IMG/VR virus record: IMGVR_UViG_3300020121_000064
Coordinates: 1-31,602 of that record
Origin: a virus
Length of the DNA: 31,602 nt
Strand: one strand, 5' to 3'
The notes beneath the pieces are model-generated. The model saw only the letters and a list, made by a program, of their open reading frames with translations, had not been told where the DNA came from and searched no databases. Below are positions 1 to 31,602 of the stretch, piece after piece; position 1 is the first letter of the stretch; each line of letters starts with the position of its first letter. The position numbers and the translations under genes were made by a program.

Positions 1-78
1 TATTGCTAAGTGGTGAATCAATCCTTATCCCTATTGAGTCTTAGAAGAATATAGACTTGCTATATCTTGTTAGAATGC

Positions 79-157
79 TTTTCCACAGATTTTGTGGATA
101 ACTGAAACGCTCATAATCCTCACGAAAAAACTCATATTTCTCATAAATCTCATGAAT
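79..157. repeat. DnaA-box-like inverted pair plus tandem 9-bp repeat array
   Basis: TTTTCCACA at 79-87 faces TGTGGATAA at 93-101. The second is a perfect E. coli-type DnaA box on the minus strand; the first has one mismatch. Together they form the inverted repeat TCCACA-N5-TGTGGA. Directly downstream are five 9-bp units starting with CTCA: 110-118, 119-127, 131-139, 140-148 and 149-157, with one 3-nt interruption at 128-130. The consensus is CTCATRAAT, and units two and four diverge only modestly from it. DnaA boxes next to AT-rich iterons are typical of plasmid and phage origins. The array also lies about 45-95 bp upstream of the predicted late transcription start, so it could be an activator site or a terminase recognition site instead. 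The repeats are seen directly; the function is inferred. Confidence 0.5.
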
Positions 158-166
158 CCTTGACAT

Positions 167-196
167 TTGGTACATATTTGTTGTTTGTGCTATCTT
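167..196 (+). promoter_or_regulatory. Candidate extended -10 promoter of the late operon
   Basis: TATCTT at 191-196 is preceded by TGC (188-190), the extended -10 pattern. A weak -35, TTGGTA, lies at 167-172 with an 18-bp spacer. The predicted start is near 203, exactly where the structured leader begins. A consensus TTGACA at 160-165 is also present, but it is 25 bp from this -10, too far to pair with it. No other promoter-like pair was found before the first gene at 360. Confidence 0.45.
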
Positions 197-202
197 TACA
201 TT

Positions 203-318
203 GTGACGCACCAACGGCGATGCGATTAGCCCTCTACGGCAGGAACTTGCGTTCTAGTAGGTGCACGAATCAATCCCCTGATTGGATTGGCCGTAATAGC
301 AGGGAAAAAGGACGTCAC
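203..318 (+). ncRNA. Candidate structured 5' leader RNA before the terminase operon
   Basis: The segment folds by hand into a nested set of helices. P1 is GTGACG 203-208 with CGTCAC 313-318. P2 is CCCT 230-233 with AGGG 301-304, continued by TACGGC 235-240 with GCCGTA 290-295. P3 is GAAC 243-246 with GTTC 251-254, closing a TTGC tetraloop. P4 is CAATCC 271-276 with GGATTG 284-289, abutting P2. CACC 209-212 can also pair with GGTG 260-263 as a pseudoknot. P1 starts at the predicted transcription start. I do not recognise a known riboswitch or ribozyme family. It could be a leader that protects or regulates the late mRNA, or a DNA-level site with chance pairing. Confidence 0.4.
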
Positions 319-320
319 GT

Positions 321-338
321 TTATTAATCGATTAATAA
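321..338. promoter_or_regulatory. 18-bp perfect palindrome before the first gene
   Basis: The sequence TTATTAATCGATTAATAA is identical to its reverse complement over all 18 bp. It lies between the structured leader and the ribosome binding site (CAGGAG, 347-352) of the first gene. As DNA it could be an operator for a dimeric regulator. As RNA it could form a 7-bp hairpin with a UCGA loop beside the ribosome binding site. No protein partner is identifiable here. Confidence 0.5.
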
Positions 339-359
339 TCTATTTCACAGGAGTGAATC

Positions 360-551
360 ATGAGCAATACAGGCGTAAAAGATTACACGTCATCTGATAG
401 TGACAGTGGTAACACTCACTACAATGGTGTGCCAAGTGAATACGGTAGACGTGTTGAGCAACAAAACAAGATGCAACCTAAATACTGCGAACCCGGTGAA
501 GCTGGTGGGGAAATGCGCGGTGAGAAACGCAACGAGCAAGCAGGCCCCTAA
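360..551 (+). CDS. Small hypothetical protein, first gene of the late operon
   Basis: This is a 63-residue polar protein, rich in Ser, Asn, Gly and charged residues, with no hydrophobic segment, cysteine motif or domain I recognise. It looks largely disordered. The ATG at 360 follows a good ribosome binding site (CAGGAG, 347-352). Its stop overlaps the terminase small subunit start by one base (TAATG), so the two are probably translationally coupled. Its position suggests a packaging accessory role, but nothing in the sequence proves that. It could simply be a leader cistron. Confidence 0.6.
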   Translation: MSNTGVKDYTSSDSDSGNTHYNGVPSEYGRRVEQQNKMQPKYCEPGEAGGEMRGEKRNEQAGP

Positions 552-1036
552 TGGCTGCCCCTAAAAAGCAACCCGCCAAGGCGAAAGCCAAGGTGGGTCG
601 TCCACTTGAATATACCAAGGAAATGGGCGACTACATTTGCGAGCTAGTTTCTTCAACAGGTCACGGCCTCTTGAAGCTTACACAGTTATACCCCGAATTA
701 CCTGACAAGATGACCATCAACCGATGGCGTCACAGATTGCCCGAATTTCGCGCCCAGTACGCACAGGCCAAGATAGAGCAGGCTGATATTTTAGCTGAAG
801 AATGCTTGGAAATTGCCGATGACAGTAGTGGTGATACCAAGATTAATCCAGAAACAGGTGATGAATATTTAAACACCGAATTTGTAGCACGCGCACGTCT
901 GCGCATTGACACACGTAAATGGCTAGCTGCCAAGCTGTTGCCCAAACAATACGGCAAAGCCGCTGAAGAGCCTGAGAAACAAAAAGGTGATGGTGAATCC
1001 GTCCTTGAACGCATATTGGATAGGCTGATTGATTAA
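551..1036 (+). CDS. terS: Terminase small subunit (Sf6 gp1-like)
   Basis: This is the DNA-recognition subunit of the packaging motor, expected to bind phage DNA and feed it to the large subunit. It has 161 residues. After a Lys/Ala-rich basic N-terminus comes a GRPLEYT segment, then a helix-turn-helix-like stretch (about residues 17-60) ending in a DKMTINRWR recognition-helix pattern. A helical region follows with ARLRIDTRKWLAAKLLPKQY near residues 115-135. That pattern, conserved Arg-Asp-Thr-Arg-Lys-Trp, is characteristic of Sf6-type small terminases. The C-terminus is charged and ends next to the large subunit start with a TAATG overlap. The family call rests on motif recognition and on the adjacent large terminase. 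Confidence 0.9.
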   Translation: MAAPKKQPAKAKAKVGRPLEYTKEMGDYICELVSSTGHGLLKLTQLYPELPDKMTINRWRHRLPEFRAQYAQAKIEQADILAEECLEIADDSSGDTKINPETGDEYLNTEFVARARLRIDTRKWLAAKLLPKQYGKAAEEPEKQKGDGESVLERILDRLID

Positions 1037-2556
1037 TGGATGATGAGAAGTTAATACGTGTATTAAAATCATTGCCCCTATTTGCTAAAAACTTTCTTAT
1101 CATTCATGACAAGGCTGGGGCAGAAAAGAACTTTGTCTTTAACCGCGCACAACTCTACATTCATGAACGACTAGAAGCCCAGCTCAAAGCCACGGGTAAA
1201 ATTCGAGCGCTGATACTCAAAGGGCGTCAACAAGGGGTTTCAACCTATGTGCAAAGCCGGTTCTTTCATAAGACCGTCACCAAGCGTGGTAAAAAATCAT
1301 TCATCCTAACGCACCACGCTGATTCTACCCGCGCACTCTTTGAGATGACCAAGCGCTACAGTGAGAATCTTGACAAAGACATGTTCCCACAACCCGATAA
1401 GAAGAACGACAATACCTTGATGTACGATGGCTTAGGCTCTGGTTACCGGGTGGGGACTGCTGGGAGTGTGGAAGTAGGCCGCGGTATGACTAACCAATAC
1501 CTGCATTTATCCGAGTATGCATTCTACAAGGACGCCGCTAAGATTGGCATGGGCTTGCTGAACACGGTCGCTGAGATTGATGATACTGAAATCATAAAAG
1601 AATCTACTGCTAACGGGCAGGCTAATGACTTTTATGCTGATTGGAAAGCCGCCAAGAATGGCGCTAGCCGTTATCAAGCCATCTTTGTGCCATGGTATTG
1701 GCAAGATGAGTATTGCATTGACGATCCCGCTTTTATCCCAATGGATGAAGAAGTCGAATGGCTTGAGAAGTTTGGCCCTGATGGACTAAAGCCCGGTCAC
1801 TTAAACTGGCGTCGCATTAAGATGCAAGACATTAAGGGTGACTACGAGCAGAAATGTCGCAAATTCAGGCAAGAATATCCCTTTACTGATGACGAAGCAT
1901 TCTTGTCTTCAATCACTGATACATTCATACAGGTTGAACATGTAGCAAAAGCACGTAATACTAAGGTTGACAGCCAAGCTAATCTTGTGATAGGGGTTGA
2001 CCCGGCACGTAAGGGTGATGATAGAACGGCAATCATTCGTCGGCGTGGACGTCGTGCGTATGGATTAGAAACCCATTACAATATCGATACGATGGAGCTT
2101 GCTGGTATTATTAAGCGCATTATTGACAAAGAGCATCCCAAGCGTGTTTGCATTGACTCCATAGGAATTGGGGCCGGTGTTGTGGATAGGCTTCATGAAT
2201 TGGGTTTGGATATTGTGGAAGGGGTGAATGTGGCCCGTCGTGCCAGTGAGCCATCCAAGTATCGCAACTTGCGTGCTGAGCTTTGGGATATGATGCGGGA
2301 TTGGTTTATACAGGATATGCCGGTTGAGATACCGGATAGTGATGAGCTACAGACTGATTTGGTGAGCCTTGGATACAAGTATGATTCCAGTGATAGGCTT
2401 TTGATTGAGGGCAAAGAGGATGCCAAGAAGCGCGGCAGTTTGTCGCCGGACACCTCAGATGCCCTGATGTTAACTTTTTATGGTGGAGAATATGTACAGG
2501 ATGGGGGTTATGAACCGACCCGCTTACCTGAGCGACTCGCAGGGTCGTTGATTTAG
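1036..2556 (+). CDS. terL: Terminase large subunit (ATPase and nuclease)
   Basis: This is the packaging motor that pumps DNA into the procapsid and cuts concatemers. It has 506 residues, a normal length. The N-terminal ATPase has a deviant Walker A, KGRQQGVST (62-70). The usual GKS/T lysine is replaced by Val, and an upstream Lys63-type residue probably compensates, as in other phage terminases. The Walker B/catalytic segment is YLHLSE (155-160), and the coupling motif is ESTANG (189-194). The RNase H-like nuclease has Asp322 in IGVDPA, Asp374 in CIDSIG, and Asp472/Asp475 in PDTSDA, the expected acidic triad. The start shares one base with the terS stop. The gene order matches P22/Sf6 phages, suggesting headful packaging, but packaging type cannot be read directly. 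Confidence 0.96.
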   Translation: MDDEKLIRVLKSLPLFAKNFLIIHDKAGAEKNFVFNRAQLYIHERLEAQLKATGKIRALILKGRQQGVSTYVQSRFFHKTVTKRGKKSFILTHHADSTRALFEMTKRYSENLDKDMFPQPDKKNDNTLMYDGLGSGYRVGTAGSVEVGRGMTNQYLHLSEYAFYKDAAKIGMGLLNTVAEIDDTEIIKESTANGQANDFYADWKAAKNGASRYQAIFVPWYWQDEYCIDDPAFIPMDEEVEWLEKFGPDGLKPGHLNWRRIKMQDIKGDYEQKCRKFRQEYPFTDDEAFLSSITDTFIQVEHVAKARNTKVDSQANLVIGVDPARKGDDRTAIIRRRGRRAYGLETHYNIDTMELAGIIKRIIDKEHPKRVCIDSIGIGAGVVDRLHELGLDIVEGVNVARRASEPSKYRNLRAELWDMMRDWFIQDMPVEIPDSDELQTDLVSLGYKYDSSDRLLIEGKEDAKKRGSLSPDTSDALMLTFYGGEYVQDGGYEPTRLPERLAGSLI

Positions 2557-2597
2557 TAGTTGACAGGCGGTTGACGAAAACTAACAAAGGATTGATT

Positions 2598-4961
2598 ATG
2601 GCCATCAAAGAAGATGAAAAGATTGCTCGTCAAGCACGCATTGCTTGCGAGAAATTTAGAGGGAATTTTAAACAGAATATCGACCTCTATCACACCATGC
2701 ATACCTTCGTCTTAGGCCAGCAATGGACTGATGAAGAAGAAGATGACATGATTAAGACCTACCGCAAGGTGCCTCTTACATCCAATAAGCTCGGTACTAT
2801 GTCTAACTCACTGTTAGGCGAGCAACAACAAAACACCCCCCAATTACAAGTCGTCCCAATGACAGGATGCGATCAGAAAACCGCCCACCTTCGTGAAATC
2901 ATGACCAAAGACATCATGTTCTCATCCGATGCAACAACAGCGTATCAAGTAGCCGCAGGCCAAGCAGCCATCGGTGGCTTTGGTGCTTTCTGCATTGGTA
3001 CTGATTATGCGCATGAGAAATCCTTTGACCAAGATATTGTCTATTACCATTTCAAGGACGCAACCCGCTGCTATTGGGATGTGGGAGCTGAAACCATTAA
3101 CAAGACCGATGGCACGATGTGCGGGTATCTATCGCGCATGAGTCGTGAGAAGTTTCGTGATATGTATGGCAAGGAAACTGAGGAAAATATTTTAAAGACC
3201 TCAGGCATTACCCAAACCCAAGAAGAAATCGCCTTGGCTGTTCAACCTGATGATGGGGACGATCCCTTCAATTGGGCCGATGATGAAGGTATCACCATCA
3301 TTGACCATTACGTGCGCAAGTATGAAAACGACACGCTTTATAAGCTATCCAACGGCAACATCCTAAACCAAGAAGAAATGGATGAGATGATTGAACACTC
3401 GCGTGACATCAATGAGCGCAACCGAATGATGGACATGCAAGGCATGCAAAATCCCATGATGGGAATGGGTGGTGGAATGCCTGCGGGACAAATGCAGGGA
3501 CAAGAAGAAGAGCCGATGGCTGAAGGAGAGGCGGCCCAATTACAAACCGATGGCTTTGGCGTGGGTGGCAGTCATGAAATATTACCCCAACCTAAAGGCA
3601 TCGACGTTGACCGCTACAATAGAGCCCAAGATTTAGCCGTTGAAACCGATGTGGATTCGTTTGAAACCATGACTCTTTGGGATGATGGCGAGATGGTTCG
3701 CATTGAAGACAGCAGACCATCCAAACGGCATAAAATTATTCATTACCGCATTGCCGGTAACTACATCCTTGACCAAACTGAATTTCCTAGCCAACAATTG
3801 CCATTGGTCTATGTCGATAACAATTCGTACTATGACAAGACAGGTAAGCAGGTGACGCGTTCCTTCTTTGGAGACTGTCGTGATACTCAGCGTTATATCA
3901 ACTATCTTCGTACACAATCAGCGTATATCCTTAAGGTTTCCCGTTATGACCAGTGGATTGGTAGCAAGAAGAATGTTGCAAGCATTGATACCCAAAGAAA
4001 CTGGCGTGACCCAACAGCCATTCAAGGAATGCTTACTTATGACGAATCCCCCGAAGGAAACAAGCCTGAGCAAATCAGACCACCAGAGTTGTCCGTGTCC
4101 TTGTTCCAACAATACCAACTTGCGATTGAAGATCTCTACACATCAACTGGCCTATATCCAGCACGCATGGGGAACAACGGAGACGAAGCCAGCGGTAAGG
4201 CTATTGATGCGCGGACGCGTCAAGGCTCTTACTCCACTTACGTCTTCTTCAACTCCATCAACCGAGCTATAGCCACAGGTGGTGAAATCGTTAATGAGAT
4301 GATCCCAAGAGTCTATGACTCTGAGCGCGTCATGACTTTGATGATGCCGGATGAGGGAATGAAGAACATTACCATCAACCAACAACGAGATGAGTACGGT
4401 GAGCAAATTGAAAATGACATCCGTAAAGGAACGTATCAGGTTAGGCTTAAACCCGGCCCAAGCTTTGAAGGGCAAAAAGAACAGGCATTACAGTCATTAC
4501 GAGAAGTGCTCCAAGCCGATCCCACCGCGTTTAATCTTATTGCCGACCTCTATGCTGAAAACTTGCCTCTTGCTAATACTATTGAAATTAAAAATAGACT
4601 TAAGACGCGTGTACCCCCACAAATAATTGAAGCCGGCAAGACAGGTGAGATGCCCAAGGAACAAGGGCCATCACCCGAACAGCAAGCTGTTCAAATTCAA
4701 CAACAAGCAGCACAAGCAGACATGCAGTTTAAACAAGCTCAAATTCAAATCAAACAGCAAGAACTACAGCTCAAAGAAAAAGAAATGCAAGCTGAGATTG
4801 AGATTGAGCGCATGAAGTTAGAAATAGCACAAATGGAGTTAGCGGGTGATATTGAAGGTGAGCGTATGCGCTACATGGCCGAAACACAAAGGACGCAAAG
4901 CGATAACGCCATCTCTCATGCCGATAATATGGTCAAGATTTTGACACATAAAGTTGTTTAA
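2598..4961 (+). CDS. Portal protein, P22 gp1-like
   Basis: This is the dodecameric ring through which DNA enters and leaves the head. An in-frame TTG at 2571 would add nine residues, but ATG 2598 is preferred because AAAGGA lies 8 nt upstream. The protein has 787 residues; P22 portal has 725. The N-terminal region (EKFRGNFKQNIDLYHTMHTF, then GQQWTDEE) and the VPLTSNKLGTMSNSLLGEQQQN stretch are typical of the P22-portal family. A Met/Gly/Gln-rich low-complexity insert lies around residues 280-320. The last 120 residues are a Gln/Lys/Glu-rich coiled coil, expected to form the helical barrel extending into the head. It sits between terminase and scaffold, as in P22. Confidence 0.93.
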   Translation: MAIKEDEKIARQARIACEKFRGNFKQNIDLYHTMHTFVLGQQWTDEEEDDMIKTYRKVPLTSNKLGTMSNSLLGEQQQNTPQLQVVPMTGCDQKTAHLREIMTKDIMFSSDATTAYQVAAGQAAIGGFGAFCIGTDYAHEKSFDQDIVYYHFKDATRCYWDVGAETINKTDGTMCGYLSRMSREKFRDMYGKETEENILKTSGITQTQEEIALAVQPDDGDDPFNWADDEGITIIDHYVRKYENDTLYKLSNGNILNQEEMDEMIEHSRDINERNRMMDMQGMQNPMMGMGGGMPAGQMQGQEEEPMAEGEAAQLQTDGFGVGGSHEILPQPKGIDVDRYNRAQDLAVETDVDSFETMTLWDDGEMVRIEDSRPSKRHKIIHYRIAGNYILDQTEFPSQQLPLVYVDNNSYYDKTGKQVTRSFFGDCRDTQRYINYLRTQSAYILKVSRYDQWIGSKKNVASIDTQRNWRDPTAIQGMLTYDESPEGNKPEQIRPPELSVSLFQQYQLAIEDLYTSTGLYPARMGNNGDEASGKAIDARTRQGSYSTYVFFNSINRAIATGGEIVNEMIPRVYDSERVMTLMMPDEGMKNITINQQRDEYGEQIENDIRKGTYQVRLKPGPSFEGQKEQALQSLREVLQADPTAFNLIADLYAENLPLANTIEIKNRLKTRVPPQIIEAGKTGEMPKEQGPSPEQQAVQIQQQAAQADMQFKQAQIQIKQQELQLKEKEMQAEIEIERMKLEIAQMELAGDIEGERMRYMAETQRTQSDNAISHADNMVKILTHKVV

Positions 4962-4981
4962 CACTAGAGAGAGAGGGAACT

Positions 4982-5896
4982 ATGCCAACGAGTAGCATCG
5001 ATGAGTTATTACTTGGTGGGGGCAACTCCACCCAACCTGAAACGCCAGAGCATCAGCATTTGGATGGCCCGGCAGAAATAGAGGAACTTGAGCCTGAAAC
5101 CCAAACGCCAGACTATGGATTGGATGAGGATGAGTCAACGCAATCACATGAGAAATCCTTACCTGATGCGGATTCCGATGAAGATGAGCCACAAGAAGCA
5201 CATGAAGATAGCTTTGATGAGTACGGAAATGAAAAGCCAAAGCCACGCATGTACACTCAAGAAGAAGTCAATGAGATGTTTCGGCGCCGCTTTAAAAACA
5301 AGCCGGAAGCCGAGCAACAAGCCGTTATGCAGCAAATGCAACAGCCCGGTAGCCAGTTTGAATTTGATCCCACGTCTGATAAATCACCTGCCCAACAACT
5401 AGAAAGCTTCATTGAGCAAACCTTTCAAAAGATGACCAATAAGCGTGAGCAAGAAGTAGCCCAGCAAAAAGAGCGTGAGATTCAAGAAGAGTTTGAGGAT
5501 AAATTCACCCAAGGGATGAGTAAGTTTCCAGACTTTCGGGATGTCATGGTCGACCTTGGCTTTCAAATCACAAACCCCATGACCTTGGCAACACGTGCGA
5601 TGGCAGATCCCGCAGCCTTTCTATACGCTGCCGCCAAACGCCAACCCCAAGAGCTTGAGCGCATCTCAAAGATTCGTGACCCGTATGCGCAAATGACTGA
5701 GATGGGCAAATTAGAGGAACGTATGCGACGCAATAAACCAACCACCAAAGCACCAAGACCCCTTGGTCGCACCAAAGAAGACAGTGTGGCGCCTCAACCT
5801 AAGAAGAAGTCTGAGCCCACGATTGAGGACTTGATTGCCAAGTCTGATGCTAAAAAACTTCAACGTATGCGATCACGCGGTAACAATAGACGCTAA
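4982..5896 (+). CDS. Scaffolding protein
   Basis: This is the presumed internal scaffold that directs procapsid assembly and leaves before maturation. At 304 residues it is nearly the length of P22 gp8 (303). The first ~85 residues are strongly acidic (Glu/Asp-rich). The middle is Gln/Glu/Lys-rich and predicted helical or coiled (roughly 95-190). The C-terminus is basic, ending in RMRSRGNNRR, which matches the coat-binding basic tail of scaffolds. Sequence similarity in this family is weak, so the call leans on composition, size and position between portal and coat. A purine-rich ribosome binding site (GAGAGGGA) precedes ATG 4982. The gene is followed by the twin palindromes and the coat promoter. 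Confidence 0.82.
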   Translation: MPTSSIDELLLGGGNSTQPETPEHQHLDGPAEIEELEPETQTPDYGLDEDESTQSHEKSLPDADSDEDEPQEAHEDSFDEYGNEKPKPRMYTQEEVNEMFRRRFKNKPEAEQQAVMQQMQQPGSQFEFDPTSDKSPAQQLESFIEQTFQKMTNKREQEVAQQKEREIQEEFEDKFTQGMSKFPDFRDVMVDLGFQITNPMTLATRAMADPAAFLYAAAKRQPQELERISKIRDPYAQMTEMGKLEERMRRNKPTTKAPRPLGRTKEDSVAPQPKKKSEPTIEDLIAKSDAKKLQRMRSRGNNRR

Positions 5897-5903
5897 TCGC
5901 TTG

Positions 5904-5936
5904 ACCGAATTCGGTAATGACAAAACCGAATTCGGT
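5904..5936. promoter_or_regulatory. Two identical 12-bp palindromes (operator pair or terminator stem)
   Basis: ACCGAATTCGGT occurs at 5904-5915 and again at 5925-5936. Each copy is a perfect palindrome and the centres are 21 bp apart, two helical turns. They sit immediately upstream of the coat promoter -35 at 5944, at about -76 to -44 from its predicted start. Two dimers could bind on the same DNA face. Because each copy is self-complementary, the pair can also form a 12-bp RNA stem with a 9-nt loop. The following TTTAACATTT is a poor U-tract, so termination is possible but less convincing. Confidence 0.6.
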
Positions 5937-5943
5937 TTAACAT

Positions 5944-5973
5944 TTGACAAAACTGTGTTATGTGGCCTAAGAT
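5944..5973 (+). promoter_or_regulatory. Sigma70-like promoter for the coat protein gene
   Basis: A consensus -35 TTGACA (5944-5949) is separated by 18 bp from TAAGAT (5968-5973), with a start predicted near 5980. It follows the scaffold stop and precedes a ~130-nt leader before the coat gene. An extra promoter here would raise coat mRNA, the most abundant virion component. Confidence 0.55.
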
Positions 5974-5980
5974 TCAAATT

Positions 5981-6080
5981 GATGAGTAAGGGACTCCATC
6001 ACCCACGTAACACACATAGACGCGTATAAGTTGTCATTGTCGACCGTCGGACAAATGAAAGTAGGCACCCACTTTTGGGT
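5981..6080 (+). promoter_or_regulatory. Hairpins in the coat mRNA leader
   Basis: Three stems can be drawn in the coat leader. GATGAGT 5981-5987 pairs with ACT-c-CATC 5993-6000, with one bulged C, and starts at the predicted transcript 5' end. TTGTC 6037-6041 pairs with GACAA 6050-6054. ACCCA 6067-6071 pairs with TGGGT 6076-6080 and is followed by an AT-rich stretch before the coat ribosome binding site. A 5'-terminal hairpin may stabilise the mRNA. The last stem could act as a weak attenuator. These are hand-drawn pairings without energies. Confidence 0.35.
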
Positions 6081-6112
6081 ATTTATTATTAATTTGTTCA
6101 TGGAGAACAAAA

Positions 6113-7357
6113 ATGGCTAACGTGTTTAGAGAAACACAGTACGTCTTGGATGACGTATTTGTACGATTTTGGAACTCATTGAGTTTCGCCCGCACAGCAA
6201 ACAGAAACCTTGAAGCAGACTTTAAAAATCTAAAATTCGCAACTGGTCAAACCATTGACTACCGCTTAGAAGAAAGATATTTAGCCGGTGAAGGTGCGAG
6301 TGCTACTGCTGAAGCTCGTGTTCAGATAGTTAGACCTCTTTCAATTACTAAGCAATTCCGCACCATGATCGAATACACAGGGTTTAACCTGACATTCGAC
6401 AGAGCGCGTGACGAACCTTATTTGGAAATGGCCAACGCTCCACGTGCTAAACGTCTTGCGAACATGGTTGAAAAATTCATTGCTGAAGAATTCCAAACCA
6501 AAACTTATCAAGCAGTCGGAACACCCGGCGTCCCTGTAGACTTCAACACGATTTTATCTGCTGATGCCTACATGACTGAGCTTGCAATTCCTGAAGACGG
6601 TAAGCGTTACGCAGGGGTTGGCCCAAGAATCGCAGCTAATCTTTCAAATGACCTCTACAACGTATTCAATGACACTGTAAACACTGGTGCCTTGATTGAT
6701 GGATTCGTTGGTCACTTGTCTGGCTTTGACTTCTTCAAGACTAACTTCTTAACTCGTCAAATCGCTGGTGCTGGTCAAGCTGGTGGCTCACCACCTGCTG
6801 GATTCTTACTTGGCGGTATCGTTACTAACGGCCCAATCACAGGTGGTAACACCATTGAAGTGGATTCTTTAGGACAAGCGCCCGGTACTGTTGTATTCCA
6901 AAAAGGTGACATCATAGAAATTGATGATGCTGCTGGCGTGTTTATGGTCAATCCTTTGACTTATGACGCATTGGAACAGCGTGCTCAGTTTGTAGTAACC
7001 GCGCAAGTTATCTCTGCCGACGGTGACACTGCAATCATCCCTGTAAACCCAACAATCGTTATCGATGGTGCTCGTCAAAATATCTCTGCTGCTATCCCTG
7101 ATGGCGCACAAATATTACTTCGTGCTTCTCATAACGTGAGCTTGGCATACCACACTCAAGCTGTTGTGTTCGCAGCACCCCCAATCAAAGAACTACGCGG
7201 TGGTGTTGAAGCAGTTACACGATACTCAGACCTCTATAAGTTAGCAATGACTTACTCATTGGGTGCTGATATCCGTAACTACGAACAGTTAGACCGTATT
7301 GACGTTATATGCGGTGTGGCAATCAACCCTGAGTTTTCAGTTCGTATTTGCTCATAA
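6113..7357 (+). CDS. Major capsid (coat) protein, P22 gp5-like
   Basis: This is the HK97-fold shell subunit. It has 414 residues; P22 gp5 has 430. The N-terminus MANVFRETQYVLDD, the LEADFKNLKFATGQTIDYR segment and the C-terminal YSLGADIRNYEQLDRIDV region with a final VAINPEFSVRI strand match the P22 coat family as I know it. The central region (about 200-300) is Gly/Val-rich and probably corresponds to the inserted I-domain area. GGAGAA ends 5 nt before the ATG. The gene has its own promoter and leader, unlike its neighbours, consistent with a need for high expression. Confidence comes from sequence resemblance plus scaffold-coat order. Confidence 0.93.
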   Translation: MANVFRETQYVLDDVFVRFWNSLSFARTANRNLEADFKNLKFATGQTIDYRLEERYLAGEGASATAEARVQIVRPLSITKQFRTMIEYTGFNLTFDRARDEPYLEMANAPRAKRLANMVEKFIAEEFQTKTYQAVGTPGVPVDFNTILSADAYMTELAIPEDGKRYAGVGPRIAANLSNDLYNVFNDTVNTGALIDGFVGHLSGFDFFKTNFLTRQIAGAGQAGGSPPAGFLLGGIVTNGPITGGNTIEVDSLGQAPGTVVFQKGDIIEIDDAAGVFMVNPLTYDALEQRAQFVVTAQVISADGDTAIIPVNPTIVIDGARQNISAAIPDGAQILLRASHNVSLAYHTQAVVFAAPPIKELRGGVEAVTRYSDLYKLAMTYSLGADIRNYEQLDRIDVICGVAINPEFSVRICS

Positions 7358-7368
7358 TCTTAACCATT

Positions 7369-7399
7369 CCAGACAGCTCGAAATTTTAGGGTTGTCTGG
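7369..7399 (+). other. Hairpin after the coat gene
   Basis: CCAGACA (7369-7375) pairs with TGTCTGG (7393-7399) around a 17-nt AT-rich loop, just after the coat stop and before the next ribosome binding site. There is no U-tract, so it is not a standard terminator. It could protect the 3' end of coat mRNA or modestly reduce read-through. Confidence 0.35.
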
Positions 7400-7424
7400 C
7401 GTGTTAGCTTAAAAGGACGAAAAG

Positions 7425-7772
7425 ATGAAAGGAGCACCCGCTACATACAAAGGCCGAATGATATCGAAAGAACATTTTAGGGTCTTTATTTATTCCCCTG
7501 ATGGCGCAAAGAAACTCATTGAGTCATGGGATGAATTTGAAAAACACATGGAAACAGGATTGTGGTTTGCTAATCGCAAAGATGCCCAAAAGCCTGTTGA
7601 ACCAAAGGTTGAAGAAGAAAAGCCAAAGCGTGTACGCAATAAGCCTGTGGCTACAACTACCTTGGAATTGAAAGAAGAGCCTCTCTTTGAAGAAGAGCTC
7701 ATCCCGGTAGGCAAAGAAGATTTAGTGTTTGAAGTAAAGGATGACGGTTTCTTACCTAAAGAGAAAAAATAA
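7425..7772 (+). CDS. Hypothetical protein between coat and adaptor
   Basis: This is a 115-residue soluble protein. Residues 1-50 look folded (YKGRMISKEHFRVFIYSP, then SWDEFEKHMETGLWFAN). From about residue 55 it becomes a Lys/Glu/Pro-rich, probably disordered tail with repeated acidic EE patches. I do not recognise a family. Small proteins at this position in podophages are often head completion or decoration factors, but that is only context. AAGGA precedes ATG 7425 by 8 nt, and the stop overlaps the next gene as TAATG. Confidence 0.8.
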   Translation: MKGAPATYKGRMISKEHFRVFIYSPDGAKKLIESWDEFEKHMETGLWFANRKDAQKPVEPKVEEEKPKRVRNKPVATTTLELKEEPLFEEELIPVGKEDLVFEVKDDGFLPKEKK

Positions 7773-8713
7773 TGGCAATGACAGTCCGCGAGTTTTGTTT
7801 TCAGATGTACCGACTGATAAGCGCTTCAAACCCAACGGTTCCACTACATGGGGATGATGAGAAGCTTGCGGTACGTGTGTTGAATCAAATATTGCAGTCT
7901 TATGCAAGCTCAGGATTGATGTTGACCATTGCAAAAACGGTGTCGGTTGATATTAATTTGCCGATTAAAGAAATTTATTTTACCGATCCCAATTACTCAA
8001 CCACTACAACACACAAAGAAATAGTAACGCTTACCACAGCATCACCTAGCTTTACGGTTGCTGATAGTTCTATTTATTTTGTGGGCGATTTGGTTACAGG
8101 CGGTGGAATACCGGCCTTAACCACCATTTTATCGATAGTAGGAAATGTCGTTACTCTGACGGCTAATGCGACAACGACTGGCGCATCTGCATTGACGTTT
8201 ACACATGATGTGAGCGATCCCTCTGTGGCCTACATAAAACAAGGACGCCTTGCGAATTTAGATAGCGCATGGCTCGTTTTAAGCGGAGTAACCTACCCAC
8301 TTATCGATAAAAGCAGGGATGAATTCTTGGCGGCATGGAAATATGAGCCCTTACAGGGCTTGCCGCGCTTTATTATCACCTTTCCCGAGACAAGCGTTGT
8401 GCGTGCGCAACTCTATCCCGCACCCAGCCAGTTTTATACATTCTTTGCTCGGGGAAAGTTTCAGTTACCAAGCCTTACGGTCAATGACGACCTAAGTATG
8501 GTTCCTGAGTACTGGCACTTATACTTTTTGTATGCAGTCGCCAAGTACGTTTCAAAGTTTAAGGGACGCGGTTCTGCATGGACGCCCGATTTAGAAGCAG
8601 AATATCGTGAGCTTAAAGACAACATGGAAGCAGCAAGTGAAGTCAATCTGTCCATTGCAGGTGATGAACAATCCCTACTCAATGGCGCATGGCGCACTAG
8701 GGCAGGTATTTAA
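7772..8713 (+). CDS. Head-tail adaptor, P22 gp4-like, with a beta-rich insertion
   Basis: This is the likely ring that binds below the portal and accepts the gp10-type protein. Its N-terminus (TVREFCFQMYRLI, then VRVLNQILQSYASSGLML) resembles the helical start of gp4-type connectors. The C-terminal half contains YWHLYFLYAVAKYVSKFKGR and a long charged helix, as expected for the adaptor. It has 313 residues while P22 gp4 has 166. Part of the extra length is a Thr/Val-rich segment at about 82-146 with alternating hydrophobics, which looks like an inserted beta domain. The assignment depends on its place between coat and the gp10-like gene as much as on sequence. Both ends are TAATG overlaps. 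Confidence 0.75.
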   Translation: MAMTVREFCFQMYRLISASNPTVPLHGDDEKLAVRVLNQILQSYASSGLMLTIAKTVSVDINLPIKEIYFTDPNYSTTTTHKEIVTLTTASPSFTVADSSIYFVGDLVTGGGIPALTTILSIVGNVVTLTANATTTGASALTFTHDVSDPSVAYIKQGRLANLDSAWLVLSGVTYPLIDKSRDEFLAAWKYEPLQGLPRFIITFPETSVVRAQLYPAPSQFYTFFARGKFQLPSLTVNDDLSMVPEYWHLYFLYAVAKYVSKFKGRGSAWTPDLEAEYRELKDNMEAASEVNLSIAGDEQSLLNGAWRTRAGI

Positions 8714-10488
8714 TGGCTGCCAATCCGAATGCTGCAACCATTCAAGAGCTGCCGATATTTTGTTATTACGACAAACAACGCTTCACTCAATTTGGCGCTA
8801 TGGATTGTGCCAACTGGTATGGCATACAGGTGGAATCAGGAAAAAAGCAACAGGCGCTTTATCCTGCCATGGGTCGCCAACATGTGCGGTTTTTAAATCA
8901 AAATCGCCTTGTCTTTAGCACCCAACCCCGAGTTGAATTTAAATCCATCAACTTTTTATATGTGGTGGATGGTACAACAGTGTACCAGTTTGATAGATTT
9001 TACAACCGAAAAACCTTGCCCATTAATGTGGCATTGGGTGCGCCGATATGGTTTGCAACGCTCGCCGTTGGCACCACGGTTTATAACATGATGACGGATA
9101 GAACGAACATTTTTCTCATTACAGAAAATGGATCTGCCGTCACCGCCGAAGTGGTTACCGATGTCAATCGCCCAGCGAACCCTCTCTACGTTGCGGCGTT
9201 CGGTAACCGCTTCGTTGTAAGTACGGCAGACACGCCGGACTTCACCTTAAGCACGATTAACGTGGCGGGTGGTGCGGCTGCATGTTTTAGTTTTGGAAGT
9301 CCCGCAACAGGATTATTTGCGCGTGCTTCAGGGGTTATTGGCCAGTTTGCCGTATTGCACAATCAGCTATACATTATGTGCGATTTTACCACAGACGTTT
9401 GGGCCAATATTATTACCCAAATTACTGTTGGTGGTGTGACTCGTGAGTTTCCTTGGAAACTTAACAGCTCATATAACTTTGACTTTGGTATTGCCGATCC
9501 CAATAGCTTATCGGTTGACTTTGGCATGATGGTGTGGCTTGCGCGTAACAGCAACGGCTTGGTGTCCTTTATGATGAGTAATGGACAAGCACCACAGGAT
9601 ATATCATCCCAAGCCATTAACGTGCTGCTTGAGAATTCGACTCATCCTGATACGGTGAGCCCTTTTTTGACCAATGAAGTGGATGGGTTTTTATACCAGT
9701 ATGAGAATACGATTTTTTATAGGGCGGCGGCCGGACGGTTTGTGAACTTTGGCGACTTGGATATCATCGATAATGCTAACGCTATTGAATACAACTTTGA
9801 AACTGGCAAGTGGGCACGTGTTATTGAACTTAATGGTGAGCGTAACCGTATCCAAAAGCATGTCTACTTTAACAGTTCTCATTTGGTGATTGTGCAAGAT
9901 GATCCAGCCATCTATCAAATGGCAGGTAATATTTACCATAACGAATTAAGAAATACAGCACAACCAGACATTCAAGCAGCGGATGCGTTTTTGAAATACC
10001 CCATGCGCTATGAGCTTGTGACCCAGCAAATCTATTTGCCGGATTACGCGGAGTTTGAAGATGAGTATGTCGAGATTGACTTTGTATTTGGGAATAAGAC
10101 GTTTTATCAAAGCTATGCCCCTTTCCTCAATACGGTATATGTCGTTAAGGATGGCGAGCCACCGGATGCACCTGTCTTTGTCCTTTCAGAAGATAATAAG
10201 TATCTTATTAAAGAGGGAACCAACACACCCACATTTGATGATAACCATTATAACGCTCTATTTAAGCCTCATATTGAGCTTTATTATTCTGATGATGGGG
10301 GTGAAACATACCTTCCAGCAGATGTGCGCGAATTCAGCCCTCTCGGGGCGTATCGCTGGCGAATGCGATGGTACGAGTTAGCTTGTAGCCGTAACCGCTG
10401 TTATCGGCTGGTCTGTGTAAGCTCAGCGCCCATCGTGGTATTGGGTGGGGTTCGCATGAGCCGACGTGTGAGCGGGGGTGCCAATTAA
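8713..10488 (+). CDS. Packaged-DNA stabilisation protein, P22 gp10-like
   Basis: This tail accessory factor closes the portal vertex after packaging. It has 591 residues; P22 gp10 has 472. The protein is beta-strand rich throughout, with an N-terminus reading AATIQELPIFCYYDKQRF, repeated Gly/Val/Phe strands such as GNRFVVSTADTPDF and VIGQFAVLHNQLYIM, and a C-terminal RWYELACSRNRCYRLVCVS segment with three cysteines. The beta-propeller-like pattern and the place directly after the gp4-like gene fit the gp10 family. The extra ~120 residues are mostly in the second half. It is coupled by TAATG at both ends. Confidence 0.82.
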   Translation: MAANPNAATIQELPIFCYYDKQRFTQFGAMDCANWYGIQVESGKKQQALYPAMGRQHVRFLNQNRLVFSTQPRVEFKSINFLYVVDGTTVYQFDRFYNRKTLPINVALGAPIWFATLAVGTTVYNMMTDRTNIFLITENGSAVTAEVVTDVNRPANPLYVAAFGNRFVVSTADTPDFTLSTINVAGGAAACFSFGSPATGLFARASGVIGQFAVLHNQLYIMCDFTTDVWANIITQITVGGVTREFPWKLNSSYNFDFGIADPNSLSVDFGMMVWLARNSNGLVSFMMSNGQAPQDISSQAINVLLENSTHPDTVSPFLTNEVDGFLYQYENTIFYRAAAGRFVNFGDLDIIDNANAIEYNFETGKWARVIELNGERNRIQKHVYFNSSHLVIVQDDPAIYQMAGNIYHNELRNTAQPDIQAADAFLKYPMRYELVTQQIYLPDYAEFEDEYVEIDFVFGNKTFYQSYAPFLNTVYVVKDGEPPDAPVFVLSEDNKYLIKEGTNTPTFDDNHYNALFKPHIELYYSDDGGETYLPADVREFSPLGAYRWRMRWYELACSRNRCYRLVCVSSAPIVVLGGVRMSRRVSGGAN

Positions 10489-10781
10489 TGACTATTTTTT
10501 TAGATAGGATTGATGCAGCACCCATTATGAACAGTGATTTTGATGCCCAATTCTTGCAATGGATTTGGGTGTTGGTTGATACTTTAAATGAGAACATTAA
10601 TGATATTCAAGACGCCTTAAATCTATTAACCGCCATGGGCTATACAGCGGTTGAAATTGCCGCAATGAATGTGGCAGGGACTTTGGGCAATGGAGTTTTG
10701 TTGTATGACACAACAAACCACGTTTATGTAGGGAAGCAAAACGGGGCTTTGGTCAAATTTACGACCACGGCCTACCCATAA
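10488..10781 (+). CDS. Small protein in the tail-needle position
   Basis: This 97-residue protein has an N-terminal helix (NSDFDAQFLQWIWVLVDTLN, then ENINDIQDALNLL) with heptad-like hydrophobics, followed by a short Gly/Thr/Val strand-rich tail (GNGVLLYDTTNHVYVGKQ). I do not recognise it firmly. In P22 this locus, after gene 10, encodes the needle gp26, a 233-residue trimeric coiled coil. This protein is far shorter, but a helix followed by a small beta head would be compatible with a reduced plug. That is inference. The start is TAATG-coupled to the gp10-like gene, and 11 nt separate it from the next gene. Confidence 0.7.
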   Translation: MTIFLDRIDAAPIMNSDFDAQFLQWIWVLVDTLNENINDIQDALNLLTAMGYTAVEIAAMNVAGTLGNGVLLYDTTNHVYVGKQNGALVKFTTTAYP

Positions 10782-10792
10782 GGAGATGAACA

Positions 10793-11455
10793 ATGAGCTG
10801 GCTATCTAGTTTTCTACATCCCGGCAAAGGCTATGAGAAGGGCCAAGAGCAGCTCGATAAATACTATGGGCAGGCTCAAAACTTCTTTAACCAAGGCCAG
10901 CAGTATTTAGATCCCTACAACAAGCAAGGGCAAAGCGCATTTGGTGACCTACAAAACACCATGAAATCATTGCTAGACCCTCAAGCCCTGCAAGACAAAT
11001 GGATTAAAGGCTATACCGAATCGGAAGCTGCCAAGAATGCGGAAGGTCGCGCCCAAGAACATGGCCTTGATGCCGCAAGCTCTATGGGGCTTATGGGTTC
11101 AAGCCCAGCATTATCAGCCATACAAGCAGGAACCACACAAATTGGCTTAGATGACAGACAAAATTACCTTGATAACTTGATGCAAAAATACTTAGCGGGC
11201 GCTGGCATGGCTCAAGGGCTCTACGGCTCAGGATTAAACGCCGCAGGCCAACAAAACCAAAATGCCATGGGTATGGGTAACAATGCCATGAATATGGGCC
11301 AAAATAGCGCTCAAATGGCCTTTGGACAGCAAAATGCAGGCGGCAGTATGTTTGGTAATTTGCTTGGTGCTGGCTTAGGATTGGCAGGAAGTGCGCTGGG
11401 TGGCCCTATGGGTGGCGCTTTAGCTAAACGATGGAATCTTTCAGGGGGTGCATAA
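10793..11455 (+). CDS. Putative ejection (internal virion) protein, first of three
   Basis: This 220-residue protein is Gln/Asn/Gly/Met/Ala-rich. It has an N-terminal helical Gln-rich region (YEKGQEQLDKYYGQAQNFFN), a middle segment with SSMGLMGSSPALSAIQAG, and a Gly/Ala-rich hydrophobic C-terminus (FGNLLGAGLGLAGSALGG) that could insert in a membrane. Size, composition and position match P22 gp7 (229 residues), which leaves the head and helps DNA cross the envelope. Sequence conservation in this class is low, so the call is by context. AAGGAGATG gives a strong ribosome binding site before ATG 10793. Confidence 0.72.
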   Translation: MSWLSSFLHPGKGYEKGQEQLDKYYGQAQNFFNQGQQYLDPYNKQGQSAFGDLQNTMKSLLDPQALQDKWIKGYTESEAAKNAEGRAQEHGLDAASSMGLMGSSPALSAIQAGTTQIGLDDRQNYLDNLMQKYLAGAGMAQGLYGSGLNAAGQQNQNAMGMGNNAMNMGQNSAQMAFGQQNAGGSMFGNLLGAGLGLAGSALGGPMGGALAKRWNLSGGA

Positions 11456-12555
11456 TGGCAATTAATGTTCCTATGCCCTCATTACCGGGGGATGCGCTGT
11501 TAAAAGGGATTGATACTGGCTCTAATATGTTTGCCAAAATCATGAACGCCCGTTACAACAGCTCACTTCACCCATCAGGTGATGTGGCAAATGCCATGTA
11601 TGTGGAGCAATTGCGCAATCAATATGGTGAAGATGACCCACGCTATTTGCAAGCGAAAGCCGCTCATGAAATGGCGATGCAAGGGCATCAATCCTTAATG
11701 GATTACCGCACCCAATTATCACAATTAGCCCCTTATCGTGCCGCAACACCTGAAGAAAAGCTGATTGCTGCCCAAAAAGGCCATGGCGTATTGCAAACCT
11801 TTGGCGGTGGAACAGGTGGCAGCGAGAAAGTCAAAGCAGGCATGGTGTCTGGCGATGATGGGCATGTGATTTCTGAAGAGGAAGCACGCGTTTATAACCA
11901 AGCATTGGGCAAAAAGACCACGGATGCTGCCATTCGCAATAAGATCCCTTACGCTAAAAACGTCAAAATCACCATGGATAACATCAACCCTGAAGCATTG
12001 GTTCAATATTCAGGGGTGCAAGGCAGTGGTAAATTATTGGTAGACTCTTTGAAAGCTGCAATGGGTACGCCGCCTCCTGAATTCATGGAATATCAAAAGG
12101 CGGTGACTGGTGCTAAGACCTTATCCAAGCAATTGCGTCAATTTTGGGGTGATTCCATTCAGCCTGCGGCGACTGATAAGATTGATCAGCTAACAAACCC
12201 TAGCCATTGGAGCAAAAATCCACAAGTGGCCTTGCAGCAATTTAACCAATTAAAGCAAATTACCGATCAAGAATTGCAAACCTTCCAGCAAGCTGGCACA
12301 TCGCCCATGAAGTTGGATTATGACAAAGCCACAGACAGCTTCTTTGCAACACCTACTCAAAAGGCTGCTAAAGCTGAAGAAAAAATGGCTCAAGATACAT
12401 CCGATGACTTTTTAAGGGCTATGGAACCACAATTGTTGCAAATGAACCCTAAATTTACGGCTTCTAACATCAAACATACAGCCCAAGAGACTGGCATGAG
12501 CGTTGAGGAAGTGATTCAACAACTCATGTCTAAAAATCAGCAAGGAGGCCGATAA
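11455..12555 (+). CDS. Putative ejection protein, second of three
   Basis: An in-frame ATG exists at 11431, but ATG 11455 is chosen. It shares its A with the upstream TAA (TAATG) and has AGGGGG 5 nt upstream. The 366-residue product is helical, Gln/Ala/Lys-rich and soluble. It has a charged region around 60-110 (QLRNQYGEDDPRYLQAKAAH) and a C-terminal Gln/Met-rich segment ending in VEEVIQQLMSKNQQGG. No enzymatic motif is visible. Three consecutive genes of this type after the connector genes correspond to P22 genes 7, 20 and 16, and this one sits in the gene 20 slot. Function is inferred from order and composition. Confidence 0.68.
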   Translation: MAINVPMPSLPGDALLKGIDTGSNMFAKIMNARYNSSLHPSGDVANAMYVEQLRNQYGEDDPRYLQAKAAHEMAMQGHQSLMDYRTQLSQLAPYRAATPEEKLIAAQKGHGVLQTFGGGTGGSEKVKAGMVSGDDGHVISEEEARVYNQALGKKTTDAAIRNKIPYAKNVKITMDNINPEALVQYSGVQGSGKLLVDSLKAAMGTPPPEFMEYQKAVTGAKTLSKQLRQFWGDSIQPAATDKIDQLTNPSHWSKNPQVALQQFNQLKQITDQELQTFQQAGTSPMKLDYDKATDSFFATPTQKAAKAEEKMAQDTSDDFLRAMEPQLLQMNPKFTASNIKHTAQETGMSVEEVIQQLMSKNQQGGR

Positions 12556-13937
12556 TGCCTATTAATTTGCTGGCTGATGACACTGAAGCACCTATCAATT
12601 TGCTGGCTGAAGAACCAAGTAGCCAGTCATTTTATGACTTATCGCCTGAAGATCAAGAAAAAGTCATGGGTCTTGTTAAGCAAAAATTATCCATGCAACA
12701 CCCCAATATGCCGGAGTGGATGCAAGACGTATTGCTGAAAATGACACCAAAAGACAAATCACCCATGCTTGAATCAGCAGCACGTGGCATGACGAACGTG
12801 TCAAACTACATACCAGCAGCCTTTGGCGGATTATTACAAGGTGCATCCATCCCTATTCGTGGCGTGGCAAGCATGATTCCCGGTGAATTTGCCCAAGGTC
12901 TTGCTAATAGCCCTGATTTACGTGATTTATTTCCACAAGCTGAAGGAACAGGCCAAAAGTCTGTCCAAGCAGCCGCAGAATTACTAGGCGGTGGCGGTTT
13001 ATTCGGAAAGCTCATGCAAGGTGTGAAAGGTGCTGCCGCCTTATCCCGAGTACCTAAGATGCTTCAAAACCCATTAGCTTTGGGTGGTGCTGGGTACATT
13101 GCCACCCCCGGAACCCCAACTGATAAAGGCTTGGGTGCAGCCGGGGCTCTGGCTCTTGGTGGCGCTGGAAATTTAGCCGGTAAAGCGGCTGGCAAAGTAG
13201 GTGAAAAATTACCCGAATTCATGCGCGGATTAACCAGTAAATCAACCCCTGAATCATTGGTTGAAGCCGTACAAAAACCACATGACAAGCTTCAAAGTAC
13301 TGCCGATGAGCTCTATGGACAGGTGCGTAGTGCTGTTAAAAAACGTGGCATTAAGATCCCTATCAAAGACATGCATTTGGATAAGGTAAGAGAAATATTG
13401 CCTAAAACACGTGCCAGTGAGAAGCTTATTGAGCGTGCCAAATCAGGCGATTATGACGCAGTACATGACTTACAAAGCCACCTTTACAAGAAAGGCACCA
13501 AAGGCTTGGCATCCGATGATATTGCCTTGGAAAACCAAGGTGAAGAGATATTGGATTTACGAGACAAAATAAACGATGATTTAGAAAGCCACTTATTGAA
13601 AGAAGGTCACATTGATGTGGCCCACGTGCTCAAACAAGGGAAAAAGACGGTTGCTAAGCTTAAAAGTACCTACTTTGCGCCACTGCTTAGAAAAGGCGTT
13701 GGTAAGATGGTGCAATCGGATTTGCGCTTAGTTCCTGAAAACCCTGAGAAGTTATTTAGTCAAAACTCAGTGCCTATGAAAGATTTTCTAGGTAAGCACC
13801 CGGAAGCTGCAAAGCATGTACAAGGCATTAAAGAAAAACAAAAGGCGATGAAAGATTTGGATAGTTTATTTAAAAAAGGCGCTGGCGTTGGTGGAGCAAC
13901 ATTTATTGGCAAAACTATTTACGATTTATTTCGTTAG
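12555..13937 (+). CDS. Putative ejection protein, third of three
   Basis: This 460-residue protein has Gly/Ala-rich, potentially membrane-active segments at about 75-220 (GLLQGASIPIRGVASMIPG, GGAGYIATPG, LGAAGALALGGAGNLAGKAAG), followed by a charged helical region with many Lys/Glu pairs. The C-terminus has another hydrophobic patch (GVGGATFIGKTIYDLF). The N-terminus carries a tandem duplication of PINLLA followed by acidic residues (residues 2-7 and 13-18). The mix of amphipathic and Gly/Ala stretches is typical of virion proteins ejected with DNA, and the position corresponds to P22 gene 16. No lytic transglycosylase motif was seen. The start is TAATG-coupled. Confidence 0.68.
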   Translation: MPINLLADDTEAPINLLAEEPSSQSFYDLSPEDQEKVMGLVKQKLSMQHPNMPEWMQDVLLKMTPKDKSPMLESAARGMTNVSNYIPAAFGGLLQGASIPIRGVASMIPGEFAQGLANSPDLRDLFPQAEGTGQKSVQAAAELLGGGGLFGKLMQGVKGAAALSRVPKMLQNPLALGGAGYIATPGTPTDKGLGAAGALALGGAGNLAGKAAGKVGEKLPEFMRGLTSKSTPESLVEAVQKPHDKLQSTADELYGQVRSAVKKRGIKIPIKDMHLDKVREILPKTRASEKLIERAKSGDYDAVHDLQSHLYKKGTKGLASDDIALENQGEEILDLRDKINDDLESHLLKEGHIDVAHVLKQGKKTVAKLKSTYFAPLLRKGVGKMVQSDLRLVPENPEKLFSQNSVPMKDFLGKHPEAAKHVQGIKEKQKAMKDLDSLFKKGAGVGGATFIGKTIYDLFR

Positions 13938-13998
13938 CCTTTAAGTGAACGCTTACACCGAACCAACCGATAGCAGCACAGCAAAGAATAAAGATCAT
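13915..13998 (-). CDS. Possible antisense 27-residue membrane peptide
   Basis: On the minus strand an ATG at 13998 opens a 27-codon frame ending in TAG at 13915, with AGGGG (14005-14009) 6 nt upstream as a plausible ribosome binding site. The peptide starts MIFILCCAAIGWFGVSV, one transmembrane-length segment, then a polar basic tail ending NEINRK. It overlaps the last 23 bases of the third ejection gene and otherwise fills the 96-nt gap after it. It is the only minus-strand candidate inside the rightward operon. It may be chance, since no promoter for it is evident. Confidence 0.3.
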   Translation of the reverse strand: MIFILCCAAIGWFGVSVHLKANEINRK

Positions 13999-14072
13999 GA
14001 TTTACCCCTAAATGATTAAGTATAAAGCAGTATATGGATAAAAAACAAGCATTAATCGACAAGGAGTTGAAA

Positions 14073-14222
14073 ATGCCCTTAGTGAAAGGGAAAAAAGCAA
14101 GCACGCGCTCAGGGTTTTCCGAGAACGTGAAGCGTGAGATGAACGCCGGCAAGCCACAAAAGCAAGCTGTTGCTATTGCTTATTCGGAAGCGCGAGAAGG
14201 TAAAAAGCGCCCTAAAAAGTAA
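14073..14222 (+). CDS. Small basic protein, DUF6496-like
   Basis: The frame is open from 14034, but ATG 14073 is chosen because AAGGAG lies 7 nt upstream. The protein then begins MPLVKGKKASTRSGFSENVK. It has 49 residues, very Lys/Arg-rich, with the pattern REMNAGKPQKQAVAIAYSEAR near the centre. That segment, VK-REM-AGKP-KQAVAIA, is shared by a widespread family of tiny phage and bacterial proteins (DUF6496-like, from memory) of unknown function. Its basic character could suit DNA packaging or nucleic-acid binding, but this is unproven. It sits between the ejection genes and the first fibre gene. Confidence 0.8.
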   Translation: MPLVKGKKASTRSGFSENVKREMNAGKPQKQAVAIAYSEAREGKKRPKK

Positions 14223-14238
14223 ATTATAAGGACATACC

Positions 14239-16383
14239 ATGGCACTAGGGATAAGAGGCGCAAACCCGATTTGGGCTGAGTTTGATTTGGAAGGGAATCT
14301 GTTTGACGACACGTTTTATCTGTACGTGCTTCAAAACACATTGCCTTATTTGCCTGCGACCGTGTATCACGATCCAGATTTATCAGTGCCATGGACTAAT
14401 CCCATTCAGTTCTTAGCCAATGGCACATTGCCTGTCGATATATTCTTTGAATCAGATGTGGTCTATCGCTTGGAGTTTCGACAAAACCTTGGCGTGTTAC
14501 CCCCATCTCAAAACGACCCGCTCATTTATGAAGTCAATAATTACATTGCAGGCTCAGGCGGCTCAACACCGATTGATACGGTGGCCTTTGCGTCTAGCAA
14601 TCAGATAACCAACCCCCAATTTTCTCTGATAAGTTTTTCGTCCCCTTTTACCTTATCAGCGGCGACTAATCCCGATCCGATAGAAGTTGCGCCGGGTTGG
14701 TTCCTAGAATTGGCAGGAACCGGAAACGTAACCCTTGAGCAAGTGCCATTAAATGACACCCTCACCAACCCGTCAAATGCGCCCTATGCGCTGCGATTGA
14801 CCTTGGTTGGCTGGGACACTGACGGAGTATTCTTGCGTCAACGATTCCAACAAAATGGAATGCTATGGGCGAATAAAATCGTATCATCCACAGTTACCGC
14901 ACGTATTGGGCCATCAGACGTACCCCAAAATATCAGTGCTGATTTAATTGACTCCAATGGAACAACCCTCACACGTGTGCTTGAGCAAACGCCTGTCACT
15001 GGTTCATTTAGTGAATTGACAGGTCATGGAAGCTTGCCTGCGACATCAAACCCTGATGTACCGCCTGCGGCATACATTGATTACAAAATGTCGATTCCAA
15101 GCAATATCGATCTCTACGTCACAAGCTTCCAATTGGTCGTCCAGGACTTACCCATTGAGCCAAGCTTTGAGCAAGACACCATTGATAGACAAATTGACCA
15201 TACTTTCCACTATTACCGAGACTCTTTGCTAAGACAGCAAAAAGAATCGATTTTAACAGGATGGGACTTTGGCCTTAACCCTTGGCAGGCATATCCTGTA
15301 ACAACCACCAATTTGGCAACCTTTGGTTATACAGCAGACCAAACAATCATGATTCAGCAAGCTTATGTGGCTAGTGCCACAGGCAATAATATTTCAACGG
15401 CTCGTGGCTCTGCTGCTGAAAAGTATGGCTTTAAAGTCGCATCAGTTACAGCAACTAACCAATTTGCAATGATTCAGTATATAGATCCTGCAACCATTCG
15501 TGATGGATGGGGTAAGAATTTTTCAGCACTGCTTAAATTAGTTGCACAATTGCAAAACCCAGCGGCTACCGTTCGCCTTAAAATGAAACTCATTTGGCGC
15601 ACCTCTTTACCAAGTGCGATATCACAAACAGAGCCGATTACCACATGGGCTGCCAGTGGTGAACCTGTATTTGCTGCCGGATGGACTGCGATAAATTCAA
15701 TCAACAATCGAGTTTATAGTCTTGTCAACGGGGCTAACTCACTACTTTTTGAGGGCTTTAGCCTGCCGGCTGCCAGTTCTACAACAATGACGCTTGGTAT
15801 TGTGGTATATACGGTTGATTCCATGCTGTCATCAGGAACGCCAGATAACATATTGTTTGAAAAATGTTCTTTAGTGCAAAACGATTTTGCCATTGATACG
15901 CCGTCATTGACCTATGATGAGACTTTGCGCCGATGCCAATATTATTATGAGACAAGCTTTGAGCCCGCTGGCGCTACATTAACGACAGGCCCGCAAAGAG
16001 TGTCGCTTATAAGCGCGGTATATGAGCCACAAAATGCCTATTTTAACCAAGGTGCTGCCACTGTTTCTGCGTTTCCAAATGGATTTGGAGTCCAATACAA
16101 AGTGATTAAGAGGGCTAATCCAACCCTTGGTATTTATTCAGGGGTTACGACTACCGTTGGAAAAGTTTGGGGTGTTTTAAATGGATCGAGCGGTGCCGGC
16201 TCTAATGAAGTTGATTTGACAACCTTCTTCACAACCTTTGGTGTTAATGGGGTGTATGGTTTTTCATACCGCGGAACAGGTTTAAGTACAATGGTTGCAG
16301 CACCGAGTGGTATTTCATCATCAACCGCAGGTACAGCAGGGATACTTTATCACTATATAGCTAATTCACGACTAGGAGTCTAA
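14239..16383 (+). CDS. Large virion protein, probable tail fibre or spike component
   Basis: This is a 714-residue, beta-rich protein low in Lys and rich in Thr/Asn/Ser/Pro, typical of exposed virion proteins. The N-terminal ~110 residues (GANPIWAEFDLEGNLFDDTF, then PWTNPIQFLANGTLPVDIFF) look like a compact conserved particle-binding module that I have seen at the start of podophage tail proteins. A Gly/Ser linker follows (AGSGGSTP, about residue 105). The rest alternates beta-sandwich-like blocks, with FEQDTIDRQIDHTFHYYRDS and YDETLRRCQYYYETSF in the last half. That second pattern, a Cys-Tyr-Tyr-rich segment after a Leu-Arg-Arg helix, recurs in phage receptor-binding proteins. No catalytic residues can be assigned. 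AAGGA precedes ATG 14239. Confidence 0.72.
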   Translation: MALGIRGANPIWAEFDLEGNLFDDTFYLYVLQNTLPYLPATVYHDPDLSVPWTNPIQFLANGTLPVDIFFESDVVYRLEFRQNLGVLPPSQNDPLIYEVNNYIAGSGGSTPIDTVAFASSNQITNPQFSLISFSSPFTLSAATNPDPIEVAPGWFLELAGTGNVTLEQVPLNDTLTNPSNAPYALRLTLVGWDTDGVFLRQRFQQNGMLWANKIVSSTVTARIGPSDVPQNISADLIDSNGTTLTRVLEQTPVTGSFSELTGHGSLPATSNPDVPPAAYIDYKMSIPSNIDLYVTSFQLVVQDLPIEPSFEQDTIDRQIDHTFHYYRDSLLRQQKESILTGWDFGLNPWQAYPVTTTNLATFGYTADQTIMIQQAYVASATGNNISTARGSAAEKYGFKVASVTATNQFAMIQYIDPATIRDGWGKNFSALLKLVAQLQNPAATVRLKMKLIWRTSLPSAISQTEPITTWAASGEPVFAAGWTAINSINNRVYSLVNGANSLLFEGFSLPAASSTTMTLGIVVYTVDSMLSSGTPDNILFEKCSLVQNDFAIDTPSLTYDETLRRCQYYYETSFEPAGATLTTGPQRVSLISAVYEPQNAYFNQGAATVSAFPNGFGVQYKVIKRANPTLGIYSGVTTTVGKVWGVLNGSSGAGSNEVDLTTFFTTFGVNGVYGFSYRGTGLSTMVAAPSGISSSTAGTAGILYHYIANSRLGV

Positions 16384-16721
16384 TGATGGCGATTCAATAC
16401 AACAGCAACTATAACGACACGATACCTTTTAGTGACGTCTGTTTTCAGGTGGCTTTAGCTACCAATACCGATGAGGCCATCACCATACCCGGTGCGCCTA
16501 CCACTCAGTATCAAGCTTTATTCAGCTATACGTCTACATCCAACGTGTTTGTGCGTAACAACACGGCTGCGGGCGTACCTGCTGGCGGCACGACTGAAGA
16601 AGAACAGTACAATGAGTTTAGACCGTACAAGCGTTATGTGAAAGGTGGTGATGTGCTACACTTAATTACGCCGGATGCGTCTGCTTATGTTGGAGTGTCA
16701 TTAAGACAACTACAAGGCTAA
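16383..16721 (+). CDS. Small beta-rich virion-type hypothetical protein
   Basis: This is a 112-residue protein with Thr/Ala/Tyr-rich strands (CFQVALATNTDEAITIPGA, then ALFSYTSTSNVFVRNN) and a C-terminal GDVLHLITPDASAYVGVSL. No cysteine motif or membrane segment is evident. Two consecutive ATG codons at 16383 and 16386 could both serve. The first shares its A with the fibre gene stop (TAATG), and AGGAG is 6 nt upstream. Placed between two large fibre-like genes, it may be a small fibre cap or adaptor; this is inferred from context only. Confidence 0.75.
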   Translation: MMAIQYNSNYNDTIPFSDVCFQVALATNTDEAITIPGAPTTQYQALFSYTSTSNVFVRNNTAAGVPAGGTTEEEQYNEFRPYKRYVKGGDVLHLITPDASAYVGVSLRQLQG

Positions 16722-16747
16722 TAAACGAATAATCACAAGGATAAGTG

Positions 16748-19700
16748 ATGGCCATTCAGACTATTAAGTTTAGTGAGTTTACTAACGGAGGCGATTTAGA
16801 ACCAAACCAAACAACGGTTGGTTTGGATAATACGCTCACCGTTAATACGCGGTTTACAAACCCATTTCCTTTGCTCGCCCCGGGCTCAACAGGCGATAGA
16901 CCTGTTCCTGCTGCAAATATGTACTTTCGCTTGCGTTTTAACACAACGACCGAGCTTTATGAGTACTATTCCCCAACAACTGCGTCATGGATCAATATTC
17001 AATCGGGAACCGACATCCTGCCATTATTGGCAAGCCATGCGGCAGGGGAAGGTGCAAGCCTGATTGGGTTACAAAACCAAGGTGGCGTATTAAATAAATT
17101 CGTTCAAGACTTAGCCAATGGCGCAATTCTTGCTCAAACAGATAACGGCACACTGGTCAATGGCGTATTCCTTGATGATTTGACAACCGGCATGCTAGGT
17201 GTGACCACAGGAACAGGCGCACTGGCGTCACGCATATTAACGGGTGTCGCTAACCAAATAGATATCGTTAATGGCGATGGCTCAGCAAATCCAACATTTG
17301 GATTGTCAAGTACTTTAAATGTTCCCGGAACCTTTACCATTCAAAGCTCATCGGTCATTCAAGCAATCATCAATGACAACACAATGGCAACAGCTTCCAC
17401 AAACAATATACCAACTGCTTTGTCCATTAAGACTTACGTTGATAACTCAGTAAGCAGTGGCGTTGGGGGTGTCAATGGAAATATTCAATACAATGATTCT
17501 GGTGTTTTTGGTGGCGATCCTAATATTAATACTGATGGCGTAGGCAATTTGACCGTCATTGGGGGCTCTTTAACCGTTGATAACGTCAAATTAAGCGGTA
17601 ATACCCTAACAACCCTAGATACTAACGGTAATTTCAATATCGATTTGGATGGAACAGGCCAATTCTTTATTAATGCCACCCAAGGGGTTGATGAAATCAT
17701 CAACGATGCGACCATGGCAACAGCTACCTCAAACAACCTGCCCACAGCACTTGCTATCAAGCAATACGTGGACGCAGTAGCCAGCGGTCTTGCATTCTTA
17801 ACCGCCGTGATGGCGGCTTCCACTGGAAACTATACAGCCACTTATTTTGATAACGGTGCAGGCGGTATTGGCGATACATTGACCAACGCAGGAGTCATGG
17901 CCGCTTTTTCTATAGATGGATTAAGCCCAAGCGTAAATGATAGGGTTCTTATTAAAAACCAATCAACACCGGCTTATAATGGTGTTTACACAGTGACAAC
18001 GGTAGGCTCTGGTGCTGTTAATTGGGTTTTGACTCGTGCTACAGACTTTGATGAACCAAGTGAAATCGTACCCGGTGTGGTCATTCCAGTATTGCCCGGC
18101 GGTACTGCCAATGGCGGCACGAGCTGGCTTCAAGTGGATACCGTGGTCACCGTGGGAACAGACCCCATAGAATTTATCCAGTTTACAGCTCAATTGCCTT
18201 TAAGTTTGGCCAATGGCGGAACAGGTGCCAATTTAACGGCTGCCAATGGCGGTATTGTTTACTCTGGCGCAAGTACTTTGGCTATATTGGCCCCTGCTGC
18301 AAACTCAATGTTAGTCACTGATGGCTCAAGCATTCCGTCAATGGTGGCCTTTACCGGTAGCGGTGCGCCAGTTCGCGCCACAGGCCCAACCTTGGTTGGC
18401 CCGATATTGGGAACACCTGCAAGCGGTACATTAACCAACTGCACAGGTCTGCCCATATCCACTGGCGTGAGTGGCCTTGGTGCTGGCATTGCCACCTTTT
18501 TGGCTACTCCATCAAGTGCTAATTTAGCAGCCGCAATGACCGATGAAACAGGATCGGGCTTATTAGTATTTAATGATAACCCAACCTTTATTTCACCGAT
18601 TCTTGGCACACCAACATCAGGAAACCTTGCCAACTGCACAGGATTGCCCTTGACCACCGGTGTGACCGGCAACTTACCTGTAACCAATCTAAACTCAGGC
18701 ACAGGTGCAACCTCATCAACTTTCTGGCGTGGGGACGGCACTTGGGCAACCCCATCAGGAACCGGGGTGACATCCGTTTCAGGCACATTAAACCGCATCA
18801 CATCCACGGGCGGATCAACCCCTGTCATTGATATTGCGGCAACCTATGTGGGTCAAACCTCAATCACTACCCTTGGCACCATTACATCAGGTACTTGGAA
18901 TGCGAATGTGGTGCAACCCACCTTTGGGGGAACCGGGGTTAACAATGGCCTGTCCACCCTTACTTTGGGCGGCAATTTAACCACATCAGGCGCCTTTGCA
19001 AGTACCTTTACCATGACCGCTTTAACGTCGGTCACATTCCCTACCTCTGGAACCTTGGCCACAACAAGCCAAATACCAACGGGTGCGGCATTAACAAAGA
19101 CTGATGACACCAACGTCACCCTAACTCTTGGCGGAAGTCCATCGACTGCCCTTGTCAATGCAGCCTCATTAACTTTGGGATGGACTGGCACATTGGCGGT
19201 AACTCGTGGTGGAACTGGCTTAAGCTCTGTATCGCAAGGTGATATTTTATATGGCAGCGCTGCAAATACGCTGTCAACGCTTGCCAAGAACACAACAGCA
19301 AGTCGTTATTTATCCAACTCTGGAAGCTCAAATAACCCTGCGTGGGCGCAAGTTGATTTGTCAAATGGTGTTACTGGAAACCTACCAGTAACCAATTTAA
19401 ACAGCGGAACAAGCGCCTCAGGAACCACTTTTTGGGCCGGAGATGGCACTTGGAAAACCCCTGCCGGTGGCTCAGGATTTACCAGTATTGTTATACAGAC
19501 CTTCCTTACTAACGGAACATCAACCTATACACCAACCTCAGGGATGTCCTATTGCATCGTTGAAGTCGTTGGCGGTGGTGGGGGTGGTGGCGGATGCGCT
19601 GCCGGTGCTGCCAACTCACTCGGTGGCGGCGGCGGCGGTGGCGGTGGCGGATATTCACGTGAATACTATTCCGCGGCAACCATTGGCGCAAGTAAATCCG

Positions 19701-20131
19701 TAACGGTAGGCGCCGGCGGCTCAGGCGGGGGCGCAGGCGGCACCGGGAACCCGGGGGGAACCACAAGCTTTGGCTCGCTCATGACTGCCACTGGCGGCTC
19801 AGGCGGCGGTGGGTTGACCGGCTCAACGGCATTTCGTTCGATTTCAGGGGGAACCGGCGGGGCTGGCGCTTCAGGTACGTTTAATATCAACGGCGATGGC
19901 GGTGGCTTTAGCGTGACCTCAGGAAGCACGCAGGCTGGTTCTTCAGGGGGCGGCGGAAGCTCTTATTTTGGCGGTGGAGCTATCTATAAAAACGGAACGA
20001 CCGCAGCTACCGGGGGAACTGGAACCGCAATCGGTGGCGGCGGCTCAGGTGGCCTTTGCACCAACGCATCCAATGCTTCAGGTGGCGGCGGCGCAGACGG
20101 CTGTTGTATAGTTACTGAATTCATTGTTTAA
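16748..20131 (+). CDS. Large tail fibre with glycine-rich tip domain
   Basis: This is a probable host-recognition fibre of 1127 residues. GTG 16745 is directly followed by ATG 16748; the ATG has AAGGA 6 nt upstream. The first ~110 residues form a particle-binding-like domain. A long repetitive shaft follows, with paired modules (IINDxTMATA...PTALxIKxYVD, then ILGTPxSGxLxNCTGLP, then [15 protein letters not shown]...GDGTW). The last ~190 residues start with [20 protein letters not shown] and [12 protein letters not shown], and then become almost pure Gly/Ser/Thr/Ala with runs of 8-10 glycines, ending CCIVTEFIV. This matches the glycine-rich adhesin-like domain family found at phage fibre tips. 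The next gene is a chaperone-type protein, supporting the fibre call. Confidence 0.85.
17363..19462 (+). repeat. Three pairs of imperfect repeat modules within the fibre gene
   Basis: Three modules each occur twice. Module A (27 codons, IINDxTMATA...YVD) is at 17363-17443 and 17693-17773. Module B (26 codons, ILGTPxSGxLxNCTGLP) is at 18398-18475 and 18593-18670. Module C (32 codons, [15 protein letters not shown]...FWxGDGTWxTP) is at 18659-18754 and 19367-19462. The protein copies are closely alike while the codons have diverged, so these are old or functionally constrained duplications rather than fresh ones. They mark shaft modules and are natural sites for recombination between fibres. Confidence 0.75.
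19565..20110 (+). repeat. GGC/GGT-rich low-complexity tract (glycine-rich fibre tip)
   Basis: This stretch consists largely of glycine codons, with clusters such as GGCGGCGGCGG near 19622 and again around 20035 and 20086. It is much richer in G+C than the flanking AT-leaning genes. It encodes the glycine-rich tip of the fibre. Such tracts can expand or contract by slippage. Long open frames on its opposite strand are by-products of the lack of stops and are not called as genes. Confidence 0.7.
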
Positions 20132-20141
20132 GGATAAATAA

Positions 20142-20576
20142 ATGAAAGCACTTATATTTCAAGAAAAGGTCATCGAAGTAAAAGAAATCCCTTTTGAAGT
20201 CGCCCCTGAATTATTTTGGGTCGACTGTCCTGATGATTGTGTTCCGGGATGGACTTATATCAATGGAGTGCTCGCACCCCCTGTCATTGCTCCACCTGAT
20301 ATCCCAGAGATTTTGAATGAATACAACGCAGGCATTCAAGCTTATTTAAACGATGTGGCTCTGAAAAAAGGCTATGAATCAGCCCTGTACTGCTTGAGTT
20401 ACTTGCAAAGTTCAATCCCTGCATGGGCTGAAGAAGCAGGCGTTTTTTTAAAATGGCGTGATAGCGTTTGGGTGTATGTATTAGGGGAATTGCCAAAATT
20501 CTTAAATGGTGATAGACCTTTAATTCCGCTTGAGCAATTTATATCAGAATTCCCGGTCATAAGCTGGCCGAGTTAA
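20142..20576 (+). CDS. Tail fibre assembly / chaperone-like protein
   Basis: This 144-residue protein follows the fibre gene by 10 nt, the usual place for a dedicated fibre-folding partner. The N-terminal half (VAPELFWVDCPDDCVPGWTY, then INGVLAPP) is the Trp-Gly/Asn-Gly pattern of small fibre-assembly proteins that describe a residue-rich surface strand. The C-terminal half has a helical segment with GYESALYCLSYLQSSIPAWA and EEAGVFLKWRDSVWVYVL. This Ser-Tyr...Pro-x-Trp...Ala-x-x-Phe...Trp-Arg-Asp-x-Val-Trp pattern recurs in phage fibre-associated small proteins. AAGGA precedes ATG 20142. Whether it remains in the virion or only assists folding is unknown. Confidence 0.75.
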   Translation: MKALIFQEKVIEVKEIPFEVAPELFWVDCPDDCVPGWTYINGVLAPPVIAPPDIPEILNEYNAGIQAYLNDVALKKGYESALYCLSYLQSSIPAWAEEAGVFLKWRDSVWVYVLGELPKFLNGDRPLIPLEQFISEFPVISWPS

Positions 20577-20601
20577 GATTTTTTAAAACAAGGAGAGGGT
20601 A

Positions 20602-20922
20602 ATGGTTTTAGATATGCAAATAATTCGTCATCAATTACAAAGTTGTATTATGCAAAGAGATGAAGCGGCACATAAATTCCAGCAATGCGTAGGCGCTATT
20701 TCTATATTAGAAGAGCAGCTCAAGGTGATTGCTCAAGGGCTTGCAAACCCTGCAAAGAAAGAAGAAGACTGTGGCTGCAAGGAAGGTACTTCACCTGAAG
20801 ACTGTGAGTGTGAAGAAGAGAAAAAAGAGGGTGCCGCTGTTATGGATGGACTGCCCTGTGAAGGAGAACAACAAGATGGCCAAGTTGAGCAGCAAGAGCC
20901 GGTCGAAGCTTCCCAAGAGTGA
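20602..20922 (+). CDS. Hypothetical protein with coiled coil and acidic Cys-rich tail
   Basis: This is a 106-residue protein. The first ~48 residues form a probable coiled coil (IIRHQLQSCIMQRDEAAHKF, then ILEEQLKVIAQGL). After that it is acidic, with a cysteine cluster CGCKEGTSPEDCEC (about 57-70) and another single Cys near residue 86. The spacing C-x1-C-x8-C-x1-C could bind metal, but no known family is recognised. A strong ribosome binding site (AAGGAGAGGG) precedes ATG 20602. The C-terminal 47 bases overlap the next gene in another frame, so the two are tightly coupled. Confidence 0.72.
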   Translation: MVLDMQIIRHQLQSCIMQRDEAAHKFQQCVGAISILEEQLKVIAQGLANPAKKEEDCGCKEGTSPEDCECEEEKKEGAAVMDGLPCEGEQQDGQVEQQEPVEASQE

Positions 20923-21100
20923 TTTTGGTATGCCCGGTGAAAAGAAGTACCCCATGCCTGATAAAAGTCATGCGCGTAATGCCTTGGCACGTGCTTCAGA
21001 GATGGAGAACAAAGGGAAGCTTTCATCTTCATCGAAAGCTAAAATTGATGCTAAAGCCCACAGGATTTTAGATAGTGGTAAACGCGGGGGTAAAGGATAA
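20876..21100 (+). CDS. Small basic conserved phage/bacterial protein (DUF6582-like)
   Basis: The frame is open further upstream, but ATG 20876 is chosen: GAAGGAGA lies just upstream, and from here the protein matches a pattern I recognise. The 74-residue product begins MAKLSSKSRSKLPKSDFGMP and continues with KKYPMPDKSHARNALARASE. This PMPDxSHARNAxARAS pattern is shared by a common family of small basic proteins in phages and bacteria; the DUF number is from memory. Function is unknown. The Lys/Arg-rich, Ser-rich composition suggests nucleic-acid or structural association. It overlaps the previous gene by 47 nt and the next one by TAATG. Confidence 0.85.
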   Translation: MAKLSSKSRSKLPKSDFGMPGEKKYPMPDKSHARNALARASEMENKGKLSSSSKAKIDAKAHRILDSGKRGGKG

Positions 21101-21288
21101 TGAGTTTATTATCATCATTTATAACCAATCAATTAATTAAAAGCCTTGAAGCTCAATTTGTAGCGCATGAGCCTGAAATACAAGACGCTTTTGTTAATGA
21201 AGTCGCAGTGGCCGTTAATCACGTGGTATCTTGGGTTAATGACAAATTGCATGCCAAACAACAAAAACTAGAAGAGGGCCAGCAATGA
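21100..21288 (+). CDS. Small amphipathic hypothetical protein
   Basis: This 62-residue protein is mostly helical: an amphipathic N-terminus (LLSSFITNQLIKSLEAQFVA), an acidic centre, then VAVAVNHVVSWVNDKLHAKQ and a Gln/Lys/Glu tail. The hydrophobic stretch around 36-46 is too short and interrupted for a confident membrane span, so I do not call it a holin, although its place before the lysis genes makes that worth excluding. It is coupled at both ends: TAATG with the previous gene and ATGA with the next. Confidence 0.7.
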   Translation: MSLLSSFITNQLIKSLEAQFVAHEPEIQDAFVNEVAVAVNHVVSWVNDKLHAKQQKLEEGQQ

Positions 21289-21389
21289 AAAAGCCTGCCA
21301 AGAAGATGGAAGAAAAAAATATCCGCAATATGGATAGGAAAGACGAAAAGAAGTTGGAAAAAAAGAAGATGAAAAAGGACTGTAAATAA
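21285..21389 (+). CDS. Tiny lysine-rich protein (34 residues)
   Basis: The ATG at 21285 overlaps the previous stop as ATGA, and the frame runs 34 codons to TAA at 21387-21389. The product begins MKKPAKKMEEKNIRNMDRK and ends KKMKKDCK. Nearly half its residues are Lys or Arg, mixed with Glu/Asp/Met, and there is a single Cys near the end. Exact start-stop coupling, and placement in a chain of equally small basic genes, argue that it is translated. It may be a single charged helix. Function is unknown. Confidence 0.6.
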   Translation: MKKPAKKMEEKNIRNMDRKDEKKLEKKKMKKDCK

Positions 21390-21407
21390 TAACTCAAGGA
21401 GCGAATC

Positions 21408-21605
21408 ATGGCTTACGATGAAACACCCCGTAAGGAAATCGAAGTCCGTGAAGGCAAGAGTCGCAATTACGCAGGTCATGATTCGTTAATTGACAGCGCA
21501 AAGGCGTCCGGCAAGTACGGAGTTCGTACCGATGCAGCAGCAGAGGGCGTCGGCTATCTAGGTGTCGACGATTTAGATAGAATAAGACGTCGGAAGTTGA
21601 AGTAA
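21408..21605 (+). CDS. Small charged hypothetical protein
   Basis: This 65-residue protein has an Arg/Glu/Lys-rich N-terminus (DETPRKEIEVREGKSRNYAG) and a C-terminus with GVGYLGVDDLDRIRRRKLK. There is no hydrophobic segment or cysteine. The ribosome binding site CAAGGAGCG lies 6-7 nt before ATG 21408, so the start is secure. It is the last of the run of small genes between the fibre module and the 275-residue virion protein. I do not recognise a family. Confidence 0.75.
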   Translation: MAYDETPRKEIEVREGKSRNYAGHDSLIDSAKASGKYGVRTDAAAEGVGYLGVDDLDRIRRRKLK

Positions 21606-21641
21606 AGGACTTACTTTTAATAATTATAAGGAGATAGTTTC

Positions 21642-22469
21642 ATGGCTATTACAGCAATCGGACGTTACTTTGTTGGCAACCCTAACATAGTGGCCATCGT
21701 CACAGACGATAACTTAGCAGCAATCACCACCGCAGGGTACTTGACTGGCGCGGCTATTGCCGCAGACATTGAAGCCTTACAAAATGGTGAGTTTCAATGG
21801 CAAGATACAGACATCGTATTAATATCCTACGCACCTGATTTCATAGTGAACTGGTTTAAATACGATGCAGCCAATGCCACATTCGTTGCAAACCCTGCTG
21901 CTGGCGGCTTAAGCAACAGTCTTTTAAGTGGACGAATTTTTGTTGGTAATGGTGCAAACGTAGCGACTGGTGTTGTTGCGTCTGGTGATATCACTAATAA
22001 CAACGCCGGTGTTTTTGCAATCGGGGCTAACAAGGTACTTTCTTCTATGATTAGCCCGCTAATCAGAAAGTATGTTGCGGTTCCTATTACTGCCGCTGAG
22101 TTTAATGGCATGTATGCCGCTCCTAAACTACTTGTTGCAGCCGGTGGCGCGAATACACTGCTTGTCTTAGATCAGCTACAACTTGCAATGACTTATGGTT
22201 CTGCAAACTATGCTGCTGGGGGCGTTGCCGCTGTTCAATACGACTCCACTGCAAACGGCGCAGGTACTATTGCATCGACCACTTTGGCCGCTGCTACATT
22301 CCAAGCTGCTGCAAGCACCACATTCACTATGAACGCAGGCGTTGTGGCCTTACCGTTTAGCACCACTGTGAATAAGGGCTTATACCTATCTAACATCACA
22401 GGTGCATTCACAACCGGTGATAGTAATATGGTGGCTCATGTATGGTATCGCCAAATACCTACAGTGTAA
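21642..22469 (+). CDS. Probable virion surface (fibre or decoration) protein
   Basis: This is a 275-residue, Ala/Thr/Gly/Asn-rich protein with very few charged residues, the composition of phage surface proteins. The first ~85 residues form one domain (GRYFVGNPNIVAIVTDDNLA, with FQWQDTDIVLISY). A short NPAAGGLSNSLLSGRIFVGN linker or strand region follows. From about residue 140 the C-terminal domain reads KYVAVPITAAEFNGMYAAPK and LDQLQLAMTYGSANYAAGG. I have seen this C-terminal block in phage structural proteins but cannot name a family. It could be a head fibre or an additional receptor-binding protein. AAGGAGATAG precedes ATG 21642. Confidence 0.7.
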   Translation: MAITAIGRYFVGNPNIVAIVTDDNLAAITTAGYLTGAAIAADIEALQNGEFQWQDTDIVLISYAPDFIVNWFKYDAANATFVANPAAGGLSNSLLSGRIFVGNGANVATGVVASGDITNNNAGVFAIGANKVLSSMISPLIRKYVAVPITAAEFNGMYAAPKLLVAAGGANTLLVLDQLQLAMTYGSANYAAGGVAAVQYDSTANGAGTIASTTLAAATFQAAASTTFTMNAGVVALPFSTTVNKGLYLSNITGAFTTGDSNMVAHVWYRQIPTV

Positions 22470-22473
22470 TCGT

Positions 22474-23004
22474 ATGAAAAACCTAGTATTGGCGCTAGGT
22501 GTTTGTAGTTTTCTGTCTGGGTGCGCTAGTGAAAGGCACCTTAAGACAGAAATTTTGACACCTATTTGTATTAAGCCTATGTTTGGCTATCATTATCAGG
22601 TATGCCACAAAGTGGTTTTTAAGATAAATGGCAATGAATATTATATTCCTGCCAACTTTGAAACTGATTTGGCAAGCATCCCGCGCGTTGCATGGCCCAT
22701 CATGGCGCCATCACATTCGTCACTGATACGACCTGCCATTATTCACGATTGGTTTTATCGTAAAACCTGTGATTTCTCACGCTATCAAACCGATTTAATC
22801 TTTTATCACATGTTGAAAAATGACGGTGTGTCAACTTTGCGGGCATCCATGATGTACTATGCAGTGCGTGCTTTTGGATGGAACTATTACAATGAGGACT
22901 ATTGTGATGACGAACGTAAAGGATTGGATCAAGAAACACGAGAGCTTCAGATCGCATCCCTATTTGGATACAGTGGGGAAGGTGACGATAGGATGGGGAC
23001 GTAA
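22474..23004 (+). CDS. DUF1353-type lipoprotein
   Basis: ATG 22474 is chosen because it gives a proper lipoprotein signal peptide: MKNLVLALGVCSFLSGC, with the lipobox LSGC at 14-17 and Cys17 as the lipidated residue. An upstream in-frame GTG at 22402 would bury it. The mature region contains the DUF1353 pattern ETDLASIPRVAWPIMAPS followed by RPAIIHDWFYR (about 70-100), with a conserved His-Asp pair. The protein would be anchored in the outer membrane, periplasmic face. Proteins with this domain are common in phages near lysis or superinfection genes, but their activity is not established. No clear Shine-Dalgarno is present, so translation probably depends on coupling to the previous gene 4 nt away. 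The last ~32 codons overlap the endolysin gene. Confidence 0.82.
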   Translation: MKNLVLALGVCSFLSGCASERHLKTEILTPICIKPMFGYHYQVCHKVVFKINGNEYYIPANFETDLASIPRVAWPIMAPSHSSLIRPAIIHDWFYRKTCDFSRYQTDLIFYHMLKNDGVSTLRASMMYYAVRAFGWNYYNEDYCDDERKGLDQETRELQIASLFGYSGEGDDRMGT

Positions 23005-23320
23005 TATCGATGACAATGGGATATCTAAAGAAGAAGGTGACTATCTTTTTGATAATGATTTCGCTCGCTGTCAAAGAGAGCTGGCACCCTTCCCATGGTT
23101 TGTTGACCAACCCCAAAACGTACAAGACGCCCTATTAAATATGTGCTTTAACATGGGCATTGCGCGTCTATTAGGATTTAGACGCATGATCATGGCGCTC
23201 ACCGCTAAAGACTATACCAAAGCATCAATAGAAGCCCTAGACAGCAAATGGGCAACTCAAGTCGGACAACGTGCCAAGGATGTGGCACTTATGATGAGGC
23301 AAGGAAATGCTGAAAGATGA
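22907..23320 (+). CDS. Endolysin, T4-type lysozyme (GH24)
   Basis: This enzyme cleaves the N-acetylmuramic acid to N-acetylglucosamine bond of peptidoglycan at the end of infection. ATG 22907 is chosen: TGAGGA lies 8 nt upstream, inside the lipoprotein gene. The 137-residue protein shows the GH24 catalytic triad Glu12, Asp21, Thr27 in the pattern HESFRSHPYLDTVGKVTIGW (E-x8-D-x5-T as in T4 lysozyme). The later segment NVQDALLNMCFNMGIARLLGF matches the family helix core. There is no signal peptide or SAR segment, so release would need a holin, and none is recognisable in this window. It overlaps the lipoprotein gene by 98 nt and the nuclease gene by 14 nt. Confidence 0.93.
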   Translation: MTNVKDWIKKHESFRSHPYLDTVGKVTIGWGRNIDDNGISKEEGDYLFDNDFARCQRELAPFPWFVDQPQNVQDALLNMCFNMGIARLLGFRRMIMALTAKDYTKASIEALDSKWATQVGQRAKDVALMMRQGNAER

Positions 23321-23705
23321 ACAAATAGCTCACTTAAACGTAATGAACTGGCTGCGCCAAGTACACCCGGAAGCTGAAGAAAACAGCTACCATTTCGCCA
23401 ATGAACGAAAGTGCAGCATTCAACAAGGACGATTACTAAAACGGATGGGGGTGAAACGTGGGGTTGCGGATGTTTTCATCGGAGTACCCAAACAGGGTAA
23501 AAGCGGATTATGGGTTGAAATCAAGGTTGAAGGTAATTACCCAACGAAAGAGCAAAAAGAATTTTTGGCTCGTCAAGTTAAAAATGGCTTTGCAGCAGCT
23601 TGTTGTTGGGATTTAGACGCTTGCATTCGGGTTATAGGCAATTATTTATCAGATGATATAATAACTAACTATTTCGATCAGGTAATATACCAAAAATGCG
23701 GTTAA
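23307..23705 (+). CDS. VRR-NUC domain nuclease
   Basis: This is a 132-residue single-domain nuclease of the PD-(D/E)XK superfamily. Motifs are Glu33 near the start (FANERK), Asp55 in KRGVADVFIG, then Glu71-x-Lys73 in GLWVEIKVEG, and Gln83 in KEQKEFL. The order E...D...ExK...Q is the VRR-NUC signature. Stand-alone phage versions are thought to resolve branched DNA or trim it for packaging; substrate cannot be predicted here. ATG 23307 lies within the end of the endolysin gene, with GAGG 7 nt upstream; the next ATG at 23343 has no ribosome binding site. It is the final rightward gene, separated from the recombination genes that lie on the other strand. Confidence 0.88.
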   Translation: MLKDEQIAHLNVMNWLRQVHPEAEENSYHFANERKCSIQQGRLLKRMGVKRGVADVFIGVPKQGKSGLWVEIKVEGNYPTKEQKEFLARQVKNGFAAACCWDLDACIRVIGNYLSDDIITNYFDQVIYQKCG

Positions 23706-23826
23706 ATTATTGACCAATTTGCAGACCTGTTTTTGACCAGTATCGTATCGGTACAAAATTGGTATGAATTATACCTATTGTCTGAGTTGTATACTAAAAA
23801 AGCACTAAGTCTGATTATTTCAATAA
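23706..23826. other. Convergent intergenic junction with inverted and direct repeats
   Basis: This gap separates the ends of the two operons. It contains two TTGACCA heptamers (23710-23716 and 23733-23739, 23 bp apart) and an 8-bp inverted repeat, ACCAATTT 23713-23720 with AAATTGGT 23756-23763. It also has a smaller inverted repeat, GGTAT 23761-23765 with ATACC 23771-23775. The -35-like TTGACC motifs have no -10 at the right distance. I see no supported gene here. Confidence 0.5.
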
Positions 23827-23832
23827 TCAGAC
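23809..23832 (-). terminator. Hairpin terminator for the leftward operon
   Basis: GTCTGATTATT (23809-23819) pairs perfectly with AATAATCAGAC (23822-23832), an 11-bp stem. On the minus strand it is followed within a few bases by CTTTTTT, a U-tract. Rightward transcripts would meet the same stem but lack a following U-tract. The stop codon of the last leftward gene (23827-23829) lies inside the stem. Confidence 0.55.
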
Positions 23833-24108
23833 CGTAGGTTCATCAACTTCAAAGATATGCCAGACCAAACCATTTGGCATTACAACTGTTCGCAAAAAAT
23901 ACATGCATTCGATGCCTGTTATCTTATGCCCGGTTCCAACGATTTTAAAATATTTTTTAACAAGATTGGCGTGTATATCTATTACACCCCACATATATAT
24001 CTTGTCACCAATGGATTTTATATCGCACAGATAATAATTGTCTGGTAATTCCATGGCAATAATATCACCGGTTATCGGTATTTCGTATTTAAATATATGT
24101 CCTATCAT
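23827..24108 (-). CDS. Conserved phage protein, DUF7352-like
   Basis: The frame is open to 24210, but ATG 24108 is chosen because AAGGA lies 7 nt upstream and the longer version would overlap the previous gene. The 93-residue product has an N-terminal HIFKYEIPITGDIIAMELPD, a middle KIYMWGVIDIHANLVKKYFK, the block IVGTGHKI, and a C-terminal NGLVWHIFE. This strand pattern, with IVGTGH and a final VWHxFE, is shared by a widespread small phage family (DUF7352, from memory) of unknown function. It is the last gene of the leftward operon; its stop lies inside the terminator stem. Confidence 0.82.
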   Translation of the reverse strand: MIGHIFKYEIPITGDIIAMELPDNYYLCDIKSIGDKIYMWGVIDIHANLVKKYFKIVGTGHKITGIECMYFLRTVVMPNGLVWHIFEVDEPTV

Positions 24109-24118
24109 TAAAATTCCT

Positions 24119-24337
24119 TTATATATAAAATTCTCCACAAGTCTTGCATTTGCATTCGGGTTGCAGCTCATAAACTTTGCCATCACTTTCATGCTCGCAA
24201 TAGTTATCAATCATGGATTGGATTTTGTCTTTTAGTACTGGATAATCTTTATATTCTTTAGCATCACCCCAATGTCTGATTGCAATGTTCAGCTCCAAGA
24301 ACAATATTTTTAGTTCTTCTTTTGTAAAGTCATTCAT
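24119..24337 (-). CDS. Small phage protein with paired-cysteine C-terminus
   Basis: This 72-residue protein begins with an acidic amphipathic helix (NDFTKEELKILFLELNIAI), continues with LKDKIQSMIDNYCEHESDG, and ends in a cysteine cluster, CKCKTCGEFYI. The C-x1-C-x2-C arrangement plus the earlier Cys/His (NYCEH) could bind zinc. Small proteins with this FTKEEL...KIQSMIDNYC...C-x2-CG layout are common in phage early regions, and none has a known role to my knowledge. Its ATG overlaps the previous stop as ATGA, so it is translated with the zinc-ribbon gene upstream. Confidence 0.8.
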   Translation of the reverse strand: MNDFTKEELKILFLELNIAIRHWGDAKEYKDYPVLKDKIQSMIDNYCEHESDGKVYELQPECKCKTCGEFYI

Positions 24338-24588
24338 TTAATGCTTCCCATTAACATTCTTTTAATCTTAGCGTGCCATTTAGTCCATGACTCTGAGTTA
24401 ACACTATCAAAATACATATGCTCATATTCAAGCCCGCACATTTGACATTGGAATTTTTGACCTCTATCAAGCATCGTTTGGTTTTTACATGTAGGGCATC
24501 TATAGGGTTTAAATTGTTTACATGAGTCTTCAGCCTCTTTTATTTCGGAATCCGAAAAATTCCATACTTCTTCAATTTCATCGTCCAT
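24334..24588 (-). CDS. Zinc-ribbon hypothetical protein
   Basis: This is an 84-residue protein. The acidic N-terminus (DDEIEEVWNFSDSEIKEAED) is followed by a classic zinc ribbon, CPTC...CQMC (C-x2-C-x13-C-x2-C, about 31-51). The C-terminal SWTKWHAKIKRMLMGSIK is basic and amphipathic. A four-cysteine ribbon suits DNA or protein contact, perhaps as an accessory to the helicase encoded directly upstream, since only the ATG-to-stop junction separates them. This is context only; I do not recognise a specific family. Confidence 0.75.
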   Translation of the reverse strand: MDDEIEEVWNFSDSEIKEAEDSCKQFKPYRCPTCKNQTMLDRGQKFQCQMCGLEYEHMYFDSVNSESWTKWHAKIKRMLMGSIK

Positions 24589-26988
24589 CTAATCCTTCCA
24601 GTTAAAAGAATCCATCTTTTCAAATTCATTGCCTGAATGATCTTGCCATTTACTGATGTCCTCATCATGGCGTCCATTAGCAATCACCTGAAATGCCCTG
24701 AATTCCTTGTTATTTAACCTGTCCAAATCTATTTCATGAATCTTGCAAGACGCATGAACCAATTTATCGTATTCTTCATTCCAATCATTCACAGCTTTTA
24801 CATATCCATGTAAAGACACTCTATAGCATTTAAATGATTTCATTTCCCGACTATAAGCAATCGTGCTATTAAACACTTCCATCTTGACTATTTGGCACCA
24901 TTTGTCATAGGCATAACGCAGACTCACTCTTGGCAATATCGTATTCCAGTGAGTATCCCATGAAATTAAATCACCATTTTCACTAAAGCGTTTCATTTTG
25001 TCTTTATGGTCAACCCAAATCTTTGTCGGGAATCGAATGTGGCTTTGATTCTCTGCGACCTTCTCAATTGTATCCCCAAGGGTTGATCCATAGTTCTTAG
25101 CAAATCTAGCATAAGAACTTGGTGTGCGAATTCTGTATTGATCTTTGATAAGTCGCAGCTCATTGTTCTCACGTACCAAATACTCAAATATCACCTGATT
25201 GGTAAAACGGGCTATTTCAAAGAACGTGTGAATCACATCCAATTCCCGCTCATCTTCATCAACCATTGGATGGTCAAAATATTTCTCAACCACCTTAAGC
25301 CGATTCATGTCTTGCTCAATGCAATCAATCTGAACCGGTGAATGCAGCTCACCATTTTCAAGAATGCTCTTTAAATAAGCCAAATTCTGCAATCGCCCAT
25401 AAGCTTGATGCGGATGAACAAAATGCTGCTTAACTACCGTGTGATAAAAGAACCGCACAGCCTTTTCAGTGCTTAACAGGAAGTTTTCTTGTGCTTTGAT
25501 ATATTGGGTAGGGTTTGTTTTTGGGTTTAATAGGTAAGTGATATCGAAGCGTGGTGAACCATTTACAATAGATATTCCGTACTGCGTTTCCTTCACATCC
25601 AGCAAGATTCTATTCTTATTAGATGCAATCTCTTTTAAGTTTCGATTGGGATCGATAAGCTCTGTGTGACACGCTCTGCATTGACGCGACACAATATCAT
25701 TCTTAACACCACAGCCGGGGCAATCCTTCCATTCAAACCAGTGATCGCATCGTGAGTCATCTTTGGTGCCAATACATCGTCTGGCGGTCACTGTATTCAT
25801 CGCATTGCAACTGTAACACTCAATACAGTAATCGGGATTACCTTCACGATTTTGCAATAGCGCTTTGTTAATTACTGGATTGTCAATGTCACCATGCCTA
25901 TCAAGGTTGCCGGCATAATCCAAAATAAGACAATCGGTTTTACCATCTGCCAATCGAAGCCCGCGACCCAAGCACTGTATATACAAGACCAAGGACTCAG
26001 TAGGTCTAACAAACACAACAGTATCATAAGTTGGTACATCAACACCTGTACATAGAACATTTACATTCACCAAATATTTAATTATCCCAAGTCGTGCCTT
26101 GGTTATGTACTCATCACGCAAATGATCGGGCGTATTCCCGGTAATAATGGCAGTCTCTTCAGGCGGCAACCACTCAGCACACTCAGAGCAATGCTGAATG
26201 CTGCTTGCAAAAATAAATGCACCTTTCCTGTCTTTCACAATCTCTACCACTTCCGCCATAATTTTGGCGGTCAAGCGCGGCTTTTTATTGACACATGCCT
26301 CTAAGTCAACTGAGTTAAAGCGCCCCATGGAATTAACCTTTAATTCCTGAAAATCGTATTGAAGCGTCTTTTCACAATAACCCCAAATAGGATTGGTTAA
26401 ATACCCTTCTTTAATAAGCCAATCAGCAGTAATCGCGCAGACTTCCTCTTGAAAGAATAATTTCTCACCGACTATGGTGTGGCCTTTGCCACGGTAGGGC
26501 GTCCCCGTGAGCCCTACGAAACGAAGCTTGTGTCCTTCCTGTTGAGCATACAGCGCATAATGATTAAATATGCGCATGTAGGTCGTATCTTTTTCATTAA
26601 AGTTGATATTGTGGCATTCATCGACAACTATTAGATTGAATGGTATTTTTGAAAACTTGCCTTTCGCTTTTATGCTGCCCCTTACTGAAAGGGGTGAGGC
26701 AAATATCACAGGCTCTTCAGAATCCTTTTGACCCAAAGCCGCACAATAAATACCAGCATTACCACCTTGAAGTCTATACGTTTCGGCATTTTGGCGAATG
26801 AGCGTGCTATTCATTGTAAGGCAAAGCGCACGCCATCCCGCTTTCTCAATCACCATCAGTAATTCAGCTATGATAAGGGACTTACCAGCACCAACGCTTG
26901 CATTAACCAACAATGGCCCTTCAGTTTCTTTTAGGCGTGCTTTAAGCTTATCAAGCACCTCTTTTTGATACGGTCTTAATTTTTTCAT
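24589..26988 (-). CDS. SF2 DEAD/DEAH-type helicase with zinc-binding segment
   Basis: This is an ATP-dependent DNA or RNA unwinding or translocating enzyme, 799 residues. The RecA-like domain 1 has LRPYQ (4-8), Walker A ASVGAGKS (30-37), DECH motif II (123-126) and TGTP motif III (161-164). Domain 2 has GVDVPT (315-320) and motif VI QCLGRGLR (338-345). A zinc-binding region with cysteines at 388, 391, 394, 405, 414, 423, 426, 437 and 440 follows. The remaining ~350 residues are helical and unassigned. The layout resembles phage SF2 helicases used in replication or recombination. Neighbours (Sak4-like ATPase, SSB, nuclease) support that. The only ribosome-binding-like AAGGA is 13 nt upstream, at the end of a tiny ORF, suggesting coupling. 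Confidence 0.92.
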   Translation of the reverse strand: MKKLRPYQKEVLDKLKARLKETEGPLLVNASVGAGKSLIIAELLMVIEKAGWRALCLTMNSTLIRQNAETYRLQGGNAGIYCAALGQKDSEEPVIFASPLSVRGSIKAKGKFSKIPFNLIVVDECHNINFNEKDTTYMRIFNHYALYAQQEGHKLRFVGLTGTPYRGKGHTIVGEKLFFQEEVCAITADWLIKEGYLTNPIWGYCEKTLQYDFQELKVNSMGRFNSVDLEACVNKKPRLTAKIMAEVVEIVKDRKGAFIFASSIQHCSECAEWLPPEETAIITGNTPDHLRDEYITKARLGIIKYLVNVNVLCTGVDVPTYDTVVFVRPTESLVLYIQCLGRGLRLADGKTDCLILDYAGNLDRHGDIDNPVINKALLQNREGNPDYCIECYSCNAMNTVTARRCIGTKDDSRCDHWFEWKDCPGCGVKNDIVSRQCRACHTELIDPNRNLKEIASNKNRILLDVKETQYGISIVNGSPRFDITYLLNPKTNPTQYIKAQENFLLSTEKAVRFFYHTVVKQHFVHPHQAYGRLQNLAYLKSILENGELHSPVQIDCIEQDMNRLKVVEKYFDHPMVDEDERELDVIHTFFEIARFTNQVIFEYLVRENNELRLIKDQYRIRTPSSYARFAKNYGSTLGDTIEKVAENQSHIRFPTKIWVDHKDKMKRFSENGDLISWDTHWNTILPRVSLRYAYDKWCQIVKMEVFNSTIAYSREMKSFKCYRVSLHGYVKAVNDWNEEYDKLVHASCKIHEIDLDRLNNKEFRAFQVIANGRHDEDISKWQDHSGNEFEKMDSFNWKD

Positions 26989-27005
26989 AAAGCAAAATCA
27001 ATCCT

Positions 27006-27089
27006 TCATTGTTTTGATGCCCAAATCATCAGAGCATACGCAATCCCTGCGCACAAAATAGTTAAGGGTAGAGCTAAAAAGTCATACAT
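27006..27089 (-). CDS. 27-residue single-span membrane peptide upstream of the helicase
   Basis: The ATG at 27089 follows AAGGTG by 5-6 nt and the stop of the DUF551 gene by 9 nt, and the frame ends in TGA at 27006. The product MYDFLALPLTILCAGIAYAL followed by MIWASKQ is one hydrophobic span with a Lys at the C-terminus and an acidic Asp near the start, a typical tiny membrane protein. Ribosome binding site, operon spacing and the AAGGA just after its stop all favour real translation and coupling to the helicase. Function is unknown. Confidence 0.6.
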   Translation of the reverse strand: MYDFLALPLTILCAGIAYALMIWASKQ

Positions 27090-27098
27090 AATTTCACC

Positions 27099-27443
27099 TT
27101 ATTCAGTTATTGGATAATCAGGTAATGGCATCCAATGGGTAACCGCAACATCATCATTTAATATTTGGGTTGAATACCAAAGACAGCAATGTGTCCATTT
27201 TCCATTCTCGCGATGGCCTGTCATGATTTCTTTCCCACCCATAGGGTTTATCGCAAAATACAATACCTCTTTCCTGTCTTCAGGAAGCTTGTCATCAACA
27301 TCAATCCAGCAATCTTCTATACTCATCGGTAAAATCTCAGTAAAAGTAAAATTACAAAATTCAGGGCAAAGCTGATTAGCAAAACCCCACAACTCGTCCC
27401 ACTGCTGTTCTTTATTGCAGCTTGGACATCTTTTCATTTGCAT
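27099..27443 (-). CDS. DUF551 protein with N-terminal zinc-ribbon-like segment
   Basis: This is a 114-residue protein. Residues 1-30 contain CPSC...CPEFC (about 6-30), a likely zinc-binding unit. Residues ~45-110 match the DUF551 pattern: WIDVDDKLPEDRKEVLYFA at the start, then WTHCCLWYST, and the terminal VTHWMPLPDYP. DUF551 proteins are common in phages and have no established function. ATG 27443 has AGGGA 6 nt upstream and overlaps the previous gene by 32 nt. A second ATG two codons on is possible. The pairing of a zinc segment with DUF551 in one short chain is seen in other phage early proteins. Confidence 0.85.
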   Translation of the reverse strand: MQMKRCPSCNKEQQWDELWGFANQLCPEFCNFTFTEILPMSIEDCWIDVDDKLPEDRKEVLYFAINPMGGKEIMTGHRENGKWTHCCLWYSTQILNDDVAVTHWMPLPDYPITE

Positions 27444-27672
27444 TGGTCATCCCTAACAAAGTATCTTTATTTTTGTATCGTAGGATTTCCAAAAGGAGTC
27501 GTTTTAAATTCTTTTCAAGCGCATCAAGTCCATACTCAGTAAGAATTATTTTTTGACTATATAAGGCCACGCGTGCCAATCCATCATGGCATTGCTGATT
27601 GACAGTGATAACCGTTAAGTTGTCTTGATTTTCTTCTATCTTGAATATGGACTCTGTAAGTAGCTCTATCAT
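27412..27672 (-). CDS. Hypothetical protein, mixed alpha/beta
   Basis: This 86-residue protein has an N-terminal strand-rich half (ESIFKIEENQDNLTVITVNQ, then ALYSQKIILTEYGLDALEKN) and a C-terminal Leu/Lys helix (LKRLLLEILRYKNKD). There is no membrane span and only one Cys. I recognise no family. It is coupled to the preceding gene by an ATGA overlap and overlaps the DUF551 gene by 32 nt. Its place in the early operon suggests a host-takeover or replication accessory, with no direct evidence. Confidence 0.7.
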   Translation of the reverse strand: MIELLTESIFKIEENQDNLTVITVNQQCHDGLARVALYSQKIILTEYGLDALEKNLKRLLLEILRYKNKDTLLGMTNANEKMSKLQ

Positions 27673-27977
27673 TCAAAATTCACCTGTTTCATCCCTTCCA
27701 TATTGCGCTTCATCCCATCCAACACCTTTTGATAGGTATCTATAACAATATGCATTATCTCAGACGCACTCACCTGTTTATGACCAACCTGAAGGTAGTC
27801 ATCAATGGCTTTAATGGCAGCGTTGACCATATTAAATAAACTTAATTCCATGAAGTCATGAATGCCTCCACGTTTAGCCGTGTCAAACTTTGCAAGGAAG
27901 GTTAATAGAAACTGATGGGCATCAATAACTTTCTCATGAGCCGCAATTTCACGGCCCTCATAACGATTAATTTCCAT
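27669..27977 (-). CDS. Hypothetical helical protein
   Basis: This 102-residue, mostly helical protein starts MEINRYEGREIAAHEKVIDA and continues HQFLLTFLAKFDTAKRGG, then three amphipathic helices rich in Met/Ile/Asp. The N-terminal Glu/Asp/His-rich helix is unusual, but no catalytic signature is visible and I recognise no family. It overlaps the preceding alpha-CTD-like gene by 11 nt and the following gene by ATGA, so all three are probably made together. Confidence 0.72.
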   Translation of the reverse strand: MEINRYEGREIAAHEKVIDAHQFLLTFLAKFDTAKRGGIHDFMELSLFNMVNAAIKAIDDYLQVGHKQVSASEIMHIVIDTYQKVLDGMKRNMEGMKQVNFE

Positions 27978-28581
27978 AGCGCTCCTTAAGGGATTTAATC
28001 TCTCTTCTTATTGAGGGGTAACCGCTATTAAGAAAAGGAATTTCTATGCCTTTTTTACCGGCAACATAAATAATAGCTGCAACTGATTTTGCGCCCAAGT
28101 TTGGAATGATAGCCAAATCTCTTACAGTTAAGCCTTTGAGCTCGGAAATTCGCACAATTTTTTCTTCTTTAAGTGCTTTTACAGTGCGCACCTCAAGACC
28201 TCCTTGAAGGAACATTTCATGATTATCGAACAGTTCCGAAATAAGTAAATCTTCCTCAATGGGTTCTTTCTCAGGTTGTTTCGGTGGCGTATCAGTTAGA
28301 AAAAAGTTTTCAATGCGATAAATAAATTCATTGATTTGAATCGTAATGCCGATGAGCTCTTCTTGCCGATTGACAATATCTTCCATCAGACTTACAAGCG
28401 TTTTACGCTGCCCACGCACTTCATCGTAAGCCCTAGCTAAATCTGCCTTGTATTTGCGTAAAAGCTCCAATTCACATTTGATGGCCTCATCGTATTGGCG
28501 ATTTAAGTTTTCTTCATAGCGATGAAATATAAGCTCAATATGTTCTTTTTGTTCAGAGGTTAAGGGATCGTTAGTGGACAC
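27967..28581 (-). CDS. Coiled-coil protein with RNA polymerase alpha-CTD-like domain
   Basis: This 204-residue protein is probably a transcription factor. GTG 28581 is preferred: GGGGG lies 5 nt upstream, and the start overlaps the previous stop. Upstream in-frame ATGs at 28626 and 28599 lack such a site. Residues 8-95 are a long coiled coil, and 96-125 are an acidic Pro/Glu linker. Residues ~129-181 read VRTVKALKEEKIVRISELKG, then LTVRDLAIIPNLGAKS. Aligned without gaps to my memory of E. coli alpha-CTD residues 264-299, 16 of 36 positions are identical. Equivalents of the DNA-contacting Arg265, Gly296, Lys298 and Ser299 are kept; Asn268 is Lys. The domain could bind UP-element-like DNA or sigma. 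A generic helix-hairpin-helix role in DNA repair is the alternative. Confidence 0.8.
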   Translation of the reverse strand: MSTNDPLTSEQKEHIELIFHRYEENLNRQYDEAIKCELELLRKYKADLARAYDEVRGQRKTLVSLMEDIVNRQEELIGITIQINEFIYRIENFFLTDTPPKQPEKEPIEEDLLISELFDNHEMFLQGGLEVRTVKALKEEKIVRISELKGLTVRDLAIIPNLGAKSVAAIIYVAGKKGIEIPFLNSGYPSIRREIKSLKERYGN

Positions 28582-28927
28582 TTTTACCCCCTTTGTCATC
28601 CATTTGCTTTTTAATAATAGCAACAATGGCTTCCTTCACTTCATCGGGTAAATCTTTCATTTCCAGTGTCACAGCTTCTTTTTGTTCTTGAACAAAGAAG
28701 GGGTTCATATCCAGTTTTACTGAATCCCATCCTTTTTCGATGGCTTCACTGGTTTGGAAAAAAGGGTGATGCAAATCAAAGCCAAAGCGAAAGGCATGAC
28801 TTGCCATGTGCATTGCATGATTGGCACCCATCCATATGGCACCTAAACGGTGGAGTGCCATGTAGCGCTCAAATACATCCCCCTTTCTATCTTCAAGAAC
28901 CTCAACTTCTTCAGTCATGTCCTTCAT
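28571..28927 (-). CDS. Hypothetical His/Met-rich protein
   Basis: This 118-residue protein has an acidic start (KDMTEEVEVLEDRKGDVFER), a central block with six His and several Met (ALHRLGAIWMGANHAMHMAS, then HAFRFGFDLHHPFFQ), and a Lys/Glu helix at the end (LPDEVKEAIVAIIKKQMDD). The His/Met cluster could bind metal, or could simply be an amphipathic helix. No known family is recognised. The upstream AAGGT is about 10 nt from ATG 28927. Its stop overlaps the GTG start of the alpha-CTD-like gene, so the two are coupled and may form a pair. Confidence 0.7.
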   Translation of the reverse strand: MKDMTEEVEVLEDRKGDVFERYMALHRLGAIWMGANHAMHMASHAFRFGFDLHHPFFQTSEAIEKGWDSVKLDMNPFFVQEQKEAVTLEMKDLPDEVKEAIVAIIKKQMDDKGGKSVH

Positions 28928-28970
28928 TAAATCAAGTACCTTTTTGATGAGTCCCCTGATATTTTTCTAA

Positions 28971-29162
28971 TCAATCTTCTGTATTTCTTTCATTCATTTC
29001 ATCCTTTCTTTTATTTAAATAAACAATCATGCATCCCATGCCACAAAAATCTAATGGTGGGAATGACAAAATATTATCCACAAAATTCACTTCAAAATGA
29101 CCTATGTACGATCCTGTTAAATTCTTATCGCATTGATCGCAATGATGGGTCGTTTTTCTCAT
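28971..29162 (-). CDS. Small zinc-finger-like hypothetical protein
   Basis: An in-frame ATG at 29171 exists, but ATG 29162 is preferred. It forms an ATGA overlap with the nuclease stop and has AAGGT 9 nt upstream. The 63-residue product starts MRKTTHHCDQCDKNLTGSYI, with C-x2-C, and has a second pair, CGMGC, near residue 40. The two pairs make a plausible four-cysteine zinc site of the treble-clef kind. The tail is charged (NKRKDEMNERNTED). Function is unknown, and it follows the Cas4-like nuclease directly. Confidence 0.7.
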   Translation of the reverse strand: MRKTTHHCDQCDKNLTGSYIGHFEVNFVDNILSFPPLDFCGMGCMIVYLNKRKDEMNERNTED

Positions 29163-29818
29163 TTGTGGCATACCTTGTTAAATTTACACATCTTGCATTG
29201 ATACCAAAGCGGCGATCCATTAATGCGCGGTGGCGCCACATTCGCTTGTGTAATCATTAAAGCCTTGCATTCCAAATTAACGTAAAATGCGGGGTCAAAA
29301 GTCACTAATTCATCGGAAATCTCACTATTATCCTTATTTAGTACAAGTATATATGTACTATATATGCGACTCATCCCCATATAGGACTGAATTTGCGCAT
29401 AATATTGAGGATTCCAAACCTTAACCCCTTTCTTAACAAATATCTTAAAACTGGCATCTTTAGCGGTTTTAATCTCAATGATGGCCTTAAATACACCACC
29501 ACGACCAATCCAAACCGAATCAACATGCCCCTTAAATTGCGGCACCATCTCAGACGACAACGTGCGTTGTGGCAACACGCCAAGCGTAATACCTGCATCA
29601 TCAAGCCATTCCATAACAAGACGCTCAAGCCACTTACCAATAGCCCAAGTGCGCCGTGTTTTAGTGGGTACTTTCTCAGCCTTTGTACCCTTAAACTCAT
29701 ACCAAATCTGTCTTAAACAATCGGAGCCAATGCTACTGGCCCCGATGTAATCACGCGTATCATTTGAATCATGCGCCTGATACTTTTCAATGCGCTTGGT
29801 TAATATATCTCTGGCCAT
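29159..29818 (-). CDS. Cas4/RecB-like nuclease with Fe-S cysteines
   Basis: This is a probable single-strand-processing exonuclease of the PD-(D/E)XK family, 219 residues. Cys34 sits in SSIGSDCLRQIW, the active-site Asp100 in GHVDSVW, Glu115-x-Lys117 in IIEIKTA, and the QxxxY motif in QIQSY (142-146). The C-terminal CKMCKFNKVC supplies Cys208, Cys211 and Cys217. With Cys34 these make the four-cysteine set that holds a [4Fe-4S] cluster in Cas4 and phage RecB-type exonucleases. No cas genes or CRISPR repeats are nearby, so a recombination role beside the Sak4-like ATPase and SSB is more likely than adaptation. AGGA precedes ATG 29818. Confidence 0.9.
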   Translation of the reverse strand: MARDILTKRIEKYQAHDSNDTRDYIGASSIGSDCLRQIWYEFKGTKAEKVPTKTRRTWAIGKWLERLVMEWLDDAGITLGVLPQRTLSSEMVPQFKGHVDSVWIGRGGVFKAIIEIKTAKDASFKIFVKKGVKVWNPQYYAQIQSYMGMSRIYSTYILVLNKDNSEISDELVTFDPAFYVNLECKALMITQANVAPPRINGSPLWYQCKMCKFNKVCHK

Positions 29819-29835
29819 TTATAATCCTAATTGTA

Positions 29836-30435
29836 TTAAAATGGAACATCGTCCAAAAGGTCTTGGGTTGGTGCTGCTGCCTGATTGCGACTAAAAGCAC
29901 TGTCAATAGGTTCGCGTCCACCACTGGCATAAGTGGCTACAGCAACGTGAGTGGTGGCAGGAATCCCGTGACCTGTTTCGCATTTAAAGCCCTTGGAGTC
30001 ATGAATTTCAGCAACCCAATTGTATTGACGACCCTGATCGTTTGGCTCAGTTTCGCGAATCTTAATGCCCGCAGCCTTACCTACAAAAACCGCCAAATCT
30101 TGGTCAGTAGGTTCACCGGCATGCTTAGGCTTTGTGTTATATAGCTGATAAATTAATTTGAGCATGTTGAGCGCTCTATGGCGTGCCTTGGCTGGCTCTT
30201 TAGCCATTGGGTCGCCGTACACTTTAAGCTTTTGCTCAACCTTAGAGCCTTTAAAGTCCCCATCGGTTAAAAGCCAGCTTATGGATAAATACTTATTGCC
30301 ATTGAATTCGGCATTTTTGAAGGACTCAACGCGAGCTAGCGCCATTGTGCCGTCTGGTATTTGTGTAAAAGACTTTGCAAATGCATCTTCAGCATTGCCC
30401 GTAACTTCACCTATTTCAGATTCCCAAAAACTCAT
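29836..30435 (-). CDS. ssDNA-binding protein, DUF669-like
   Basis: This 199-residue protein is likely to coat single-stranded DNA in recombination and replication. The core has the DUF669-like pattern: an N-terminal DGTMALARVESFKNAEFNGN, LSISWLLTDGDFKGSKVEQK, a helical RHRALNMLKLIYQLY, then FVGKAAGIKIRETEPNDQGR. The disordered Gln/Ala-rich linker ends in an acidic tip DLLDDVPF, like the protein-interaction tails of bacterial SSB and T7 gp2.5. It sits 3 nt after the Sak4-like ATPase gene, the usual partner of this SSB type. Naming rests on pattern recognition, so another OB-fold SSB family is possible. Confidence 0.82.
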   Translation of the reverse strand: MSFWESEIGEVTGNAEDAFAKSFTQIPDGTMALARVESFKNAEFNGNKYLSISWLLTDGDFKGSKVEQKLKVYGDPMAKEPAKARHRALNMLKLIYQLYNTKPKHAGEPTDQDLAVFVGKAAGIKIRETEPNDQGRQYNWVAEIHDSKGFKCETGHGIPATTHVAVATYASGGREPIDSAFSRNQAAAPTQDLLDDVPF

Positions 30436-30438
30436 TAT

Positions 30439-31104
30439 TTATTCCTCATCATTAAAGTAATTTTCAACTGCACCTTTTACCGTCAACAAATCGTTGGGTA
30501 TAAGGAACTCTTCAAACATTCCCATCGGGGACTTGGCCAAGAACTCACCATCATATTGAGTTTGAAACAAGTACTCGCCATCCACTACACGTGAATGCAG
30601 CACTGTTGTAAACAAGCCCTCAATGGTTATTTTCTCATCCAACATCTTGCCAATGGTTTTGCATTTGGAACGCCCTGTGGAATCCACATCACTATGCGCC
30701 AAGATGAAATTGGTGAGGGTGGGGCGTGTGCCTAGACAAGCATTAATCGTGCTCCATCCATGATTGGCAAGCTCTGAAAATTTATCAAAGCCTTTCTCAG
30801 ACACCCGGCGCATGAACTCATAGGCTAGAATGTATTGCCAGTCGTCAATGACGAGCGTTGTGATGTCTGGTCGCTCTTTATTGACCATCTCAATACAACG
30901 CACGACATGCGCCCAATCATTGGTGGAATAGTAGTTGCCTAGCTTGTTATCCTTGGTGTACAAGTGATAATTTTTTTTGAATGCTCGAAAGGGTAGTGGT
31001 TTGTCCAAAACATTAATAATGAACGTGGATTGTGGATCTAGGTTTCGCAAAGCAGTGGATTTCCCACTGCCTGATTGACCTATTACTAGTACAGTATTAC
31101 TCAT
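30439..31104 (-). CDS. Sak4-like RecA-family ATPase (AAA_24 type)
   Basis: This is a recombination ATPase that in related phages works with SSB for single-strand annealing. It has 221 residues. Walker A is GQSGSGKST (9-17) at the very start, as in Sak4 and other short RecA-core proteins. Walker B is TTLVIDDWQY (83-91). The HGWSTINACL region and FILAHSDVDS (near 135-145) are typical later motifs, with the sensor-type His/Ser. It lacks a separate DNA-binding domain. It follows its upstream gene by a TAATG overlap and lies next to the SSB, which supports the Sak4 assignment over a generic AAA ATPase. Confidence 0.88.
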   Translation of the reverse strand: MSNTVLVIGQSGSGKSTALRNLDPQSTFIINVLDKPLPFRAFKKNYHLYTKDNKLGNYYSTNDWAHVVRCIEMVNKERPDITTLVIDDWQYILAYEFMRRVSEKGFDKFSELANHGWSTINACLGTRPTLTNFILAHSDVDSTGRSKCKTIGKMLDEKITIEGLFTTVLHSRVVDGEYLFQTQYDGEFLAKSPMGMFEEFLIPNDLLTVKGAVENYFNDEE

Positions 31105-31523
31105 TACACGCGCTCCTTGATCGTGATTCCTGCCTTCCCGGGCTTTTTATCAATTAACTCTGCTAACTCATCACGAACTTTTTTAGGCGCGTCTACCATG
31201 TATTGGTCGCACAGTCTCTTGTCAATCGAATAAGATATAGACTCTTTAATCGGATTGAAATTATCAGGGATCTTCACATCACCTGATTCATACAGCTTTT
31301 TATTTAACGAGTAAACAAAGGGTGTCTTAACCTCAATTTTCCATACGCCATACTCGTATGTTTTTTGTCCTTCATGATTGTGGTCAAGCGAGCCAATAAT
31401 TATATCGGTTAATTCTTCTTTTCTTAAAAGAAGCTTTGCGATTTGCTTATTAACTTTCTCAAGCTCTTTAACACTATCAACAAAACAGTGCTCTTGTTCA
31501 CTTGTATGATCGAATTCTTGCAT
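31104..31523 (-). CDS. Conserved phage protein upstream of the recombination genes
   Basis: This 139-residue protein has an N-terminal coiled coil (VDSVKELEKVNKQIAKLLLR), a beta region GQKTYEYGVWKIEVKTPFVY, then SLNKKLYESGDVKIPDNFNP and a terminal KPGKAGITIKE. The layout coiled coil, then Gly-Lys-Thr-Tyr strand, then Asn-Pro helix is shared by small phage early proteins found before Sak4/RecA-type genes (DUF7173-like, from memory). No catalytic residues are visible. AGAGGT precedes ATG 31523, and its stop shares a base with the Sak4-like start, so it is made with that ATPase and may be its accessory. Confidence 0.75.
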   Translation of the reverse strand: MQEFDHTSEQEHCFVDSVKELEKVNKQIAKLLLRKEELTDIIIGSLDHNHEGQKTYEYGVWKIEVKTPFVYSLNKKLYESGDVKIPDNFNPIKESISYSIDKRLCDQYMVDAPKKVRDELAELIDKKPGKAGITIKERV

Positions 31524-31524
31524 T

Positions 31525-31602
31525 TTATACCTCTTCTACTTTATTTAGTCTGCGTCGGTATTGACGTAAAACGAATATTAAAATAACTGTTGCTATATAG
31601 AA
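31525..31602 (-). CDS. C-terminal fragment of a small membrane protein, cut by the window edge
   Basis: Reading leftward from the edge there is an open frame of 25 codons ending in TAA at 31525-31527, one base before the next ATG. The visible product is FYIATVILIFVLRQYRRRLN followed by KVEEV: a hydrophobic membrane span and a basic Arg-rich cytoplasmic tail. No start codon is visible, so the gene begins outside the window. The frame contains the next gene's ribosome binding site, which suggests coupling. Length and function are unknown. Confidence 0.5.
   Translation of the reverse strand, partial: FYIATVILIFVLRQYRRRLNKVEEV

Follow-up and report, generated by a model that had tools for sequence, protein, structure and literature searches.

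Why would a phage carry, within a recombination operon, a small protein that ends in the C-terminal domain of the RNA polymerase alpha subunit (alpha-CTD)? The question is raised by one gene in a complete IMG/VR record of 31,602 bases, hereafter the window. The plus strand of the window encodes phage head genes (terminase small subunit, portal, scaffold and capsid), and the minus strand carries an early block made up of a Sak4-like protein, a single-strand DNA binding protein (SSB), a Cas4-like exonuclease, small genes and a helicase. The gene under study lies among the small genes, as follows:

30439..31104, minus strand, Sak4-like annealing protein (phrog_2872, E 5.2e-71)
29836..30435, minus strand, SSB (phrog_9002, E 8.6e-15)
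29159..29818, minus strand, Cas4-like exonuclease (phrog_1990, E 1.4e-53)
28571..28927, minus strand, upstream operon gene of 118 amino acids with no assigned function (140 amino acids in a sister phage)
27967..28581, minus strand, gene of the coiled-coil/alpha-CTD protein, 204 amino acids, an intact frame from a GTG start at 28581 to a TAA at 27969-27967
27669..27977, minus strand, downstream operon gene of 102 amino acids with no assigned function, found in many relatives
24589..26988, minus strand, DNA helicase (phrog_16, E 1.1e-80)

The earlier note on this DNA named no strand for the coiled-coil/alpha-CTD gene, which is on the minus strand; its start is preceded by AAAGGGGG, and it overlaps each of its two neighbours by 11 bp. 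The upstream neighbour starts at 28927 and is shorter in the window than in the sister phage because an in-frame TAG (28927-28992 region) replaces a sense codon of the sister. When whole-genome contigs were searched with the exonuclease, one phage-like contig was found, in the assembly Gammaproteobacteria bacterium BBSC-SA01. The host of the window phage is thus gammaproteobacterial at best, an assignment that is not established.

The protein can be divided into the following parts:

28297..28557, minus strand, residues 9-95, a single predicted long amphipathic helix and coiled-coil candidate (AlphaFold, pLDDT close to 90 for most of its length)
28264..28296, minus strand, residues 96-106, a proline-rich acidic linker (low AlphaFold confidence around 96-112)
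28036..28263, minus strand, residues 107-182, an RNA polymerase alpha-CTD-like helix-hairpin-helix (HhH) domain (PF03118, fold and residue map)
28188-28186, minus strand, the codon of R132, equivalent to R265 of Escherichia coli alpha (residue map)
27970..28035, minus strand, residues 183-204, a C-terminal tail in which a further helix is predicted at 189-202 (AlphaFold)

This anatomy is secure, and it bears out what had been read from the letters, namely a coiled coil joined by an acidic linker to an alpha-CTD, with the domain for polymerase assembly replaced. The hydrophobic periodicity of the helix at residues 9-95 is 3.58, a helical value that only 0.75% of shuffled sequences equal, and the helix probably pairs with that of a second copy, giving a dimer. 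The AlphaFold model was built from a shallow alignment of 8 sequences, 4 of which have the CTD. No Pfam match to the alpha N-terminal domain was found in the window protein, and the NCBIfam rpoA models score at most 24 bits on it against cut-offs of at least 227.8. Because the alpha N-terminal domain is absent, assembly into core polymerase by the known route is impossible for this protein.

Residues 107-182 are confirmed as an RNA polymerase alpha-CTD by both sequence and fold. The Pfam model PF03118 (RNA_pol_A_CTD) scores 29.5 bits (E 6.3e-7) on residues 129-170, over the curated cut-off of 23.8 bits, and gives 30.4 bits for the same domain in a six-frame search. A phmmer search of the PDB with the window protein returned RpoA chains only, the best being a Thermus alpha-CTD (E 0.0012). 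The gapless alignment to E. coli RpoA, for which the earlier note had given 16 identities over 36 positions, yields the same count; its BLOSUM62 score of 73 was reached by none of 2000 shuffles, whose maximum was 45. The equivalents of Arg265, Gly296, Lys298 and Ser299 that had been proposed are indeed kept, as R132, G163, K165 and S166, together with that of N294 (N161). In the E. coli alpha-CTD, R265, N294 and K298 make minor-groove and backbone contacts (PMC5101437; PMC7822876). Other positions have changed, namely N268 to K135, C269 to A136, K291 to I158 and E302 to A169. The sigma-contact residues are also altered (D259 to Q126, E261 to G128), which speaks against the same sigma contact, though D259 and E261 are a property of the RpoA alpha-CTD and are not required for membership of the domain family. 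The predicted fold (model 107-182) aligns with 1z3e_B over 66 residues (Z 9.3, rmsd 1.6 A, VIA-align), and the top 30 rows of the structure comparison are all RpoA. It had been asked whether another HhH family would fit best, and the opposite was found: the RpoA alpha-CTDs come first, and the next-ranked fold family comprises the N-terminal domains of Dmc1 (Z 7.6) and RAD51 (about 7).

It is also evident that this domain has been exchanged between close relatives. The sister phage is represented by two contigs, IMGVR 3300005338_000040 and 3300026095_000384 (L001/L005 and L002/L006), which are 99.97% identical to each other across their overlap. Over 20.8 kb the window and the sister phage share 95.6 to 96.3% identity, and the N-terminal domain (N-domain) of the protein is common to both, with 102 of 104 residues identical. 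The sister CTD, however, is a different alpha-CTD with 34% identity to that of the window, and it outscores the window domain on PF03118 (44.1 bits). The exchanged segment is:

27975..28270, minus strand, exchanged cassette, 296 bp in the window and 221 bp encoding the other alpha-CTD in the sister contigs

The break starts at codon 104/105, inside the linker, and extends as far as the opening codons of the gene that follows. Across the 20.8 kb the alignment breaks in only one other place, at window 23837-24585. The N-domain itself shows 22 nucleotide differences between window and sister, 19 of them in synonymous codons, and because just 2 of the 104 residues change, this pattern of substitution indicates that the N-domain is under purifying selection. 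A different tail at the same point in near-identical phages suggests that phages maintain the alpha-CTD as an interchangeable part with a use in gene control or in the handling of DNA. The pair, one scaffold with two alpha-CTDs, constitutes a natural experiment on what the domain specifies.

Several other features of the sister comparison are worth recording. The poorly alignable segment at window 23837-24585, compared with IMGVR 3300005338_000040, is located where the two gene blocks converge. Between a phrog_2480 gene and Sak4, the sister phage carries a 173-amino-acid gene, HNH-endonuclease-like by eye (L002 1954-2475; L006 about 3268-3793), which is missing there in the window. A divergent promoter region at L002 1414-1535, between a small gene that is Cro-like by eye and the recombination operon, contains an inverted repeat, TTACAATAA...TTATTGTAA around GCTATATAGC.

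We then considered how widely this arrangement is found among relatives. An alignment search with the exonuclease identified 45 viral loci. The exonuclease and helicase are retained in dozens of relatives, and the slot between their genes is rich in small variable genes. Apart from the window and sister proteins, matches to an N-domain HMM occur at loci L010, L014, L026, L045, L044 and L064. The N-domain occurs without a CTD in the first four, and in L014 the protein stops where the linker would begin. In L044 the CTD is intermediate between PF03118 (26.6 bits) and HHH_5, and in L064 it is missed by PF03118 and recognised only by its predicted fold and by a home-made HMM. The predicted L064 fold (mean pLDDT 69.7) matches the alpha-CTD with Z 8.5, the first unrelated row having 3.9, and like the window protein it is predicted to have a helix after the domain. 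Both L044 and L064 share the window N-domain and have lost the R265 equivalent, so that DNA binding would not be uniform across the family; in L064 the DNA-contact residues are not retained.

A search for the same fusion in other phages was also rewarded, as L058 and L057 have unrelated coiled coils followed by strong alpha-CTDs (PF03118, 68.1 and 60.9 bits). Their helical, coiled-coil-like N-terminal halves fall outside the N-domain HMM, and their genes occupy the same operon slot. Most relatives in the exonuclease group lack the CTD, and on the exonuclease tree (a quick tree with many weak forks) the presence of a C-terminal CTD or HhH domain needs five changes, which points to repeated gain or loss.

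Phage alpha-CTD proteins are not limited to this operon. A search of IMG/VR with an alpha-CTD alignment returned 46 loci, 42 of which are outside the phage group of the window. A full-length RpoA is absent from the frames inspected; most span 106-341 amino acids with the alpha-CTD near one end, and in three cases (L099, L103 and L115) the partner region is, by eye, a coiled coil. A Pfam scan of 29 viral alpha-CTD proteins detected no alpha N-terminal domain, and 29 phage alpha-CTD proteins show no variation in the columns of R265 and G296. A terminase was detected in 5 of 15 alpha-CTD contigs, so several of these contigs are certainly phages, the phage status of the rest being not proven.

Furthermore, phage alpha-CTDs are linked in their genomes to sigma-70 region 4. 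The two domains are found in the same frame in L090 (34.9 bits for region 4), L119 and L126, and an alpha-CTD gene adjoins a region-4 gene in L058, L104 and L128, the neighbour in L058 scoring 68.8 bits. Region 4 exceeds the cut-off in 7 of the 31 wider alpha-CTD records versus only 1 of the 49 exonuclease-group records (L058), and the 43 exonuclease-related records that lack a PF03118 match all fall short of it; since the two groups are unmatched and consist of unlike phages, this contrast is a lead and not a test. In the window itself, no match to sigma region 4 exceeds the cut-off.

Related arrangements were seen in passing. The proteins at L058 2331-2936 and L148 1-627 end in a sigma-70 region 4 that nearly matches the one in RpoD; the N-terminal half ahead of it is different, perhaps an XRE-type helix-turn-helix (HTH), and both phages encode an alpha-CTD protein. 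Three consecutive phage genes of L146 encode an HTH with an alpha-CTD (302-757), a second alpha-CTD protein (794-1321) and a sigma region-4 protein (1413-1874). Among proteobacterial genomes, L141, L142 and L143 encode short bacterial alpha-CTD proteins with unrelated partner regions. There are also bacterial frames of 1417-1659 amino acids that give an alpha-CTD-like match, and these may be PglW-like.

What, then, might the window protein do? With a probability of about 0.5, we favor a free-standing and probably dimeric DNA-binding factor that acts on transcription in trans, outside the polymerase. The long N-terminal helix would pair with that of a second copy and carry, on flexible linkers, alpha-CTDs that descended from RNA polymerase and are detached from the enzyme. 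The protein would be produced early, along with the recombination operon, and the face formed by R132, N161, G163, K165 and S166 may bind narrow A/T-rich minor grooves, as the kept residues suggest. At promoters it would, in trans, cover or compete for UP elements or upstream activator sites and thereby redirect host polymerase between promoter sets. Recombination at the linker would replace the alpha-CTD and retune the DNA site or the partner, leaving the scaffold unchanged. This transcription role is supported by the identity of the domain in sequence and fold, by the kept DNA-contact residues, by the exchange of the CTD alone, by the recurrence of the layout at the same slot in L057 and L058, by the loss of the assembly domain and by the genomic link between phage alpha-CTDs and sigma region 4. 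It is weakened by the setting, a recombination operon of Sak4, SSB, exonuclease and helicase with no transcription gene beside it in the window, by the changes at N268, C269, K291, E302 and the sigma-contact residues, and by the loss of the DNA face in L044 and L064 together with the lack of sigma region 4 in the window. If such proteins act in trans, they would form a new class of transcription factors in phages and offer a natural way to test what an alpha-CTD can do by itself.

The main rival is a role as an accessory of recombination, suggested by the presence of Sak4, SSB and exonuclease genes in the operon and by a second-best fold of the RAD51 type. A coiled-coil dimer would then hold duplex DNA near Sak4 and SSB through its HhH domain, which would take the role of the N-terminal HhH of RAD51 or Dmc1. 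The helicase of the operon, and its retention with the exonuclease in dozens of relatives, are consistent with such a role, as are the Dmc1 and RAD51 domains being the best non-RpoA folds, the weak HHH_5 matches of several members and the similarity of Sak4 to archaeal RadB, a Rad51 paralog (PMC5928155). We nevertheless regard it as doubtful, since RpoA scores above the RAD51-type folds for the window (Z 9.3 versus 7.6) and far above them for L064 (8.5 versus 3.7), the specific minor-groove residues are retained, the CTD is missing in most relatives that have the same recombination genes, and phage alpha-CTDs elsewhere accompany sigma region 4.

The domain could instead serve as a protein decoy that baits host binders of the alpha-CTD (activators, NusA, Spx-like regulators or a defence protein), with DNA binding secondary and CTD exchange following the host partner. 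The fact that only the CTD has been replaced between close relatives fits this explanation, as does the persistence of the fold in L044 and L064 after loss of R265-type residues, and phages are known to target the alpha-CTD, for example T4 Alt and ModA, which ADP-ribosylate Arg265 (PMC2988021). It is unlikely, however, given that the window protein keeps the DNA face and loses the sigma-contact residues, that 29 others all keep R265 and that no host partner is known. It is less likely still, indeed improbable, that the CTD is mosaic debris, captured by chance without a selected function. The slot is crowded with small variable genes and most relatives lack the CTD, as debris would predict, but two different intact alpha-CTDs stand in frame on one scaffold, frames are intact in several lineages, the fold is confidently predicted, the DNA-face residues are kept and the layout recurs with unrelated coiled coils.

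Phages are known to modify or bind the host alpha-CTD and sigma region 4, and here they appear to have detached copies of their own. Extending the transcription role beyond the window, we tentatively propose, at somewhat less than even odds, that uncultivated phages have repeatedly taken the alpha-CTD and sigma region 4 off the polymerase as free mix-and-match DNA readers on phage scaffolds, and that close relatives may swap the alpha-CTD cassette and so adjust how promoters are controlled.

Compared with known systems, the window protein shares with the RpoA alpha-CTD (PF03118) the fold, the HhH motif, the equivalents of R265, N294, G296, K298 and S299 and, probably, a domain held on a flexible linker from a dimerising part. 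It differs in having a long helix for the alpha N-terminal domain, changed sigma-contact residues and an extra C-terminal helix. Stand-alone proteins called 'RNA polymerase subunit alpha C-terminal domain' (on a Nostoc plasmid and in proteobacterial short frames) likewise have an alpha-CTD outside RpoA, but with another partner domain or none and outside this phage operon; exchange at a linker is shown here for the phages. If the transcription role is right, T4 Alt/ModA and AsiA/MotA resemble the window protein in redirecting host promoters through the same polymerase modules, though these factors modify or bind the host's own domain whereas the window protein carries a copy of the domain. The N-terminal HhH of RAD51, Dmc1 and RadA has a related fold and an association with the RecA family, but a lower structural score, a position in cis to the ATPase and no alpha-CTD residue signature. 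The alpha-CTD fold is also reused in phage-host conflict by BREX PglW, which has an alpha-CTD-like domain (PMC12839542) and is a large bacterial kinase defence protein as opposed to a small phage protein.

The alpha-CTD itself and stand-alone bacterial alpha-CTD proteins are therefore already known. No description of the coiled-coil/alpha-CTD protein, the cassette exchange or the linkage to sigma region 4 turned up in the open-access literature, PHROGs or GenBank phage records, in line with the earlier note, which knew of no characterised phage factor of this layout. A tblastn search of 50,697 GenBank phage records with the whole protein gave no match, nor did a search of these records with the L057 alpha-CTD; genome contigs searched with the whole window protein gave no confirmed match. 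PHROGs holds no match for the window protein and none for the E. coli alpha-CTD, and no description of a phage alpha-CTD protein was found in the open-access literature (subscription papers being outside this scope). With the sister CTD and one further phage alpha-CTD as queries, the annotated matches among GenBank phage records are host rpoA genes in phage-labelled records, which mislead searches for phage alpha-CTD proteins; several unannotated short records of unsettled identity also match. CAKLQH020000003.1, AFYI01000003.1 and AGRM01000003.1 are filed or labelled as phage and contain host rpoA, which is contamination.

The earlier note had also raised the possibility of a bridge between polymerase and phage repeats such as those at 110-157 or 5904-5936 of the window. 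Action of the protein at these repeats finds no support, the repeats being operator-like dyads or short CTCAT-type repeats. In particular, the segment at 5904-5936 consists of two ACCGAATTCGGT dyads and not of A-tract UP elements. These palindromes (5904-5915 and 5925-5936) are located immediately 5' of a promoter-like TTGACA (5944-5949) and TAAGAT (5968-5973), which are separated by an 18-bp spacer and lie ahead of the capsid gene. The pair looks like an operator or activator site.
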